A stretch of 64,000 bases of DNA. Origin: a virus. The notes under the pieces were generated by a model. It saw only the letters and a program-made list of their open reading frames with translations, ran no database searches and had not been told where the DNA came from. Every line of letters starts with the position of its first letter. Positions within the stretch are counted from its first letter, which is position 1. Location: IMG/VR virus record IMGVR_UViG_3300032268_001383, positions 34,742 through 98,741 of that record; one strand, given 5' to 3'. The position numbers and the translations under genes are program-made. Positions 1-64,000 of this stretch are shown piece after piece.

Positions 1-372
1 TCTAAGGAATTGGAATTAGACAAAATAAGTAAAGGTTTATCTAATCAAGATTATTTCTTTTCAAGAAAAGAAGTAGATAAAACTTGGGAATTTGAATACT
101 TTGATATTTATGTTGAGAATATGCACTTTCAACAAGGTTACGTTATAGTTCCAATAGAAATTACCAGTGATGGATTTTTACATAGAATGTTTTTAGCTTA
201 TTCTCAAGATGAAGATATTTTCTATGGTTCAATGACTGGTGGAACCGGTATACAGAAAATTAAGAAGATGTTGGGTGAGTATAAGTTTGCATTTTTAGAA
301 GAAGCTACTTCTGAAATCGTGGATGAACTTTTACCCTCTGACTTTTGGGATGTCAGAGGATATTCTAATTAA
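1..372 (+). CDS. C-terminal part of an unknown protein (5' truncated)
   Basis: The reading frame is open from the first base of the window (S-K-E-L-E-L-D...) and ends at a TAA at 370-372, so the true start lies upstream. About 123 residues are visible. They are mixed alpha/beta and acidic, with no signal peptide, membrane segment or motif I recognise. The end overlaps by 4 nt the convergent ligase gene on the other strand. The function is unknown. Confidence 0.6.
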   Translation, partial: SKELELDKISKGLSNQDYFFSRKEVDKTWEFEYFDIYVENMHFQQGYVIVPIEITSDGFLHRMFLAYSQDEDIFYGSMTGGTGIQKIKKMLGEYKFAFLEEATSEIVDELLPSDFWDVRGYSN

Positions 373-1004
373 AATTTGTAATTTTTTGACTTTTTGCGAC
401 TCTTAATTTGGCTGTTTGTGTTGTTTGATTCGGTGGCACCTATCTCAAGTCTAGCATTTTTTCTTTTAAGTACTACACCTTCAAGTAAATCTACTTTAGT
501 CCATTTATCAAATAGTTCTTTAAAGTTTGAAAGATAAGATTTAACTCTATAAACATTTTGACTTACTCCGAAAAGGTATTCTTTTTCGGAATTTTTTTGT
601 CCGAAAAGTCTATCTAAAAGTTCAATTCTTTGTTGAAAGGTTTCTCCTACTAAATATTCTGAATTGTAGACTAGAATATCAAATATAATCAACTTGTGGT
701 TAAATGATTGATTATTCTCGTCTTTTTTATTTTTGTTGAGATATTCACCGTTCAATACCATCCAACCTTTACCAGAGTAAAGATTTAAGATTTCTGCTTC
801 GTTAATTTCTACATTGGTTAATCTACCACCGTGTCTATTATAGACATAACAACTTGTGCCATTCATAAAGATTACAGCATTTGAACCGTTTGATTTAGGT
901 TGACAAATCATAGAGTCATCATCCCAAGTATTTAGGTGTTTCGGATCGATAGCATTTTTGGGTCTTGGTGGAAAGATGTAGTAGAAATTGTTATAGTCTA
1001 TCAT
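369..1004 (-). CDS. Small ATP-dependent polynucleotide ligase (nucleotidyltransferase domain only)
   Basis: A 211-residue protein with the ordered motifs of the covalent nucleotidyltransferase superfamily (ATP-dependent DNA/RNA ligases). Motif I is K37-S-N-G40, with Lys37 the expected AMP-accepting residue. A motif Ia arginine lies near residue 57, NGEY near 85-88 is motif III, IIFDIL near 106-111 is IIIa, EGVVLK near 175-180 is motif IV, and a basic K-x-R-K-K near 201-205 is motif V. Such enzymes seal nicks in DNA or RNA through AMP-enzyme and AMP-polynucleotide intermediates. The protein is little more than the adenylation domain; no C-terminal OB-fold is visible. The KSNGSN form of motif I recalls Rnl2-type RNA ligases, so RNA repair is as plausible as DNA joining. 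It is encoded alone, with no adjacent kinase. Confidence 0.75.
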   Translation of the reverse strand: MIDYNNFYYIFPPRPKNAIDPKHLNTWDDDSMICQPKSNGSNAVIFMNGTSCYVYNRHGGRLTNVEINEAEILNLYSGKGWMVLNGEYLNKNKKDENNQSFNHKLIIFDILVYNSEYLVGETFQQRIELLDRLFGQKNSEKEYLFGVSQNVYRVKSYLSNFKELFDKWTKVDLLEGVVLKRKNARLEIGATESNNTNSQIKSRKKSKNYKF

Positions 1005-1057
1005 AGTTAGATTATTTATCTTACAAAGATAGTAAAAAAATTTCTAAATCAAAATTT

Positions 1058-3586
1058 TTATCCGAAAAATGTTGATGATGTTTCAAAAATAGGGTCTGTT
1101 GGTAGAGTTGCCCAATTATCTGTATTTGATAGTGTGGCTTTATACGAATATATCTTTTTACCACCTAATGAATTAATGTCGGTTGCATTTACGAATCCTA
1201 AATCTTGCGTGGCTGCTGGACTTAAATTAAGTAAAGCTTTACTTCCTGGTGTAGTTGACCTTAATAGAACTCTGGAGGCATTGGTTGCCGCGGTACACAA
1301 AAGTGCGGTATTGATTGTGTGAGTCTGTGTGGAGACTATTTGATGTGTTGCACCTGCTGATGTCAAACTCAAAGTCCCAACTGTAAATCCAGATGTGGCA
1401 AAAGTTGTACCAGTAGATAGTGATAACGTACCGGTTGCACTCAAAAGATTAGTTAGTGTTAATGTAACACCACCGGTTGATATATTATTCCAAGACATAC
1501 CATTTGTCGCCAAAGTAGTGTTTGCTCCAATATTTAGTGTTGAACCTGTGGTGGTAACAGTTCCTGCCGTGTATGTTAAAGTTCCGGTGTTATAATTTAC
1601 GGTTCCGGAAATTGTAATTGTGCCTGATGTGTTAATAGTTAGGTTATTTCTTAAGGCAAGACCGCCGCCACTCCAAGTACCTGTACCAGTTAAAAATAAA
1701 TTAGTTGTCCCTGTTACTACGTTACCGTTATTATTAGTAAAATTACCATTTATTGAAATCTGATTGGAATTTATAGTCATCGTAAACCCTATATTTGAAA
1801 AGGTCAGATTATTGACAACTAAGTTATTTGGAACATTAAAAGTACCACAGAAAACTACTAAATTTGCTGAATTCAAAACTAATTGTCCCGCACCAGAAAA
1901 AGAATTTGTGGTAACTGAACCACTGCCGAGAGTAAAAGTTCCGGTGGCTGTTAGATTATTTGTAAGTGTAATCGTTGTGTTGCCAGTTATTGTAATATTG
2001 TTCCAGCTAATTCCATTAGTAGAAAGAGTGGCTGCCGAAGTTATTGATAGTGTAGAACTTGTCGTAATGACTGTTCCGGCAGTATAAGTAAGAGTTCCGG
2101 TAGTATAAGTAAATGTACCAGAGACTGTGATAGTTCCTGCTGTGTTAATTGAAAAATTATTAGTTATACCTAAATTAGCAGTTACTGTTCCTGTACCAAC
2201 CATCACAATTGTCGTGGTACCAGTTATACCAGCTCCGCTTAATGTTATGCTTCCACTAATAGAAAGTGTATTACTTGTTAAGGTAAGGGTATTTCCACCA
2301 TTGGTAAAATTTCCACCTACGTTGAGATTGTTTCCAAGTGTAATTGTTATTACACCTCCACTTGTAGTTATATTGTTCCAACTCATCCCATTTGTAGTAA
2401 GAGTAGTCGATTGACTTATATTCAATGTAGAACCTGTGGTGGTAACAGTACCTGCAGTATAAGTAAGAGTTCCTGTATTGTAATATACATTCCCTGATAT
2501 TGTGAGTGTTCCAGCAGTATTGATGGTTAGATTATTTATGATTGTTGGTGTATTCGTAGCACTCCAAGTACCGGTTCCTGTTAAAACAAGATTTGTTGTA
2601 CCCAAACAAATTCCATTATTACTTGAACTCAAATTGCCAGTAATATTTATAGTATTTGAATTTAACGTAACATTACTTGCGCTATTAACCAATATTGCAT
2701 TCGTAACTGTTATATTGTTTGGTAGTGTAGTAGTGCCTGCACTTGCAATTAAGGGTCCAGTAGGATTAAAAGTAAAAGCTCCAGAAAAACTTAATGTACT
2801 GCTATGTGACAATGTCAACGTTCCTGCAATGTTTAAGTTAGAGGACATTGTTATTGTATACGTACTACCGCCCGTTGTAAAATTATTCCAAGCAAAAGTG
2901 TTTGTGTTAAAAGTAGTCGCAGCTGATACGTTTAGTGTTGAACCAGTTGTGACAACTGTGCCAGCAGTGTAAGTTAACGTTCCTGTGTTGTAGTAGACAT
3001 TTCCAGAAATAGTTAGAGTACCAGCAGTATTAATAGTCAAATTATTTCGTATAGCCCCAGTAGAACTATTAGACCAAGTACCTGTACCATTGAAAACTAA
3101 TGAAGTTGTCCCAGAGACAATTGCTGTGGTATTTGATGTTAAATTACCTCCAATATTAAGTGTATTACCATTTATGATAGTAGTCGTAGTTCCACCAAAA
3201 GTTACAGTTCCTGTATTCGTCCAGTTTGCAGATAATGTGTATGTAATAGATGTTCCAGTAAAAGTCAGAGTTCTGGACCAAGTAACACCACCTGAAGTAA
3301 GTGTAGCTGTTCCAACAAGATTTATCCCGCTTGCGCCAGCTTGTGTATAACCTCCTGTTCCAAGATTAATTGTCCCGCTTGTATTTATAACATTATTAAA
3401 AGTGATTGTGCCTGTATAAAGTGCAAAAGTAATACCTATTAGGTTAGCAGTAGATACGTTAACTACAAGGTTACCTGAGGCAGCTGTAAAATTCACATTA
3501 TCACCCGCTAACGGTACAACACCACCTATCCAAGTTGAGGTTGCATTCCAATTACCTCCAGCATTTGATACCGTTCTTGTTGCCAT
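1058..3586 (-). CDS. Thr/Ser/Asn/Gly-rich repetitive fibre or adhesin protein
   Basis: An 842-residue protein dominated by T, S, N, G and short hydrophobics. It is built from four or more imperfect modules of roughly 90-120 residues. A recognisable module core reads NLTINTAGTLTISG, then YNTGTLTYTAGTV, then a TTGSTLNI/LSITS segment and a GMSWNNI segment, and repeats near residues 180-240, 345-410, 480-540 and 675-740. The alternating pattern predicts a long beta-solenoid shaft, as in phage tail fibres and surface adhesins. The last ~60 residues are less repetitive and may be the tip or trimerisation part. The start ATG overlaps the stop of the upstream 89-residue gene (TAATG), so the two are translationally coupled. 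Host binding is inferred from composition and neighbours, not shown. Confidence 0.7.
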   Translation of the reverse strand: MATRTVSNAGGNWNATSTWIGGVVPLAGDNVNFTAASGNLVVNVSTANLIGITFALYTGTITFNNVINTSGTINLGTGGYTQAGASGINLVGTATLTSGGVTWSRTLTFTGTSITYTLSANWTNTGTVTFGGTTTTIINGNTLNIGGNLTSNTTAIVSGTTSLVFNGTGTWSNSSTGAIRNNLTINTAGTLTISGNVYYNTGTLTYTAGTVVTTGSTLNVSAATTFNTNTFAWNNFTTGGSTYTITMSSNLNIAGTLTLSHSSTLSFSGAFTFNPTGPLIASAGTTTLPNNITVTNAILVNSASNVTLNSNTINITGNLSSSNNGICLGTTNLVLTGTGTWSATNTPTIINNLTINTAGTLTISGNVYYNTGTLTYTAGTVTTTGSTLNISQSTTLTTNGMSWNNITTSGGVITITLGNNLNVGGNFTNGGNTLTLTSNTLSISGSITLSGAGITGTTTIVMVGTGTVTANLGITNNFSINTAGTITVSGTFTYTTGTLTYTAGTVITTSSTLSITSAATLSTNGISWNNITITGNTTITLTNNLTATGTFTLGSGSVTTNSFSGAGQLVLNSANLVVFCGTFNVPNNLVVNNLTFSNIGFTMTINSNQISINGNFTNNNGNVVTGTTNLFLTGTGTWSGGGLALRNNLTINTSGTITISGTVNYNTGTLTYTAGTVTTTGSTLNIGANTTLATNGMSWNNISTGGVTLTLTNLLSATGTLSLSTGTTFATSGFTVGTLSLTSAGATHQIVSTQTHTINTALLCTAATNASRVLLRSTTPGSKALLNLSPAATQDLGFVNATDINSLGGKKIYSYKATLSNTDNWATLPTDPIFETSSTFFG

Positions 3587-3855
3587 TAATCACCTAATCC
3601 TAATTTTCTTTGCTCTGTAACCGCTCTGTTGGAAATACCTAATTCGATATCAGCATTAGACTGAGGGTTAAAGTGCGCGATATCAACAATGTGTAAACCA
3701 TATCCTGAAAGATCATATTCTACCTTAGTTTTTACAGTTTTAGTAGTCCAGTTTACTTCTGTGTCAGGGATTTCATTTCCGTTTTCATCATATTGGAATA
3801 TAGTGTGATTATTAGTTATTTCTTCTGTTTCTAAAATTTGATAAGTGTATGACAT
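3586..3855 (-). CDS. Small protein in the fibre cluster
   Basis: An 89-residue, beta-rich, charged protein with no signal peptide or membrane segment. Its first residues (MSYTY) match those of the 407-residue protein at 5014-6237, hinting at a common attachment segment. Its stop overlaps the next start by one base (TAATG). It may be a fibre-associated adaptor or chaperone, judging only from position and co-transcription with the fibre genes. Confidence 0.55.
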   Translation of the reverse strand: MSYTYQILETEEITNNHTIFQYDENGNEIPDTEVNWTTKTVKTKVEYDLSGYGLHIVDIAHFNPQSNADIELGISNRAVTEQRKLGLGD

Positions 3856-3872
3856 ACTTGATTAATCTTTTT

Positions 3873-4985
3873 TTATATTATATAACATTTTATAGATAAA
3901 GTTACTTTTTGAATACCACTACAAGAATCTACATTGAATCTAATAAATTCATTTTCAGAGACTGATGTTGTCCAAGAAGATAAAGCCAAATCTTGATTTT
4001 TACTTTGAGTAGCCAATGTCGGTCTTTCTGTTCCTGTAATACTATTAGAGGCAGATGGTGGGTAATTAGCATAAGTATTTTTCCAAACATCTATTACAAT
4101 ACTTCCTGTTTGAGGACTAAATAGGGTCCAAGAATCAATTGTAAGATTATATGGAATAAAAACATCACCTTTTACACCTGTTGTGATATCACTACCTGCC
4201 CCATCTAATGATATACCAATTGTTCTTATTAGTGAAGAAGTAGAACCTGGACCAGCCGGTCCAGTTGCACCTTGTGGTCCAGTCGCGCCCTGTGGACCTG
4301 GTATTCCTGTGCTAATAGGTATAAATATTAAATCTTCATCATTAGAAAAGGTGTACCCACCCCCTTGATATGAAACCGGAAATTCCCAATAGAAATTCGG
4401 ACTCGACCCAAATTGAGAAGGTGTTGATGATACTAACCAATCTTGGTAGTAATTAGATATAGTGGAGTTTTGTATAATTATCGAATCGTTGATAGAAATA
4501 AAAGACAAAAATAAATCAATGTCAATATTGTCCTGAGTTGTCATATTAACAAAAATAGAAGTTGAGCTCGATTGTGTAACATTGTTCCAACTTAAATATC
4601 CAGAACCTGGGTCACCACTATATATTGTTGTGTTTGCCTTATAATCATAAAAACTCAGTGATCTACCGTTAGATCCAGCAGGACCTGTTGGTCCAGCAGG
4701 ACCTGTTACCCCTATTGAGCCTATTGGACCCGTTGGACCTGTTGGGCCATTGGCACCTGTGGCACCTTGTGGTCCTGTCAACCCTATCGACCCAGTGGGT
4801 CCAGCAGGTCCTGTTGCCCCCTGAGATCCAGTCAACCCAGTATCACCAATTTGTCCTTGTGGTCCGATTGGATTAACATTTCCTAAAGTTTCCCAAGCAT
4901 AACCATTCCATTTCCAAGAATCACCTGATGTTGGATTTGTATAAACTTGACTAAAAGTCGGATTTATTGGAAATATTATTGGCAT
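3873..4985 (-). CDS. Collagen-like tail fibre protein
   Basis: A 370-residue protein. The N-terminal ~35 residues contain a short W-containing segment ([12 protein letters not shown]) typical of phage and Bacteroidetes fibre starts. Residues ~40-105 are an almost unbroken Gly-X-Y tract ([17 protein letters not shown]), and a second short tract lies near 225-250. A globular C-terminal domain of ~120 residues follows. Gly-X-Y tracts in phage fibres form collagen-like triple helices that act as trimeric shafts. The gene lies between other fibre genes on the minus strand, 28 nt from its upstream neighbour. The receptor-binding part is probably the C-terminal domain (inference). Confidence 0.75.
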
Positions 4986-5013
4986 ATTATTCGTAATAAC
5001 TTAAATTTATATC

Positions 5014-6237
5014 TTATCTACTTATTTCTTCCCAGTCTAATGATGCAACAACCGTATCATTAGAACTATCAGAAGCAATTATTAAGGTAAGTTCAAACGG
5101 TGTTGATGTCAATCCGTTTCTTTCTAATTGAAACTTGAAAAGTGCCTCTTTTAAAATGTCAACTTGACTTGATGATAGATTTGTTGAGCTAAAAAACCCA
5201 CTTGCAAGTATTCTACCACCCGCAAAAGTAGCACCTGTAATATTGTATTCTACTGAAGAATTTGTTCCAGCGCTCACCCAACTACCCCCTGTTGTAGTAC
5301 CTGTTGCTACCATTTGCCAATTAAAATTACCCGTACTGATTGGCAAAATAGATAGAGCAGTTAGAATTACTATACCGTCGAGTCTTGTAGCTGTTAAGCG
5401 TAAACTTATTACCGGATAAAACGTTCCGGCTGTTCCTAATGTTCTTGGAGAATTAATAGGAATACCGATTGCTTGTTGTAGTCCATTAAGTTCATATCCA
5501 CCTTCCGATAATACAGATGAACATATCTGCTTTAAGGTACTTGCTCCACTCGTATCAGACGTATTTGTTATTTCATATCGTAATGGTAATGATGCTGTTG
5601 TGATATAAGTACTTGCGATAATATTAGCATGGTGAAACTTATGACAAACATAAAAATTTCCATTTATAACAAACCCAATTCTAACTGTTCCAAGACCTAA
5701 CCACTCAATATCCATAAATAAGATTTGAGCTTTTGTAATATCTAGTACTATGCCAGAAGGCCCGGTGCCATTCATAGTGTCAACATTCCATGATGATTGA
5801 TTTACTAGAGATTCAGTAACTACTCCAGTAACTAAACTTCTTTCAACAAAGCTAAGAGTAGAGTTGTCCAATTGAATATATAAACCATTTTCTGCCCCAT
5901 AATATCCAACCCTTTGTCTAAGACCAGTCTTAGCAGGGCTCATTACAAATGTGTTCAAGTTCAGTAAGCTTTTACCAGGCTGATATGAAAAAACCTTAGT
6001 AGTCTCTCTAATAATCTGAGAACCTGAAGCAGCAGTTACATTTAAGTCAACTAAGCCTTGAGTCAAATTAAATGTGGCGGTAGCTCCAGTTGCATCACTT
6101 GTTGACCATAATCCGTTATCTGCAAATCTATGACTTGAATCAAATAGAGTAAAGGGGTTACTAACTCGTAGTCTACCAAAAGCATCGAAATTTGGTGTGT
6201 TAGCAAATTTTATTTCATCTGTGTAAGTATATGACAT
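5014..6237 (-). CDS. Virion structural/appendage protein with DAFGRLRVSNPFTLFDS motif
   Basis: A 407-residue protein starting MSYTYTDEIKFANTPNFDAF and carrying DAFGRLRVSNPFTLFDS near residues 18-34. From memory this motif recurs near the N-terminus of structural proteins in many tailed phages, where it precedes a beta-rich jelly-roll-like body. The rest is beta-rich with no transmembrane segment or catalytic motif. It sits between two collagen-like fibre genes, 7 nt downstream of one, so a role in a tail or neck appendage is likely. The exact structural position is unknown. Confidence 0.6.
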   Translation of the reverse strand: MSYTYTDEIKFANTPNFDAFGRLRVSNPFTLFDSSHRFADNGLWSTSDATGATATFNLTQGLVDLNVTAASGSQIIRETTKVFSYQPGKSLLNLNTFVMSPAKTGLRQRVGYYGAENGLYIQLDNSTLSFVERSLVTGVVTESLVNQSSWNVDTMNGTGPSGIVLDITKAQILFMDIEWLGLGTVRIGFVINGNFYVCHKFHHANIIASTYITTASLPLRYEITNTSDTSGASTLKQICSSVLSEGGYELNGLQQAIGIPINSPRTLGTAGTFYPVISLRLTATRLDGIVILTALSILPISTGNFNWQMVATGTTTGGSWVSAGTNSSVEYNITGATFAGGRILASGFFSSTNLSSSQVDILKEALFKFQLERNGLTSTPFELTLIIASDSSNDTVVASLDWEEISR

Positions 6238-6244
6238 AATTTAT

Positions 6245-7102
6245 TTATATTGTTTTCCATAGTCCATTCCTAAAAAGAAAGGTAAGTGACATATTATTTA
6301 TTTTCATCAAAATATCAGAATATCCATTAATTGATTGTGTGCCACCTGGATAAACCCTAATACCCCTATTAAAATTAGAAATTCCACCTACTTCATCAGC
6401 AATAGTTATAATTTTTCCGTTATCAAGTGAAGCAGTACCAAGTGGTAGGTAAACTTCACAAATACCTCCTGTATATATTACGCCATAGTATTCATATTCA
6501 AAATCTGTTGAAAAAGAAGCTGAATTAATTCCTGTCGTAGTATAAGGTATATTATTTATCTGAGTAGGTTGAAACCAATTTGAACTTGTACCGTCACTTA
6601 TCCAAACATATTCATAACCTGTTTCTGAATGAATCCATCTGGCTCCAATGTTAGAAGCAGTCGGAACAATCGACTGAAAATAAAACTCACCAAAACCTGT
6701 TGCACCTGCCGGACCCGTAGAGCCTGTCGGTCCTGTGGATCCTGTCGGTCCTGATGGACCTGTTGGTCCTATTCCAAATATTGATGAAGTCCAAGAAGCC
6801 ACACCATTAGAATCACTAACTAAATAAAAACCATCCTGTTGAGAACCATCTGTTAATTGTAAACCACCATTTATTACTAAAACACCGTTCTGAAAAGTTA
6901 AATCAGGTACCGTTGTTAATCCAGAAGTTGTGCCATCTGAAATAATCAATTTATTGAGTAGTGGATTATTTACGATTGCACCACCAGTAATATTGATTAA
7001 ATTTCCATTACCATCATAAAATTTCCCATTAACATATTGAACCAATCTTGGATATAGCTCTGGTACAGACTGTTCAATTTTTAGGGGATTATATCTAGCC
7101 AC
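6245..7102 (-). CDS. Collagen-repeat fibre protein, first gene of the minus-strand fibre operon
   Basis: A 285-residue protein with an N-terminal ~110-residue domain, a Gly-X-Y tract near residues 112-137 (GPTGPSGPTGSTGPTGSTG) and a C-terminal beta-rich domain of ~145 residues. The architecture is a trimeric fibre with a short collagen-like hinge. The start codon is GTG (MARYNPLKIEQ), chosen because no ATG lies in frame upstream. A TTAATATATA box ends 24 nt upstream on the same strand. The following fibre genes run in the same direction with gaps of 7-30 nt or overlaps, so one transcript probably covers them down to 1058. Confidence 0.7.
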   Translation of the reverse strand: MARYNPLKIEQSVPELYPRLVQYVNGKFYDGNGNLINITGGAIVNNPLLNKLIISDGTTSGLTTVPDLTFQNGVLVINGGLQLTDGSQQDGFYLVSDSNGVASWTSSIFGIGPTGPSGPTGSTGPTGSTGPAGATGFGEFYFQSIVPTASNIGARWIHSETGYEYVWISDGTSSNWFQPTQINNIPYTTTGINSASFSTDFEYEYYGVIYTGGICEVYLPLGTASLDNGKIITIADEVGGISNFNRGIRVYPGGTQSINGYSDILMKINNMSLTFLFRNGLWKTI

Positions 7103-7125
7103 CTTTAACTTTTAGTATTTATTTT

Positions 7126-7135
7126 TATATATTAA
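7126..7135 (-). promoter_or_regulatory. Candidate phage promoter box (TTAATATATA) for the fibre operon
   Basis: On the minus strand the sequence reads TTTTTTAATATATAAAAA, 24 nt before the GTG start of the 285-residue fibre gene. The same box precedes genes throughout the window on both strands. By analogy with the T4 late promoter (TATAAATA) it is a candidate phage-specific promoter. Confidence 0.5.
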
Positions 7136-7153
7136 AAAAGACAATTTTAGAAT

Positions 7154-7651
7154 ATGAAAAAAAGGGAAATAAAAAAATTGGCAAAAAAGATATTTGGTCA
7201 TGCAAAAGAATTTGAAAGAAAAAAATATAATTCGGAAGAGTGTTCTATAAAAGAAATTTCGGAATCAATAGAATACTGCCCATATGACGAAAAAATATCT
7301 GAAAAGTTTTTCAAATTTGTAACCAATCTTGTCAAAGTTAAAGATAAGTTGAGTATTGACTATTATAGAGAAGGAATTAACATCTTCTGTGACTTAAACA
7401 GATATAAAAGTAATAAATACACAACTGAGTCTAATTTTGAAATTAGGATAGACAAAGAAGGATTCAGACTCAGAAGAGATTACGGTAGTTATCTTAGTTT
7501 TACTGATATTACTTTCTTAGAGAAAATAAAACCTGTTATTAAAGAAAAAAATGAATTAGTCTCAAGAGAAAAAATAGTCGAGACAGTTGATGACTTGACA
7601 ATCGAGTTGGGACTGAGTCGAGAAAATAATTTAGATGAAATTTTAGCATAA
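7154..7651 (+). CDS. Unknown basic protein upstream of the gp46-like gene
   Basis: A 165-residue, Lys- and Glu-rich soluble protein with no recognised motif. It begins MKKREIKKLAKKIFGHAKEF and is the first gene of the plus-strand operon that continues through the gp46-like ATPase to bS21 and DnaJ. The stop is 2 nt before the ATPase start, implying translational coupling. A role in recombination or replication is possible from position only. Confidence 0.55.
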   Translation: MKKREIKKLAKKIFGHAKEFERKKYNSEECSIKEISESIEYCPYDEKISEKFFKFVTNLVKVKDKLSIDYYREGINIFCDLNRYKSNKYTTESNFEIRIDKEGFRLRRDYGSYLSFTDITFLEKIKPVIKEKNELVSREKIVETVDDLTIELGLSRENNLDEILA

Positions 7652-7653
7652 AT

Positions 7654-9369
7654 ATGTATATAAAAGAAATAAAAATTAAGAACTTCAAATCATTTGGAAA
7701 TTCAGAACAAACATTAAAATTGAGTACCGAAAAGGGTGAATTGATACTACTATCGGGAAGTAACGGAAATGGAAAAAGCTCTTTAATGAATTCTGTGGAT
7801 TTTTCACTTTATGGCAAATGTAAGGGTAATAAGAAAAAATGGGCAACACAATCAACTCTACCAAATAGAATTAATGGTGGTGATCTTTCAGTTCATATCA
7901 AATTCGAATCCGGTGGAACTGAAGTGGAAGTTATCAGGGGAATCAGTCCGAACTTTTTGAAGCTTTATGAAAATGGTGTAGAAAATGATAGAGCAGGAAA
8001 GGCAAATATAGACGAAAAAATAGAAAACTATATTGGAATGGATTTAGAAACTTTTAAATCCTTTATTTCACTAAGTATCAATGACTTCAAAAACTTTATT
8101 TCTCTATCCAATGAAGAAAAACAACTCTTATTAGATAAATTGTTTAATCTCGAAGTAATTAATATCTTAAATCAAATTTTGAAAGATTTAAATAAAAATA
8201 ATAAACTACAATTAACTAAATACGATTCCGAGATTTCTACTTTAGAGGAATCAATTCAATCTATTAAAGCAAGTATTCAAAAGGCAGTCGAGAAAGAAAA
8301 GTTAAACATTCAACTTGAAATTGATGAGATTAAAGTGCAAATGACTTCTAAAAAGGAAGAATTTTTATCTTTGAAAGAAAAAGTAGAAAAGATAAAGCAA
8401 AAAGAATTGGAATTAAAGACTGAAAGTGATAGGGAAAGAGAACAATATATTACTCTTAATTCTGAAATAAAGTCTGCTCAAAAAGATATAGATCTTTATG
8501 ATTCTGGTAAATGCCCAACTTGTGCAACAGATTTCAATACAAATCATTTTATTTCACTAAAAGATACCCTAGTAGAAAAGAAGGGGGGTTTAGAATCAAT
8601 TAGAGCTGAAATTGAATCTAATATGAAATTGATTAGAGAAAGGCAAACTAAACTTCAAACTTTATCTGATTCAACTACAAAATCTTTTAATGATATAAAT
8701 TACTTACTTAAAAACTATAAAGGTCAAATCGATAAATTAGAATCACAAAGAGAAAGAGAAAAAGGTGAATCAAATTCTAATGTAGTTGAGTTTGAAAATA
8801 CTATAAATGAGTTAAATATTAGAAAAGAAAGGGGAATAGAGCATCAAACACTATGTAGAGAAAAAGAGTCCTATTATAAAGAGTTGTCTAAAATATTTGG
8901 TGAGGATGGTGTTAAAAGGAGTATTATTGCTGGAATCATTAAACCAATTAATCATTTCATCAGTGGTAATATCTCTAAGATGAATTTACCTTTTCAGGTA
9001 GAATTGGACGAAACATTTACTGCACAAATAAAACAATTTGGGATGCCGATTGAGCAGGATTCGCTTTCTACTGGTGAGACAAAATTAATAAATCTTTCTA
9101 TATTGACTGCTTATTTGAAGTTAATTAGAACTAAAAAGAATATAAATATTCTTTTTTTGGATGAGGTATTTTCTTCTATTGACATTGAAAATATCGAAAA
9201 AATATTAAACTTATTGAAATCTTTTGCTAATGAATATAAGATAAATATATTTGTAGTACATCACGCTATGATGAATGAAGAATTATTCGATAGAATTTTA
9301 AGAATAGATAAGAATGTATTTACGGAAATTATTGAGGTTGAATTAGAGAAACAAATGGGTAATGTCTAA
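7654..9369 (+). CDS. 46: gp46/SbcC/Rad50-like recombination ATPase
   Basis: A 571-residue SMC-like ATPase. The Walker A motif GSNGNGKSS is at residues ~35-43. Long coiled coils (~180-280 and ~300-400) flank a zinc-hook CPTC at residues 287-290. The ABC signature LSTGETKL is near 470, and Walker B LFLDEVFSS is near 500 with a switch His (VHHAMM) after it. Its length is close to T4 gp46 (560 residues). With a gp47/SbcD-type nuclease this family resects DNA ends for recombination-dependent replication and degrades host DNA. No gp47-like gene lies in the window; it would have to be elsewhere. The end overlaps the next gene by 8 nt. Confidence 0.88.
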   Translation: MYIKEIKIKNFKSFGNSEQTLKLSTEKGELILLSGSNGNGKSSLMNSVDFSLYGKCKGNKKKWATQSTLPNRINGGDLSVHIKFESGGTEVEVIRGISPNFLKLYENGVENDRAGKANIDEKIENYIGMDLETFKSFISLSINDFKNFISLSNEEKQLLLDKLFNLEVINILNQILKDLNKNNKLQLTKYDSEISTLEESIQSIKASIQKAVEKEKLNIQLEIDEIKVQMTSKKEEFLSLKEKVEKIKQKELELKTESDREREQYITLNSEIKSAQKDIDLYDSGKCPTCATDFNTNHFISLKDTLVEKKGGLESIRAEIESNMKLIRERQTKLQTLSDSTTKSFNDINYLLKNYKGQIDKLESQREREKGESNSNVVEFENTINELNIRKERGIEHQTLCREKESYYKELSKIFGEDGVKRSIIAGIIKPINHFISGNISKMNLPFQVELDETFTAQIKQFGMPIEQDSLSTGETKLINLSILTAYLKLIRTKKNINILFLDEVFSSIDIENIEKILNLLKSFANEYKINIFVVHHAMMNEELFDRILRIDKNVFTEIIEVELEKQMGNV

Positions 9370-9625
9370 AAAAATAAAAAGGCTTGATACTATTGATGAA
9401 GTTTTAGATTTCATAAATGAAGTGTCGATTGAGGTAGTCCAAAATTGGGCTCAAATTTCAGTAATATTAATTCAACTTGCTAAACATAATAGGATAGACG
9501 AATGGATGGACTGTAGAAAAAAATTAAAAGAAATATATATCGAATATCCAGAATTATCTAAAATTAGAATTTTTTACGCAAAAGAAATTCTTAGAGAAAT
9601 AAAATTAAAAAAAATATTAGTATGA
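9362..9625 (+). CDS. Small helical protein of unknown function
   Basis: An 87-residue, all-helical, basic protein that overlaps the end of the gp46-like gene by 8 nt and the next gene by 4 nt (ATGA). It has no membrane segment or known motif. The tight overlaps show it is translated as part of the operon. Confidence 0.5.
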   Translation: MSKKIKRLDTIDEVLDFINEVSIEVVQNWAQISVILIQLAKHNRIDEWMDCRKKLKEIYIEYPELSKIRIFYAKEILREIKLKKILV

Positions 9626-9930
9626 AAAAGATAGTTTTACATTTCTCAGATGGTTATAAAATGGACGTTATAGAAAATTTAGAGCAAATTAATCTTGTTG
9701 AAAATTTTAATTCTTTTTATGATGATTTAATCGTGGAAAGTATAAATAATATAGAATACAAATTTTCTGGATTTGAAAATGAGTATCAAATCTTCAACAT
9801 TCAAACAAGAGAATTATATAATATCATAGATCAAAATGAAGTAGTGAAAGTTTCTATGCAACTTGATGAAAATGAATTTAATCAAATTTTAAAAATAATA
9901 AAAAGAAAAGAAAATGATTTCAACAATTAA
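9622..9930 (+). CDS. Small acidic protein of unknown function
   Basis: A 102-residue protein that overlaps both neighbours by a few bases. It is rich in Asn, Glu and Ile, with alternating beta strands in the first 75 residues and a charged helix at the end. There is no signal peptide, membrane segment or recognised motif. Confidence 0.5.
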   Translation: MKKIVLHFSDGYKMDVIENLEQINLVENFNSFYDDLIVESINNIEYKFSGFENEYQIFNIQTRELYNIIDQNEVVKVSMQLDENEFNQILKIIKRKENDFNN

Positions 9931-10198
9931 AAATATTATTTCAACGAGAAAATCTATTTTTAGATTTCTTTATTTTTTCATTCTAAGTTTTATATTTTTC
10001 CAAGTCATTGAGATGTCAATACATCACTTTTTTGGAATAGATTTACACAACCTAAAATTTGGTTGGATTGGACTTGTAATAGTCTATGGATTCAAATACC
10101 ATATTTTTTGTTGTATCTTACCAGCAATTTGGGCTGGATATAAATGTCGTCACAAAAATTGTAAACATGAGCACTGTAAAATCGACGAAAGCAAGTAG
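9914..10198 (+). CDS. Small membrane protein with Cys/His-rich tail
   Basis: A 94-residue protein with a basic N-terminus, one clear hydrophobic helix at ~17-38 and a second at ~50-75, so two membrane passes are likely. The cytosolic-looking tail is rich in Cys and His (CRHKNCKHEHCK), suggesting metal binding. It overlaps the upstream gene by 17 nt and the downstream one by 32 nt. Two-pass small membrane proteins in phages can be holins or superinfection-exclusion proteins, but nothing here decides this. Confidence 0.5.
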   Translation: MISTIKNIISTRKSIFRFLYFFILSFIFFQVIEMSIHHFFGIDLHNLKFGWIGLVIVYGFKYHIFCCILPAIWAGYKCRHKNCKHEHCKIDESK

Positions 10199-10484
10199 AA
10201 GTGCGGCAATGGCTGCAGCTCCAGCATCGAGAAGTATAACTTCAACTTCAAATAATTCAAATATTTGGTATACAGGAACTACAGGTGCAGGTAACATATC
10301 ATGGAATCCACCTAATTCGAACATAGATGACCTAATTGAATATATAGATTTACTATATAGTATAGTTGGTGTTGATATTAAATTCGATGGATTCTGTAAG
10401 ATGTCAGAATCAGAGAGGAAAAGTTTCATCAGAGAAATAAAAATAGAAAAAATAATTAACAAAGATGATAATAATAGAAGTTAA
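10167..10484 (+). CDS. Unknown protein with low-complexity N-terminus
   Basis: I place the start at the ATG at 10167 (MSTVKSTKASRSAAM), giving 105 residues. A longer in-frame version from 10086 would lie almost wholly inside the preceding membrane-protein gene. Residues 1-45 are Ser/Thr/Ala-rich and probably disordered; residues 55-105 are helical and acidic-then-basic. The gene overlaps the bS21 start by 20 nt, so the two may be coupled. The function is unknown. Confidence 0.45.
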   Translation: MSTVKSTKASRSAAMAAAPASRSITSTSNNSNIWYTGTTGAGNISWNPPNSNIDDLIEYIDLLYSIVGVDIKFDGFCKMSESERKSFIREIKIEKIINKDDNNRS

Positions 10485-10662
10485 TGATTCCAAGGGTGGA
10501 ATTGAAAAGGCTCTTAAAAATTACAAAAGAAAATTTAACAATCTTAAAGTTGGCAAAGAATGTCGTCAAAGACAGGCATTTGAAAAACCTTCCGAAAAGA
10601 GAAGAGCTGAAATTTTGAAAGCTATTTATATTGAAGAAAAAAGAAACGAAGAAAGAGATTAG
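10465..10662 (+). CDS. rpsU: Phage-encoded ribosomal protein bS21 (Bacteroidetes type)
   Basis: A 65-residue protein that reads end to end like bS21. It starts MIIIEVNDSKGGIEKALKNY, followed by KRKF, the R-x-R-Q-A-F-E-K-P-S core at ~34-44, and a helical basic tail (EKRRAEILKAIY). The KP-S-x-KRAEI-KA-Y-I pattern matches the Bacteroidetes form rather than the gammaproteobacterial one. bS21 sits on the 30S platform near the anti-Shine-Dalgarno end of 16S rRNA; in Flavobacterium it helps occlude that sequence. Phage copies are known in huge phages and are thought to replace host bS21 late in infection. No Shine-Dalgarno sequence precedes the ATG. The gene overlaps its upstream neighbour, and DnaJ begins 4 nt after its stop. 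Confidence 0.9.
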   Translation: MIIIEVNDSKGGIEKALKNYKRKFNNLKVGKECRQRQAFEKPSEKRRAEILKAIYIEEKRNEERD

Positions 10663-10666
10663 TCAA

Positions 10667-11386
10667 ATGGATTTCAATAAAGATTATTATAGTATTTTGG
10701 GGGTATCTAAAGAGAGTGATGCAAACCAAATAAAAAAAATTTTTTATAAACTTTCTTTCACTCACCACCCAGACAAAGGTGGTGATGCTGTAATATTCAA
10801 TCAGATTACAGAGGCTTATAATATTCTAACATCCGAAGAAAGAGGTACATATGACAAGAGAAGTAAATGGGGTGCAAATTATGATGAATCACTCGAATTA
10901 CTTGATTATGAATTCAATAATAGTGCAAAGGGTTGGAATGAATCAAAATTTGAAGAATGGAAAAAAGACAATCAACTCAATATTATTGTATATGTTGATG
11001 ATAATTTTCGAGGTGATGTTGAATATGAAAGATGGGTTGCTTGTAAATCTTGTGGTGGTGAAGGCAGAGATACTAAATCAAAGATCCAGATTAGGGATGA
11101 ATTTGGGAACCTATTAAAAGTATTTGATGGTGAAGATGGGTGTGATTTCTGTGAGGGAAGTGGAAAATCATGGAATGGTCAAGATTGTTACTTCTGTGGC
11201 GGCAAGGGAATGGTTGGACTAGTCGAATGTGGAACTTGTAAAGGGGAAAAAAGAGTTTTGGGTAAACAAAAACTCACCGGAATAAAATTTAGTACTGATG
11301 AAAGTAGCCACAAAGTAGAAGCGATGGGACATGCTTCTAAATGGGAAAGGGGAAGATTTGGTCATCTTTGGATAGTAAAAAAATGA
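10667..11386 (+). CDS. dnaJ: DnaJ-like co-chaperone with J domain and zinc repeats
   Basis: I chose the ATG at 10667 (MDFNKDYYSILGV), four bases after the bS21 stop, giving 239 residues. A longer frame from 10631 would overlap bS21 and adds only charged residues. The J domain covers ~5-65 with H-P-D at 34-36 (HHPDKGGD), the loop that stimulates Hsp70 ATPase. Four CxxC-type zinc elements follow (CKSCGGEGR, CDFCEGSGK, CYFCGGKGM, CGTCKGEKR) at ~125-210, as in DnaJ types I/A, but the usual long C-terminal substrate-binding domains are cut short. It probably directs host DnaK to phage proteins. It ends next to the convergent 2254-residue gene. Confidence 0.85.
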   Translation: MDFNKDYYSILGVSKESDANQIKKIFYKLSFTHHPDKGGDAVIFNQITEAYNILTSEERGTYDKRSKWGANYDESLELLDYEFNNSAKGWNESKFEEWKKDNQLNIIVYVDDNFRGDVEYERWVACKSCGGEGRDTKSKIQIRDEFGNLLKVFDGEDGCDFCEGSGKSWNGQDCYFCGGKGMVGLVECGTCKGEKRVLGKQKLTGIKFSTDESSHKVEAMGHASKWERGRFGHLWIVKK

Positions 11387-14300
11387 TTAGTTAGCAGATG
11401 TCACCACATTACTGTTTCCCGGTGGTATATTAATTGTTCCACTAACGCCACCTACTGAGATAACCGTGTAACTGGTTTGATTATTTACCGTCTCTGAATC
11501 AATTGTAAGATTAACATTACCGATGAAGTCAAAGTTTGCATCTGAGTAGTCTATAAAAGGTGCCTGAGCTGACCAAGGTGTTTGAATTCTTGCATCAATA
11601 AGGAAATCTCTTCCATAAATTGTTTCAACCTTTTTATCTTGATAATAATTAAAAAATGGTACCATATCAACTTCATAAAAAGAGATATTATTAAAAAGTA
11701 TATCAATTGAATTGTTAATCACCGGTTGCGGGAAGTTAACTGGCAATGGTGGTGTTCCGGTTTCTGTTAAACTCGAAAATACTTCTATATTCAAATCCAA
11801 ATTTTTCTTATTAAAGAAGAATTGTCTTTGTGTTAGAGATGGATTTGCCAATTCACTATAAAATAACTCATAATTGTTGAAATTTGGTACAAGATTAAAA
11901 TTAGCGCCCCTACCATGAGTATAGACAGGTGTGGTCGGTGTAGACCAAGTGCCAGGTTTTATATCAAGTCTATGCAAATTAACCTCAGTTAAATAATATC
12001 TATTTCTAATAGTCTCAATATTATCATTATTTAAGACTACTCTTGCGAATCTAAAGTGAATTTTAGTATTTGGTGTCCATATTTGTATTATAGCCGATCC
12101 AAAAGCCGTTGAGGTTTTAAGTCTGAGTCTATTTGCAGTTAGTGAGTCACCACTTGTATTAGAATTTATATTGGAATCTATCTGTACTGGATTCAGTGTA
12201 GAAATATTGAGTAATTGTCCAACTGCAACAGAAGAAGTAATTGAGAATGTTGACGAAAAATCATTTACGTACCAACCATTATTATTGAAATTTGTTAGAT
12301 CGAGTCCATATCCAATATTGTTGCTGAATGGTTCTGTAAAATTACCCCCATTAGGTATGAAATTTTGATATATTTTGAATTTTGTACCTAATTTATAAGT
12401 GAAGTTTCTGTTGTTGTAATCCCTAAATATTGAAGAACTCTCTAAAATATCATCTGTAGTACCACCTTGTAATAATATAGGATCATCCCCAGAATAAATC
12501 CCGTCATATGATTGTAATATAGTATCTTCAGTCACAGAATATGTAAATATACTGGTGGCTATAGTAGGTGGATAATTATTCAATTTAAATAAGACGGATT
12601 CTTCATTTATAGTGGTTTTAGTTTTTTCAACATAATTTACATCTATCCAAGATTGCCACTTGGGTAATCCGGATGTTGCGTCAACACTATTGTTGTCTAT
12701 AAAAGTAAAATTCTGAACCAATCCAGTGTTATAACTACTGACTAGTGGAATCTGTGATTTTCTTGATATAAATCTACCACCATCGAATTTACCATCAATC
12801 CAATGCGTATTACCTATTGTTCCGATTCGTGGATAGCTTTTGAATAAGCCGTTATTCCATACTCCTCTGAATGAACCATTTAAGAAAGCACCTGATAACC
12901 AAATGTTTTTAGTAAGGTATATAAGGTGATTCTCAGAGTCTCTTTCAACACGCATCACTGGAAAGTTTGTTACCAACTCAACAACTACTGTATTGAATGT
13001 CAAATCTATTTCGGATATTGTGAAATAATCTTTGATTAATTTTCTATTCTCATTAATATCGATAGCAACTAAATTACCAATCGAAATTTTATCACCTACA
13101 TTCAATCCTTGAAGTGTATCAATTGATTGAAGTGTTACTAACCAACTAATTGGACTTATTTGATATGTGCCTTTTCCAGCATAAGGTGTTACACCATTCA
13201 ATCCAACTACATTGGAAAATTTATAATAATCTTCTTCCCCTAACATTGAATTACTTCTAAAACCGTTATTCCAAATTCCATTTTCCCAGATACCAGATTT
13301 GAATATGCCGTTTCCAATGTTAATACTAACCAAATTACCGTCTTTTGAAGCAGCCAAAACTGTTAAGTTTGGATCATTTGGTAGCACAACTCTATCATTA
13401 ACAAAAATTATCGAGTTTGATATTATTGCGTTATTATAAAGTGGATGGTATTCAAATACTCTTTCAACAATACTTAGATAAAGAACTCTAAGTTTCCCAC
13501 CTCTTCCCTTTTTGATATAAAATCTGGTATCGTCTGGTGTTATAATTGGATTTCCTGTAGTATAAATAAAAGTTATATCATGTTGGAAAGGGAAATAGAA
13601 TATATTATTACCCACCTGTTGTGAAATACTTGGGAGCGTTAATTTTATTTCATCCTTATTGCCTATCTTTACAAATACATCTACCTTCTCTTTACCTTCA
13701 ACAGTTAACTGCAAACTCAAAATATAAGTTTTATCAGGTTGTGAAAATACTTCTAAGTTAGGAGTCAATCCATTTATACAAGCAAAAAGTCTATTGCTTT
13801 CAGGTTCTTCCCTGTTTGGTTGTGGTGTAACGGTTTGTGTGTATACATGGCCGTTTGTAATAATCTGACCACCACTCAATGAAAAAGTAGTACCGTGAAC
13901 CCATCTTGCACTATTATATATCACGGGGTTAATAGAACCCGAGGTGTTTAAACCAAGTGGATTAGATATTGAGTTATTATTATTTAGTGTCTCTTCGTAG
14001 AAATATTGTTCGTTATTCCCAGAGTAAACACTGCTAGTCGAAAAGTTCAAACTATTTATATTCGGATCAGTTAAAATGACATAAGCTACTGAAGCTGAAA
14101 AGGCATTATTTACATATATTTTGTTATTGTTTCCTAAATTTATAGCAACATTCAAAATTATATCTCTACTTCTACCAGGTTTCAATTCAAGTGGAGTGAG
14201 TGTTGTATCAATATCAGAATATCCAAATGGTGCACCATTCCAATTTCCGTTTCTCCACAAACCATCTAACCATATAATATTGTCTGCAAATCCGTAATTC

Positions 14301-17300
14301 CAAACTCCTTCTCTCCATAGTGCACCAGACATATAACCCCTATTGAATGTTCCAGACTTCCATTCTGAAATATAAAATGAGGCAGTACCAAGTGTGGAAT
14401 CAAAGTTCCCACCATGCCATACACAAGATTGTGTAGTTGCAAAAGATGAGGAGTTTGTACCACTGAAGCTTCTATCAACATAAGCATTGAAAATCGACGA
14501 ATCGAATGTACCATTATAGAAATTACCACTTAGCCATACCGAATTTTCGAATATTGCGTTTTTGTGACTAAATGTACCTGACATCCAGAGCACATTCGAG
14601 AATTTTACTGAATTATCAATACTAACCTCTTCTACTTTTCTAACAGGTTCAGTTATTACTCTTTCTTCTGTCTTAATATTTTTTGGATTATCTGAAACAT
14701 CACCACTTATCCACAAACCAAAATAGTCATTTCTAAATGAATCGGCAAAATTGTATTCTCCCATATTGGAAACGTTGGAATTATAGATTGAACTTCCACT
14801 GCCACTTCCAAAAAATTCACCCTTTGTGAATAGACCACTATACCACATTCTACCTTGGAAATTACCACCCTTGAATTCACCAGTATACCAAACCGAATTC
14901 GTTAATGTTGAACCATTACCAAACTCTCCACCTAAAAATTTCCCATCTTCCCAACCATAATGTATAGAATAGGTTGATGAGTTAGTAGGAGATGAATATG
15001 TCATACCATAATAAGAATGAAATTTCCCTTTGGTAAATTTACCATTTTTCCAACGAGCCAAACCAGTAAATTTACCATTATTAAAATCACCTGAATACCA
15101 AATAGATTCATTTGTTGTGTTAGATCCAAAACTCGTGAATTCACCGTTATTAAATTTCCCACCATACCAATAAACTGATGAGGAACCACCAATAATAGCG
15201 TTTTCAACAATTCCATCGTTCCAAATTGTTTGTGTTCCACTTATAGTCAGTGGACTGTAGTATGACATTTTTGTGTCTAAATATCTCAAATTTGAGCTAC
15301 CTAGGATACCATTGTTCCAAATACCTGAATACCAATCCGAATTATAGAATCTACCATTACTGAAAGTTCCATTGGCCCAAACTGAATTATAGAATTCACC
15401 ACCGTCAAAATTTCCAAGTAACCAATTTCTATATAATTGTGTTGTATTATCATAATCTTGTCTAGTTGGGTTAACATCCTTACTGTTTATGAAACTTCCA
15501 TTCAGGAATCTACCACTCTGCCAATATCCTGAATTGAATATTCCATTTTTGAAGGTAGCTCCATTCCAAATTGAATTCAAAATTATACCAGAATTCCAAA
15601 TATCATTGACAAAGTGTGATTTGAAAATATATCCGGAATTTATCTGATTTAGTGTATTCTTGAAAATAATATTTATTAATCTGAGTCTTTCAACATTAAT
15701 CGGATCGATATTTTTATCTAAATTATTAAAATTGGTGTTCTTTATAACGTTATTTTTCAAAGAAGTATTAACAAAAAGACCTGAATTAATTGTTGAATTT
15801 TCAATTCTAAACTTATGTATTGATGAATAATTATTATTATCAGCACCTGTAGTCCTAAAAATATCAAAGATTGAATTAGAGAAAGTCAGACCATCGATAC
15901 TCGATAGTGTAATTTCTTTTATGTTCGATATTACATTAATAGAATTAACTCTGTATTTACCATCTATTGACTTGATAGTTGTACCGATTATCTGTTCTAT
16001 TGAATTTATCCAAACAATATCTCCAACAAATAAATCTTCACCTGGTATATTGATATCTCTATTCATTGGATTTAATGGAAGACTTACATTAATTGTATCT
16101 GGTGTGAATGATTCAATTGAGAGTATGTTTGATGGTGATAATCTGATTCTATGATGTCGATAATTGATATTATTACCACTAATCCAGTTTGAGTTTACTA
16201 AATACCCATTCTTATAATCGAGATTACTCAAGGAAGATTTAGAAAATAGTAAATCAATTTGATTCGGTAGGATCGGACTAAGGCAATATTCTATACCAGT
16301 ATTGTAAGGTGGTGTATTTACAAGTGTTATGGTGTTTTCCCAAAATGCTAGTGCAGAAGTATCAATATCAATTGAAGAGTAATCACTATTTTGAAGAGAA
16401 AAATTAGTCTGATATCCAGATAAAGTTTGCCTCACAATTGACTTAACCTTGTTGTCATTCTTGTTTTTAACACTAACAATTATTTTTCTTCTACTCAAAT
16501 CACTATTTGAATAAATATCAAAAATAAACTTGTTTTCAATAGGAAGTTTTATTCTCTGATCATTCGATAAACTAGTTAAAAATAAATTTTTATTTAATTT
16601 TGTTAGATAAAAAGCATCCCCACTTTGGATTTTCTGAGAGTCTGCATCTGAAATGTATAATTTTAGTATACCTCTAACAGATAAGGTAGTCAAATCAGTG
16701 TTATATGACCATAGATCAGCCCCTATCACATTAATACCTTCTTCGTCATTTACTTGGGATTTTTCACCAACAGAATAAACTACTTGAGAATTAACTATAT
16801 TTGAATTCACAATGTGTGAGTTGTTGACATAACTCGTGTTTAGAGTTGCTCTTTCAGTTTCTACTGCATCTATATCACATTTTTTAAATAATCCAGAAAT
16901 TTTTAAATCATAACTAAAAGTTTGTCCTAAATAAACGTCTAAGGCTGAAACTGTCGATCCTATGCCTAAATTACAATTCTCGAAATTTCCATTTTTTATA
17001 TCACCTCTTATAATACTTGAATCTTCTACTAAATTGAATCCAAATCCTCTATTATTTGAAAAGTCAATAGTTTGAATAGGTGAATTAGTGGACGTTTTAT
17101 CTAATGTAGAAAAGAAGAATTTCTCACCTGCTGCAGATTTAGATTCCATGGTGCCAGAATTCCAATTGGAGTTCATAAAAATACCCGAATTCCAAGTTGC
17201 GTTGTTCCAATTATTCTTTCTTTCAAAGCTACCAAAAACACCATCCTTATGATTTCCACCAAAGTTACCATATCTAAAATTTAATCTTGAAATGAATGGT

Positions 17301-18151
17301 TTTTTATATCTAATATCTAAGTTCCAAATACCATCAAGATGTGTATAGGTATTTCTCTGTTTGAATTCTATAGACCCAATTATAAAGTTTTCACCATTTA
17401 TGTAGAGTTTGCTTTCAACTGTTGCATAATTTTGATTAACCAATCTTAATTTATTATCTAGTACCAATTGAGTTATGTTTACCCAAGTAGGTGTACTTGA
17501 CGAGTCGTCTCTTAAATAAAAACCAGAACTGCTTACACCGCTATTCAGATTGAGTGGGTCTGATGATGCCAAAAACTGTCTTGAGCAATAAATTATACTA
17601 TCAGAAAAAAGTACAGCTGTTGTTGTGAGTGTAGAACCTAAATTATATAACTTACCAGAAAATTTTGAAATAGTACCAAGAGTAGCAAATGGAGTTATAG
17701 ATGTGTTAAGATTGTTAAAAGTTATTCCAAGATGATTAATTTTAATGCTATTAATATAATCAAATTCTCTTTGTGTTTCAACATGATTAACTTTAATAGA
17801 ATTAGTGACATCATCTCCGAAATATGGAAGTTCACCTGTAAATTCTAAATCCAAAATTAATCTACATCCATCACAAGCTAAAACTCTATACCCATCCGTA
17901 AACTTACTGTATTTATCTCGTGATATAAATAAATCAGAATCATAATTTCCATTTACGATAAAGATTCTATCACCAACATTAAAGTTTGTACTAGATTCAG
18001 TATAAAAAACTGTTTTTTTAGAACCAGAGATTTCAATAGATTCTACATAATTCAAGAGTATAGAACTATAGAATTTATTAGAAACTGTCGTTTTCTGAAA
18101 TGTTATATTTTCCTCAAGTGGATTTAAGCTTGTTACAACTGGAATTGCCAT
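11387..18151 (-). CDS. Giant Trp/Gly-repeat structural or adhesin protein (2254 aa)
   Basis: A 2254-residue protein. The N-terminal ~800 residues are beta-rich with repeated NVGDRIFIVNG-type and VGDIVWINS-type segments. Residues ~280-350, ~840-1300 and parts of ~1480-1720 hold tens of five-residue steps of the form [WF]-x-x-G-x (for example IWNNG, FNNGKF, WYSGDF, VWYTGEF), interrupted by linkers. Such a period predicts a right-handed beta-helix like pentapeptide-repeat proteins, but with Trp/Phe stacking inside. The C-terminal ~500 residues are beta-rich and non-repetitive. There is no signal peptide, so it is probably a virion tail or baseplate-associated fibre. The protein at 28948-34602 has the same repeat type. 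A promoter box lies 25 nt upstream. The exact role is unknown. Confidence 0.65.
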   Translation of the reverse strand: MAIPVVTSLNPLEENITFQKTTVSNKFYSSILLNYVESIEISGSKKTVFYTESSTNFNVGDRIFIVNGNYDSDLFISRDKYSKFTDGYRVLACDGCRLILDLEFTGELPYFGDDVTNSIKVNHVETQREFDYINSIKINHLGITFNNLNTSITPFATLGTISKFSGKLYNLGSTLTTTAVLFSDSIIYCSRQFLASSDPLNLNSGVSSSGFYLRDDSSSTPTWVNITQLVLDNKLRLVNQNYATVESKLYINGENFIIGSIEFKQRNTYTHLDGIWNLDIRYKKPFISRLNFRYGNFGGNHKDGVFGSFERKNNWNNATWNSGIFMNSNWNSGTMESKSAAGEKFFFSTLDKTSTNSPIQTIDFSNNRGFGFNLVEDSSIIRGDIKNGNFENCNLGIGSTVSALDVYLGQTFSYDLKISGLFKKCDIDAVETERATLNTSYVNNSHIVNSNIVNSQVVYSVGEKSQVNDEEGINVIGADLWSYNTDLTTLSVRGILKLYISDADSQKIQSGDAFYLTKLNKNLFLTSLSNDQRIKLPIENKFIFDIYSNSDLSRRKIIVSVKNKNDNKVKSIVRQTLSGYQTNFSLQNSDYSSIDIDTSALAFWENTITLVNTPPYNTGIEYCLSPILPNQIDLLFSKSSLSNLDYKNGYLVNSNWISGNNINYRHHRIRLSPSNILSIESFTPDTINVSLPLNPMNRDINIPGEDLFVGDIVWINSIEQIIGTTIKSIDGKYRVNSINVISNIKEITLSSIDGLTFSNSIFDIFRTTGADNNNYSSIHKFRIENSTINSGLFVNTSLKNNVIKNTNFNNLDKNIDPINVERLRLINIIFKNTLNQINSGYIFKSHFVNDIWNSGIILNSIWNGATFKNGIFNSGYWQSGRFLNGSFINSKDVNPTRQDYDNTTQLYRNWLLGNFDGGEFYNSVWANGTFSNGRFYNSDWYSGIWNNGILGSSNLRYLDTKMSYYSPLTISGTQTIWNDGIVENAIIGGSSSVYWYGGKFNNGEFTSFGSNTTNESIWYSGDFNNGKFTGLARWKNGKFTKGKFHSYYGMTYSSPTNSSTYSIHYGWEDGKFLGGEFGNGSTLTNSVWYTGEFKGGNFQGRMWYSGLFTKGEFFGSGSGSSIYNSNVSNMGEYNFADSFRNDYFGLWISGDVSDNPKNIKTEERVITEPVRKVEEVSIDNSVKFSNVLWMSGTFSHKNAIFENSVWLSGNFYNGTFDSSIFNAYVDRSFSGTNSSSFATTQSCVWHGGNFDSTLGTASFYISEWKSGTFNRGYMSGALWREGVWNYGFADNIIWLDGLWRNGNWNGAPFGYSDIDTTLTPLELKPGRSRDIILNVAINLGNNNKIYVNNAFSASVAYVILTDPNINSLNFSTSSVYSGNNEQYFYEETLNNNNSISNPLGLNTSGSINPVIYNSARWVHGTTFSLSGGQIITNGHVYTQTVTPQPNREEPESNRLFACINGLTPNLEVFSQPDKTYILSLQLTVEGKEKVDVFVKIGNKDEIKLTLPSISQQVGNNIFYFPFQHDITFIYTTGNPIITPDDTRFYIKKGRGGKLRVLYLSIVERVFEYHPLYNNAIISNSIIFVNDRVVLPNDPNLTVLAASKDGNLVSINIGNGIFKSGIWENGIWNNGFRSNSMLGEEDYYKFSNVVGLNGVTPYAGKGTYQISPISWLVTLQSIDTLQGLNVGDKISIGNLVAIDINENRKLIKDYFTISEIDLTFNTVVVELVTNFPVMRVERDSENHLIYLTKNIWLSGAFLNGSFRGVWNNGLFKSYPRIGTIGNTHWIDGKFDGGRFISRKSQIPLVSSYNTGLVQNFTFIDNNSVDATSGLPKWQSWIDVNYVEKTKTTINEESVLFKLNNYPPTIATSIFTYSVTEDTILQSYDGIYSGDDPILLQGGTTDDILESSSIFRDYNNRNFTYKLGTKFKIYQNFIPNGGNFTEPFSNNIGYGLDLTNFNNNGWYVNDFSSTFSITSSVAVGQLLNISTLNPVQIDSNINSNTSGDSLTANRLRLKTSTAFGSAIIQIWTPNTKIHFRFARVVLNNDNIETIRNRYYLTEVNLHRLDIKPGTWSTPTTPVYTHGRGANFNLVPNFNNYELFYSELANPSLTQRQFFFNKKNLDLNIEVFSSLTETGTPPLPVNFPQPVINNSIDILFNNISFYEVDMVPFFNYYQDKKVETIYGRDFLIDARIQTPWSAQAPFIDYSDANFDFIGNVNLTIDSETVNNQTSYTVISVGGVSGTINIPPGNSNVVTSAN

Positions 18152-18175
18152 CTAAAACTAATTCAATATTTTAAA

Positions 18176-18185
18176 TATATATTAA
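18176..18185 (-). promoter_or_regulatory. Candidate phage promoter box before the 2254-aa gene
   Basis: The minus strand reads TTTAATATATATTTAA, with the TTAATATATA core ending 25 nt before the ATG at 18151. It lies in the short divergent gap that also precedes the plus-strand Dam-like methylase. Confidence 0.5.
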
Positions 18186-18227
18186 ATTGCTAAATGGATC
18201 TATTGAAATGAATTAATAAAATTTAAT

Positions 18228-18953
18228 ATGTTTATACCCTACTTAGGATCGAAATTTAAATTTGCTGATTTTATAATATCGAATTTTCCAAAAAATTTTG
18301 GAACTTACGTTGAACCATTTGGTGGTGCATTTTCTATTTTTTTCGAATTGGAGTATAATATTAACACAAAATATATTTATAATGATGTAAATATTTATAA
18401 TTACCTTCTTTTAAAATTCTTAAATGATGTACAATTTCTAAATTCTCTAAAAAAATTAGAGGTTAATAGAGATGTTTTTAAAGTGATTCAAAGAGATTTC
18501 AAGAATAATAATTGGTCGGATTTTGATAAAGCTACCAACTGGTTAATTCTGCTTCTTTGTACTCAAACTCAATTCGATATATTGTCATCTGATTATAAAG
18601 GAAACTTCAATTTCGAAGCTTTCAAACTTAAACTACCCCATTATCAAGAAAAAATGAAAAAAATAAGTAGTTACCACAATATAGATTACTTGGAAATAAT
18701 AGATGTATATGATAGTCCTGATACATTCTTTTATTTAGATCCGCCTTACAAAAATTTAGAATCCTATTATCTAAATCATAATTTCGGTGAAAATTCTCAT
18801 TACGAATTATCACAAAAATTAAATAGTATTCAAGGTAAATTTGTTCTAAGCTATTATTATTTTCCGGAAATGGAAGAATGGTATAAAGACTGTAGAATGA
18901 TTAAGAAAAGAACTTTGATGGGCACAGAATATCTAATAATGAACTATCAGTAA
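18228..18953 (+). CDS. dam: D12-class N6-adenine DNA methyltransferase (Dam-like)
   Basis: A 241-residue protein. It starts MFIPYLGSKFKFADFI, where the P-Y-x-G-x-K of the family sits at residues 4-9. The AdoMet-binding segment is YVEPFGGAFSIFFE (~27-40), and the catalytic D-P-P-Y is at 171-174 (FFYLDPPYKN). This order (FxGxF first, DPPY last) is that of alpha-class, D12-family enzymes such as T4 Dam and DpnM, which methylate adenine N6 in short duplex sites, often GATC. It probably protects phage DNA from host restriction. No restriction endonuclease is adjacent, so it is an orphan. Target specificity cannot be read from the sequence. Confidence 0.85.
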   Translation: MFIPYLGSKFKFADFIISNFPKNFGTYVEPFGGAFSIFFELEYNINTKYIYNDVNIYNYLLLKFLNDVQFLNSLKKLEVNRDVFKVIQRDFKNNNWSDFDKATNWLILLLCTQTQFDILSSDYKGNFNFEAFKLKLPHYQEKMKKISSYHNIDYLEIIDVYDSPDTFFYLDPPYKNLESYYLNHNFGENSHYELSQKLNSIQGKFVLSYYYFPEMEEWYKDCRMIKKRTLMGTEYLIMNYQ

Positions 18954-19004
18954 TTATAAATAATTACCTCACTACTTTCTTTCGTATTTTCATAAATTTA
19001 TTTC

Positions 19005-19289
19005 TTAATATTGATTTCCTTTTATGAGTATAACTTTTTCACTTTTTGACCAACCAGCTGTGTCTGATAAACTATCTCCTCTTCCAGTACATCTACCAAC
19101 AGTGGTCTCAACTATTTCCAAAATTTCAGATGGTTCCTCTGCAACATTTACAGCAACTTTTGTGTTTTCGTCGAATTTTTTCAAATAGTTAATCAATTGT
19201 CCAACAGTTGATAGAGGATTATCAAAGTACCCATCTAAATCCCATTCTTCCATTTCATTAAATTTTTTTAAGTTTGTCATTTTTTTCAT
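19005..19289 (-). CDS. Small protein with capsid-targeting-like leader
   Basis: A 94-residue acidic protein. Its start (MKKMTNLKKFNEMEEW, or MTNLKKFNEM if the second ATG is used) fits the leader shared by about 16 proteins in the window: a basic residue, an aromatic and then N/L/F-x-E. The remainder has a helix-strand pattern and no recognised motif. It lies last in the minus-strand run 19005-22105. Packaging into the head is inferred from the leader only. Confidence 0.55.
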   Translation of the reverse strand: MKKMTNLKKFNEMEEWDLDGYFDNPLSTVGQLINYLKKFDENTKVAVNVAEEPSEILEIVETTVGRCTGRGDSLSDTAGWSKSEKVILIKGNQY

Positions 19290-19344
19290 ACTATTTTTTT
19301 ATTTATATATATAAATATTTTCATATCAAAAATTATTTATAAGT

Positions 19345-19983
19345 TTATTCTTCATCATCATATTCCTCTTCACCATCATCATCATCATCATATTCTTTCT
19401 GAATTTTGATTTCCTTTACATCATTAGTTATTTCTTTTACTAATCTTTCTAATGTTTTTTTGCCTTTAATTGCAACATTCCAATGTTTATCAATTAAATC
19501 ATATATTATTTCTAATATATCTTCTTTAGTTGAATCATTTTTTAATTTAAAATACTTATTTATATAAGTACTCCTAACTTCATCAATTGAGATAAGAGAA
19601 AATATCATTACACTTTTTAGATAATCAGTATAAGTGATATTTATTTCTAATCCCATAACCAAATTTAAATACTTATCTAAAGTACATAATTTGATGGTTT
19701 TGTGTATTTCATCTGGTTCAAAATACTTTGAAGCACTAAGTCCAAATTGATCTACTCCATTATATTTTTGTATAAATTCATCAAGTGTTTTACAATCTTT
19801 GTTGATAGTGAATCTATCGATTATAGCCTTAGAAACCTCTTCGATATACTCTGGTGAAGATTTAAGAAGAAGTAAAGCCATCTTAATATCTGATGTATTA
19901 TTAGTTAATATCATATCACAGATATTATTTGCTTGATTTGAGAAACTCTCATTAAACTTTTTAAATTTTAGTATTCTTTTCAT
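19345..19983 (-). CDS. Leader-bearing helical protein with acidic tail
   Basis: A 212-residue helical protein. The first 13 residues (MKRILKFKKFNES) match the shared MKxIKxFxxFxE-type leader. The C-terminus ends in a run of Asp/Glu (about 16 of the last 18 residues), which may mimic nucleic acid or bind basic proteins. Only 3 nt separate it from the upstream gene. I recognise no catalytic motif. Confidence 0.55.
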   Translation of the reverse strand: MKRILKFKKFNESFSNQANNICDMILTNNTSDIKMALLLLKSSPEYIEEVSKAIIDRFTINKDCKTLDEFIQKYNGVDQFGLSASKYFEPDEIHKTIKLCTLDKYLNLVMGLEINITYTDYLKSVMIFSLISIDEVRSTYINKYFKLKNDSTKEDILEIIYDLIDKHWNVAIKGKKTLERLVKEITNDVKEIKIQKEYDDDDDGEEEYDDEE

Positions 19984-19986
19984 TTT

Positions 19987-20373
19987 TTAATTTAGTATTT
20001 CTTTTTTTAGAAACTCTAATAGTCCCATAAATTCATCACATTTGTATGTAGATTCATGATAGTCACCATCATCATATGGTTCATATGAGTATAGAAAAAC
20101 ATAGTACCACTCATCATGATCTTTAAAAAAACGTAAATCAATATATAGATCACCTATATCCAAATAAAATTCTTCTTCTTCAAATTCAGTAGTTGGAGAT
20201 TTTCGGACTGAAACATCTTCAAATTTTTCTTGAATCATATCATTTATAATATCAATTTCCTCTTGGATGATGGGAACTATACCTTCTATTTTAGAACCAT
20301 ACACTTCATCAGACACAACTTGATAAAGTTCCGAATTATCCTCAAATAAATTATAATTTTTTATATATCTCAT
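19987..20373 (-). CDS. Leader-bearing small acidic protein
   Basis: A 128-residue acidic protein starting MRYIKNYNLFEDNSE, a clear version of the shared leader with a possible L-F-E processing site. The body has strand-rich segments (EEEFYLDIGDLYIDLRFF, EWYYVFLYSY) and reads like a small alpha/beta domain that also resembles the C-terminal part of the 254-residue neighbour (both end in a DE/CFDxxxxLxxxLxxxI pattern). The function is unknown. Confidence 0.55.
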   Translation of the reverse strand: MRYIKNYNLFEDNSELYQVVSDEVYGSKIEGIVPIIQEEIDIINDMIQEKFEDVSVRKSPTTEFEEEEFYLDIGDLYIDLRFFKDHDEWYYVFLYSYEPYDDGDYHESTYKCDEFMGLLEFLKKEILN

Positions 20374-20400
20374 TTATTATTTATATTCTTTTTTTAACTT

Positions 20401-21165
20401 TTACCAAAGTGTCATGTAGTATTCGGCTACCCAATTATGTATTCCATCGATAAGGCATTGCTCTAAACCAACAAAGTCAAAACATTTATAATAATATTCA
20501 CTATGGTTAACATTCATAATAGCAAAATACCTATCATCATCATCCCTACAAAACGAAAATTCAGAGTCCGACATTTGATTAAATATTAATTTTACAACCT
20601 CCCCAACTTTTGCTACCTTTATATCTAATAGTTGTTCAGGTATATCTAAATATTTCTTTTTACTCAATTCTTTTTTGAAAAAATTTAAAACATTTTCAAT
20701 TTCATTTTGACGAATTGTCTCAAGTTCAGGGTCATATTTTTTTTCATCACTTTCATCTACCGAACATTCTATTCCATCTTCTGAAAAAGTGATATTTTGT
20801 ATTTCTTTCCAAAATTCTCTATCTTGTTCTACTGTTATAGTTTTGGAATCTGTACCAAAATCATTTTTGCAAGTAAGAGTAATTTCATTAGTGCCCTGCT
20901 TTAGTTTAAGATAATTTGCAACGAAATTCGAATTCTTATCAAATCTGAAATCCATCAATCCTCCAGGTTCAAATCTAAAGTTAGTAAATTCAACACCATT
21001 AACTTCTAAAGTTATGTTACTTGCATCATCAATGTTTGAAATCTTAGCCTGTATGGTAATATTATGATGTTGGGTGAAAATTTCATCTGAGTTAGGGACA
21101 ATAATTGATATTATTGGTAACTGTCCTGAATTTTCAAAAAGTTTAAAAGTTTTTAAATGTTTCAT
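20401..21165 (-). CDS. Leader-bearing protein with Ig-like domain
   Basis: A 254-residue protein. The leader is MKHLKTFKLFENSG. Residues ~15-110 form a predicted Ig-like/PKD-type beta sandwich (ITIQAKISNIDDASNITLEV, TNEITLTCKNDFGTDSKTI). The C-terminal ~110 residues are an alpha/beta domain resembling the 128-residue downstream protein. The first 25 bases of the gene and its upstream junction are a near copy of those of the next gene upstream (see the repeat at 21141-21191). The function is unknown. Confidence 0.55.
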   Translation of the reverse strand: MKHLKTFKLFENSGQLPIISIIVPNSDEIFTQHHNITIQAKISNIDDASNITLEVNGVEFTNFRFEPGGLMDFRFDKNSNFVANYLKLKQGTNEITLTCKNDFGTDSKTITVEQDREFWKEIQNITFSEDGIECSVDESDEKKYDPELETIRQNEIENVLNFFKKELSKKKYLDIPEQLLDIKVAKVGEVVKLIFNQMSDSEFSFCRDDDDRYFAIMNVNHSEYYYKCFDFVGLEQCLIDGIHNWVAEYYMTLW

Positions 21166-21191
21166 TTTGTATTACTTAAATTCTGTTTTAT
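21141..21191 (-). repeat. 51-bp direct repeat, copy A (gene junction plus leader)
   Basis: Positions 21141-21191 and 22081-22131 match at 47 of 51 bases by eye. Each copy covers the junction AAACAGAATTTAAGTAATAC, the start codon and the first eight codons of a leader-bearing gene. This copy has ATG as the start codon. Confidence 0.85.
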
Positions 21192-22105
21192 TTACTAATG
21201 AATTTTTTAAATTTATCTAAAAACTCAATAAAATCTTTATCAAATAAATTTATACTTATTCCAATATCTTTTAATGAGTTGATATAGTCAGAGAAATATT
21301 TTTTATCATATATCGTAGATTGTTCCAGAGTTTCAATTCCTATATTTGGGTACATTTTTTCATATCCTATATAAGTTTTGTAGTCATTCTTCTCAACGTA
21401 TTGTTTCAATTTATCCAAATTCCTATCAATTATACCAACATATTTTTCGTAATCAACATCTTCTAAATTATCAAATGAATATTCATAAAATAATTTTTCT
21501 AAAGTTTCAAAAGTTGTATTCCAATCATATATACTTTTGGCAAAATCATCTCCCTGAAATTTAGTTTTTACATATGGAAGTATTTCACTCTTTTTAAATT
21601 CAGTTCTCTCAACCCATTCAGGGTATTTCTTTTTTAATTCATCAATTAGTTTGGAAATCCTTTCCACAATCCTATCTTCAAAAATTATAGTCTTATCATT
21701 ATAAAGCCCTTTCCCTTCGTCATAAATCTCCTTGAAATCACTTCCTTTATTTATGTGCAATTGAACAGCGCCATACTCATTAGTTGAATCGAGATAATGG
21801 TGATCAACATAAAATAAAGAAGTAATATTTTTTCTATTTTGTGGGGTATTATCAACATCATAAAATTCAATGATTGAATCAATAATTGAATTTGTAACAA
21901 CATCTATAATAATGCTGGACTTATTTATTCGAGCTGCGTCAAATTGAATTTGCTTCTCATTCTTACCAATTACTGTACGTCCCCTTTTATGACCCGTAAT
22001 TTTGGTTAATGCATCAATTAAATTATTTGAAATGAAAGTATTGACATCGTAACTATCCAACGATTTTAATTCATTTAATTGTCTAAAAGTCTTTAAACGT
22101 TTAAT
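21188..22105 (-). CDS. Leader-bearing unknown protein, probably with an ATT start
   Basis: The open frame can start at a TTG at 22060, but the frame runs upstream to an ATT at 22105, giving I-KRLKTFRQLNELKS before DSYDV. That reading restores the shared leader exactly where the duplicated copy (21165) has ATG, so I prefer ATT at 22105 (305 residues). ATT is a rare start codon, known from infC; a sequencing error or a loss-of-start mutation is the alternative. The body is charged and alpha/beta with FYVDHHYLDS near residue 105, recalling a His-rich DHH-like loop, but no family is certain. Confidence 0.5.
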   Translation of the reverse strand: MKRLKTFRQLNELKSLDSYDVNTFISNNLIDALTKITGHKRGRTVIGKNEKQIQFDAARINKSSIIIDVVTNSIIDSIIEFYDVDNTPQNRKNITSLFYVDHHYLDSTNEYGAVQLHINKGSDFKEIYDEGKGLYNDKTIIFEDRIVERISKLIDELKKKYPEWVERTEFKKSEILPYVKTKFQGDDFAKSIYDWNTTFETLEKLFYEYSFDNLEDVDYEKYVGIIDRNLDKLKQYVEKNDYKTYIGYEKMYPNIGIETLEQSTIYDKKYFSDYINSLKDIGISINLFDKDFIEFLDKFKKFISK

Positions 22106-22131
22106 TTTGTATTACTTAAATTCTGTTTTAT
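22081..22131 (-). repeat. 51-bp direct repeat, copy B (start codon reads ATT)
   Basis: This is the second copy of the repeat at 21141-21191, 940 bp away. The four differences are at 22083, 22091, 22098 and 22103. The last one changes the start codon from ATG to ATT on the minus strand. Confidence 0.85.
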
Positions 22132-23221
22132 CATTTGATAAATAAAAATCATCGAAGTTAAAATATTTTTCATAGACTTCTCTAATTTTGTTTATGTTAA
22201 CTTTTTCAACAATATCTTTAACAGACCAACCTTTCGGTAAAATCCAATGATTTACATTACTAAATCGATTAATCCTATCCTTTTTTAACTTAATCAAATA
22301 AGATTCTTTAATTGTTTCCAACCTTCCTTTAGTGATATATTTATCAGGGTTAGTAATTACTGTTCTTACAGCATCATAAACACTTTCAACATTCTTAGAA
22401 GATGTCTGTGTTGTTATCGATGTCACACCTTGTTGATTCATTCTTGATTGAAAACATCTAATATAGTATACTAATCCTCTTTTTTCTCTTACTTCTGTAT
22501 AAAGTGGTGAAGATAAACCAGATGATAACATACTATTTATGAAAGTGATATAAGCGAAGTCCGATTCTGCTACCGGAGAAACCATAATTAAGGAAGATTT
22601 ATCACCAAAATCATTCATCTTTTCTATAGTCGCCTCTGGATAAGGTCCAAATTTTACTTTTTTGTTTATCTTAGGTTGAAAGAAATCAATATCATCTCTA
22701 TCAAATTTTGTTTTAGCGGAAACATTGATAATTTTTGTTGGGTTTTGAAATTGTAATTCGAAGAAATTTAGACAATCCATAAATTTAAGATTTTCTAAAT
22801 CTTCTCTCCTTCCAATTGGATCATAGTCTAAAAACAACTTTCTGCCTAAATTCAAAGCATGCGATTCTGTTTGTTCCCCAAAATAATCTGTGTATTCTTG
22901 AAGAACAATATTTCTTTCTTTTTCGAAGTCCTCTTTAGTAATATTAAATTGTGACATCAAGTCAAAAATTTCATATTTACGTGCGTTTATGTTCTCTTCT
23001 AAGCCAGTAAAATAAAAAACTATATTATTACTATCGGTATAGGCATTCCAGTCAATAGATTCTCTTTCTAAATCTTCTCTTAGATGTTCGAAATTTTTGC
23101 ACATTAAATGTTCTCCTAAATGTGCCAACCCTTTCCAACCTTCTTTTTCTAAATTAGTAGAACCTTCGTAAACGATATAGAATCCAGATAAATCTGTTTG
23201 ACTTTTGAGATTAATAATCAT
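22112..23221 (-). CDS. M16-family (pitrilysin/insulinase-like) zinc metallopeptidase
   Basis: A 369-residue protein. The inverted zinc motif HxxEH is at residues 34-38 (AHLGEHLM), and the third ligand is a Glu near 109 in ERNIVLQEY, the usual spacing for M16. The C-terminal half contains REKRGLVYYIRCF, matching the conserved R-G-L-x-Y substrate-contact segment of the second M16 domain. The length (~370) suggests a single catalytic half that would pair with itself or another subunit. M16 enzymes degrade peptides or process precursors inside a closed chamber. Peptidases of this family are uncommon in phages. It sits within the leader-bearing gene cluster but lacks the leader. The start overlaps the RHH gene by 11 nt. 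Confidence 0.8.
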   Translation of the reverse strand: MIINLKSQTDLSGFYIVYEGSTNLEKEGWKGLAHLGEHLMCKNFEHLREDLERESIDWNAYTDSNNIVFYFTGLEENINARKYEIFDLMSQFNITKEDFEKERNIVLQEYTDYFGEQTESHALNLGRKLFLDYDPIGRREDLENLKFMDCLNFFELQFQNPTKIINVSAKTKFDRDDIDFFQPKINKKVKFGPYPEATIEKMNDFGDKSSLIMVSPVAESDFAYITFINSMLSSGLSSPLYTEVREKRGLVYYIRCFQSRMNQQGVTSITTQTSSKNVESVYDAVRTVITNPDKYITKGRLETIKESYLIKLKKDRINRFSNVNHWILPKGWSVKDIVEKVNINKIREVYEKYFNFDDFYLSNDKTEFK

Positions 23222-23375
23222 TTTCTTCTAAATATTTTTTTATTATATAATCAACCAATCTTGATTTCTTATAAAAATTTTTTTCAATAGTAATTTTTTC
23301 TAATTTACTATTCGAATCATTATCTATACTTATAGATATTTTAACTTTCTTTTTATTGTGAGGTATTTTAGCCAT
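23211..23375 (-). CDS. Ribbon-helix-helix (CopG/Arc-like) small protein
   Basis: I chose the ATG at 23375 (MAKIPHNKKKVK) rather than one eight codons upstream, because the TTAATATATA box lies 9 nt before it and the upstream codons fall within or before that box. The 54-residue protein has a KVKISISID strand followed by two helices (NSKLEKITIEKNF, KSRLVDYIIKKYLEE), the pattern of ribbon-helix-helix DNA-binding repressors. It overlaps the peptidase gene and may regulate it. The fold is inferred from pattern only. Confidence 0.6.
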   Translation of the reverse strand: MAKIPHNKKKVKISISIDNDSNSKLEKITIEKNFYKKSRLVDYIIKKYLEENDY

Positions 23376-23383
23376 ATTCAAAT

Positions 23384-23393
23384 TATATATTAA
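23384..23393 (-). promoter_or_regulatory. Candidate promoter box for the RHH and M16 genes
   Basis: The minus strand reads TTTTAATATATAATTTG, with the core ending 9 nt before the ATG at 23375. It supports that ATG as the true start and implies a very short or absent 5' leader. Confidence 0.5.
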
Positions 23394-23471
23394 AATCAAT
23401 AACTGTAATATTAATGTATGAAAAAAAGTTTTAAAAAGGTAAGAAAAAAGTAAGAAGAAAACAAGTGTTAT

Positions 23472-23481
23472 TTAATATATA
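23472..23481 (+). promoter_or_regulatory. Candidate promoter box for the HNH endonuclease gene
   Basis: The sequence TTTAATATATAG has its core ending 6 nt before the ATG at 23487. It is divergent from the box at 23384. Confidence 0.5.
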
Positions 23482-23486
23482 GTACT

Positions 23487-24455
23487 ATGATAGTTACAGA
23501 AAAAGTATTAATAGAAGTTAATAATAAAAATATCCATATTTTTAGGAAAAAATTAGGTTGTGATATAGAAATAGGATTGAACGAAATCTCTGTTAGAGAT
23601 TTATCTAAGGGTAGTCATTTCAAAGTAGAAGTGAAGTGTGATTCTTGTGAAAGTATTAATAATATAGAATGGAGAGCCTATTTGAAATTCACAAAAGATG
23701 AAACTGATATTTATTGTTGTAAAAAGTGTAACAATGTTAAAGTCCGTAAGACAAATTTGGAAAGATACGGTGTTGTCTGTAACTCTCAATTAGAAAGTAA
23801 TAAAAAAAAGGTAAAAGAAAAGTCACATTCATCAAATATAAAAAGAATAGACACGCTTGAGAAGAAATATGGTGAATTTTATTTTGATGTTATATCTGAA
23901 AAAAGGAAAAAAACTATGTTCAATAAGTATGGTGTACAAAGCTCATTTCAAATTGAGGAAACAAAGGAAAAAAGGAAAAAATCACTAAAGGAAAAATATG
24001 GATCAGAAACATTCAATAATCCAGACAAAACAAAAAATACAAGAATATGTAATGGAACTCAAATAAATGATGACTTGATAAACGATTTCATAGACTATAA
24101 AAAAATTGCTGTCAATAGAACAAATACTATTTATAACAACAATAAAGATATAATTAATCCATTAAAATACAAACGTTCTCAAAATGATTATCATATAGAT
24201 CATAAATTTTCATTAAAGCAAGGATTTTTGAATAATATACCAATAGAAATAATAACACATCCTTTAAATCTACAAATGATATATTGTAAAGAAAACTTAT
24301 CAAAACAAGATTCTTGTTGTATATCTCTTGAGGATTTGTTGATTTTAATCTTTGAAAACGACATCGAAGTAAAAATAAATCATACTTACATAAAAGAAAA
24401 ATACTCTAATATCAAAGCAACCGTTGAGAACATACTCAAAGGTATCAAAAAGTAA
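23487..24455 (+). CDS. Free-standing HNH homing endonuclease
   Basis: A 322-residue protein. The N-terminal ~80 residues contain two Cys pairs (VKCDSCES and CCKKCNN) after a VNNKN...DLSKGSH segment. This region is clearly homologous to the N-terminus of the endonuclease at 54039-55646. Residues ~90-190 hold repeated K-x-T-x-x-x-K-Y-G-V units like DNA-recognition modules of phage homing enzymes. The C-terminus is the nuclease: YHIDHKFSL near 234 supplies the first His-Asp-His, with HPLNLQMI and ENLSKQ after it (HNH/N and H). It stands alone in plus orientation between minus-strand genes, as mobile homing genes do. Confidence 0.8.
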   Translation: MIVTEKVLIEVNNKNIHIFRKKLGCDIEIGLNEISVRDLSKGSHFKVEVKCDSCESINNIEWRAYLKFTKDETDIYCCKKCNNVKVRKTNLERYGVVCNSQLESNKKKVKEKSHSSNIKRIDTLEKKYGEFYFDVISEKRKKTMFNKYGVQSSFQIEETKEKRKKSLKEKYGSETFNNPDKTKNTRICNGTQINDDLINDFIDYKKIAVNRTNTIYNNNKDIINPLKYKRSQNDYHIDHKFSLKQGFLNNIPIEIITHPLNLQMIYCKENLSKQDSCCISLEDLLILIFENDIEVKINHTYIKEKYSNIKATVENILKGIKK

Positions 24456-24514
24456 CCACTAAATGCATTTTTTCAAGAATGAAATCTATGTAATTAGATA
24501 AATATTTCATTTCT

Positions 24515-25309
24515 TTATTTTTTATATGTTGAATACCACTGATTCAATAATTCTAACGCTTCTTCTCTTGTTGAAACACTATTAACAATTTTTCCAAATT
24601 CAGATTTATAAAAATTTGGTATATCGGCACCACTCAAACCTAAATCAGAAAAATCGTCTTTTGTAATTAATTGTTCTTTTTTATATGATTTTGCGGCTTT
24701 TACTTCTTCTGGTTTTCTTGTAACATTTACTGGGTCAGTAGTCCATGCAAATAGCGGATATTTTCCCCAATATGGGCTTTTTAATAAATCTGAGACAGTT
24801 CCGAATCCTATGAATTGTGCTTCTAATAATGTATCTATTTTGTTTTGACACAATTCAGTTAATTCGGATTTATCTTTACCCAAATCTGATTCTTGCAAAA
24901 AATTTCGATCTATTCTATTGAGTTCTTGACTAATTATAGGATTTTTTCTTATGGCTCCAGTTAGAGTATATCCATAATTGTAATACCACTCATTGATTGT
25001 AACGAAAAATGTCCATCCAATAACTGAGTTCTCATCTAGTTTTACTACATAAACATGTTTACCATATACTGATTTCAAGTCCGGTGAGAAAGCCTTTTCA
25101 TCCATAAAATGAACACACCTCAATCTGTCAGGAAAACCAGCATTTATTAAAGAATCATTCCAAATATTCTGACCAGTCAATATTCTATCTTTACTTCTTG
25201 ACCATTCTATTTCGGTATTGTCACCAATGATATCTTCATGACTGAATCTATAAAATTGAGGAGATTCAAGATAAGCTTCAAATAATTTAAATGTTTTAAT
25301 TCTTTTCAT
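24515..25309 (-). CDS. Leader-bearing unknown protein (264 aa)
   Basis: A 264-residue protein beginning MKRIKTFKLFEAYLES, a strong match to the shared leader, with LFEA as a possible processing site. The body is globular and Trp/Tyr-rich (FYRFSHEDI, HVYVVKLDENSVIGWTFFVT, PLFAWTTDP). The YRF followed by strand-turn elements superficially recalls ADP-ribosyltransferases such as T4 Alt, which also carries such a leader, but no R-S-E triad can be assigned, so I leave it unknown. The start is 1 nt from the stop of the P-loop kinase gene. Confidence 0.55.
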   Translation of the reverse strand: MKRIKTFKLFEAYLESPQFYRFSHEDIIGDNTEIEWSRSKDRILTGQNIWNDSLINAGFPDRLRCVHFMDEKAFSPDLKSVYGKHVYVVKLDENSVIGWTFFVTINEWYYNYGYTLTGAIRKNPIISQELNRIDRNFLQESDLGKDKSELTELCQNKIDTLLEAQFIGFGTVSDLLKSPYWGKYPLFAWTTDPVNVTRKPEEVKAAKSYKKEQLITKDDFSDLGLSGADIPNFYKSEFGKIVNSVSTREEALELLNQWYSTYKK

Positions 25310-25310
25310 T

Positions 25311-25955
25311 TTAGTATTTGTTTAATATATTATTGTCCGATTGGACATATTCACCTAATTCATTTCTTTGTAAAATATTGCCTATTTCATCAAATTTATA
25401 AAATTTATAAGCATCTTCTTGTCTTTCTACTAAGTAATAGTTATTTGGGTTGAGATTAAGGTATTCTTTAAGATTTGTTTTTTGTTTTTCGTAAGAATGT
25501 CTTAGATAATCCGTTGGTACATTTCTATCTCTTTGGATATTACCTATCTGAGCCATTTCCAAGCTACCTATCAAGTGAATAAAAATTATATCGAATCCAT
25601 TCTGAATAGACTTATTGTAAATATTTTTAATATTTTCGAGTTGAGTTCCGGTTGTATCATAGATAAATGATGTTCCATTGTCGATAAAATAAAATAATCT
25701 ATCTAAATTTAATTTAGAAGCTGTAGAATGATATGATTTTGGATCTTTAGTGAATTTTAAAGAGACATCGTCAGTAGAGAATGTTTTTATATTCGGATTT
25801 CTTGGTTGGATAAATTTAGAAATGAAAGTCGATTTACCAATTCCAGGTGTGCCGAGTAAAATCACACCTAATCTATTAGAACGTGTTAATTTTGGAATTG
25901 GATCGTTCTTTGAATGTTCCTCAAGAAATTTAGTAAAGCTAAAAATATTCATCAT
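25311..25955 (-). CDS. P-loop kinase (zeta-toxin/polynucleotide-kinase-like) with leader
   Basis: A 214-residue protein (213 if the second of two adjacent ATGs is used). It begins MNIFSFTKFLEEHSKND, a divergent version of the shared leader with FLEE as a possible processing site. Walker A is GTPGIGKST (35-43). A Thr-Asp-Asp in FSTDDVSLKF follows the second strand, and YDTTGTQ near 118 gives the kinase-type D-x-T-G. The lid region contains an RDRN segment. This layout is that of small metabolite, zeta-toxin or polynucleotide 5'-kinases. The substrate is unknown. The start overlaps the upstream stop (TAATG). Confidence 0.65.
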   Translation of the reverse strand: MMNIFSFTKFLEEHSKNDPIPKLTRSNRLGVILLGTPGIGKSTFISKFIQPRNPNIKTFSTDDVSLKFTKDPKSYHSTASKLNLDRLFYFIDNGTSFIYDTTGTQLENIKNIYNKSIQNGFDIIFIHLIGSLEMAQIGNIQRDRNVPTDYLRHSYEKQKTNLKEYLNLNPNNYYLVERQEDAYKFYKFDEIGNILQRNELGEYVQSDNNILNKY

Positions 25956-26758
25956 TATTTTAGTGTAATTTTCAATAAGTCACCTGTTTTTTCTTTGGTA
26001 TAAGAACCTGGTATACAACTATCAAATATAAGTCTAATTTTTTCCTCCATAGATTCTGGAGTAAAATGATCCTCCTTTGCATCATCTTTGTTTAAAAAAA
26101 TTATCAAATTGACAGCATTTAATAGTTTTTCCATTTGAAAAATTAAAGAACTACCTTCAACTTTTAAGTATGTTTTTAACTTATTTTCTATTTTCCATTC
26201 TCTAATAATTGATGATGGTAATATTCCACTTCCAAAATTTTGTAATAGTAGAATCTCATCAGAAAGTGCCTTTGCTGCTATTTTGGGAAAATTATCTAAA
26301 GCATTATTTTGCTCTAGCCACAATTTACCATAAGGAAGTTGATGCCAACCATAGGAAAATTTTATGGTTATGTCATCTGATAAACTTGTATCGAGAGTAT
26401 ATCCAGCTAGTGGAAATTTAGAACCAGTCCATTTGTACAGAAAATAATCAAATGTTCCAAAGCTTCCATCTATAAGTTCATCTTGAATTTCTAATCTATA
26501 TTTGGAGAATAGGGAAGAGAGACTGGATTCATCCCAGCCTAAATCATACAAGTCTGATTCTATTATATCTAAATCTTTATCTGGGTCTCTTTCAGATCGT
26601 GCTAATTTGCTATAAGATTTAACCATTTCTTTTTCGTCACCGGAAAATCTTCTGTATTGTTCTATCAATTTTTTAAAATCCTCCAAGAATTTTTCAAGTG
26701 CTTTCTCTTGTTCTAATTCAACTTGTATACCTTTAATATTTAGTTTAATATTGGTCAT
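25955..26758 (-). CDS. Unknown protein (267 aa)
   Basis: A 267-residue, mixed alpha/beta protein starting MTNIKLNIKGIQVELEQEKA. It has no leader of the shared type. A helical first third is followed by a Trp/Gly/Tyr-rich middle (YGWHQLPYGKLWL) and a helical end. It is coupled to the kinase gene through a TAATG overlap. A TTTTTATATATAG element, a variant of the promoter box, lies about 20-30 nt upstream. I do not recognise the family. Confidence 0.5.
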   Translation of the reverse strand: MTNIKLNIKGIQVELEQEKALEKFLEDFKKLIEQYRRFSGDEKEMVKSYSKLARSERDPDKDLDIIESDLYDLGWDESSLSSLFSKYRLEIQDELIDGSFGTFDYFLYKWTGSKFPLAGYTLDTSLSDDITIKFSYGWHQLPYGKLWLEQNNALDNFPKIAAKALSDEILLLQNFGSGILPSSIIREWKIENKLKTYLKVEGSSLIFQMEKLLNAVNLIIFLNKDDAKEDHFTPESMEEKIRLIFDSCIPGSYTKEKTGDLLKITLK

Positions 26759-26799
26759 CTTATATTTATCATTTATTCTATATATAAAAATAGATTTTA

Positions 26800-27759
26800 C
26801 TAAAATTCCCTACTAGATAAATATTGAAGAAAGTCAAAACTGTTATCTTGAAAGTTTAACATTTCTCTATTGATAGATACAGGTTCAATATCACTTAAAT
26901 CTAATTTCCTTTCAAAAATTATTTCAGCAGCATCTTTTCCACTTTTACAATGCCAAGTCTTGTTCCTAATACCACATAGATTAAAAAATTTAGACAAAAT
27001 TGCACCTGTTTTCCAACCTACCTGATCATTATCACAAAGTATATTAATCGATGATGGTTTACTTTCCAATAACCTATACAATTGAATAGAAGACCACATT
27101 GCACTCGATACAGAAACTGCGTTCAGTCCAATAGATTTGAGTGACATCATATCAAATAAACCCTCACAAATCCAAACTTCATCCATTTCTTTTTCTAAAC
27201 CCCAAACATCTATATCGGGTATAGCTAAAGAATACTTCAACTTACCAACAGAAGAGATTTTACGAATTGTACAATTTTTTAGTATACCTGATTCAAAAAG
27301 AGGGATAATTATTCCTTCTTCCGGGAAATTTGGGTCGAGAAATGTATTGAGTAGTGGATGAAGCGAGAAATTTAATTTATTAAGTATATCATGATCTTGA
27401 ATAAATGAAACCCCGCTTAACGAATATTGATTTATAATATCTTCATTGATTCCTCTCGAGTTTAGAAATTTCGATTCAGTATCCGAAAATTTACCAGTAT
27501 TCTCGAATATTTGTGTGGATAGACAGGAAATATCTGATATTTTTAGTTGGACATCTTCTGAATCTAAATTCAATTTGGATTTGTCTATTTCTATGAACCT
27601 CTCAAAGTTATTATAAATTTTCTTCACCCAATTGAGTTTTTTTTCAACTTCTAATAATATTTTGGTGTCGATATCTTTCGGTAAAAAATTCTTGACAACC
27701 CCTTTAACACTACGGTTGTTATATAAGATATATGCTAGTTCTTCATTAGTATAATTCAT
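26800..27759 (-). CDS. 61: DNA primase with Toprim domain (T4 gp61-like)
   Basis: A 319-residue protein. The Toprim fold is clear: VWICEGLFDMMSLKSIG with Glu199 and Asp203, then INILCDNDQVGWKTG with Asp243-x-Asp245, followed by SGKDAAEII. These acidic residues bind the catalytic metals for RNA primer synthesis. The N-terminal ~90 residues lack an obvious CHC2 zinc finger, unlike DnaG. The length is close to T4 gp61 (342). It would work with the gp41/DnaB-like helicase at 59793-61121. The gene lies directly downstream of phoH, separated by an intrinsic terminator and a TATATATA element, so it has its own promoter. Confidence 0.8.
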   Translation of the reverse strand: MNYTNEELAYILYNNRSVKGVVKNFLPKDIDTKILLEVEKKLNWVKKIYNNFERFIEIDKSKLNLDSEDVQLKISDISCLSTQIFENTGKFSDTESKFLNSRGINEDIINQYSLSGVSFIQDHDILNKLNFSLHPLLNTFLDPNFPEEGIIIPLFESGILKNCTIRKISSVGKLKYSLAIPDIDVWGLEKEMDEVWICEGLFDMMSLKSIGLNAVSVSSAMWSSIQLYRLLESKPSSINILCDNDQVGWKTGAILSKFFNLCGIRNKTWHCKSGKDAAEIIFERKLDLSDIEPVSINREMLNFQDNSFDFLQYLSSREF

Positions 27760-27776
27760 AGTTTATATATAGAAAA

Positions 27777-27804
27777 AAACTGGTTAGATTTCTCTAACCA
27801 GTTT
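27777..27804 (-). terminator. Intrinsic terminator after phoH
   Basis: A 12-bp perfect stem (AAACTGGTTAGA / TCTAACCAGTTT) with a 4-nt loop. On the minus strand it is followed by TTTTC directly after the stem. It lies between the phoH stop and the primase start. Confidence 0.8.
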
Positions 27805-27808
27805 AATT

Positions 27809-28618
27809 TTAAATCCCGTTTTGAAATTTATATTTTTCATATCTGTTGACTAAATCAATCAAGAATTTATTTCTAACAATGTCTTCTGATGTAAATTTAT
27901 GATAATACACATCACCTAACAACGTTTTATACTCAGTAATATCAGCTACATCATCTTCTTTGAAATTATATTCACCAGTAATTATCGAAATAAAATCTAA
28001 AAACTTTGAATCTTTCTTTTTAATATCATATTGAGAAACATCACCCATCATCATTGCTTTTGAGTCTTTACCTAAACGAGTTGCCCACAACATTAATTGA
28101 TGCATAGTACAATTTTGAGCTTCATCCAATAACATTATTGAATGGTCGTACGTAGTTCCTCTCATGTAAGCGAGCGGTTCAACGACTATTTCTCCCGTTG
28201 ATTTTAAGAATTCGAATGTTTGTCCTCCTAAAATTTTTTTGAAATTAGAGAAATAAGATTGCATATAAGGATCTGTTTTTTCCTGGATTGTGCCGGGCAA
28301 GAAGCCTAAATTCTCCCCTGATTCTTGAATTGGTTTAGTTAAAATAATCTTTTCAATTTTTTTATCAGCTAAGAGTCCTATCGCAGCGTAACAAGCTATA
28401 AAGGTCTTTGAAGAACCTGCGGGACCTTGGCAAATTGTAAGAGTGTTATTCCTAATTCCTTTATACAGGTTAGTTTGTTTTTCGGATAGAGAAATAGTTT
28501 GTTGTACTTTTTCCCATTCGCTTTTGGTAATACCCGACTTTCTGTTAGTTCTAGTTTTGTAGTGGTCATCGGCCATTTGTTGCATTTCACCTTGTTGTTT
28601 TTGTTTTTCCTTACTCAT
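27809..28618 (-). CDS. phoH: PhoH-like ATPase
   Basis: A 269-residue protein. Walker A is GPAGSSKT at residues 65-72 in ICQGPAGSSKTFIACYAA, Walker B is IMLLDEAQN near 165, and MMMGDVSQ serves as the sensor segment. KPIQESGENLGFLPG after Walker A is diagnostic for the PhoH family. PhoH-like genes are common in T4-like and marine phages; an RNA-helicase-type ATPase role has been proposed, but the function in infection is unsettled. The N-terminal ~25 residues are Gln/Lys-rich and probably disordered. The gene is divergent from the plus-strand gene at 28731. Confidence 0.88.
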   Translation of the reverse strand: MSKEKQKQQGEMQQMADDHYKTRTNRKSGITKSEWEKVQQTISLSEKQTNLYKGIRNNTLTICQGPAGSSKTFIACYAAIGLLADKKIEKIILTKPIQESGENLGFLPGTIQEKTDPYMQSYFSNFKKILGGQTFEFLKSTGEIVVEPLAYMRGTTYDHSIMLLDEAQNCTMHQLMLWATRLGKDSKAMMMGDVSQYDIKKKDSKFLDFISIITGEYNFKEDDVADITEYKTLLGDVYYHKFTSEDIVRNKFLIDLVNRYEKYKFQNGI

Positions 28619-28700
28619 AGGCTTGGTTATTTTTTGATGGATTGAATCCGTAATCTATTTATTTTTTATTGAACTTTCTCTCAAGCTGAAAAGCTCAACT

Positions 28701-28710
28701 TTAATATATA
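28701..28710 (+). promoter_or_regulatory. Candidate promoter box before the 28731 gene and giant protein
   Basis: The sequence TTTAATATATAA has its core ending 21 nt before the ATG at 28731. It would drive the small gene and the coupled 1884-residue gene. Confidence 0.5.
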
Positions 28711-28730
28711 ATCATAAATGATTTTATTTG

Positions 28731-28946
28731 ATGAAAGATAGAGAAGAACTTTTGGTGGGTTTAATTTTCGGTGCAGATACCGAATATTCTATCAATATTT
28801 CAGATTATATAGAGGAAGTATATAAATATGATAGATTTGTAGTTGAAATAAAATCTATCCTGAAAAAATCAAAAGTTTCTATAATTAGAGAAAGTTTAGA
28901 ATTAGATAAAAACGGTCCGATTTGGACAATAAAAGTAAAAAAATAA
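28731..28946 (+). CDS. Small unknown protein upstream of the giant repeat protein
   Basis: I chose the ATG at 28731 (MKDREELLVGLIFG), one codon after a TTG. The 71-residue product is an acidic alpha/beta protein ending in a basic strand (PIWTIKVKK). Its stop is 1 nt before the start of the 1884-residue gene, so the pair is coupled; it may be a chaperone or accessory of that protein (inference from position). Confidence 0.5.
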   Translation: MKDREELLVGLIFGADTEYSINISDYIEEVYKYDRFVVEIKSILKKSKVSIIRESLELDKNGPIWTIKVKK

Positions 28947-28947
28947 T

Positions 28948-31900
28948 ATGTTTGTAAGAAATACGGATACTGGTAAATGGTTCAATCAAATTGATACTCT
29001 ATCAAAGGATAATTATGACGATTTAAGACAAGATTTAGAAAAAGTTAGGCTTTATTCCAAATGTTTAAGTGGATCTACTTATTTACCAATTGATGGTTTT
29101 GAAAATATATACAATACTTTTGACATCCAAAAAATTGGATTTTATATTAGTGAATCTAATACGCAAGTCAGAAGACCACTCAATGGACCAGTGATTCCAC
29201 TAACAAGTAATAACTCTGATGAATTTTACACAAAGTATTTGAAAGAAAATGCTTTCACTATAAAAAATTTATTTACACCAAATAAATTAATTGACGACCA
29301 ACTAGATAATTATCTGATTGTCGATGTGTCAACCGATGAAGAAATTATAGATTTAGGACAAGTCAATACTAATTACATTATTGATGGTGTTAGACTTGTA
29401 GAGGGAAATAGAGTTTTAGTTAAAAACCAAACTAGTATTATTAATCTATCAAATAATATAGATCCTGAAGTATATTTTTCTACAACTGAAATAGTTTCTG
29501 AATATTTTTTAGATATCGACAATATTACTTCGAAAACTTATTTTTGGTATAATAATCAAAATGGAATATATCTTTACACAGAAAATAAACTTGTAAAAAC
29601 TTCAGAGCTTGATAGTTATGATGATGTCTATAGGTATTCGGTAGTTGTGAGTTCTGGTGAAATATATCGTGAGAAACAATTTCATCTAAATAGGCTTAGG
29701 AATGGTTACTTTCCAATTTCTAGTGAAGGCAATAATATGCAATTTGTTGAAAAGAAAAATTGGGTACTCAGAAACAGAGTAGATTACAATAATATTTTTG
29801 ATATAAACTATTATGATATTATTCAACACTCTACACAATCTGTCTATGTAGTAGATGAGGGTAGAACGTATAGCATTCCACCTAGAACAATTGCTGTAGG
29901 TGAATTTGGTGTTATAATTAATAATCAAGATAAACTCTCAAGTGGTGCTACTTTCAGTCAATCCCATATAATATCCAATAAATTTAAAGTAAATCTAAGA
30001 AACATAACAGAAGTTGATAATTATTATTGGTGTTGTGGTGACGAGGGTACTCTATTAAAAATATCAAAACAAAATTTTAAGATAGAAAGAATTGATTTAG
30101 GTGAAACTAATCACTTGAAATCCATATCTTTTTTCAGTAATATTTATGGTAAAGTAGTAGGTGAATATAATACTATTTGGTGGACTAAAGATGGAGGCTT
30201 AAATTGGTCTAAATTAGAAATACCTGAACTAGATATACATTCCTATAATAAGGTCATTTATTATGATTTGAATCAAACCTATGTTGCTGGTGATAGGGGT
30301 ATCTTTATAGAATTTTCTTTTGTGAACGGTGCTTGGTCTGCCTATAAAAGGAAAGTTGCTAAGCAACTGAGTCCAATAGATGAATATGTTCTATTTGATG
30401 ATATAAATGACTTGTTAAATACCAAATGGACAAAGCTAGTAGATTATAATTACAGCACATCTTCTCTCATACCGGATTTTGGTAGTAATTTGACATTTAC
30501 TAATACTGAAAATAATACGTTCGGATTATCCCCAAATTATAAGTTACAAATAGAATTTGCAAGTGATTATTTTAGCAATGCTGCCCTCTTCACATCGGAC
30601 TTTTATGTAGCTATAAAGGTTTCGGACTCATTAGGTAATATTGTTTATGTAAATTCTCCCAACTTTGGTTCACCATTTACACCACCTGGTGCCCTATACA
30701 CAACTTGGGATATGTATAATTCCACCTTCAATCCACCAATTGGTGCAACATCTGTTTTCAAACCTCAAGCTGAAATAAGTTTACCTTATCTATCAGATGG
30801 AACTTTACAAGAAACTAAATTCAAAGTAGATATAGAAATTAATTATAATTATGATGCGCAAAATGGCACTATTAGCCCATCTTATGGCTTTGCAACACAT
30901 TCTTATGTAGTTGATACCAAAAGTGCAAATCTTCTAGTTTTGGGTGGGAATGAAAATAATATTATTTGTTATGATAAAACTGGTTTAATATCAAATTCAC
31001 AAAATCAATTTATTTATTTATCAACAACTCAATCATTTTCTGATGTAAGAAGTCTTTCAAAAACTAAAAATGGTATTGATATATACGTTGTTGGTGATAA
31101 AATTTATAACTTTAGTTTAGGTGTTTTTACAAATAATGGAACTGTAAGTAACGTTTCTACCGGCACAGCCAATTTGATAAGTGATAAATTTGTAAATAAG
31201 CTTGTCTTTGATGAAAATCTACGACCATATATCGCGGGTAATAATTCATTATTACAATTTATACCACCAACCACAACAACTTTTGTGGATTTGGATCCAA
31301 CATTTAATTCCAAAATTAAGTCTAGATTATTATTTTTGGATTATGATATTGCTTCTAAATTGAACTTCTTTACGGACGATGGTGAATATAGATTACCAAA
31401 TTCGGTTTCATTTACACAAAGTCTTTTTACACAAAGCTTAGTAGTAAAAAATATTACTAGTGAAAGGAATTGGCTGAGTTATTACAAAGACGCCGAAAAA
31501 ACATTTACATACTATTCGAGTATTTCTGATCTTGATAGGGTTGAATTCTCAACAACATTTAGTAGTGTGAATAGGGATGTAATATTTAACATTAATCCAT
31601 CTGAAGTAACATCATCTCTAAACTTGATATTACCATTTGCCCCTTCTTTGGCAACGGCTACTTTCTCGAGATTTATTCAACACTCAACCCCTATTAGTTC
31701 ACCACTACCAATTGGTATAGCCTATTCCAACCTAAAATTATTTCTATATAAATATCTTTTGATTTTTAAAATTAATAGAGATGTTGAAATTGGTGAAGTA
31801 CTCAGATTGACTTCAAATGCAATAGACTGTAATCTTGTGGTAAATAGAATAGAAAGATATTTATTCAATACTAGCATCACAAATGATCCAAAGGTAAGAT

Positions 31901-34602
31901 TAACTATTTGGCCAATTGCCTTGCTACCAGGACAAGAAGTTGATACTTATGTTTATTGTTATTCGGAATTTAACGATAATATTATCAAAAACTTACAATT
32001 GACAAATGCAAATATTTCCATCAGAAATCTAAATAGATACAATACGGTTGATAAATTAGTTGAAAAATTCAATCTACATCCAATATCTATTGGATATAAT
32101 ATGGCGACTAGTTCTAATATTGTTACAATTTCACCAAGATTCAATAATAAAACCGCCTATTATAATTTACAGTCTACTGTAGTTTTAGGTACACAATCAA
32201 AAAATATGGAATATCAGGAGAGTTTTCTTAATTTTGGTTATAGTCCAACATATAATATTTTAGATTATTTAGAAAAAGTAGATAATAGATTTTATCCAAA
32301 CTACAGATTTTCTGTAATGCCTGAATTCTATTCACTTGTTGGTAGCGATACCTTGGATCCGAATTCAATTTATATCGACTTAACAGTTGGACAAATTTCC
32401 GCTACTGTTAGTAATGGACAAACAATAAATAATGTCAATTATTACAGATATGGAACAAACCAAATAGTATTTGGTAATAATTTGAAATTCTACTGGGATG
32501 CACTCTTTATTTACACTTTCATAAATCTTACCATAAATTCGACATATACAACAAACAAATTGTTGATAACCAAAAAATATTATAGCCAAGAATTTGATGG
32601 TTGGGTGATGGAATTTAATAAGAAAATTGAAGTCGATCCAACAATATCTAACTCTTTGAATATAAACACAATAGATTTAGTATCAAGAAATAGTTTGGAG
32701 TTGATAAGTTCAGATTTACAAACGCTTAATAATATACAAAGAAGTTCAACAACAAAAAGTGTGCAATTTTTAACTAATTTTACTAATTTAGAAGGCGAAC
32801 TATCTACAAAAATATCCACTGATTCATATTTAAAAATATTAGTATCCGATTATAACATCCGAGAGTTTCTAAGTGCAATCATCTATACGGATGAGGATTT
32901 TCAAATGGCTATGAATTTACTGAATGTGGAAAGGGAAGTAAAATACAAAATATCAAATACCTTCAGAAACATAAATGATAAACTTGCTCTTTCGATTCCC
33001 GGTGAAATAGAATTGAAAGAGGGTGATTTAATAGAGTTGTCATTCAATGGTGGTACCTTTTCATCTGAATTTTTGAATCCACAATATTTTGGTTTACACA
33101 CTGTAATATCAACTTTTAATAATCCCGTTTCATCATTTGTGATTACATCCTTGGACTATGATGTTGCTTCTATTACTATTGACTCCGGTACGATTTCATT
33201 TATAAAAAAAGATCCATTTTTTAATTATTTGCCTGTTGACTTATTCGATTTGGGTAGTGATAAAAAAGTCAAAAGGGCTATACAAATTAATCCAGAAAAC
33301 TATGTTCTTGATTTGAATCAATATAATTTAGAAAATGTTGATTTGGAAAACTTTAGATATGAATTAGTTGATGGTTTATCATTAGAGGATTTAACAAATA
33401 ATTTTTCTTGGGTATTAGAAGCCGAAATTTCCGAGGCAATTTTAGGTAGAGATAAGAACGGTAACTTTATTTGGTATAGTGGAATTTGGCACTGTGGGAG
33501 ATGGTTTGGTGGAACTTGGTATTCTGGAAGGTGGGTAAATGGTGACTGGTATAGAGGCATTTGGAATTCAAATAATACAACTTTCGGAATAATTTCAATC
33601 ACCGTTGATGATAAATTTGTCGATAATTCAGCTTCTCGTTGGTTCAACGGAAGATGGTTTGACGGAACTTGGAATGGAGGTACTTGGTATTTCGGTCGTA
33701 GATATAGTGGCGACTGGAATACAGGAAATTGGTATGGTGGTATTTGGAATGATGGTAAGTGGAATAGTGGTACGTTCCAAGGTGGAATATGGGTTCGAGG
33801 TGTATGGGAAAGCGGAATATTTAATTGTAATTCAGAGCCAGCTTATTGGCTTGATGGACAGTTCAAGTTAGGTGATTTTGAAAATGGTATATGGTATAAT
33901 GGTCAATTCGGAAATGATAGGGGTATACTTGCAAGATTTGGAACAAAGTCAAGCAATAGTAGAACATCACTATGGCATGGTGGTAAGTGGATTGATGGGG
34001 AATTTCATTCAAATCTAAACATTGATTCATCCACTGGGTTACCTACAATATCAGAAATACATAAGTATTCAATATGGAGAACAGGAATTTGGTTAAAGGG
34101 TACATTTTATGGTGGAATTGCTTACAATATTGATTTCAAGAATGGTAGTTGGTTCGGTGGAATTCTGGAAGAAATTCAAGTAATTGGTGTTGATCCGATT
34201 TTACCAGCTACATCATCTACAAATTCAATAATTTTGAATGGTATCTTTAAGTTCAATACTGGAGATGAGATTTGGGTTATAGATGATGATAGGGATGGTG
34301 CTTTCTCGCCACTTGGTAATAATAGAAATCCATTAAAATATAGAATAAATAAGATCGTTGAAGATGACATCAATAAGCAAACTAAGGTATTTTTAAACTA
34401 CAATCTATCATCACTTGGTGTCGATCCATCTATTGCAACAGCGAGTTATAATAATGTTGAAACGGGACTGAGAGTTGTCAGTCACTTTAAAGATTCCTAC
34501 TGGAAGAGTGGGTTATGGACTAATGGCATTTTTGATGGTGGTCAATTTGATACTGGAATTTGGTATAACGGAGTATTCTTATCTGGATTTTGGGGAAATT
34601 AG
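28948..34602 (+). CDS. Giant Trp/Gly-repeat structural or adhesin protein (1884 aa)
   Basis: A 1884-residue protein. The N-terminal ~1500 residues are beta-rich; near residue 412 WWTKDGGLNWSKL is an Asp-box (S/T-x-D-G-G-x-x-W), the beta-propeller signature of sialidase/BNR-type repeats, next to related VVGEYNT and YVAGDRG blade-like segments. Residues ~1505-1730 and the last ~25 hold dense [WF]-x-x-G-x steps (IWYSG, IWHCG, RWFGG, TWYSG, RWVNG, DWYRG), the same repeat type as the 2254-residue protein. A TGDEIWVIDDDRDG segment near 1770 matches the VGDxIWI-type segments of that protein. It has no signal peptide. The likely role is tail spike or host-surface binding. Confidence 0.65.
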   Translation: MFVRNTDTGKWFNQIDTLSKDNYDDLRQDLEKVRLYSKCLSGSTYLPIDGFENIYNTFDIQKIGFYISESNTQVRRPLNGPVIPLTSNNSDEFYTKYLKENAFTIKNLFTPNKLIDDQLDNYLIVDVSTDEEIIDLGQVNTNYIIDGVRLVEGNRVLVKNQTSIINLSNNIDPEVYFSTTEIVSEYFLDIDNITSKTYFWYNNQNGIYLYTENKLVKTSELDSYDDVYRYSVVVSSGEIYREKQFHLNRLRNGYFPISSEGNNMQFVEKKNWVLRNRVDYNNIFDINYYDIIQHSTQSVYVVDEGRTYSIPPRTIAVGEFGVIINNQDKLSSGATFSQSHIISNKFKVNLRNITEVDNYYWCCGDEGTLLKISKQNFKIERIDLGETNHLKSISFFSNIYGKVVGEYNTIWWTKDGGLNWSKLEIPELDIHSYNKVIYYDLNQTYVAGDRGIFIEFSFVNGAWSAYKRKVAKQLSPIDEYVLFDDINDLLNTKWTKLVDYNYSTSSLIPDFGSNLTFTNTENNTFGLSPNYKLQIEFASDYFSNAALFTSDFYVAIKVSDSLGNIVYVNSPNFGSPFTPPGALYTTWDMYNSTFNPPIGATSVFKPQAEISLPYLSDGTLQETKFKVDIEINYNYDAQNGTISPSYGFATHSYVVDTKSANLLVLGGNENNIICYDKTGLISNSQNQFIYLSTTQSFSDVRSLSKTKNGIDIYVVGDKIYNFSLGVFTNNGTVSNVSTGTANLISDKFVNKLVFDENLRPYIAGNNSLLQFIPPTTTTFVDLDPTFNSKIKSRLLFLDYDIASKLNFFTDDGEYRLPNSVSFTQSLFTQSLVVKNITSERNWLSYYKDAEKTFTYYSSISDLDRVEFSTTFSSVNRDVIFNINPSEVTSSLNLILPFAPSLATATFSRFIQHSTPISSPLPIGIAYSNLKLFLYKYLLIFKINRDVEIGEVLRLTSNAIDCNLVVNRIERYLFNTSITNDPKVRLTIWPIALLPGQEVDTYVYCYSEFNDNIIKNLQLTNANISIRNLNRYNTVDKLVEKFNLHPISIGYNMATSSNIVTISPRFNNKTAYYNLQSTVVLGTQSKNMEYQESFLNFGYSPTYNILDYLEKVDNRFYPNYRFSVMPEFYSLVGSDTLDPNSIYIDLTVGQISATVSNGQTINNVNYYRYGTNQIVFGNNLKFYWDALFIYTFINLTINSTYTTNKLLITKKYYSQEFDGWVMEFNKKIEVDPTISNSLNINTIDLVSRNSLELISSDLQTLNNIQRSSTTKSVQFLTNFTNLEGELSTKISTDSYLKILVSDYNIREFLSAIIYTDEDFQMAMNLLNVEREVKYKISNTFRNINDKLALSIPGEIELKEGDLIELSFNGGTFSSEFLNPQYFGLHTVISTFNNPVSSFVITSLDYDVASITIDSGTISFIKKDPFFNYLPVDLFDLGSDKKVKRAIQINPENYVLDLNQYNLENVDLENFRYELVDGLSLEDLTNNFSWVLEAEISEAILGRDKNGNFIWYSGIWHCGRWFGGTWYSGRWVNGDWYRGIWNSNNTTFGIISITVDDKFVDNSASRWFNGRWFDGTWNGGTWYFGRRYSGDWNTGNWYGGIWNDGKWNSGTFQGGIWVRGVWESGIFNCNSEPAYWLDGQFKLGDFENGIWYNGQFGNDRGILARFGTKSSNSRTSLWHGGKWIDGEFHSNLNIDSSTGLPTISEIHKYSIWRTGIWLKGTFYGGIAYNIDFKNGSWFGGILEEIQVIGVDPILPATSSTNSIILNGIFKFNTGDEIWVIDDDRDGAFSPLGNNRNPLKYRINKIVEDDINKQTKVFLNYNLSSLGVDPSIATASYNNVETGLRVVSHFKDSYWKSGLWTNGIFDGGQFDTGIWYNGVFLSGFWGN

Positions 34603-34632
34603 ATTAGAGATGATATTTTTTATAAATTAAAA

Positions 34633-34642
34633 TTAATATATA
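34633..34642 (+). promoter_or_regulatory. Candidate promoter box for the 34648 gene
   Basis: TTAATATATA ends 6 nt before the ATG at 34648, leaving room for little or no untranslated leader. Confidence 0.5.
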
Positions 34643-34647
34643 CAAAT

Positions 34648-35058
34648 ATGAACATAAAATCATATACTTCATTTATTAATGAAGATTTAAAATCCGACAT
34701 CGAATCAAGTCTGAAGTCTGAAAATAAAGACTTGAAATTAGCAGTAATTGAAAAAATTATTAAGTCTTTGAAATCAGAAGAGGAAGATGTTTTCAAGGAA
34801 TTCATAGAGGCATACATCAAGGATGATATCAAAAATCAAATAGTGGGTTTGATTAATGATGCAGATGTATATGAGTTTTATCTTAGCTATAGAAACGAAA
34901 TCGACGAATTACTTTCAAATATAAACTTTTATGATGAAAGTCCATCTGAAATAAATTCATTCAGTTTGTATGACTATTTAGTAAAAGGTACACAGAAAGC
35001 AATAAAAGAAACCATACTACAAATAAAAGAAGAATTGGATTCATCATCACAGAAATGA
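34648..35058 (+). CDS. Leader-bearing helical protein (136 aa)
   Basis: A 136-residue acidic, fully helical protein. MNIKSYTSFINEDLKS is a good leader match, and FINED gives an I-x-E site as in T4 internal proteins. The remainder is Lys/Glu/Ser-rich with heptad-like spacing, resembling small internal head proteins in character. It ends 3 nt before the convergent membrane-protein gene. Confidence 0.6.
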   Translation: MNIKSYTSFINEDLKSDIESSLKSENKDLKLAVIEKIIKSLKSEEEDVFKEFIEAYIKDDIKNQIVGLINDADVYEFYLSYRNEIDELLSNINFYDESPSEINSFSLYDYLVKGTQKAIKETILQIKEELDSSSQK

Positions 35059-35061
35059 TAA

Positions 35062-35496
35062 TCAATTGAAAAAATTTGTAATAAATGTAGTCAAGTTAAG
35101 ATGTAAATGAAAATGATTAAAGACTAAGAGCGTTAGAGTAGAAAAGGTAAATAATAATTTCAAGAGTAGAAATGAGTCTGATATAAATTTTACTTTTACC
35201 CACCTGACTATGATATTTAGTATAGAATATAAAATAAAATAGGAGACAAAAATTAACCAATTAGAACCTATTAATCCAAAGAAAAACCAGAAGAAATTCA
35301 AACTCTCAACAAAATGTACAAATGAGAAAAATTCAAAATAATTCTCTGAAAAATCAGATTTTTCTGGTTTTTTTCCAGTAACCTTTATAAACTTATGCAA
35401 AAATTCTTTGATGTAAACATATTTTGTATAATTAGCTAATAACAGGAAGTTAAGGAGTAATAATATAAGACCAGAAAAGTAAAATACTGATGCCAT
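35062..35496 (-). CDS. Multi-pass membrane protein
   Basis: A 144-residue protein with about four hydrophobic helices (~5-24, ~60-80, ~82-98, ~107-125). A basic loop (KVTGKKPEKSDFSE) lies between the first and second, and the tail is His-rich (FNHFHLHLN). It could be a holin or a superinfection-exclusion protein; no lysis gene is adjacent, so I do not assign a role. Confidence 0.5.
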   Translation of the reverse strand: MASVFYFSGLILLLLNFLLLANYTKYVYIKEFLHKFIKVTGKKPEKSDFSENYFEFFSFVHFVESLNFFWFFFGLIGSNWLIFVSYFILYSILNIIVRWVKVKFISDSFLLLKLLFTFSTLTLLVFNHFHLHLNLTTFITNFFN

Positions 35497-35558
35497 AGTA
35501 AGTAATTTTTAAATTATATCTTATGTTCGGTATTTGTTTATAATAGAGAAGTAGAGTT

Positions 35559-35568
35559 TTAATATATA
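35559..35568 (+). promoter_or_regulatory. Candidate promoter box for the 903-aa structural gene
   Basis: The sequence GTTTTAATATATATTTG has its core ending 27 nt before the ATG at 35595. Confidence 0.5.
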
Positions 35569-35594
35569 TTTGAAACTATAATTTTTCAAAATAT

Positions 35595-38306
35595 ATGGCT
35601 GTAACACCAAATTATAAGAGACTTAAAACTAACGGTACTTCATTTTATGCATTTCCTGGTGCCGCAGAAGATATATCTGCTGCTTATCAAAATCAAAATT
35701 ACAGAATGTATTTTTCAAAATATATTCTTTTGAATTTCCCTAAACAAAATACAAATCCAGGTACTAACAGCAACGATATTTATTTCGACTTTGATAATTC
35801 GTTTCAAAGATCCGTTTTTTCTCAACCAACTGTAGATTATAAAGATCAGCTCATAGAATCCTTAAGAAATTATGTTGCAAACCAAGAAGTCTCTATAAAA
35901 GAATCAAAATTAAACAATACTGAGTATTATTACGATAACAGAGTTTTATCTACCCCAACAGAAAAAATATTCTGGAAATGGTGTAGTAAATTAAACTTGA
36001 TGGACTTCGAACCGGCAAATACTGGTGATGAATACTTCGGTAATTTAGCAGAATTTCAAAGTTTAAATGTCAACGATGTTCAGTTCTTCCCAGAGATTCT
36101 TTGGAAGGAAAGGGAAGTTATTGAATGGGAAACTGCTCAATTTTACGAATCTGGTGAACCAGGATATACTAGTAAATTAGAAATTGAATTCGAAGGAACA
36201 ACTAATTTTAGAGTCGGTGACATCATTGAATTTGATAATATTTCAAACAGCACTTTAATTGGTAATGGAATTTACAGCGGTAAGAGAACTACTGTGCAAT
36301 TAATCAAAGCACCAACCAGTGTTTTAGGTCAAAGAATAGTTACTTCTATAAATTATTCAGCTACTACAGAAACAGACACTGGTTCCTCCGCAAAAATATC
36401 TTACCATAGATTAGTTCAATATATTGGTGAAGTCAATGGTATTAATAACGTCAGTGAAGCAAATCGTTCTTATACAGAAGTTTATGCACACATACCAGAT
36501 CACACTGGTCAAACACCTGATATCTTATTTAGAACTGCAGTTGATGAGAATTATAAACCCAATTTGATATTTCCGATCCTACCATCACAATACCAACCTG
36601 AAATAATTGGCGCGGCATTGAATGGTAGTATCAATTTCAGTAGTCCAATTGTTGCGAATCCAACAAATTATCCTGGAAATTACTACGGTCAGTTTGATAC
36701 AGAGGATTTCACATATGAGATTGCAACAGGTGATGTTGTAAGAAGGAGTGGAGATTATTTTGGAATTAGTGGTGATACAGATAATCCAGTTGTAGATGGT
36801 TCGACAATCGATGGAGTTTCTGTGGACTTCGACACTACACACTATGTAAAAATGAATATTTTAGGTAGAGAAGTCGGTAATTTTGATTCGTTTAATGCTT
36901 TAGAGGTTAATAATGAACCACCATTGGATTTTGAATTCAATGCGATATTATGGTATTATACTGTTGAAGATTTGAATGGCAATGCCACAACAAATTTATA
37001 TGGTATTTCATTTGTAGACAATCCAGATAATAATCCAGTCGAATCAGAAGTTGGTATAAGAGTTCCTACATTTAAAAAATTAGCTGCAAATAATATACAA
37101 GATGGAACATCTTATGCTTTTTCACTAAATCTAAGTTTTAATATTGTAAACGAAAACCCACAAGACACATTTAATCCTGAAGCTATCAATTCACTATTCA
37201 GTATGAATCTATTCAATACAGCTATGAGAAGATTGAGTGGTGTGAATGAATCATATTTAAATATAATTGCTGAACAAAATACTCTACAAGAAGAAATAGT
37301 TAATATTAAACAATTACTCTATAGTCAAACTGATTTTGCAGTAATTAATCAAAAAATATCAAATTTAGAAACCCTATTGAGACTCTATTCAACTATGCAA
37401 TTTGAGTCAAGTGAAACAATAGAAGTAGTAGTTGATACTGTAGAATCGCCTCCGAAATTGACTATGAATAATATTGATACTGTTTATAGTAATATTTATA
37501 GAATAAATACATCTAGTCTATATAACGCAAATGGGGCAATACCTTATATTATTAGCGTACCTTATAATAAAAACATATTGATACATATCACAAATGATGA
37601 TGTGAATAATATCACATTACCAAATGGTGAGAAGTTAACAATACTTCTTGATAAAGATTTATATTTCAAACAAAGTGTGGATGTCATTGTGGAGTCAAAT
37701 GACTTGGCAACTCAAAATAAACAATTAGAAATCTTTATAAGCTATCAATTCAATTCATCAACAAATCCTGCGGTAGAGACTCAAATAATTGAAACAATAG
37801 ACATGCCGGTATTCTTTAATAGCACAACTCAATTAACAAACTCAGCAAAAAATTGGAGTGAAAATAAATTCGAGATAGATTTGGGTAAAACACTACAATT
37901 AACGACTGGTGGTATCTTAGAAGTGCCAATTTTAGCGAATTCAGCTCTTGTGAATAACGCTTTCAAAGTAGGTGATACCTTTTATTTAGAAAACTTTACT
38001 ATTGGTACAACAAGTCAAATTGACTTTTCTGGGCAGTATACAATTGATAACATTGGTGTGGTGAACTCCTACATATATTTGGATGTAAATAATAACACGG
38101 AATTAATAAATTATGGTTCCAGTAGTAGTAATATTACCAGTGGTGGATTGCCACTACCATTCAATTCAACAGCTTCATCATATTTATTATCTAATTATCC
38201 TTATTTAAGACTAAATAAAGGTGCGAAATATAAAATTACCCGAGTCGACAATTCAATTTCAAGTGGTGCTGACGAAAGATATTTAGTAGAAAAACAATAT
38301 CTATAA
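35595..38306 (+). CDS. Probable virion structural protein (903 aa)
   Basis: A 903-residue, mostly beta-rich protein starting MAVTPNYKRLKTNGTSFYAF. It has long Asn/Thr/Ser-rich beta regions and one coiled-coil stretch near residues 555-615 (ISNLETLLRL). A VGDIIEFDN segment near residue 210 and VGDTFYLEN near 795 resemble the VGDxIWI-type segments of both giant Trp/Gly proteins, suggesting a shared beta-barrel module. It has no membrane segments or catalytic motifs. A baseplate wedge or tail role is plausible, as it follows the 1884-residue gene in the same orientation, but I cannot match it to a specific T4 protein. A strong terminator follows directly. Confidence 0.55.
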   Translation: MAVTPNYKRLKTNGTSFYAFPGAAEDISAAYQNQNYRMYFSKYILLNFPKQNTNPGTNSNDIYFDFDNSFQRSVFSQPTVDYKDQLIESLRNYVANQEVSIKESKLNNTEYYYDNRVLSTPTEKIFWKWCSKLNLMDFEPANTGDEYFGNLAEFQSLNVNDVQFFPEILWKEREVIEWETAQFYESGEPGYTSKLEIEFEGTTNFRVGDIIEFDNISNSTLIGNGIYSGKRTTVQLIKAPTSVLGQRIVTSINYSATTETDTGSSAKISYHRLVQYIGEVNGINNVSEANRSYTEVYAHIPDHTGQTPDILFRTAVDENYKPNLIFPILPSQYQPEIIGAALNGSINFSSPIVANPTNYPGNYYGQFDTEDFTYEIATGDVVRRSGDYFGISGDTDNPVVDGSTIDGVSVDFDTTHYVKMNILGREVGNFDSFNALEVNNEPPLDFEFNAILWYYTVEDLNGNATTNLYGISFVDNPDNNPVESEVGIRVPTFKKLAANNIQDGTSYAFSLNLSFNIVNENPQDTFNPEAINSLFSMNLFNTAMRRLSGVNESYLNIIAEQNTLQEEIVNIKQLLYSQTDFAVINQKISNLETLLRLYSTMQFESSETIEVVVDTVESPPKLTMNNIDTVYSNIYRINTSSLYNANGAIPYIISVPYNKNILIHITNDDVNNITLPNGEKLTILLDKDLYFKQSVDVIVESNDLATQNKQLEIFISYQFNSSTNPAVETQIIETIDMPVFFNSTTQLTNSAKNWSENKFEIDLGKTLQLTTGGILEVPILANSALVNNAFKVGDTFYLENFTIGTTSQIDFSGQYTIDNIGVVNSYIYLDVNNNTELINYGSSSSNITSGGLPLPFNSTASSYLLSNYPYLRLNKGAKYKITRVDNSISSGADERYLVEKQYL

Positions 38307-38313
38307 TATTTGA

Positions 38314-38347
38314 AGAAACTTTGAATAATTTCAAAGTTTCTTTTTTT
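38314..38347 (+). terminator. Intrinsic terminator whose U-tract merges with the next promoter box
   Basis: A 12-bp stem (AGAAACTTTGAA / TTCAAAGTTTCT) with a 4-nt loop, followed by a T-run that continues straight into TTTAATATATAA. It ends the 903-residue gene transcript. Confidence 0.85.
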
Positions 38348-38355
38348 AATATATA
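38346..38355 (+). promoter_or_regulatory. Candidate promoter box for the 38360 gene
   Basis: TTAATATATA ends 5 nt before the ATG at 38360. It overlaps the T-run of the preceding terminator. The spacing implies a leaderless or nearly leaderless transcript. Confidence 0.55.
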
Positions 38356-38359
38356 ATAT

Positions 38360-39310
38360 ATGAAATCAATCAAATCATATAAAGACTTTTTGAGAGAAGA
38401 CAATAACGATATAGCTCAAGAGATTATTTCTTTGGCTGATGGTGACTCTTATGCACAAACTCTAATATCTAAATATTGTAAAAACTTTGACACATCAATA
38501 GATTCGTATTCGGTTATATCATTATTGGATAATGAGACTCAAACAAATTTACTAAGTAAAATTAAAGAATATAAATCAAAGAGTGAAGAATTCCCAGAGG
38601 TATTTGCGAATACCGATTTGAATTTATTAGAATCAAAAAGTTTTGTAGCTGGAAAAAACTTATTCAATTGTTTTTTAAAAATTTTAACTGCACTTGGATG
38701 TAAAGGCATACAAGTAAATTATGAACTTACACCTAAAGACTATCTTGTATACTTAGTAACAAATGATTTGAATTATTTAGATATTAGAATGGTCTCATCT
38801 AGATTCAAGTATTTAGATATGATTATACAAGATATGCAGACAAGTACACAAGTTGCTAAACTTTATTATGGTCTGAAAAATAATATGGTATTGGAATATG
38901 GATTAACCTTTCAAGATTCTATTCATAAAATTGGAGAGTTCAAATTCAAATTCGAAACATATGAATCACTAATAAATTCACCTTTACTAGCTTTATTCAA
39001 CTTCAAGACTCACCTGAAAAACTTTAACTACGAAAAATTAAAATTATTTGGTAAAATAAAAGAGGCTATGAATAATTTTAGTCCAGGTTATTTCGAAAAA
39101 CAGTCAAAACCTACTATCAAGGAGGATATAATGACTTTTGGATATTATGGTATCGGTAGATGGGATGACGGTTTCATGGATCATAATGAAATACAATCTC
39201 TTAAAAATAATCTTAAAAACTATCTGATACAATTTCCTTGGTCGGAACAACTACAATTATCTATCGTAGCTAAAGAATATTGGCTTTATATTAATATTAA
39301 ATTAAAGTAA
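38360..39310 (+). CDS. Leader-bearing unknown protein (316 aa)
   Basis: A 316-residue protein. MKSIKSYKDFLREDNND is one of the best leader matches, with F-L-R-E as a processing site of the L-x-E type. The body is alpha-helical in its first half and mixed in the second (GYYGIGRWDDGFMDHNE). The end overlaps the convergent GNAT gene by 9 nt. No family is recognised. Confidence 0.6.
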   Translation: MKSIKSYKDFLREDNNDIAQEIISLADGDSYAQTLISKYCKNFDTSIDSYSVISLLDNETQTNLLSKIKEYKSKSEEFPEVFANTDLNLLESKSFVAGKNLFNCFLKILTALGCKGIQVNYELTPKDYLVYLVTNDLNYLDIRMVSSRFKYLDMIIQDMQTSTQVAKLYYGLKNNMVLEYGLTFQDSIHKIGEFKFKFETYESLINSPLLALFNFKTHLKNFNYEKLKLFGKIKEAMNNFSPGYFEKQSKPTIKEDIMTFGYYGIGRWDDGFMDHNEIQSLKNNLKNYLIQFPWSEQLQLSIVAKEYWLYINIKLK

Positions 39311-39988
39311 TTTCTGAATCATTTTTTTAATTGAATCTGGTGTTTCTATACTAGCATCATTTTTATTAGTCTCGGAATCTTTTATCCATTGACTGATTTC
39401 ATATAAGTCATCGATATCATAAATATTTGATTTTCCATCTTCTTCAATCAATTGAGAACCTTGTTTAAAAATATTGGATATATCTTCTTGACTTTTACCA
39501 TAGTCAACAAAGAATAATAAAATTTGCCCTGCTAATGGATGTTTCTCAGAAATTTTATCTAAAACATCTTTCTCTAAATGTTTATTATCCAAATCTCTAT
39601 CAGCTTTATAATCATAATCAAATAAGTTATCTAATCTCCTTCTCATTTTGACACCATCATCAGTCAAAATTTTTCTACCCAAATTTTTATATCCATATTT
39701 TTTTGCTAAATAGACCATCAATATTTGTCCGTATCCTTCACCTCTTACGTGAGACTGGATTGACCCAATTTCAATTTTCCCTTTATATTCACTATAAAGT
39801 ACCGTAGCAAGTAATTTATTATCACTTTTCGAATAAAGTTTAGCCGTATAATTGTTTTGACCATAGAAGTAATCTCTATGGTCATCCACGACTTTGAAGT
39901 TGTCTAAAACTTTATAAGGATTTGTCTTATCAATTTTGGTGAAATTTTCATTTACCTTGAAACTACTAAATAATTTTAAGAATTTCAT
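39302..39988 (-). CDS. GNAT-fold acetyltransferase-like protein with leader
   Basis: A 228-residue protein beginning MKFLKLFSSFKVNENFTK, a variant of the shared leader. Residues ~30-125 read as a GNAT domain: beta strands ATVLYSEYKG and KIEIGSIQSH, then the acetyl-CoA pyrophosphate loop H-V-R-G-E-G-Y-G (80-87) followed by helix QILMVYLAKKYG. GNAT enzymes transfer acetyl groups to amines of proteins or small molecules. The C-terminal ~90 residues are helical and unassigned. If packaged, it could modify host proteins early after infection (inference). It overlaps the upstream ankyrin gene by 4 nt (ATGA). Confidence 0.6.
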   Translation of the reverse strand: MKFLKLFSSFKVNENFTKIDKTNPYKVLDNFKVVDDHRDYFYGQNNYTAKLYSKSDNKLLATVLYSEYKGKIEIGSIQSHVRGEGYGQILMVYLAKKYGYKNLGRKILTDDGVKMRRRLDNLFDYDYKADRDLDNKHLEKDVLDKISEKHPLAGQILLFFVDYGKSQEDISNIFKQGSQLIEEDGKSNIYDIDDLYEISQWIKDSETNKNDASIETPDSIKKMIQKLL

Positions 39989-41787
39989 TCGTAAGATTTT
40001 AATATCTCAACAACTTCTTCTTTTTGTTCAGGCGTTGTTTGTAATGATGTAGAACACCAGCCAATCCATTCTGCGAACAACTTTTGTTTTGCAACAGGAT
40101 TTTTAAAATTAGCGTCACCACTTTCTAACTCATCAAGTAAATATTTCAGTATTTCATTTGTCCCGTATTCAATACACTGTTTAACAACCATATATCTTCT
40201 TTCGGCAACATTTGCACCATGTGTGACTAATAGTTTAACAACATCTAAATTTTGATTTCTCGATGCTGCTCTTAAAGGATAACCTTTCTCAAAGTTAGCA
40301 TCAATTCCATTTTGTAAAACAAATTTCATAGCGTCTAAATCATTGATGATAGTATTTAATATTTCATTTGTTAGCTCACATCCATTTTTTACCAAAATTT
40401 TAATCATATCTAAGTCCTTAGCAAACTTAATCGGATTATTCAATGTTGGAACAGCACCCTTTTTGATTAATAATTCAACTTTTTGTTTATTGTTTTCTCT
40501 GACTGCGTTTTCTAATGGTTTGCCATTTTGTGCGTTTGGATTAGCACCTGCTTCCAAATATTTTTCTATATCCACAATAGGTAAATTTTCTTTGATAATT
40601 TGTTTAGAAGCTTCGATTCTTCTCTTCCTAGCTTCAATTTCCTCTTTAGTCATAGGTTGCATCGCCTCTTTAGGTATGCTCCATTTTTTGAGAGTGTCAA
40701 TAATTTTAGAGGCGTGATTTTCATCATTCTTTAGATGACAAGCAGTTATTCTATAACTCTCACCAATTGTAACTCCAATAACAGACATATTATCTGTTGA
40801 TGGTAATTTGAAATTATAGATATAAAATTGTTTAGTGAATTTTTCTTCACCGACATAAAATTCCCAAGAACCGATAGATTTTGCTATACAATGTCTAGTA
40901 TTTGCGTTTAAGTCTTTGTTAGCAGCATATGACCTAACTTCTAAGATAAGTATATTGTCTTTTAGATAAACTTGTTCAGCACCATTAGATAAACCATATT
41001 GCTTATTAACATTTTCGATTGCGACTATGAAATCTTCAAATCCTGAATTATTAACAGCCTGTATATTAGCTTCTGCTGCTTGAATTAGAGAATTTAAGTT
41101 TTGATATTGTTTTACCGAACTAAAGAAAAAATCCTGTAACTTCTTATTTTTGATAGGATCTTTCTTACCACTTTTATCTGTACCATATTCATCGAAAGCT
41201 TTTGCAATAGCCACAATTTTTTCTTTTTGGAATGGAGTCATTTTTTCTAACCAAGCTTTTTGCCAAGAAAGTAATTGCTGAACCCATTTGTTGTAAGAAA
41301 CTCCTTCTTCTAATGATCCTAAATCATCTATAAGTCTTTCTATAGCCGGTCTAAATTGTCTACCTTCCTCTTCTGATGATTTTTTTTCTTCATCATTTGC
41401 TGCCTTACTTACATATCTATCAATCGGCATTGGGAGATTACTTAAAGAGCTTCTCAATCTTTTTAACTTGTCTACTAAGTTTTTTAATTCTGAGAATCTA
41501 TCTTCTTCGCTCAAATCAGCAAGATCTTCAAAGAAAAATTTAGTAAAGGTATAAACTAACCCTTCATTATCTCTTAGTATAGATTTTATTGTTTGGAAAC
41601 TAGGATCGTTGTCAGCCCTTCTTACCTCTTCAGGTGTTAATCCTACATTTTCTCCTTCTTTTGGGCTCATTTTTTCCTTTTTATCTCTTAGTGCTCTATT
41701 TCTAAGAAATGTCTTAGCCTGATTGATGTTTTCATCTAATCTCTGTCCCTTATAAGACTGTTTGAAATCTAAAAAATTCTTAATCAT
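39985..41787 (-). CDS. Ankyrin-repeat protein with an HC-motif central domain
   Basis: A 600-residue protein. The start (MIKNFLDFKQSYKGQRLDEN) is a weak version of the shared leader. Residues ~20-280 are helical and charged. A central domain at ~265-370 contains NANTRHCIAKS followed by QFYIYNFKLP and GVTIGES, a pattern reminiscent of PcfJ-like phage and plasmid domains with a conserved His-Cys. Residues ~405-575 hold about five ankyrin repeats (EAGANPNAQNGKPLENAVRE, LVTHGANVAERRY), which bind protein partners. Ankyrin proteins in phages are rare and often act on host or immune factors. The partner is unknown. Confidence 0.65.
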   Translation of the reverse strand: MIKNFLDFKQSYKGQRLDENINQAKTFLRNRALRDKKEKMSPKEGENVGLTPEEVRRADNDPSFQTIKSILRDNEGLVYTFTKFFFEDLADLSEEDRFSELKNLVDKLKRLRSSLSNLPMPIDRYVSKAANDEEKKSSEEEGRQFRPAIERLIDDLGSLEEGVSYNKWVQQLLSWQKAWLEKMTPFQKEKIVAIAKAFDEYGTDKSGKKDPIKNKKLQDFFFSSVKQYQNLNSLIQAAEANIQAVNNSGFEDFIVAIENVNKQYGLSNGAEQVYLKDNILILEVRSYAANKDLNANTRHCIAKSIGSWEFYVGEEKFTKQFYIYNFKLPSTDNMSVIGVTIGESYRITACHLKNDENHASKIIDTLKKWSIPKEAMQPMTKEEIEARKRRIEASKQIIKENLPIVDIEKYLEAGANPNAQNGKPLENAVRENNKQKVELLIKKGAVPTLNNPIKFAKDLDMIKILVKNGCELTNEILNTIINDLDAMKFVLQNGIDANFEKGYPLRAASRNQNLDVVKLLVTHGANVAERRYMVVKQCIEYGTNEILKYLLDELESGDANFKNPVAKQKLFAEWIGWCSTSLQTTPEQKEEVVEILKSYE

Positions 41788-41791
41788 AATA

Positions 41792-43357
41792 TTATCTAAG
41801 TCTTTTTCTTTTTTTATTTTCTAAAATTAGTTCTATTTCTCTTAAATAAAGTCCTTGAGATTCTTTAAGATATGGAGAAAGTTGTTTTACGGTTGAAAAA
41901 TCACCCCTATCTAAAGCATCATCAATAAGTTCTTGGATTTCTCTCTTAGACATCTTTGAGTAATCTACTTCTTCAACATCACCAAGTTCTTCAACATCTT
42001 CAATTTCTTCTGGTTCATCTTGAATACCTTTAGTTCTTTGATATTCTTCCCAAGCTACCATTTGTTTATTATATTCTTCTAAATCTTTTTGATATTGTTC
42101 CATCTCGGCGTTATATCTTTCCATCTCTTCGATTGATTCAATGATTTCGTCTATCATACTATCAATTTTTCTTCTTGCAAATGGTTTATTAGAAAGAATA
42201 CCCCTGAATAATTCCAAAAATTCATCAGTTGGCATTGTTTCTTTATCAATTAACTTTTTAAACAATTCTTCTTTAATATTAGGATATTCCTGGATTTTAG
42301 TATTTTTATTTACAAAAGCTCTAAAATCTCTAGCAATTTCAGGTCCATATTTCCAATCTTCTGGTTCATCTTTTGAACCTGTTTCTGAAATTGCTACTTT
42401 AGCAGCTCTTGGATCTGATGGAATACCACCTAAGCTTAAAAGTTCGAATAAACCTTTAACTGATTCATGTAGTAACATCGGAAAATCTATACCTCTTGCT
42501 CTTAAAATAGGAGTGTAATTAAATTGTTCCTCAGCTACAAAATCTGAATATCCCTCCTCATCATAAAATTCTTCTTCGTCACCACCAGTCCATTCCTCTT
42601 CATCACCACCAGTCCATTCTGTGTATTCTTCTTCCTCTTCTTCTATTTCTTCTCTTTCTTTCTCAGTTTTCTTCCATCCATATCCACAAGCCCCTGCTAA
42701 TCCTTCTGGCTGTTCCTCCATCATTTGAGATCTTGAAGTTGTAGGAATCAACCAATCTAATTTATCAGCTGTTTTACTCATTTCATCCCAAATATTAAAG
42801 ATTTCTTCAGCTTTTTGAGTGCCATAAATTTCATTTAAGCCGTCTTTTACTTCTTGGCTATGTAAAATGTGTTTTGTATTTTTAGCCTCACCTTGAATAA
42901 TCAAGTTAGCTATTTTTCTTTTATGAACTTCATTTCTTATATCTTCTTCTGTAACTTCAATAAATTGAGCTTCTGCTTCTGGATTTTCTTCTTCTTCGGA
43001 TTCATCCATGAATTTTTTTATTTGACCTCCACTTTTAAATAACTTTATGTCTAAGTCAATAGAATATCTATCAAGGATCCAACCGAAATTTACTTCCATT
43101 ACCTTTTTTGCTAAATCTTCCAATGCCTTCTCATTACCTTTAACATACTCATTCGACTTAGTCAAAAGTGACATTAATTTTGTTCCTAAACTACCTGTCG
43201 ATTGAGCACCAGTAATTCCCATTCTTTCTTTAGCTCTCTTTTCCACATCACTTAGATAGGGAGACTCATTATCTCTTTCTTCACCTTCACCAGGTATAGC
43301 TGGGTTTCCTTTTATTGTTATTTCTTCTAAAAACTTTTCAAAATCTTTGATTTTCAT
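41792..43357 (-). CDS. Leader-bearing acidic protein (521 aa), possible head-core component
   Basis: A 521-residue protein. MKIKDFEKFLEEITIKG matches the leader, with FLEE as a processing site. It is strongly acidic: residues ~245-285 hold a Glu tract and a tandem E-W-T-G-G-D-E-E-E repeat. Residues ~295-320 (RARGIDFPMLLHESVKGLFE) are a hydrophobic helical segment, and ~410-450 form a coiled coil. Acidic, helical, leader-bearing proteins resemble prohead scaffold or core components, but this is inference. The start is 2 nt from the next gene. Confidence 0.55.
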   Translation of the reverse strand: MKIKDFEKFLEEITIKGNPAIPGEGEERDNESPYLSDVEKRAKERMGITGAQSTGSLGTKLMSLLTKSNEYVKGNEKALEDLAKKVMEVNFGWILDRYSIDLDIKLFKSGGQIKKFMDESEEEENPEAEAQFIEVTEEDIRNEVHKRKIANLIIQGEAKNTKHILHSQEVKDGLNEIYGTQKAEEIFNIWDEMSKTADKLDWLIPTTSRSQMMEEQPEGLAGACGYGWKKTEKEREEIEEEEEEYTEWTGGDEEEWTGGDEEEFYDEEGYSDFVAEEQFNYTPILRARGIDFPMLLHESVKGLFELLSLGGIPSDPRAAKVAISETGSKDEPEDWKYGPEIARDFRAFVNKNTKIQEYPNIKEELFKKLIDKETMPTDEFLELFRGILSNKPFARRKIDSMIDEIIESIEEMERYNAEMEQYQKDLEEYNKQMVAWEEYQRTKGIQDEPEEIEDVEELGDVEEVDYSKMSKREIQELIDDALDRGDFSTVKQLSPYLKESQGLYLREIELILENKKRKRLR

Positions 43358-43359
43358 GA

Positions 43360-43611
43360 TTATTTAATATATTTTTTTACGGATTCACCCATTTCATTTG
43401 TTTCTTCAATAAATCTGTTTACAACATCCATTTCAGTCACAGCTTTTCTTTGTGGTGTTTCTACAGGTTGTGTAATTGTTGGTTGATGAGGTTTAACTGG
43501 AGGTTGAGGTTTTGTGGGAACCTTTGGTTTTACTTTTTCCTTTTCTTTTGGACTTGTAGCAACTGCGGCAGCTTCCTTGAGAAAAGATTTGAATTTTCTA
43601 ATATGTTTCAT
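43360..43611 (-). CDS. Leader-bearing Pro/Lys-rich small protein
   Basis: An 83-residue protein. MKHIRKFKSFLKEAAAV gives F-L-K-E followed by Ala, the closest fit in the window to the T4 processing site (L/I-x-E before A/G). Residues ~20-55 are a Pro/Lys/Thr-rich disordered linker, and ~58-83 an amphipathic helix. Its size and composition resemble small T4 head-core or internal proteins. A promoter box lies 20 nt upstream. Confidence 0.6.
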   Translation of the reverse strand: MKHIRKFKSFLKEAAAVATSPKEKEKVKPKVPTKPQPPVKPHQPTITQPVETPQRKAVTEMDVVNRFIEETNEMGESVKKYIK

Positions 43612-43630
43612 ATAAAGAATAAATTTTAAG

Positions 43631-43640
43631 TATATATTAA
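43631..43640 (-). promoter_or_regulatory. Candidate promoter box for the minus-strand leader-gene operon
   Basis: The minus strand reads TTTTTTTAATATATACTT, with the core ending 20 nt before the ATG at 43611. It heads the run of genes down to 39302. Confidence 0.5.
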
Positions 43641-43688
43641 AAAAATAAATCCGGAATTAGACAATTTAAGACTTAATATTTAGAAAAA

Positions 43689-43698
43689 TTAATATATA
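43689..43698 (+). promoter_or_regulatory. Candidate promoter box for the DUF5856-like gene
   Basis: The sequence AAAATTAATATATAGAAAA has its core ending 18 nt before the ATG at 43716. It is divergent from the box at 43631. Confidence 0.5.
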
Positions 43699-43715
43699 GA
43701 AAAAAAAGTAATTAT

Positions 43716-44210
43716 ATGAAAAAATTCACAGACTTAAAACCAATAAAGAAAGTAAACGAAGATTTGAAATATTTCAAACCAAAAGTTTCTGAATATAAAC
43801 AGATTTTAGAGGCAGAAAAACCTAAAACAGGGCCTGTTGGATTCTTCTCAAAAATATTCGAAAGTAAAGAATTAGCTCACGTTTATCATTTACAGGTAAA
43901 GGGCGATATGGGCTCACTTGCTAAACACCAAGCTCTCCAAGACTATTATGAAGGTATTTTAGAACCACTTGATGACTTAATTGAACTATATCAAGGTCAG
44001 TTTGGTAAAATCCTACAGGGTTATGATATTATTGATACGACAAAGAATGCTAAAACAGACACAATTGAATATTTCACAGATTTAGGCGATTTTATAAAAA
44101 AGGAAAGATATAAATGTTTTGACAAAGAAGATACACACTATTTTAATATAATAGATGATATACTCGTTATGATTTATAAGCTACTTTATAAACTCAAATT
44201 TACAAAATAA
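43716..44210 (+). CDS. DUF5856-like helical phage protein with leader-like N-terminus
   Basis: A 164-residue helical protein. The segment SKELAHVYHLQVKGDMGSLA followed by KHQALQDYYEGI and ELYQGQFGKI matches, from memory, the phage family DUF5856, found in T4-like phages and predicted to form a four-helix, ferritin/Dps-like bundle. His and Glu residues in these helices could bind metal but are not proven. The N-terminus (MKKFTDLKPIKKVNEDL) is a weak form of the shared leader. A terminator follows that lies inside the convergent gene's 3' end. Confidence 0.6.
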   Translation: MKKFTDLKPIKKVNEDLKYFKPKVSEYKQILEAEKPKTGPVGFFSKIFESKELAHVYHLQVKGDMGSLAKHQALQDYYEGILEPLDDLIELYQGQFGKILQGYDIIDTTKNAKTDTIEYFTDLGDFIKKERYKCFDKEDTHYFNIIDDILVMIYKLLYKLKFTK

Positions 44211-44218
44211 ATTTGAAC

Positions 44219-44641
44219 TTAATTCAAAAGAGTTTCTATCTGAATATTTCTAAGATAAGAAACTCTTTCTTTTTTATATAAATCTATCGCACTTATCCAA
44301 TAAGGATTTACAGAAGGATAAGCACTATTGACTGTTAGTGAATCAAATTTGAAAGTAATTTTGTTAGATTCGATTGTAAAATCTTCACCATATAATTCTA
44401 TCTGACTAATAAATTTATCAGTTTTATCATATGATTGTAATATTAAAGAAAAATCTTTTTCACCTATTAGTTTAAGATTTTCATGAAAAAAAATATCTTC
44501 TATTTCTACTACTAATAAATCCTCTTCTTTGGAAGTTGCCTGAAATCTACCCAAATTCACATCAATAATTGACTCATTATCTAAAACTAATAAGTAAGGT
44601 TCACAAAATAAATAAATCTGATAAATAGATTCACTTCTCAT
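44219..44641 (-). CDS. Unknown protein (140 aa)
   Basis: A 140-residue acidic, strand-rich protein starting MRSESIYQIYLFCEPYLLVL. There is no signal peptide or recognised motif. It is separated by 2 nt from the upstream coiled-coil gene, so the two are co-transcribed. It may be a small structural beta-domain. Confidence 0.5.
   Translation of the reverse strand: MRSESIYQIYLFCEPYLLVLDNESIIDVNLGRFQATSKEEDLLVVEIEDIFFHENLKLIGEKDFSLILQSYDKTDKFISQIELYGEDFTIESNKITFKFDSLTVNSAYPSVNPYWISAIDLYKKERVSYLRNIQIETLLN
44227..44275 (+). terminator. Intrinsic terminator of the DUF5856-like gene
   Basis: The stem is AAAGAGTTTCT (44227-44237) with AGAAACTCTTT (44258-44268), followed by CTTTTTTATA. It lies within the 3' end of the convergent minus-strand gene. 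Confidence 0.7.
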
Positions 44642-44643
44642 TA

Positions 44644-44949
44644 CTAATAAATAAATTTTTCACCAGAATCATTATAATCTTTCAATTGATTATTTACCTG
44701 GTCTAGTAATCCCAACATATCAGAAATTTTAGTTTCGATTGTTTTTAAATTAAGGTGAGCATCATCTATTTGGTTATTAGAAGATTTAGAATTTGATAAA
44801 AAGTTAGAAAGTGTTTCAACAATGGATGAAACACTTTTTTTACCAGAATCCATATCCTCACTTATTCGAGTAATTTTATTCATCATTTCTTCAAGTGTTT
44901 CATTTGAAAGCTGTAGTTGTTCTGTCGCTTCGGTAAACTTTCTTATCAT
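44644..44949 (-). CDS. Small coiled-coil protein
   Basis: A 101-residue, entirely helical protein with heptad spacing (LSNETLEEMMNKI, LNLKTIETKISDMLGLLDQV), predicting a coiled-coil oligomer. The first residues (MIRKFTEATEQL) only faintly resemble the shared leader. It could be a tail or neck component or an assembly chaperone; there is no direct evidence. Confidence 0.5.
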   Translation of the reverse strand: MIRKFTEATEQLQLSNETLEEMMNKITRISEDMDSGKKSVSSIVETLSNFLSNSKSSNNQIDDAHLNLKTIETKISDMLGLLDQVNNQLKDYNDSGEKFIY

Positions 44950-44965
44950 TTTGAGATTTATTTTT

Positions 44966-44975
44966 TTAATATATA
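44966..44975 (+). promoter_or_regulatory. Candidate promoter box for the 44982 gene
   Basis: The sequence TTTTTTTAATATATATTAAA has its core ending 7 nt before the ATG at 44982. Confidence 0.5.
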
Positions 44976-44981
44976 TTAAAT

Positions 44982-45656
44982 ATGAAACGTAACAAATTAA
45001 TTCTTGAATTTACTGAATTTAATGCCCAAAGGTTGAATCCTGATTCTACACAAATGGCAGTCCATGTGGATAACCCAAGTTTATCGATAAATGCTTTCGA
45101 TAAACACGAAGATGGATTAAGGGCAGGTATGTCCAAAATAAACAATATTTTAAATTCATTGTCGAACACGGCTAGTTTTCGTTCCTTAAAGTCCAAATTT
45201 GCCTTAGAAGAACAAAATTTAACTTCACTAAAAGTCCTTAGGATAGTAAGTAGAGACAGTGTGAGATGGGATGCTTATGTTAGCTTTGTAATCGATGTGG
45301 AAGAGTATTATGGTGAGATTACAGATATACTTTCTGAATTACCGAGTTTTAAATCTGAAGTTTTTAAAGATTCGGATTTAGTTCAAACAAAAGAATGGAT
45401 TATAAAAACTAAAGGAATGATTATAAAATTAGTAAAACTTTGGTTGTACCCAGAAAAAGGTAAATATAAATTAATTAATCCACAACTAATTTGTTATTCA
45501 AGAGTAACTGGAAAAATGTCTGTCATTACTTCAGGTGCTGAAATTGAAGTCATTAAGGCATTTGATAACAAAATTGTAATATCCTATAAAGATGAATATT
45601 ACAATTTGATTGGTGATAATTTTGTTTATTTCAATTATTGGTTTGAAAAGATATAG
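44982..45656 (+). CDS. Unknown protein (224 aa) with weak leader
   Basis: A 224-residue protein starting MKRNKLILEFTEFNAQRLNP; the F-T-E-F spacing only partly fits the shared leader. Residues ~60-160 are helical, and the C-terminal ~70 residues form a small beta-rich domain (VITSGAEIEVIKAFDNKIVI) that looks SH3-like. The function is unknown. Confidence 0.5.
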   Translation: MKRNKLILEFTEFNAQRLNPDSTQMAVHVDNPSLSINAFDKHEDGLRAGMSKINNILNSLSNTASFRSLKSKFALEEQNLTSLKVLRIVSRDSVRWDAYVSFVIDVEEYYGEITDILSELPSFKSEVFKDSDLVQTKEWIIKTKGMIIKLVKLWLYPEKGKYKLINPQLICYSRVTGKMSVITSGAEIEVIKAFDNKIVISYKDEYYNLIGDNFVYFNYWFEKI

Positions 45657-45663
45657 TAAAATT

Positions 45664-47385
45664 TTAAGAACTAGAACCCGGAACCACCGTGGGGTTGGCG
45701 GGTACGACTGGTGTTGGTGTTGATGTCCCAGCTTTATATGTAATCGTTCCTCTAAATTTATTTCCACTAATAATATTCGATCCTACTAAAAATGGGTACC
45801 CAACATATAGTGATCCATTATACAGAACGTTGGTTGTTCTAATTCTAACCCAAAAATCATTAGTGGAAGATATATCCGTAGCGCTACCGCCAGTTGTGTC
45901 AATCTGAAAAACTTCTGTTACCGTTGGATAAAAATTGCCTAATGTAGAGTTCCCTCCAAATCCAGAAGATATACTCGTTGTAGCAGGTTTAAATCTTTCT
46001 CCGCTTAATTTGAACATAATTCCTAAAAAATTTGTACCAGAGTATGATATAGTACTAGTAGTCTCAATCTCAAAACTTAAATTTACAATAGCTCCAACTC
46101 TGTATGCCGAAATACTATACGTAAAATTGCTCAAGGAAGTAGTGTTTGAGAAGGTTCCCGAATTCGTAGAATAATAAACGGTGGAATTAGGAGTGAGTAA
46201 AGTAGATGACTCATAATTAGTAATTTGACCCTCACCGTAAACTGTCAAATCATTATCACCAAATACGGATAAATCACCTACAACATTTGTTTTACCTAAG
46301 GTATTTTCATTACCGGTGCTATAAAAACTGGTGGTTCCACCTACTCTAATTCCAAAACTATTTATTGGATTCGTAGTGATATCTCGAAATGTGTATAAAT
46401 ACGTATTAGTTAAGTCATTTAAATCATATCTTCGTGCGGTAACTCTATTTGTTGAGCTCACAGTACCAGCTGTTACAATTAAACCAGTGATTGTGTTATT
46501 ACTGTTTATAGTACCATTTACATCTAATGTGGCTGAAGGATTGGTTGTCTTAATACCAACTCTACCGGATTGAGTAGCAGTTGTAAAAATAGTAGTAACA
46601 AAATTATTATCACTGGTTCCAGCAAACCTATTTTGAATCTGTAATTCATCTTTAGTTTGTATTATCTTAGAAGATCCGTGGGATTGTGAAAAAGAATTCT
46701 CAACGCCTGTGTAGTACCAATTATATCCAATCACCGATGACCCACCTCTATGTATTACTAAGGGTTGAGCCAAACTTAATGAATTTGACGCTGTCCCTAT
46801 TTGAAAGTATTCTTTTGGATCGATAGTTCCAATGCCAATTTTTCCATCTGAACTAATTCTCAGACTTTCTTTCAAGCTCGCACCAAACCCCGTTGAAAAG
46901 GCTAAAGCGCCCGGTCTTGTATCTGGTCTAACTGGATTAAATGATATAAAAGCACTATCAACTATACTCGACCCATTAAAATATTTGAATTGTTGTCTGA
47001 ACTCAGTACCTCGAAAACCAAGTGTTGGTTCGATTGTATGTCTTACAAAGTTATTATACAAATATGACTTAGTTAAAATATCAGCATCTGTTTTCCAAAC
47101 TAAATCATAAGATTGGCTACCAACAATATTTGACGTGGTTCCAAAATCTACAAAAGTATCTCCAATTAAACTACCGCTACCACCATAGATACCCCCTCTT
47201 TCTTCAACAATCCAAGTACTGCCATTCCAAGTATATGTTAATTGATTATCTGTTTGGTAAACTTTTAAACCCTCATATTTATATACTATGTTATTTCTAC
47301 TAGTGGAATTTGTAGCAACTAGTCTGGAATCTATAGGAACTGATTGGTTTACATCAAAATTTGTTATTATACTTATGCCAGGCAT
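45664..47385 (-). CDS. Tail fibre protein with T-N-P-S-A-T-L-D-V-N-G segment
   Basis: A 573-residue beta-rich protein. Near residues 275-290 it has VGIKTTNPSATLDVNGTINS, the hallmark (IGTTSPSAxLDVNG-type) of Bacteroidetes and phage fibre proteins that often end in an intramolecular chaperone. Here an earlier GIGTIDPKEYFQIGT copy is near 180. No S74 chaperone Ser/Lys motif is visible at the C-terminus, which is Pro/Thr/Val-rich (TPTPVVPANPTVVPGSSS). It is downstream of and co-oriented with the 565-residue gene (16-nt gap). It is probably a distal fibre subunit. Confidence 0.7.
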   Translation of the reverse strand: MPGISIITNFDVNQSVPIDSRLVATNSTSRNNIVYKYEGLKVYQTDNQLTYTWNGSTWIVEERGGIYGGSGSLIGDTFVDFGTTSNIVGSQSYDLVWKTDADILTKSYLYNNFVRHTIEPTLGFRGTEFRQQFKYFNGSSIVDSAFISFNPVRPDTRPGALAFSTGFGASLKESLRISSDGKIGIGTIDPKEYFQIGTASNSLSLAQPLVIHRGGSSVIGYNWYYTGVENSFSQSHGSSKIIQTKDELQIQNRFAGTSDNNFVTTIFTTATQSGRVGIKTTNPSATLDVNGTINSNNTITGLIVTAGTVSSTNRVTARRYDLNDLTNTYLYTFRDITTNPINSFGIRVGGTTSFYSTGNENTLGKTNVVGDLSVFGDNDLTVYGEGQITNYESSTLLTPNSTVYYSTNSGTFSNTTSLSNFTYSISAYRVGAIVNLSFEIETTSTISYSGTNFLGIMFKLSGERFKPATTSISSGFGGNSTLGNFYPTVTEVFQIDTTGGSATDISSTNDFWVRIRTTNVLYNGSLYVGYPFLVGSNIISGNKFRGTITYKAGTSTPTPVVPANPTVVPGSSS

Positions 47386-47401
47386 TTTAATTATTTATTT
47401 T

Positions 47402-49099
47402 TTATCCAAAATTAAATTGATAGTTTTCACTATATAGTGGAGTTGAACCTATTTGTGTTGGTATTGGTGAAGAAGAACCTGTTGGTGCACCCACAAATAT
47501 ATAAAATTTATAGTCTCTGTTTGTCCATCTACCTGGATGAGGAGAAGTCACATTTGTTACTATGAATTTCATGAATGAAGGTGTTACATCATATAAGTTT
47601 TGATCTAATATTGTTACTAAATCTGGAAATTCAGCTGGATATCCAAAGTATAAGTAAGCATTGTTCGACGAACTCGCAAAAAGTCCTAAAGTAGAAAGAT
47701 TTACTGTTTTATTATATGATGATGTGGCTACCAAAACTGGTTCAGTTAATAGTGGTGTGAGATAACCCGAAACAGGGTTAGATGATGTTCCTAAAATTCC
47801 ATTAATTGTATTCAAACCAATATTTTGCGTAGCTGATATAGTAGCCGTTCCATAATACCAAGGTGTCACGGCGAGTAAACTTGCAGTTGCAACCAAACTC
47901 GTTGGATAACTATCAGCCAAATTAACTGCATAATCATATCCTATATAACTTTGAGTTGTAGCAAAATATACACCCGAACTAAATGGTGCGTCAAAGGAAT
48001 AAATGTTTATACCATTCGGAATAGAAGGTCCAGGGACTAAGAAGCCAGGTATAAAAGGTGTTGGTACATAAGGATTTATAGTTCCAGAGTCAACTCTAGT
48101 AAAAAAGTTTGGTCCTGTTATAATACTATAGGTTGCATTTTTATAAACCGAAATTGAGAACTTCAGATTTGTAGAAGCTTCTAAATCATTTCCAATTTCC
48201 CATAATGTATTAGACAATTGTATTGTCAATTCTGGTGCAATATAAGGATAAAGTATTTGACGAATCATTTCTGTTACGGGCACATTACTGAAAGTAGAAC
48301 CAGCAGGAATTCCCCCAATTGCAACCGGAGTAGGTACAGTTGAACTAAAATTTATAGGTAACCCATTCAAAATCACAGGATTACCGCTAATAGTCACGGA
48401 TCCAGTTGAACTCAAACTTGTTATAGACGCTGTTACCGGAGCTTCCCAGACAGCATAGGGTTGAGAACCAATATATTTATATTTCAATATATAGTCTTGT
48501 TGTGGTAAACCAACTGTGTTTTGAGCAAAAGTCGGCCAATTCATTCCATTCAAAACTACATTTCCATTTTCACTATAAATACTGATATTTCCACCATAAG
48601 CAGTAAGACCGTTAGTGTAATAGGATGAATTTCTGATTTCAAAATCAATTGTATTTGCAAATGGTGAATTATTAACAATAAAAGACCTGAGATAAGGTGT
48701 GGTTAACTGACCTGACTGGAAGTTTGACCCTGTTCCTGCTAAAAAGGCGACTTTGGTATTCTGTAAACCAGTAGATTGAGTTTTTGTATTATAAAAAAAT
48801 ACATCAACATCAGTAAAATTTAAAAGATTATTTGTTAATACGGGTGCGCCACCTATTTCTTTTTTTCCAATAAGAATTTTCTTTTGTATAAAGTTTTGAT
48901 CTAAACCTATGTATTCTGTTCCCCCAGAATTTTGAGTAGGCTTAAACATAATATTTTCCCAAAGAGTATAAATAGCATTTCTAACATCTATTGGGGCAAT
49001 CAACTTTGATGTATTATCTCTTAAACCGAAAAATACATCATTTAAATCCTGTAATTTAGTTGCGTTTGTAGGTGGAGTACCAATGCTATATGTCGACAT
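47402..49099 (-). CDS. Probable tail fibre or appendage structural protein (565 aa)
   Basis: A 565-residue protein. A short N-terminal helical part (DLNDVFFGLRDNTSKLIAP and the following RNAIYTLWENI) is typical of the attachment segments of phage fibres. Long Ser/Thr/Asn-rich beta regions follow, with an Ig-like part after ~290. It precedes the LDVNG-type fibre gene on the same transcript. A promoter box lies 23 nt upstream. It is probably the proximal fibre or a linker. Confidence 0.55.
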   Translation of the reverse strand: MSTYSIGTPPTNATKLQDLNDVFFGLRDNTSKLIAPIDVRNAIYTLWENIMFKPTQNSGGTEYIGLDQNFIQKKILIGKKEIGGAPVLTNNLLNFTDVDVFFYNTKTQSTGLQNTKVAFLAGTGSNFQSGQLTTPYLRSFIVNNSPFANTIDFEIRNSSYYTNGLTAYGGNISIYSENGNVVLNGMNWPTFAQNTVGLPQQDYILKYKYIGSQPYAVWEAPVTASITSLSSTGSVTISGNPVILNGLPINFSSTVPTPVAIGGIPAGSTFSNVPVTEMIRQILYPYIAPELTIQLSNTLWEIGNDLEASTNLKFSISVYKNATYSIITGPNFFTRVDSGTINPYVPTPFIPGFLVPGPSIPNGINIYSFDAPFSSGVYFATTQSYIGYDYAVNLADSYPTSLVATASLLAVTPWYYGTATISATQNIGLNTINGILGTSSNPVSGYLTPLLTEPVLVATSSYNKTVNLSTLGLFASSSNNAYLYFGYPAEFPDLVTILDQNLYDVTPSFMKFIVTNVTSPHPGRWTNRDYKFYIFVGAPTGSSSPIPTQIGSTPLYSENYQFNFG

Positions 49100-49121
49100 T
49101 AAATATTTTAATAGTTTTTAT

Positions 49122-49131
49122 TATATATTAA
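49122..49131 (-). promoter_or_regulatory. Candidate promoter box for the second fibre operon
   Basis: The minus strand reads ATTTTAATATATAATAAA, with the core ending 23 nt before the ATG at 49099. Confidence 0.5.
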
Positions 49132-49152
49132 AATATGAAGTTCTGAATTAAC

Positions 49153-49551
49153 CTAATTAAATAGAAATTCAATTTGCATCAATTCTTTTACCTTTATTGT
49201 TTCTAAATTCAGATCATCAAAATCGATCTTTTCATAACCAACTTCATTTTCAATATTCATTAATTCAAACATAGCTCTATTGAAAGATTCAGAATCTTTT
49301 ACCTTTACTGCACCAGGTATTATATCTCCGGTATCGTCAGTAGCTAGAACTGGATCTCCATTCTCATCTCGTTCTAAGTTTTTATCTAAAATCTTCTTCT
49401 CTAACTTTAATTTATCATCAACAAGTGAAGAAATCTCTTTCATAATTTTCATTAATCTAAAAGCTAATTTAGCGTTAATATCCATATCCATTAACTTATT
49501 TAGTACTGTCAATGTTTCGGTATTTAATTGTGAGTTTTTAATTACTATCAT
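49153..49551 (-). CDS. Unknown helical protein (132 aa)
   Basis: A 132-residue, mainly helical, acidic protein starting MIVIKNSQLNTETLTVLNKL. It contains a short Gly/Asp-rich turn (DENGDPVLATDDTGDI) in the middle. It follows the methyltransferase gene by 12 nt on the same strand. Helix-turn-helix character with Leu/Ile heptads suggests a small structural or chaperone protein (inference). Confidence 0.5.
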   Translation of the reverse strand: MIVIKNSQLNTETLTVLNKLMDMDINAKLAFRLMKIMKEISSLVDDKLKLEKKILDKNLERDENGDPVLATDDTGDIIPGAVKVKDSESFNRAMFELMNIENEVGYEKIDFDDLNLETIKVKELMQIEFLFN

Positions 49552-49563
49552 AATTTTTAAATT

Positions 49564-50283
49564 TTATTTATTTTGAAATATCTTTTCTAATCTACTTTGA
49601 CTTAATTCAAAATATTTTTCATCCTTTTCTATACAGATCCAATCTCTACCGTTTTTCTGAGCAGCAACAGCAGTTGTGGAGGTACCAGAGAAAACATCCA
49701 ATACCAAATCACCAATATTTGAATGTTTTAAGATTAAAGATTCAATTAGTGCTAGTGGCTTTTGTGTAGGGTGACTCAATCTTTCTTTTCCGTGACATAT
49801 TGGAAATTTATAAACACCATTATCATATTCTGAATTGAATGTAGGTTTTCCACCCTTTACAAAAGTGAAAAAATATTCAGTGCAGTTAGATAAATAGTTT
49901 ATTTTAGAGTTAATTGGAACTGGATTAGTTTTAATCCAACTACAAATTCTTGGTTGTTTGAAATTATATTTTATAGAAAATTCTTTAAGCTCAGTTGATT
50001 TCCAAATATCATAAAATATGATAAGTGTACCACCTTTCTTTAAGACTCTCCAGAAATTTGAGAATAAAAAATCCCAATTCAGTTCCTCTTTATCCCATTC
50101 ACCGAAATCTATCGATATATTATATTTTGTCCTCATTTCATCTGGTGTAGAATCTGAGAATTTTTTGAAATTAGAGTCTCTTGAAATTAGATAAGGTGGG
50201 TCGATTATGATTAAATCTATCGATTCTTTTTGAATTTGGGGTAAAATATGGCAACAATCTGCCAAAATAATCTGATTCACCAT
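49564..50283 (-). CDS. Beta-class DNA methyltransferase (DPPY before FSGT)
   Basis: A 239-residue protein. The catalytic D-P-P-Y is at residues 28-31 (LIIIDPPYLI), followed by a WDKEELNWDF target-recognition-like region, then HPTQKPLALIESLI and the AdoMet-binding DLVLDVFSGTSTTAVAA near 190-205. DPPY preceding FxGxG defines the beta class, which includes N6-adenine enzymes such as CcrM and MboIIM and some N4-cytosine enzymes. No cognate nuclease is nearby, so it is an orphan enzyme. A 17-bp inverted repeat covers its start codon. It is a second, distinct DNA methylase besides the D12 enzyme at 18228. Confidence 0.85.
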   Translation of the reverse strand: MVNQIILADCCHILPQIQKESIDLIIIDPPYLISRDSNFKKFSDSTPDEMRTKYNISIDFGEWDKEELNWDFLFSNFWRVLKKGGTLIIFYDIWKSTELKEFSIKYNFKQPRICSWIKTNPVPINSKINYLSNCTEYFFTFVKGGKPTFNSEYDNGVYKFPICHGKERLSHPTQKPLALIESLILKHSNIGDLVLDVFSGTSTTAVAAQKNGRDWICIEKDEKYFELSQSRLEKIFQNK

Positions 50284-50307
50284 ATCATATATATGGTGAA
50301 TCAGATT
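50269..50307 (-). promoter_or_regulatory. 17-bp perfect inverted repeat over the methyltransferase start codon
   Basis: AATCTGATTCACCATAT (50269-50285) and ATATGGTGAATCAGATT (50291-50307) are exact inverted copies with a 5-nt loop. The ATG of the methyltransferase (50281-50283) lies inside the 3' arm on the minus strand. Each arm carries one GANTC. Confidence 0.8.
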
Positions 50308-50311
50308 CTAC

Positions 50312-51085
50312 CTACCTTTCTTTCCAAATAGTTTGTAAATCAATTTTAGTTTTAATTTCTAAAATATCATTGTCAACTTTTAGACTATAACCTACGATTT
50401 TTGTAAATTTATTAACGATCCCCTTGATTACAAGTCTCTCAGATTCTTCTATGTCATAATTAAATATCTGGAAAAGGTTTTCAAGTTCTTCCTGACTCAA
50501 ATAGCCCTTATTTCCTACAAAAAAAATAAAATCATAAAATTGATTGTTTAAATCATTACCCTCTCTTATTTTATGTGCTAAAAATAGAGTTAGACAATTC
50601 TCAACACCAATTGAAGGGAGCGAAAACCTATAGTTATCTACTAGTATTTCAAGTGTTTCTTCATCAATTGTATATTTCGAGAAGTCAAAATAATTGAAAT
50701 TTTGGCTAGAGAAAATTATAGACTCATCCCTACCAGTTTTTTCATTAAAATAGGGCACTGAAATACTCTTATTAGTAGTAAACTTAACGATTTCTAAAAA
50801 GATAAAGACTAAATCTACACTCTTCAAATCCTCGAAAGAATAGGGCTTTGAAATTATCGTGTTATATCTAACTATTTTTTTTAAAGATTCAACTATTAGA
50901 AATAGATTTTCTTTATCATAATTATGCTCATAGTCAATAATATGCTCCAAATCTGCTTTTTTAATCCTTAACTCGAAATCATTTGGGTAGAACTTACCTT
51001 GAGAGGGCAATTTACACAAATCAATTTTCTTTGATGTATTAACTAATCCCCTGAACAAATTAAGTATACTTTCAATCACTAACAT
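50312..51085 (-). CDS. T4 gp26-like baseplate hub protein (tentative)
   Basis: A 257-residue protein. An early LPSQGKFYP motif (residues ~26-34) followed by ELRIKKADLEHIIDYEH and YNTIISKPYSFEDL resembles, from memory, the family of T4 baseplate proteins (gp26 and relatives) whose members start with a hydrophobic segment and LPSxGxFY. The protein is rich in helices and has no membrane span. In T4, gp26 is part of the central baseplate hub. The next gene downstream begins beyond the inverted repeat at 50269-50307. Confidence 0.5.
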   Translation of the reverse strand: MLVIESILNLFRGLVNTSKKIDLCKLPSQGKFYPNDFELRIKKADLEHIIDYEHNYDKENLFLIVESLKKIVRYNTIISKPYSFEDLKSVDLVFIFLEIVKFTTNKSISVPYFNEKTGRDESIIFSSQNFNYFDFSKYTIDEETLEILVDNYRFSLPSIGVENCLTLFLAHKIREGNDLNNQFYDFIFFVGNKGYLSQEELENLFQIFNYDIEESERLVIKGIVNKFTKIVGYSLKVDNDILEIKTKIDLQTIWKER

Positions 51086-51130
51086 TTACTTTTTTTATTA
51101 TTATATATTTAAAATGAATTTTGTCTAAAA

Positions 51131-51167
51131 AAATTAGAAAGTATTCTCTTGGAATCCTTTCTAATTT
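51131..51167 (-). terminator. Intrinsic terminator after the Ro60-like gene
   Basis: The stem is AAATTAGAAAG (51131-51141) with CTTTCTAATTT (51157-51167). On the minus strand it is followed by TTTTTAG. It overlaps the last bases of the Ro60-like gene. Confidence 0.8.
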
Positions 51168-52611
51168 AAATCTGAATAGAGTTAATCCTATTAAGTAGAG
51201 CCTTTTTATCAGTCTTTAAAAACTTCATCACATCAAATACTTTATCAGAAAATCCAGCCAAACAATAAATTTGGTTTTCCGGAAATTGTAAAGTAGACAT
51301 CCCTGCCAAATCCCAAGAAAAAACATGCGGGTTAACATTGTATTTCTTTTTATAAGCATTGTATTCTTTTGTGGGTGTTGTATACCCAATCCATGATTGG
51401 AAATCAGACAATAGTATTATGTTATCATAAGATTTATTTGCTTTTTCAAAAACAGATTTAACATTAGTGCCACCACCACTAAATCTGAATTTATTTCTTA
51501 GTGAAATAACTGTATCAGATGGGTCATAGTTGATATACTGAGCGTTAGTGGCAAATGTCATTACATCACACTCATTTGCCTTAATCAACATCGCACCGAA
51601 TAAAGAAGCAATTTCAGATGGTGTACCAGACATTGAGCCAGATACATCTATTACAACCAAAGTTTCTCCATCAAGTTTGGGTACATTCATAACTGATATA
51701 TTCAATGCTTCATTGATAGCCTTTAAAACATCTCTTACTTCCTTATTGGAATCAAGTTTGGATATTTCATCGTAAGCCTTAGAGAATCTAAATGGTAGAA
51801 CTTTAGACTTTGCAATCAAGTTTTCATCAACCAACATTTCACAAGCCTTAGTTACACTTTTGGGTGACTGTGTAATAATATTACGAAGATTTCTTAATAA
51901 TCCAAAATAACCAATCCTTCTAGTGCTAAGAAGTTCATCCCAAGCATCAGCTTTTAAATCTTTCAATTCTTCTTCATCATTAGCCTTTTGTCCAGCAGAT
52001 GTAAGCATACTCTCCCAAGTCCCAGTGCTTTTTAAATCGCCGTTTATTAATTGAGATAGAGCCTCGCCATTCTTTTTTGTAGGAGTAGGGTGAACCAAGT
52101 TGACAATATCAACTAGTTTAACATCTTTATTTTCACTACGATACTTTCCGAGCTGGTAAGCATCGAATTTATCAAATGCTTTTGCAAATCCTTTTTTCAA
52201 AGAATTTGGGAATTTTGGACTTTTAATATCAGTTTTATTTTGTAAGTAATATGAAAGGATTTCTGACATATCATCTACACGGCTAACTACTTTTGAGTAG
52301 AAGTTTTTAGACCATTCTTTCCCAGAAATCTCTGAAGCCAATTCACCCGCTAAAGCATGTGTAATACTTCTCATACCGAATTCATCTCTTGCAAAAATAG
52401 CAGACTTTGCCAAAAATTCTTTGTCTTTGATTTTTTTGATATATCCTTTCATATCTGATAGGGATTCATTAGCCTTTCTATAAAACTGGTCTTTAACAAA
52501 TGAAGTCAATAATAATGAAACAAAAGCCATTTCATCTGACTGCTTGTAAGCTTGTCCACCGGCTCTATTTTCTACTTTTTCTACAATTTTTTTTGTATTA
52601 AACTTTGACAT
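51166..52611 (-). CDS. rsr: Ro60/Rsr-like TROVE and vWA domain RNA-binding protein
   Basis: A 481-residue protein. The N-terminal ~290 residues read as a TROVE module of HEAT-like helices (FLAKSAIFARDEFGMRSITH, the phage counterpart of the Ro60 A-x-x-A-R-x-x-x-x-x-R-S-x-S/T-H segment; YQLGKYRSENK; RIGYFGLLRNLRNI). A von Willebrand A domain follows from ~310, with MIDAS D-V-S-G-S-M-S-G near 320, a Thr in SGGGTNV and a later Asp in LLSDFQSW. Ro60 forms a ring that binds Y RNAs on its outside and misfolded RNA in its hole, and helps RNA quality control. Bacterial rsr genes usually lie beside a Y RNA gene; here a structured leader precedes the gene. Homologues occur in a few phages. Confidence 0.88.
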   Translation of the reverse strand: MSKFNTKKIVEKVENRAGGQAYKQSDEMAFVSLLLTSFVKDQFYRKANESLSDMKGYIKKIKDKEFLAKSAIFARDEFGMRSITHALAGELASEISGKEWSKNFYSKVVSRVDDMSEILSYYLQNKTDIKSPKFPNSLKKGFAKAFDKFDAYQLGKYRSENKDVKLVDIVNLVHPTPTKKNGEALSQLINGDLKSTGTWESMLTSAGQKANDEEELKDLKADAWDELLSTRRIGYFGLLRNLRNIITQSPKSVTKACEMLVDENLIAKSKVLPFRFSKAYDEISKLDSNKEVRDVLKAINEALNISVMNVPKLDGETLVVIDVSGSMSGTPSEIASLFGAMLIKANECDVMTFATNAQYINYDPSDTVISLRNKFRFSGGGTNVKSVFEKANKSYDNIILLSDFQSWIGYTTPTKEYNAYKKKYNVNPHVFSWDLAGMSTLQFPENQIYCLAGFSDKVFDVMKFLKTDKKALLNRINSIQI

Positions 52612-52642
52612 ATATTTGATTTTAATTTTGAATAAAAAAGAA

Positions 52643-52672
52643 ACCAGACTTAAAAATTAATTTAAGTCTGGT
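52643..52672 (-). terminator. Strong intrinsic terminator 32 nt before the Ro60-like start codon
   Basis: A 12-bp perfect stem (ACCAGACTTAAA / TTTAAGTCTGGT) with a 6-nt loop. On the minus strand it is followed by TTTCTTTTTT. It lies between the structured region and the ATG at 52611, so leader transcription should stop here unless the stem is prevented. Confidence 0.85.
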
Positions 52673-53035
52673 CGAAAGATTTAATTTGAAGGCAGGAAAG
52701 TTTAGCGTGAGCTGTCATTTTATAACCCGAAACGTTTTTTTTTCACCAAGTTGAAAATTTCAAGTCAAAACCGATGTATTTTAAAGATACTCATCTTATC
52801 TCAGTTTCATTTTAGTCTTAACTGTTAACTACTACATTTCAATTCCTTAGTTAGAATAGTTGTAAGGTGACTAACCAGTCTTTTTAAACTTCAATGACTT
52901 TGTCGCCAACTTCATCAAAGAACTGTGGGGCTTGACTAGCCTTTCTGTTTTTGTAGTTAATAGAATTATGATTGTGTCGAAGTATCTCATTCTATCACCA
53001 TGCCTTCACGCATTTATATCGACCAGAGTAAATTA
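52658..53035 (-). ncRNA. Candidate structured RNA/leader of the Ro60-like gene (Y-RNA-like or attenuator)
   Basis: The gap 52612-53279 has no ORF of note and is less AT-biased than the flanks. Long-range pairing closes it: TCTGGTCGA (52667-52675) with TCGACCAGA (53019-53027), extended by TAATTTA (52658-52664) with TAAATTA (53029-53035), in all 16 bp with a small internal loop. Inner helices include CTTCAATGA (52889-52897) with TCATCAAAG (52912-52920, some G-U), ATAGAAT (52960-52966) with ATTCTAT (52989-52995), CCTTA with TAAGG (52845-52867) and GACTaaccAGTC (52869-52880). The 3' strand of the closing stem contains the first arm of the terminator, so the two structures exclude each other. No tRNA, tmRNA or RNase P signature was found. 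Y RNA identity is inferred from linkage to Ro60 only. Confidence 0.6.
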
Positions 53036-53228
53036 CATTTGAGTGTTTGTTGAATTTTCATAATTTCGATGTAACTCAGATGTTGACTACTGGAGTGTGT
53101 ATGTTTTACAAGGATTTTTTCAAAAGTTGTTTTTAAAAACCAATTTTTTTAAAAATTTTTCAACATAACAGAAATATATATTGAAGTAAAAAATCTAAAA
53201 AAATTCAATTATGGATTTTTTATAGATA

Positions 53229-53262
53229 AAGAACTCATATTAAATTATTAATATGAGTTCTT
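53229..53262 (-). terminator. Hairpin after nrdA, probable terminator
   Basis: A 15-bp perfect stem (AAGAACTCATATTAA / TTAATATGAGTTCTT) with a 4-nt loop, 18 nt after the NrdA C-fragment stop. The minus-strand U-tract is short (TTCTTTATC), so termination may be partial. This would allow read-through into the structured leader. Confidence 0.6.
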
Positions 53263-53279
53263 AAAAAAATATTAATTTA

Positions 53280-54026
53280 TCAAGAGCCACAAGATTCGCA
53301 ACCATCAGGTCCTGAATCTAAGCTACACTGGATTTCTGCCATTTTTTGTTCTTCAGTTTTAGTTTCTTGAACTGTAAACTTAACAGCATCTGCAGCCGAT
53401 TTAGTTCTTAAATAATACATACCAGTTTTTAGATTGTATCTTCTATCTCTATAAAATTTAGGATTACCTTCTTTATCACAAACAACTTGGTAGTTTTCAT
53501 CATTTTCCGGAATAATTAATTTTCCAGCTGAATCAGTCAGGAAAGTACGTTTACCCCAACCATAGAAGTGCATAGACGTTAATTTACCAAAATTAACATT
53601 ATCCATAAATATGTTCATTGATTGAGTTTGATCGATAAAGGCACCTCTATCTGCAGCCAATTCAATAACGTCCTTTTGTTTAACTTCCCATACAGTCTTG
53701 AAAATCTCTTTCAAATGAGTTGGAATTTCCGGTATATTTTGAACTGAACCATTCTGTTGAATAATTTTATTCTTAACTGATTCATTCCAAATACCAAGTT
53801 TAACTAATTCTTTTACCAAATACTTATTTACAATAATAAACTCACCAGAAATTACTCTTCTTAAATATAAATTTGATGTCTGTGCTTCACAAGATGCTTC
53901 ATTACCGAGTATTGATGCTGTATTATGTGAGACACATCCATTTTCTAAAAGATATTCATGTGCTTCATTAACTTCGATATCCCAAGTTGGTTTTAGACCA
54001 GATTTACTTATTTTTTTTACTTTCAT
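53280..54026 (-). CDS. nrdA: Ribonucleotide reductase NrdA C-terminal fragment with intein-2 C half
   Basis: A 248-residue protein. Residues 1-35 are the C-terminal half of a split intein, ending W-D-I-E-V-N-E-A-H-E-Y then G-C-V-S-H-N (blocks F and G), followed by Thr as the +1 residue, which is suitable for splicing. The extein (213 residues) starts TASILGNEASCEAQTSN and continues the NrdA barrel. It ends in GPDGCESCGS, whose Cys-x-x-Cys is the redox shuttle tail of class I enzymes. The N partner is the fragment ending MPTAS before an intein Cys at 56003. Class Ia RNR makes dNTPs with NrdB; no nrdB is in the window. Confidence 0.85.
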   Translation of the reverse strand: MKVKKISKSGLKPTWDIEVNEAHEYLLENGCVSHNTASILGNEASCEAQTSNLYLRRVISGEFIIVNKYLVKELVKLGIWNESVKNKIIQQNGSVQNIPEIPTHLKEIFKTVWEVKQKDVIELAADRGAFIDQTQSMNIFMDNVNFGKLTSMHFYGWGKRTFLTDSAGKLIIPENDENYQVVCDKEGNPKFYRDRRYNLKTGMYYLRTKSAADAVKFTVQETKTEEQKMAEIQCSLDSGPDGCESCGS

Positions 54027-54038
54027 ATTTGTTTATAT

Positions 54039-55646
54039 TTATTTTTTTATATTTAAAATTTTATATTTAGTCATTCCAACTCCATATATTTTATAAAACC
54101 CCATTTCTTTCATTATTTCAGATTCGGATTTATTATTTTTTTCGGGATATAAGACTGATAATTTTTTCTTTGAATAGTTAAACCTATGTTTTCTATTTTT
54201 ACTAACTACCCACCAATAATTTGGTTTTGTTTTATGACAAAATTCAAATCCTATCTTCTCATAGGTACCACCCTTGAATATTGAGTTGTCAACATATGTT
54301 ATTATCTCATTATAATCTTTGTTTTTAAGGAAAAAATTTAATAGTCTACTAGCCGATCCAACAACAATACTATTGAGTTTATTACAGAACCTTACTAACT
54401 CCATATCTTTTCTCTTTTTAGAAAAACACATAAGTGAAACTAGCTCATCATTATATATTAATCCTATTTTATATTTAGAATTTGTATAACCTTGTATGTG
54501 ATTTTTTGTTAAGAAGTTCCTAACTATTTTATTATCTTCTATAAATTTTACCTGACATTTTCTTGCAAAAATTTTATTTTCAACTAAATTCAATTTTGTT
54601 AAAATGATAGATTTTACAATTTCTCTTTTTGTTTCCCAGTCATCTTCCCATATATAAATCAAATCTATATCCATTTTTTTCAACTCAATCATTTTATTTA
54701 AATGATAATTTCTATCTTTGAATTTATCACTATGCCAAAATAGTCCATTACATTCAATTGCTAATTTTAAATCCGGTAAATAAATATCAATTTCTCTTTT
54801 ATTTTTATATTTAAAATTAGTAATACGCTCACCATCATAATTATCACAAATAAAATTATATATTTGTCTTTCGAAATTAGATGATGAATTATTATATGGA
54901 TCATTACATAAAGTACAAATCTCCTGATCATTATTATATCTATAGTAGAGTAAATTTGTATCAATTTCAAATGTATCTTTGCATTTAGAGCAATTACAAT
55001 AGTTTAGGTATCCTTCTTTTTTGATAAATTCTAAATCTGCATATTTATTAATTATATTAGAAAGTATACTATCTTTAAATTTGGACACAAAATCTTTTTT
55101 TTGAGAAGGATAATCAACTCCATACCTATTCTGGTTTGTTTTAACTATTTTTTCCTTAATTATATTATTTTTTGCAACATTGTCGAATCCCCAATTAGAA
55201 ATGTTTGTTTTCCTTCTCTTATCAATAGAATCTTTAGTTTTACTTCCTTTTATGGCTAATTCATTAACACCGTCCATTTTTAATGAATTATCCACTCCAT
55301 ATTTTTGTAACATTGTTTTCCTATATTTAGAATAAACATTTATATTTTGTGACGGATATTTAACTCCAAGTTTGGATAAATTTGTTTGTTCGCTTTTACT
55401 TAAAGCGCATTTAGATGAACACGCATAATAATTATACTTACTTATATTAGAAATATATGACTTGTATTGTATACTTTTTTCACATCCACAAACATCACAT
55501 TTACACATAACAAGGACATGGCTATTTTTTGATAAATCTGATATATCTATTTCTATTTCATCACCTACTTTTATATTATAGTAATTTGATAATTTCTTAT
55601 AATTATTAGGATTTACTCTAATAATAACCTTGTCTTGCATTAACAT
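54039..55646 (-). CDS. Free-standing Vsr-like homing endonuclease inside nrdA
   Basis: A 535-residue protein. The N-terminus (VNPNNY...DLSKNSH, CKCDVCG, ACSSKCA) is homologous to that of the HNH enzyme at 23487. Residues ~90-190 hold repeated T-x-x-x-Y-G-V-D modules. Two further Cys pairs (CNCSKC, CTLCND) follow. The C-terminal domain has REIDIYLPDLKLAIECNGLF near 280-300 and DLIYIWEDDW near 335, the Vsr/EDxHD-type nuclease core. It lies exactly between the N and C halves of intein 2 in nrdA, the arrangement described as a fractured gene with split intein and free-standing nuclease. Confidence 0.8.
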   Translation of the reverse strand: MLMQDKVIIRVNPNNYKKLSNYYNIKVGDEIEIDISDLSKNSHVLVMCKCDVCGCEKSIQYKSYISNISKYNYYACSSKCALSKSEQTNLSKLGVKYPSQNINVYSKYRKTMLQKYGVDNSLKMDGVNELAIKGSKTKDSIDKRRKTNISNWGFDNVAKNNIIKEKIVKTNQNRYGVDYPSQKKDFVSKFKDSILSNIINKYADLEFIKKEGYLNYCNCSKCKDTFEIDTNLLYYRYNNDQEICTLCNDPYNNSSSNFERQIYNFICDNYDGERITNFKYKNKREIDIYLPDLKLAIECNGLFWHSDKFKDRNYHLNKMIELKKMDIDLIYIWEDDWETKREIVKSIILTKLNLVENKIFARKCQVKFIEDNKIVRNFLTKNHIQGYTNSKYKIGLIYNDELVSLMCFSKKRKDMELVRFCNKLNSIVVGSASRLLNFFLKNKDYNEIITYVDNSIFKGGTYEKIGFEFCHKTKPNYWWVVSKNRKHRFNYSKKKLSVLYPEKNNKSESEIMKEMGFYKIYGVGMTKYKILNIKK

Positions 55647-55664
55647 AATAAATATTTTTTTTAT

Positions 55665-57516
55665 TTAATGTTGAACTATATCATCATTTTCTTCTAATTC
55701 ATCAGCTCTTACCCAAATTTCTTCATTATTTCTATTTACTAAAAATTGGTGATTTTCTGAGCAAGTGAATATAGTACCATCTTCCATTTCAATATCCAAT
55801 GTTTCAACCAAACCATTATAGAAAATTTTTTCTGATTTCTTAATGCCAAATCTAGTCTTAACATATAATGGTTCTTTAAATACTATCCAACCTTGTTCAC
55901 TTGTTTTTTCAATTTCTCTCCAATCTATTAACATTTCGTCCATAATTTGTTGATATGATTTATTACCTTCTAATGTCTGAATAATAGTTGATGATACTTG
56001 ACAACTTGCTGTTGGCATAATACAAGTTGTAAGTGAATTTCTAACACCAAATTTTAGGATATCTTCTCTCAATTTCTTCCAATCCCATCTATCTGTTGGT
56101 GTTGCTCCCCACAAATCAAATTGAAACTTACCCTCAGAAAGTGGAGAACCATTAAATGTAGCATAAGGTCCTTGAGTTTTAGATAAATCACAAGATGCTC
56201 TAAGAGCCCCATAGTAGATTGTTTCAAAAATTTGCTTATTAACTAATTTAGCTTCAGTAGAATCATAAGGAATACCCATCAAGAAAAATACATCAGCAAG
56301 TCCTTGAACACCTAATCCAATAGGTCTATGACAGAAGTTAGAGAATTTAGCACCAGGTGAAGGATAAAAATTCGAATCTATAACATTGTTAAGATTTACT
56401 GTTGCAGAATAAGCCACTTCATACAACTTATTATAGTTATAAGTTTTATTTTTATTAACAAATTTAGTAAGTGAAATAGATGCTAAGTTACAAACTGCTG
56501 TTTCATTCACCGATTCTTCTCCCCAAAACTCCGAAAGGTTAAGTGAATCTAATAATTCTTTATTTTGTAGAATTTCTGATTGAGATTTGGTGATTCCCGA
56601 ACATTCCACGATCTCCGAACAGAGATTGGAACTTCTTACAAGACCTATATTAGATTGATTAGATTTCTCATTAATGGCATCTTTATAAAGAATATAAGGT
56701 GTACCAGTTTCAACTTGCGATTCAAGTATTTTATTCCATAATTCACGAGCTTTAATGGTCTTTTTACCATATCCTTTAGTTTCATAACTTAAATACAGAT
56801 TTCTAAATTCCTCGCCATAAGAATCATTCAAACCTGGACATTCGTGTGGACACATAAGAGTCCATTCTTCGTCTAAATCAACTCTCTCCATAAATACATC
56901 GTTTGTCCAAAGTGCTAAGAATAAGTCTCTTGCTCGCAATTCTTCTTTACCTTGATTTTTTCTCAAATCAAGAAATTCCATAATATCTGCGTGCCAAGGT
57001 TCCATATAGATGGCTATACTTCCTTTACGTTTCATTTTGTTATCGTTAGGCTCTTTATCCTAACATCTTGTGATTTCTCACAAGTTCAGACTATATCTTC
57101 ATCTTTCGATGTCTGGTATTCGTGTCAGTTTGGGGTGTTCTACCTTACTACTGTTAGTCGTTGAACCTTTTTCTTATTCCTAAGAAACTCGGCTGCTGAT
57201 TATCCAATTCTTTCAATTTTTTGACATTCAAGTTTGATATTACTATCTACTTTGTAGTTTGAAAGACTCTAAGGAACTCCCAGCAATTAGCCAGATTTTT
57301 TAATGTGGAAGCAGACTATTTACCACCACCGTTATGAACCATTCCCAAACCTTCAACAATATAATTGTGTTGGTTTTCAACTTCTAGGTCATAAACTTCA
57401 ATATCTTGTTGATTTTCAATTTCAATATCACTAACTGTATTGAAATTCAAATTTTCAATTAGTAGATTCAAATCTACCGGGTCTTCTATGTATCCTGTCG
57501 GATTGTCTGTAATCAT
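55665..57516 (-). CDS. nrdA: NrdA middle fragment: intein-1 C half, extein (interrupted by a group I intron), intein-2 N half
   Basis: After removal of the intron (57033-57321) the frame is continuous. It has 62 residues of intein-1 C half (ending V-Y-D-L-E-V-E-N-Q-H-N-Y then G-M-V-H-N), then the extein GGG-KRKGSIAIYMEPWH onward (346 residues), then 112 residues of intein-2 N half starting Cys at 56003. The extein holds NLCSEIVE, with the radical-site Cys, and ends MPTAS, the conserved C-terminal barrel motif. The residue after the intein-1 HN is Gly, not Cys/Ser/Thr, which is unexpected for a class 1 intein. Without RNA splicing the frame stops at 57316. The middle piece must join the N piece (57548-58753) and C piece (53280-54026). 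Confidence 0.8.
57033..57321 (-). ncRNA. Group I self-splicing intron (289 nt) in nrdA, no ORF
   Basis: Splicing after GGTGGTGGT and before AAACGTAAAGG restores G-G-G-K-R-K-G-S. The 5' exon ends in U and the intron ends in G, as group I introns require. The intron has AATTGCTGGGAGTTCC (P4/P5-like), ATAATCAGCAGCC (P3/P6), TTCAACGACTA (P7 5' strand) and GATATAGTCTGAAC (P7 3' strand), typical of phage IA-type introns. A guide GCUUCCAC near the 5' end pairs with the exon end (U-G at the splice site, then 6 further pairs and one U-U mismatch). It contains no endonuclease ORF and interrupts NrdA 9 nt after the intein-1 insertion point. Confidence 0.88.
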
Positions 57517-57547
57517 ATTTTTAATTTTTTTTTGTTTTTATTTAGAA

Positions 57548-58753
57548 TTAATATTTCAAAATTTTATCTCCTTTCAAAAGTTCTTTTGCTGCAATCCATT
57601 CTATCTGATAGACACCATTTTTAATACCTTTTATAATATTTTCTCTTGAAATATCACTCGATAAATTTCTAATAACTAATATTTGATGTTCGCCAGTAAC
57701 TTTATTGATACCGGATTCCGTTTTGATTACAATTATATCTTCTGATTTTTTATTGAAAGTTTTCTTTTTTGTAACTTTATTAAATGTTCCATCAGAAGTC
57801 AGAACTTCGTCACCTTCGTTGATGACATCAATATTGATTGTACCATTTTTAGTGATTACTTTACTATCTTTTGTAAAACATTGATCTACCGCTCTTGCAG
57901 TTTCATTGTAGATTTTAAGAAAAGGAATAATACCATTTGATGAACCATTTGTACCGGCAATATAGGTATTTTTTGCTCTAACTTTATTGAAAGAAATACC
58001 AATTCCACCTGCGTTTTTAGAGATTTGTGCGGCTTCTTTCAAAGTATTAAAAATGCCCTCTATAGAATCCGATTCTACATCAAGGAGAAAACAACTTGAT
58101 AATTGTGGTCTATTAGTACCAGAATTAAATAGAGTTGGAGTAGCATGTGTATAATAGCTTTCAGAAAGAAGGTTATAAGTTTCTAAAGCTTTTTCAATAT
58201 TTTCTCCCCAAATTTGTAGAGCAGTACGCATATACATATATTGAGGTCTTTCTGCAACCTGCCCATTTAATTTTAGTAAGTAACTCCTCTCTAACACTTT
58301 GTATCCAAAATAATCAAAATTGTGGTCTCTTGAATGTACGATTGCTGAATTCAACTGGTCAGCATGTTTTTTAACTAAGTCAAAAAACTTGAGTGAAACA
58401 ACTGGTGAATGTTTTCTTGTATTTGGATCCACATAGTTATACAAGTCTGTAACTGTTTCACTAAAACTTTTATTAGTTTCTTTGTGCAGAGCCGTAATAG
58501 CTAATCTAGCAGCTAAGGTTGCGTAATCGGGATGTTTGGTTGTTAAAGCGGCGGCTGTTTCCATGGCTAACTGATCCAATATCCTTGTTTGTATATCTGG
58601 CGTAATTCCCTCAATTACTTTCTGAGCTACTTCAAATGGTTGTACCCATTTTAAATCTAGTCCATAAGTTTGTTGGTTGATTCTCTCTAATACTTTATCC
58701 AACATCACTGGCTCCTTTTTTCCATTTCTTTTTGTTACTTTTATGTTTATCAT
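57548..58753 (-). CDS. nrdA: Ribonucleotide reductase NrdA N-terminal fragment with intein-1 N half
   Basis: A 401-residue protein. It starts with an ATP-cone-like region (KVTKRNGKKEPVMLDKVLER), followed by the large-subunit barrel with PQLSSCFLL (redox Cys) and KNAGGIGISF near residues 220-260. The extein ends at 291 (RAVDQ). From Cys292 (57880) a 110-residue intein N half begins, C-F-T-K-D-S-K-V-I-T and later T-G-E-H-Q-I-L-V (blocks A and B), then stops. The matching C half starts 31 nt downstream at 57516 with no nuclease gene between. NrdA reduces NDPs to dNDPs. The start has no Shine-Dalgarno sequence; a GATATATATTC element lies upstream. Confidence 0.85.
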   Translation of the reverse strand: MINIKVTKRNGKKEPVMLDKVLERINQQTYGLDLKWVQPFEVAQKVIEGITPDIQTRILDQLAMETAAALTTKHPDYATLAARLAITALHKETNKSFSETVTDLYNYVDPNTRKHSPVVSLKFFDLVKKHADQLNSAIVHSRDHNFDYFGYKVLERSYLLKLNGQVAERPQYMYMRTALQIWGENIEKALETYNLLSESYYTHATPTLFNSGTNRPQLSSCFLLDVESDSIEGIFNTLKEAAQISKNAGGIGISFNKVRAKNTYIAGTNGSSNGIIPFLKIYNETARAVDQCFTKDSKVITKNGTINIDVINEGDEVLTSDGTFNKVTKKKTFNKKSEDIIVIKTESGINKVTGEHQILVIRNLSSDISRENIIKGIKNGVYQIEWIAAKELLKGDKILKY

Positions 58754-58855
58754 CTCTTGAAATTATTTTTGTATGAATATATATCGTCTTAAAATACTAA
58801 GATGTTTTTAAAACTCTATTTTTTGTTAAAATTATAGTATTGACTTTTTTTTATT

Positions 58856-59776
58856 TTATAAAAAATCTATATTGTTTAATTTATTTAAATTATATTTAAA
58901 CTTGGTATTATTTAAAATTTTAGTAATGTACTTAATATCAACCTCATATATTTTTTCATAAGAATTTACTTTAAAAATAGAATTTTGATAATCAGCCTCA
59001 ATCACCACCCCAGTTATATGAACTAATTCTGTTTTTATTCCAGCAGGATCTTCTTCTAAAAATTCTATTTCTGTACCTTCATAAATATTTCTATTTCTAA
59101 TTTCAGTAGAATAGTTTTGTTTACCAACGTGATCCTGTAATTCTGAGATAATCATATTTCTCCATTTATTATCCAATAATTTGAACATATTAAATAAATT
59201 GTCAGAAAAATAAACGGCTAACTCATTAAATAACTCTACATTTGTAAAGCTTTCACCATATAAATGTGTTTTAAGTAAATAATAGTAATGGTTGAAATCT
59301 GATTTAGAAGGTTTTCTGCGATTATTTAAGAAATTTATATCTGTGTGTTCGTCTAATACTTGGTATACTTTTTCTTTAATTCTTTTTTGTTTGATATAGT
59401 TTTCATTATCTACTGATTCATACCAATAGTGGGAAGACTTATCTACTTCAAAATTTTCATTTCTATTAGCAACTATATCAATATCATCTTCCGATAGAGG
59501 ATCTTCTTTTTTCCCTTTGAAGATAGAATCATATTTAAGACTATGTTTACCCTGTAGTGTATGTTTAGAAAGTACAACTGGATTTTCTTCTGGTATAGGT
59601 TCTAAGTTCAAGTCGTCATCGTCAATTTCAATAATGTCATCACTAAAATCTTCATCTTCGACGAGAATATCTAAAATTTCTTCTTCTACATCGGGTTCTT
59701 CGTTAGATTCAACTTCGGTTAAATCTTCATTTAATTCTTCTTCTTCGAAGTCTTCAAGGTTTTTTTTCTTAATCAT
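58856..59776 (-). CDS. Unknown protein with acidic N-terminal third (306 aa)
   Basis: A 306-residue protein. Residues ~5-65 are extremely Asp/Glu-rich (EDFEEEELNEDL and similar runs) and probably disordered, resembling a nucleic-acid mimic or interaction tail. Residues ~110-215 are helical, and ~220-290 strand-rich. It is encoded between the helicase gene (16 nt upstream) and nrdA. A replication role, such as a helicase loader or interaction partner, is plausible from position but not supported by motif. Confidence 0.5.
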   Translation of the reverse strand: MIKKKNLEDFEEEELNEDLTEVESNEEPDVEEEILDILVEDEDFSDDIIEIDDDDLNLEPIPEENPVVLSKHTLQGKHSLKYDSIFKGKKEDPLSEDDIDIVANRNENFEVDKSSHYWYESVDNENYIKQKRIKEKVYQVLDEHTDINFLNNRRKPSKSDFNHYYYLLKTHLYGESFTNVELFNELAVYFSDNLFNMFKLLDNKWRNMIISELQDHVGKQNYSTEIRNRNIYEGTEIEFLEEDPAGIKTELVHITGVVIEADYQNSIFKVNSYEKIYEVDIKYITKILNNTKFKYNLNKLNNIDFL

Positions 59777-59792
59777 ATTTAATTTTTTATTT

Positions 59793-61121
59793 TTATAAAG
59801 AATCTAAAAATATATCATTTTCAAGAGTTAGATAGACTGGATTAAGATTTATTTTTATTTGTGACCTGGTAAAATCGCCATCTCTTTGCTTCAATAGTTT
59901 GAATCTATAAAGATTTTGTCTTTTCATCTCTTCTGTTCTAATTATCGTGAAGAAAACATCGGCTGTTTCTGCGATTGCTTTACTTTCCGGTACTTGTTCA
60001 AGAGTGACATCTGCTGCGTTCCAAGCGTCCTTAGCCACTTGAATTGCAGTTATTACAGGTAGTTTATACTTTGCTGCTATCGCCCTTAGACCCTCAGCTA
60101 AAAACTTTCCTTTAGTATAAAGATTATCACCTTGTCCTTTAGGTGTTGCTATAAGAGTTATATAATCTACAATGACTAAATCAATTTTTAATCCTTTTTT
60201 TTCTTTCAATTTCTGAAGATAGTTATCGAAATCGTTTATAGTTGCTGTACCAGCCGCCCAGAACTTAGTAATTATTTTACCTATATTCTTATCAAATAAA
60301 TCATTATTACTAATGTTTTTCAAACCCTGTATTCTTTTTTTGATAAATTCACTATCTTTGCTAATATTATCATAATCATTAATAGGAACTTTCAATCTCA
60401 TAGCTCCAAGTCTCTTCATTACTTTTCTTTCGCTCATTTCTAATGTTATATAAAGCACATTATATCCCATATCAGCAGATTTGACTGCAAAGTTTTGCAT
60501 CCAGAGTGATTTACCCGCGTTAGTACTCGCCATGATTATGCTTAAAGTAGAAATATCCCAACCACCACCTAACATATGGTCGATTGTATCAAACCCAGAA
60601 CGTATTTTAAATCTTGATGAGTCTTGTACGTGCATTTCTGGATCATCAAAGTCTGAACCCAAGTCATCGTCGTCAGCAAAATTAACGTTTGACATTTGTT
60701 CAACTATAGTTCGAATTTTATTGGCTGAATCTAGAACCGAATCAAAGTCAGTTTTTGTTTCTAAGTTTCTTGTTTCGTCAACAATATCAACTGTGCCACT
60801 TTTTAGACGATTGGCTAAAACCCAAGCATTGAATTTAGGAATTATAAAGTTATTTTCATCATATTCGGCTAGGTTAACAGATAACATAGCTTTCAAAATT
60901 TCTTTTGTGATTAATCCATCTCTATCTTCTAATTGAACCATCTCTAAAATTTGTTTAGGAGATGGGACCTCAGCTTCTTTTTTTGTTAAAATATATTTTC
61001 TAATTATATTATAAACAAAAAGTATCTCCATATTCTTAAAAAAATGTGGTTCTACAATATCAAAGTAACGTTTGTTTTTAAGTACAAAAGAGAAAAATAT
61101 CTTTTCTAAAGAAACTGTCAT
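59793..61121 (-). CDS. 41: Replicative DNA helicase (T4 gp41 / DnaB-like)
   Basis: A 442-residue RecA-fold helicase. The N-terminal ~150 residues are the DnaB-type helical domain. Walker A is A-S-T-N-A-G-K-S near residue 200, followed by VLYITLEMSE (catalytic Glu), then Walker B LVIVDYITL near 310 and VITAIQVAKDAW. The C-terminal arginine-finger region is RFKLLKQRDGDF. These are the motifs of hexameric 5'-3' replicative helicases; the length is close to T4 gp41 (475). It would work with the Toprim primase at 26800. Unlike many fractured phage helicase genes, it carries no intein. Confidence 0.88.
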   Translation of the reverse strand: MTVSLEKIFFSFVLKNKRYFDIVEPHFFKNMEILFVYNIIRKYILTKKEAEVPSPKQILEMVQLEDRDGLITKEILKAMLSVNLAEYDENNFIIPKFNAWVLANRLKSGTVDIVDETRNLETKTDFDSVLDSANKIRTIVEQMSNVNFADDDDLGSDFDDPEMHVQDSSRFKIRSGFDTIDHMLGGGWDISTLSIIMASTNAGKSLWMQNFAVKSADMGYNVLYITLEMSERKVMKRLGAMRLKVPINDYDNISKDSEFIKKRIQGLKNISNNDLFDKNIGKIITKFWAAGTATINDFDNYLQKLKEKKGLKIDLVIVDYITLIATPKGQGDNLYTKGKFLAEGLRAIAAKYKLPVITAIQVAKDAWNAADVTLEQVPESKAIAETADVFFTIIRTEEMKRQNLYRFKLLKQRDGDFTRSQIKINLNPVYLTLENDIFLDSL

Positions 61122-61195
61122 TAAATTTAATTTTAGATTTAATGATTATAGATAGGTAAACTAGTTAAGTTTAATATATAACCTTTCCAAAAAAA

Positions 61196-61223
61196 TAAAT
61201 CCGGAAAGAGATTCAGGATTTAT
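61196..61223 (-). terminator. Intrinsic terminator after the zinc-motif membrane protein
   Basis: The stem is ATAAATCC with GGATTTAT (8 bp) and a 12-nt loop. On the minus strand it is followed by TTTTTTGG. It separates the 61248 gene from the helicase gene. Confidence 0.65.
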
Positions 61224-61247
61224 AATTCAAATATCTTAAAATTAATT

Positions 61248-62126
61248 TTACTGTTCGTTAATTATTTCGTCTTTACTGATTTGTGATTCAATCCCTCTCA
61301 ATTCTGTTGGTTCATTGCCTTTAATTATGTTTTTAGATCTTAAGAAGTCTCCAATCTTTTTTGATATCCATTCATAACCTCTTTTTGCCAGCATTGTTCC
61401 AACACCAACACCAAATACTAGGAGGTTTTTAGCTATATCCATCGGTAAAGTTTCTAAAGTTAAATTAGAGGCATTTATTATTCCGGAAATTGCATTCATA
61501 GTAGGTATAAGTAGAGATGTGTAAGCAAATAAATCTACAAAATTACTAATAATTAAGGATGCATGTTTAAAAATCATTTTCAAAAATCCACCTATTGAAA
61601 CAAGACAACCAACTAATTTCTTAACTATCCCATTTCCGATTCCTCTTAATTTTAATTCTGCTAAAAGTGTATCAGTATCGTTTCGGGTTACTAATGATTT
61701 AGTTGTACCCTTACCAGAACATTTTTGACAAGTTTCTTCTCCTCCGTTGTTTTTTATTGAACCTTTGCCATTGCAGGTATCACAAACTATTGATAGCTCA
61801 CCTGTTTTATTCTTTTTTTCTTCTAAGTAAGCAATAGCAACTGCTGTAATTGTTAATAAAACAACATTTTCAACTGTCAAGTCAACGTTTAAATTAGAAT
61901 TTTTTAAGAGATGCATTACTATTGGATACATTGCATTAATTCCTGCACCAAATGTAAATATCAAACTATAATTGAATTTGATATCCTTCTGTAATTGATT
62001 GGCAATTTTGGTAATTGCTGATTCTTCCTTTGACTCTTTAAGTGATTGATTTATAAGTCTTTCAACAAATTCTTCAAGGAAGTCATGAGATTTTTTATAA
62101 TCTGCGAATTTTACTACTTTTGTCAT
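61248..62126 (-). CDS. Membrane protein with DnaJ-type zinc motif
   Basis: A 292-residue protein. There are hydrophobic helices at ~53-72 and ~82-100, then a zinc module of two CxxCxGxG elements (CDTCNGKG and CQKCSGKG, ~114-138) as in DnaJ, then two or three further hydrophobic helices in ~165-250. There is no J domain. Zinc modules of this type bind unfolded protein; one anchored in a membrane is unusual. It could be an inner-membrane chaperone or a head/tail protein that enters the membrane on ejection. A promoter box lies 7 nt upstream. Confidence 0.6.
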   Translation of the reverse strand: MTKVVKFADYKKSHDFLEEFVERLINQSLKESKEESAITKIANQLQKDIKFNYSLIFTFGAGINAMYPIVMHLLKNSNLNVDLTVENVVLLTITAVAIAYLEEKKNKTGELSIVCDTCNGKGSIKNNGGEETCQKCSGKGTTKSLVTRNDTDTLLAELKLRGIGNGIVKKLVGCLVSIGGFLKMIFKHASLIISNFVDLFAYTSLLIPTMNAISGIINASNLTLETLPMDIAKNLLVFGVGVGTMLAKRGYEWISKKIGDFLRSKNIIKGNEPTELRGIESQISKDEIINEQ

Positions 62127-62132
62127 AATTAG

Positions 62133-62142
62133 TATATATTAA
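62133..62142 (-). promoter_or_regulatory. Candidate promoter box for the zinc-motif membrane protein
   Basis: The minus strand reads ATTTTAATATATACTAA, with the core ending 7 nt before the ATG at 62126. Confidence 0.5.
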
Positions 62143-62202
62143 AATATAAAATTTGCATTTTTTAAACTTATTATCAATAGTTACTTTTTTGATAATTTTT
62201 TT

Positions 62203-62212
62203 TTAATATATA
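62203..62212 (+). promoter_or_regulatory. Candidate promoter box for the 62234 gene
   Basis: The sequence TTTTTTTTAATATATAAAA has its core ending 22 nt before the ATG at 62234. Confidence 0.5.
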
Positions 62213-62233
62213 AAATAAAAATAAAATCAAAAT

Positions 62234-62659
62234 ATGAAATTTATTAAAACCTTTGAAAGTTACGAAGTTGATTCTACTTGTCCATCAAGAGAAGAAATGA
62301 TTTCACATCTATGCGCATGTGGATACAATGAAGCTGAATGTGACGAAATGTCTATGGATGATCTCGAAATGCAATACAATGAATGTGGCGGTGGAATGGC
62401 TTATGAAGCAAAAAAACATAGAGCAAAAGCTAAGGCAAAAGCTAAAGCAAAAAAGAAAATGCCTGATTTTCCAGACGTAGACGGTGATGGTGACACAGAT
62501 GAACCTATCAGTAAAGCAAATAGAGACAAAAAGGCTGCTCAAGCCGGAAAAGGTAAAGCCGAAGATAAAACTGGATCTCAAGCTCAAGGTAAACTAAGTG
62601 CTGCTCAGAAAAAACTTCCACCTGCTTTACAAAAAGCAATTGCAGCTAAGAGAAAATAA
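62234..62659 (+). CDS. Leader-bearing basic protein with Asp-rich Ca-binding-like loop
   Basis: A 141-residue protein. MKFIKTFESYEVDSTC matches the shared leader. Residues ~15-55 are Cys-rich and helical, with CPS, CAC, C and C spacing. Residues ~60-76 are a Lys/Ala repeat (RAKAKAKAKAKKK) that should bind DNA. Residues 81-89 (DVDGDGDTD) form a dockerin/EF-hand-like Asp loop. The C-terminal half is Lys/Ala/Gln-rich, like histone H1 tails. The combination recalls T4 internal proteins that are packaged and ejected with DNA. A terminator follows 12 nt after the stop. Confidence 0.65.
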   Translation: MKFIKTFESYEVDSTCPSREEMISHLCACGYNEAECDEMSMDDLEMQYNECGGGMAYEAKKHRAKAKAKAKAKKKMPDFPDVDGDGDTDEPISKANRDKKAAQAGKGKAEDKTGSQAQGKLSAAQKKLPPALQKAIAAKRK

Positions 62660-62670
62660 TAACTAAATTC

Positions 62671-62699
62671 AAAAGTCATCATTAAAAATGATGACTTTT
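62671..62699. terminator. Bidirectional intrinsic terminator between convergent genes
   Basis: A 13-bp perfect stem (AAAAGTCATCATT / AATGATGACTTTT) with a 3-nt loop, followed by TTTT on the plus strand. It lies between the convergent genes ending at 62659 and 62701. Confidence 0.8.
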
Positions 62700-62700
62700 T

Positions 62701-64000
62701 TTATTGTCCTAACTTAACATCAACTCTTTTAATCGAACTTGAAAACCATTGGGGTATAAATTTTGAACTATATTTCAAAATATCACCAAATGAACCATCC
62801 AAAATTATAGTATCAGCAAAATCTGTCTTGCTTCTAATCGATCTACCATACATCTGTATCAAACCAGCCACAGTTCTATAAGCATACCAATCTGGATTAT
62901 TCTTCTGTCTCAATTTATTCTTCTGAGATGCTAAACTCGGATAAGGAACCTTAGCAATTATCTGAAATCTCGACCTCTCATGGTCGAAACTAACACCAGT
63001 ACCAACAGAAGGAGATACAAATACAGTTGGGTCTTTACCTTCCATATGCAACCTCAACATTTCTTCCTTATTAGAAGAAGTATGAAAAAGTAATCTAGTA
63101 TCTTCAATATCTCTCCTAATCCAATCACTTAGTTCAAAAGAATTAGTATGTATTATACCCTTTTTACCTTCATATTTTTTCAATAACTTATGAATAAAAG
63201 GTTTGTAGTTGCCGAATGTTTCCTCTTTTCTTTGATATGACATTTTACCAAGTGGCATATAATAAATAATACGATTCTGAATCGGGAAAGGTGACTCAAC
63301 AGAATAATAAACTGTATTTTCGGTATCTAATCCATTCAATTCAGAAAACAAATTCTTATCTAAAATTGTACCCGACATCAAAATTACAATATCATAGTTA
63401 GACCATACATACTTATCTAAGTAGTCATATGCCCAAATCGGCTCTAAAGATAATTCCTTTTGGTTTTTATCATTCCAATTTGTCTCTAAGACCCAATTAT
63501 CAGGATTAGAATTATACTCTGATAGAAAAAGGTCAATCTTCATTTGATACTGTTTCAAGTCATTGATAATTTGCATCAATTTAACATCTTTATTGCCACC
63601 ACCAACAATTTTAGAAATTTTTAGGTCTCTTTTGTCCGATTTTGCACTTCTATCACCTTGCATCGAACTATCTAAAGATGCAACAGTCACAGCTAATTCT
63701 ACTTTCATAAACTCTAAAAACTTGACATACTCAGAAATAGAAGATACTGATTTTAAAGCTTTCAAAACTTTTGCCTCATTAGTGAATTTTAATTTCTTTA
63801 CTACATTCTCAGTAATTTTTATTGAAATAAAGTCACTCATTACGGAATCTAGTTCATGACATTCATCTACTATTAACATAGTAGATTCTCTTCCCTCTAC
63901 TATATTTTGATTATAAAGAGCATAAGTTAAGTAAAGATGAAAATTTGTTAAGCTAACTTTACCGGAAATGTATCCATTTCTAGCACCATCATAAGGACAA
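62701..64000 (-). CDS. DinG/Rad3-like (XPD-type) SF2 helicase, N-terminus outside the window
   Basis: The frame stays open from the ATG at 63879 to the end of the window (upstream residues CPYDGARNGYISGKVSLTNF and on), so the gene is truncated here. At least 432 residues are visible. Motif II is VDECHE (DECH-type DEAH), MSGTILD is motif III, SVGTGVSFDHER is motif V, and LIQMYGRSIRS is motif VI. This is the layout of DinG/Rad3 family 5'-3' helicases, which often have an iron-sulfur cluster; the Cys visible near the upstream end may be one of its ligands. T4 uses Dda and UvsW rather than DinG; here it may resolve R-loops or restart replication. Confidence 0.75.
   Translation of the reverse strand, partial: CPYDGARNGYISGKVSLTNFHLYLTYALYNQNIVEGRESTMLIVDECHELDSVMSDFISIKITENVVKKLKFTNEAKVLKALKSVSSISEYVKFLEFMKVELAVTVASLDSSMQGDRSAKSDKRDLKISKIVGGGNKDVKLMQIINDLKQYQMKIDLFLSEYNSNPDNWVLETNWNDKNQKELSLEPIWAYDYLDKYVWSNYDIVILMSGTILDKNLFSELNGLDTENTVYYSVESPFPIQNRIIYYMPLGKMSYQRKEETFGNYKPFIHKLLKKYEGKKGIIHTNSFELSDWIRRDIEDTRLLFHTSSNKEEMLRLHMEGKDPTVFVSPSVGTGVSFDHERSRFQIIAKVPYPSLASQKNKLRQKNNPDWYAYRTVAGLIQMYGRSIRSKTDFADTIILDGSFGDILKYSSKFIPQWFSSSIKRVDVKLGQ

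Follow-up and report, generated by a model that had tools for sequence, protein, structure and literature searches.

The window, a 64,000-nucleotide stretch of viral DNA, carries on its minus strand (53280-58753) a class I NrdA in which one enzyme is spread over three polypeptides. This fractured nrdA is probably functional, through self-removal of a group I intron and through two split inteins, the first of which would ligate its exteins by means of a freed glycine amine. Sequence comparison indicates that this first element (intein 1) belongs, as its split branch, to a large, mobile intein family followed by Gly, inserted at a site which we take to be loop 2 of the ribonucleotide reductase (RNR). 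In textbook and engineering accounts, Cys, Ser or Thr is needed directly after the intein for protein splicing. A natural family always followed by Gly, residing in a core enzyme and in some cases in the sole RNR gene found, means that either this rule does not cover all cases or RNR is active in fragmented form. The window would provide a naturally split, trans-splicing member and, if this is true, a scarless split-intein ligase with no need for Cys, Ser or Thr. If the ligation is efficient, the split forms would free intein-based protein ligation from its main sequence constraint.

Anatomy of the fractured nrdA

All the coordinates given here refer to the minus strand, except those of the spacer between the halves of intein 1. 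The ORF 58753-57548 encodes NrdA residues 1-291 followed by the N half of intein 1 (110 aa). Its extein part (57881-58753) holds the ATP cone, the all-alpha domain and the start of the barrel, ending in ...ETARAVDQ. The ORF 57516-57316 encodes the C half of intein 1 (62 aa) and GGGK, and then reaches a stop if the RNA is unspliced. The ORF 57035-55665 encodes the NrdA middle and the N half of intein 2 (112 aa); the middle extein (56004-57032) has 343 codons past GGG and includes the active-site Cys region SSNLC. Finally, the ORF 54026-53280 comprises the C half of intein 2 (35 aa) and the NrdA C-extein, whose 213 aa and stop (53280-53921) terminate in ...CESCGS.

By profile search, the domains of a class I large subunit were identified (PF02867, PF00317 for the all-alpha domain and PF03477 for the ATP cone). 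The RNR barrel was matched in all three pieces (Pfam; E 2e-23, 1e-122 and 3e-36), the middle piece matches TIGR02506 at 381 bits, and the intein halves match Intein_splicing/Hint (Pfam) with E of about 1e-5 to 2e-6, under the curated cut-offs. The exteins sum to 291+346+213 = 850 aa, which is the full-length NrdA of about 850 residues expected in the preliminary description; its two split inteins, group I intron and homing-type nuclease were likewise all recovered at the positions it had given. That description considered an intact nrdA elsewhere in the genome, with the present copy untranscribed, to be fatal to its reading, and the profile search returned no second NrdA barrel in the 98.7-kb record.

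Intein 2 is of the ordinary class 1 type, split where a homing-endonuclease gene sits. It is inserted at MPTAS|TASILG, with an N half of 112 aa and its stop (55665-56003; CQVSST...) and a C half of 35 aa (53922-54026; ...CVSHN). The resulting junctions, MPTAS|CQVSST...VSHN|TASILG, display Cys1, a His-Asn end and Thr at +1. Homologous inteins, with 34-41% identity over the N half, occur in the NrdA of Campylobacter phages (CP220, CPt10, vB_CcoM-IBB_35 and the NCTC12673 group). Between the halves lies a free-standing, homing-endonuclease-like gene of 535 aa (54039-55646; DUF7487, 8e-18), which PHROGs labels homing endonuclease (phrog_3339, 5e-103). This nuclease had earlier been called Vsr-like. 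The homing type stood, and the Vsr part became tentative, being suggested by DUF7487 and by a match to the restriction-fold MTES_1575 at 3.7e-5, below the cut-off; a PDB sequence match was not obtained for the protein.

Fractured genes in which split inteins come together with free-standing homing endonucleases were reportedly described by Dassa and others in 2009. The architecture of the present locus is a variation on such already known fractured genes. With those, as recounted in PMC3653736, it shares phage nrdA exteins on separate, adjacent ORFs with terminal intein halves and, at intein 2, the nuclease gene between the halves. It differs from the known fractured genes by the presence of two split inteins (three in the relatives L021 and L084) and a group I intron in a single gene, and by an intein 1 that, in the window, lacks a nuclease and is followed by Gly.

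Intein 1 and the family followed by glycine

The N half of intein 1 with its stop (57548-57880; 110 aa) contains Cys1 and blocks A and B (Hint_2, 1e-5), and the C half (57331-57516; 62 aa) contains blocks F and G and ends in ...GMVHN (Intein_splicing, 2e-6). They are separated by a spacer of 31 nt (57517-57547); in the window a nuclease gene is absent here and present at intein 2. The junctions read VDQ|C...VHN|GGGKRKG. Positions +1 to +3 of the C-extein are encoded by GGU GGU GGU (57322-57330), which belongs to the RNR loop Q-GGGKRKG and is also the 5' exon of the intron and target of its P1. The canonical +1 nucleophile (Cys, Ser or Thr) is thus absent. A shifted boundary that would supply one was rejected, since the Q|GGG joint gives the exact empty-site sequence of the relatives and no other Asn fits. 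The spliced NrdA of ~95 kDa foreseen in the preliminary description assumed the standard pathway, which intein 1 cannot follow because its +1 residue is Gly.

Intein 1 retains the residues of class 1 (Cys1, T..H of block B, Asp of block F and the C-terminal His-Asn), but in place of Cys, Ser or Thr at +1 there is Gly, here as well as in all the loop-2 relatives. It also falls outside class 3, as Cys1 is present, position F:4 is Asp and there is no WCT motif. With the type-A BIL domains it shares Cys1 and a His-Asn end without a +1 nucleophile. The best PDB sequence match of its profile is BIL 2lwy, and for the rejoined halves of intein 1 of L004 a HINT fold was predicted (pLDDT 82.8), with inteins, BIL and hedgehog domains as PDB matches. 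However, BILs occur in the variable parts of non-conserved proteins and for the most part cleave (PMC7765530, PMC4031507), whereas intein 1 is inserted into a conserved loop, QGGGKRKG, of the conserved core enzyme NrdA, where ligation has to be exact.

The loop-2 relatives, both split and cis, were gathered without selecting on the +1 residue, and Gly was found at +1 in every homologous intein examined, in phages and in four bacterial phyla. Catalytic residues are kept in nearly all of the 96 cis members (Cys1 in 96/96, Asp at block F position 4 in 95/96). In cultured phages, no match to the loop-2 intein with +1 Gly was found; the NrdD intein of Lactococcus phage 949 has Cys at +1 and belongs to another gene and another site. 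In 10 bacterial genomes, whose completeness is not stated, no PF02867 gene other than the interrupted nrdA and no NrdD was found. Since no further RNR large subunit was detectable in these ten genomes, splicing in the absence of a +1 nucleophile is very probably effective. Hosts with a single RNR include Thiothrix lacustris and Thiolinea disciformis, in which splicing would join AVNQ to GGK and release an intein of ~378 aa.

A route for such splicing can be proposed. Self-removal of the group I intron would join the C half of intein 1, with GGG, to the NrdA middle, and three polypeptides would be made (NrdA-N/I1N, I1C/NrdA-M/I2N and I2C/NrdA-C). The two split inteins would then pair and, as their anatomy suggests, link the exteins to form a single NrdA of 850 residues. 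In intein 1, the usual transesterification to the +1 side chain would be impossible with Gly; most likely, Asn cyclisation would free a GGG... N-terminus, and the freed Gly amine could directly attack the Cys1 thioester to generate a native Gln-Gly bond. For type-A BIL domains, Asn cyclisation and a subsequent attack of the amine on the thioester were proposed (PMC4031507), and the freed glycine may be likened to the oligoglycine acceptor of sortase. Against this route, known type-A BILs mostly cleave and seldom splice (PMC4031507), and the engineering papers state Cys, Ser or Thr to be required at +1 (PMC13123727; PMC3359363). Against the reading as a functional nrdA, no NrdB was found in the 98.7-kb record, which may be partial. 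We give about an even chance to the wider proposal that loop-2 inteins form a widespread, unrecognised mechanistic class that ligates efficiently, with C-terminal cleavage first and attack of the Gly-Gly amine on the Cys1 thioester afterwards. The chemistry of intein 1 could be that of a new intein class.

It is unlikely that intein 1 cleaves at both termini without ligation, leaving NrdA as non-covalent pieces, even though +1 Gly takes away the normal ligation route and the cleaving habit of BILs points the same way. A precedent exists in Aeromonas phage Aeh1, whose NrdA also comes in pieces from a homing-endonuclease insertion: there mobE divides nrdA, a self-splicing intron is absent, and the separate genes give a functional enzyme in two pieces (PMC3653736). 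In contrast to Aeh1, each break in the nrdA of the window is flanked by complete intein halves. Moreover, the break would fall in a glycine-rich loop at the specificity and active site, where free termini are expected to harm. Cleavage would leave the strict retention of splicing residues and the exact empty-site frame unexplained, and it would need to apply in the ten bacterial genomes without other RNR.

Somewhat less probable again is splicing through another side chain as acyl acceptor, either an internal nucleophile resembling that of class 3 or the Lys of GGGK. Class 3 inteins do relay acyl transfer via internal residues (PMC4031507), but the missing WCT motif and the Asp and Cys1 counts given above argue against it, and no extra near-invariant Cys or Ser by the C-terminal active site was found among the 96 cis members.

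The group I intron

The intron (57033-57321; 289 nt, without ORF and with an in-frame stop two codons in) matched Rfam RF00028 with 68.7 bits (gathering 50; E 2.5e-15). It starts nine bases past intein 1, and joining of the exons at its boundaries, GGT^AAATAG...AAAATG^AAACGT, yields exactly the intein-free loop VDQGGGKRKG, the empty site seen in relatives. Five orthologous introns fit the structure, with helices P1, P3, P4, P6a, P7, P8 and P9 found in them, 97.5% of cells paired and both partners changed in 13 pairs, a level reached by 0/500 shuffles. The P1 U.G pair at the 5' splice site is conserved, and the last base is G, as in group I introns. The structure is backed by covariation, and self-splicing is predicted. 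A known RNR large-subunit gene also holds both an intron and an intein (PMC3653736); here, unlike in that gene, the intein is split, the intron lies only those 9 nt away, and the three Gly codons double as intein +1 to +3 and P1 target.

The Rfam model starts at 57373, which would place the intron inside intein 1. This placement was rejected, as each of the five introns has a P1 that pairs with GGUGGUGGU (57322-57330), and the Rfam alignment is of poor quality in its upstream part. A permissive Rfam run over 5.7 kb gave no intron match, and the gathering run on identical bases gave one.

At 57035 the final bases of the intron make up an ATG, present in the window, L004, L021 and L084, which could allow the middle piece to be translated alone, with intron splicing and intein 1 unneeded. 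However, L318 has CTG in its place and no ATG nearby; as exon 2 lacks a start codon there, its translation requires RNA splicing. With an independent start, NrdA-N would also keep its 110-aa tail uncleaved and the conserved I1C would serve no purpose, which makes such a start very improbable.

Relatives and selection

In comparisons with relatives, dN/dS was low for every segment of the locus, with about 0.19-0.27 in the halves of intein 1 and 0.05-0.14 in those of intein 2, both with dS near saturation. Exteins, intein halves and intron are, on this comparative evidence, conserved under purifying selection in the relatives. That the locus is decaying, with no active NrdA and its elements as remnants, is scarcely credible: heavy fragmentation and the lack of NrdB in the 98.7-kb record, which may be partial, would suit it, but all segments are free of internal frameshifts and stops and show low dN/dS, the intron helices are maintained by compensatory change, and a similar fractured architecture is retained in several divergent phages.

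A simpler state among the relatives is that of L004, whose intein 2 is unsplit (cis). The arrangement had been called extreme, and it is surpassed by L021/L022 and L084, where the intron is accompanied by three split inteins. In L021 and L318 a nuclease gene is found between the halves of intein 1. Together, the locus and its relatives offer a graded series for gene fracturing: empty, cis, split, split with nuclease, and two or three splits with an intron.

Some candidates were set aside. In distant NrdA, the apparent "insertions" at site 3 (-84 nt) were a length difference only, a minority of DNA-pattern matches (e.g., L206 and L217) were due to chance and were discarded once translated, and L323-L340 gave no NrdA match. 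In the intein tree, the split forms cluster with modest support.

A nrdA gene divided by split inteins

In the source record of the window (IMG/VR, 98,741 bases), the nrdA locus consists of five minus-strand ORFs running from 58753 to 53280. The first encodes NrdA residues 1-291 and a 110-aa intein N half, the second a 62-aa intein C half that runs on through GGGK to a stop codon, the third the NrdA middle and a 112-aa intein N half, the fourth a 535-aa nuclease, and the fifth a 35-aa intein C half with the final 213 NrdA residues. The three extein segments match the RNR barrel model at successive positions (1-72, 72/75-395 and 392-515) and total 850 residues, which bears out the order of three polypeptides and the sum of about 850 residues given in the preliminary description. 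No second NrdA barrel, and hence no intact nrdA of the kind considered there as a counter-case, was found in the 98,741-base record, nor was an NrdB. The gene directly downstream of nrdA (51166-52611, minus) encodes an RNA-binding protein that resembles TROVE/Ro60 and contains a vWA domain; elsewhere, the window holds a second free-standing DUF7487 homing-endonuclease-like gene (23487-24455, plus) and a gene whose protein carries collagen-like repeats (3873-4985, minus).

Intein 2 (MPTAS/CQVSST...VSHN/TASILG; slashes mark splice junctions) has an ordinary class-1 arrangement with Thr at +1, is homologous to Campylobacter phage NrdA inteins (34%-41% identity) and is under purifying selection (dN/dS roughly 0.05-0.14, with dS near saturation). 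In the related locus L004 it is a single uninterrupted cis mini-intein inside a 715-aa ORF, its short linker occupying the position of the nuclease in the window. Loci L021 and L129 carry a different nuclease at that position, and in L084 the intein is split with no gene between its halves.

In the L021/L022 loci (1568-9050, on contigs of 201 and 78 kb), three split inteins are accompanied by a single group I intron and three nuclease-like ORFs, and NrdA is encoded as four polypeptides. A nuclease separates the halves of intein 1, and the third nuclease-like ORF those of intein 2; the additional split intein, at SSNL/C, has as its +1 residue what seems to be the active-site Cys of RNR, and the ORF between its halves looks GIY-YIG-like by eye at its N-terminus and has no family match. 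L084 has the same three splits plus an intron with a nuclease ORF. Two split inteins and an intron in one gene, previously regarded as extreme, are therefore surpassed. Simpler relatives, of the kind proposed earlier for comparison, also exist: besides L004 with its unsplit intein 2, L318 (347-kb contig) has intein 1 alone, split with a nuclease, and the intron, and in many same-clade relatives (L005-L020) the sites are empty of any element. This graded series disfavours an assembly artefact and argues for stepwise invasion of a single gene.

As the preliminary description stated, fractured genes with split inteins were known beforehand, nrdA among them (Dassa 2009, as cited in PMC3653736), as were an intron and an intein within one RNR gene of SPbeta and the NrdA in pieces of Aeh1 (PMC3653736). 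A gene that combines a group I intron with two or three split inteins is apparently new, as far as checked.

The group I intron

The intron was assigned to group I by Rfam (68.7 bits, E 2.5e-15). Joining at GGT^AAATAG and AAAATG^AAACGT gives GGGKRKGS, the sequence of uninterrupted relatives, and the orthologous introns of L004, L021/L022, L084 and L318 interrupt nrdA between the same two codons. Across five sequences and 48 pairs from P1, P3, P4, P6a, P7, P8, P9 and P9.1, 97.5% were paired, against 35%-54% in slid controls, a percentage biased to the window, from whose sequence the structure was named. Both-sided changes, which are free of this bias, occurred in 13 pairs, and 0/500 shuffles matched either value. 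In each of the five introns, P1 forms with the GGUGGUGGU exon and has a U.G pair at the splice site; its single mismatch is mended in L021/L084 by a synonymous GGU-to-GGA change. In unspliced RNA the frame of the intein 1 C half meets a stop two codons inside the intron; in L318 an ATG is lacking at exon 2, and the middle piece therefore cannot simply initiate there. A 9-nt stretch is held under three constraints (RNR loop, intein +1 to +3, intron P1), an overlap that also seems new as far as checked. The 205-aa ORF of the L084 intron lies at 4363-4980; the same intron is ORF-less in the window.

An intein family with glycine at +1

Intein 1 (VDQ/CFTKDS...GMVHN/GGGKRKG) keeps Cys1, the block B T..H, the block F Asp and His-Asn, yet has Gly at +1. 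It is under purifying selection (dN/dS roughly 0.19-0.27, dS near saturation), and its L004 counterpart, rejoined with the stop read as Gln, is predicted to form a HINT domain (pLDDT 82.8) whose structure matches are intein, bacterial intein-like (BIL) and hedgehog domains. Its site, a Q-GG-x-KR loop, we take to be loop 2 of RNR, through which effector and substrate sites communicate and where Gly cannot readily change to Ser or Cys.

In searches for inteins at this site unselected on +1 (NrdA homology, the N-junction pattern RAVDQCF, and a protein search of one bacterial order), Gly was found at +1 wherever the junction was readable. A wider scan selected HN/GG, so that His-Asn and Gly were fixed by the pattern; it gave many further loop-2 inteins in viral contigs. 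GTDB genomes contributed at least 110 matches, about 85 of them cis inteins, mostly of 378 aa, from Chlamydiota, Pseudomonadota, Actinomycetota and Verrucomicrobiota. Such chromosomal NrdA inteins of about 378 aa with +1 Gly stand at L244, L276, L233, L260 and some 80 other bacterial loci in the four phyla. The 96 full-length cis members retain Cys1 (96/96), T63 (94/96), H66 (96/96) and the block F Asp (95/96). Because it occurs in 22 of the 63 genomes of the order searched, the loop-2 intein is sporadic and probably mobile. A tblastn search of 50,697 phage records with two loop-2 inteins as queries showed no such intein at the NrdA site. In the open-access literature, a scope without Dassa 2009 and InBase, no mention of RNR inteins with +1 Gly was found; the family, split and cis, is apparently new as far as checked, and priority is not certain. 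In genomes G065 (L364/L366/L371) and G076 (L365/L367/L370), the middle part of the loop-2 intein has either diverged, to about 57% identity, or become shorter, and the splicing ends are about 89% identical to the Thiothrix intein; recombination or endonuclease replacement is possible.

Probable splicing without a +1 nucleophile

In ten genomes (G003, G011, G014, G015, G016, G056, G061, G066, G070 and G075; completeness not given), the interrupted nrdA is the sole PF02867 gene, and NrdD (PF13597) was not detected. Since RNR is essential and no other RNR gene was detected there, the simplest inference is that their +1-Gly inteins do splice; a less probable alternative is that NrdA works in these genomes as non-covalent fragments.

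In class 1, 2 and 3 inteins, the acyl group is always handed to a +1 Cys, Ser or Thr (PMC4031507). A 2026 engineering paper restated C/S/T as the minimal need for trans-splicing (PMC13123727), and the InBase survey defined insertion cassettes as XXX-[C/S/T]-XXX (PMC3359363). For type-A BIL domains lacking a +1 nucleophile, in which cleavage dominates, it was proposed that Asn cyclises first and the freed amine then attacks the N-terminal thioester (PMC4031507). Of these routes, judged from sequence, only the BIL type would fit intein 1. We infer that Asn cyclisation would come first and that the amine freed at Gly would attack the N-terminal thioester, giving ligated exteins. By analogy with sortase, a sterically free Gly-Gly(-Gly) N-terminus lends itself to the acceptor role. 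A split loop-2 intein at L183 (9996-11055) has Ser1 in place of Cys1 together with +1 Gly, so its acyl intermediate would be an ester, which is chemically even harder.
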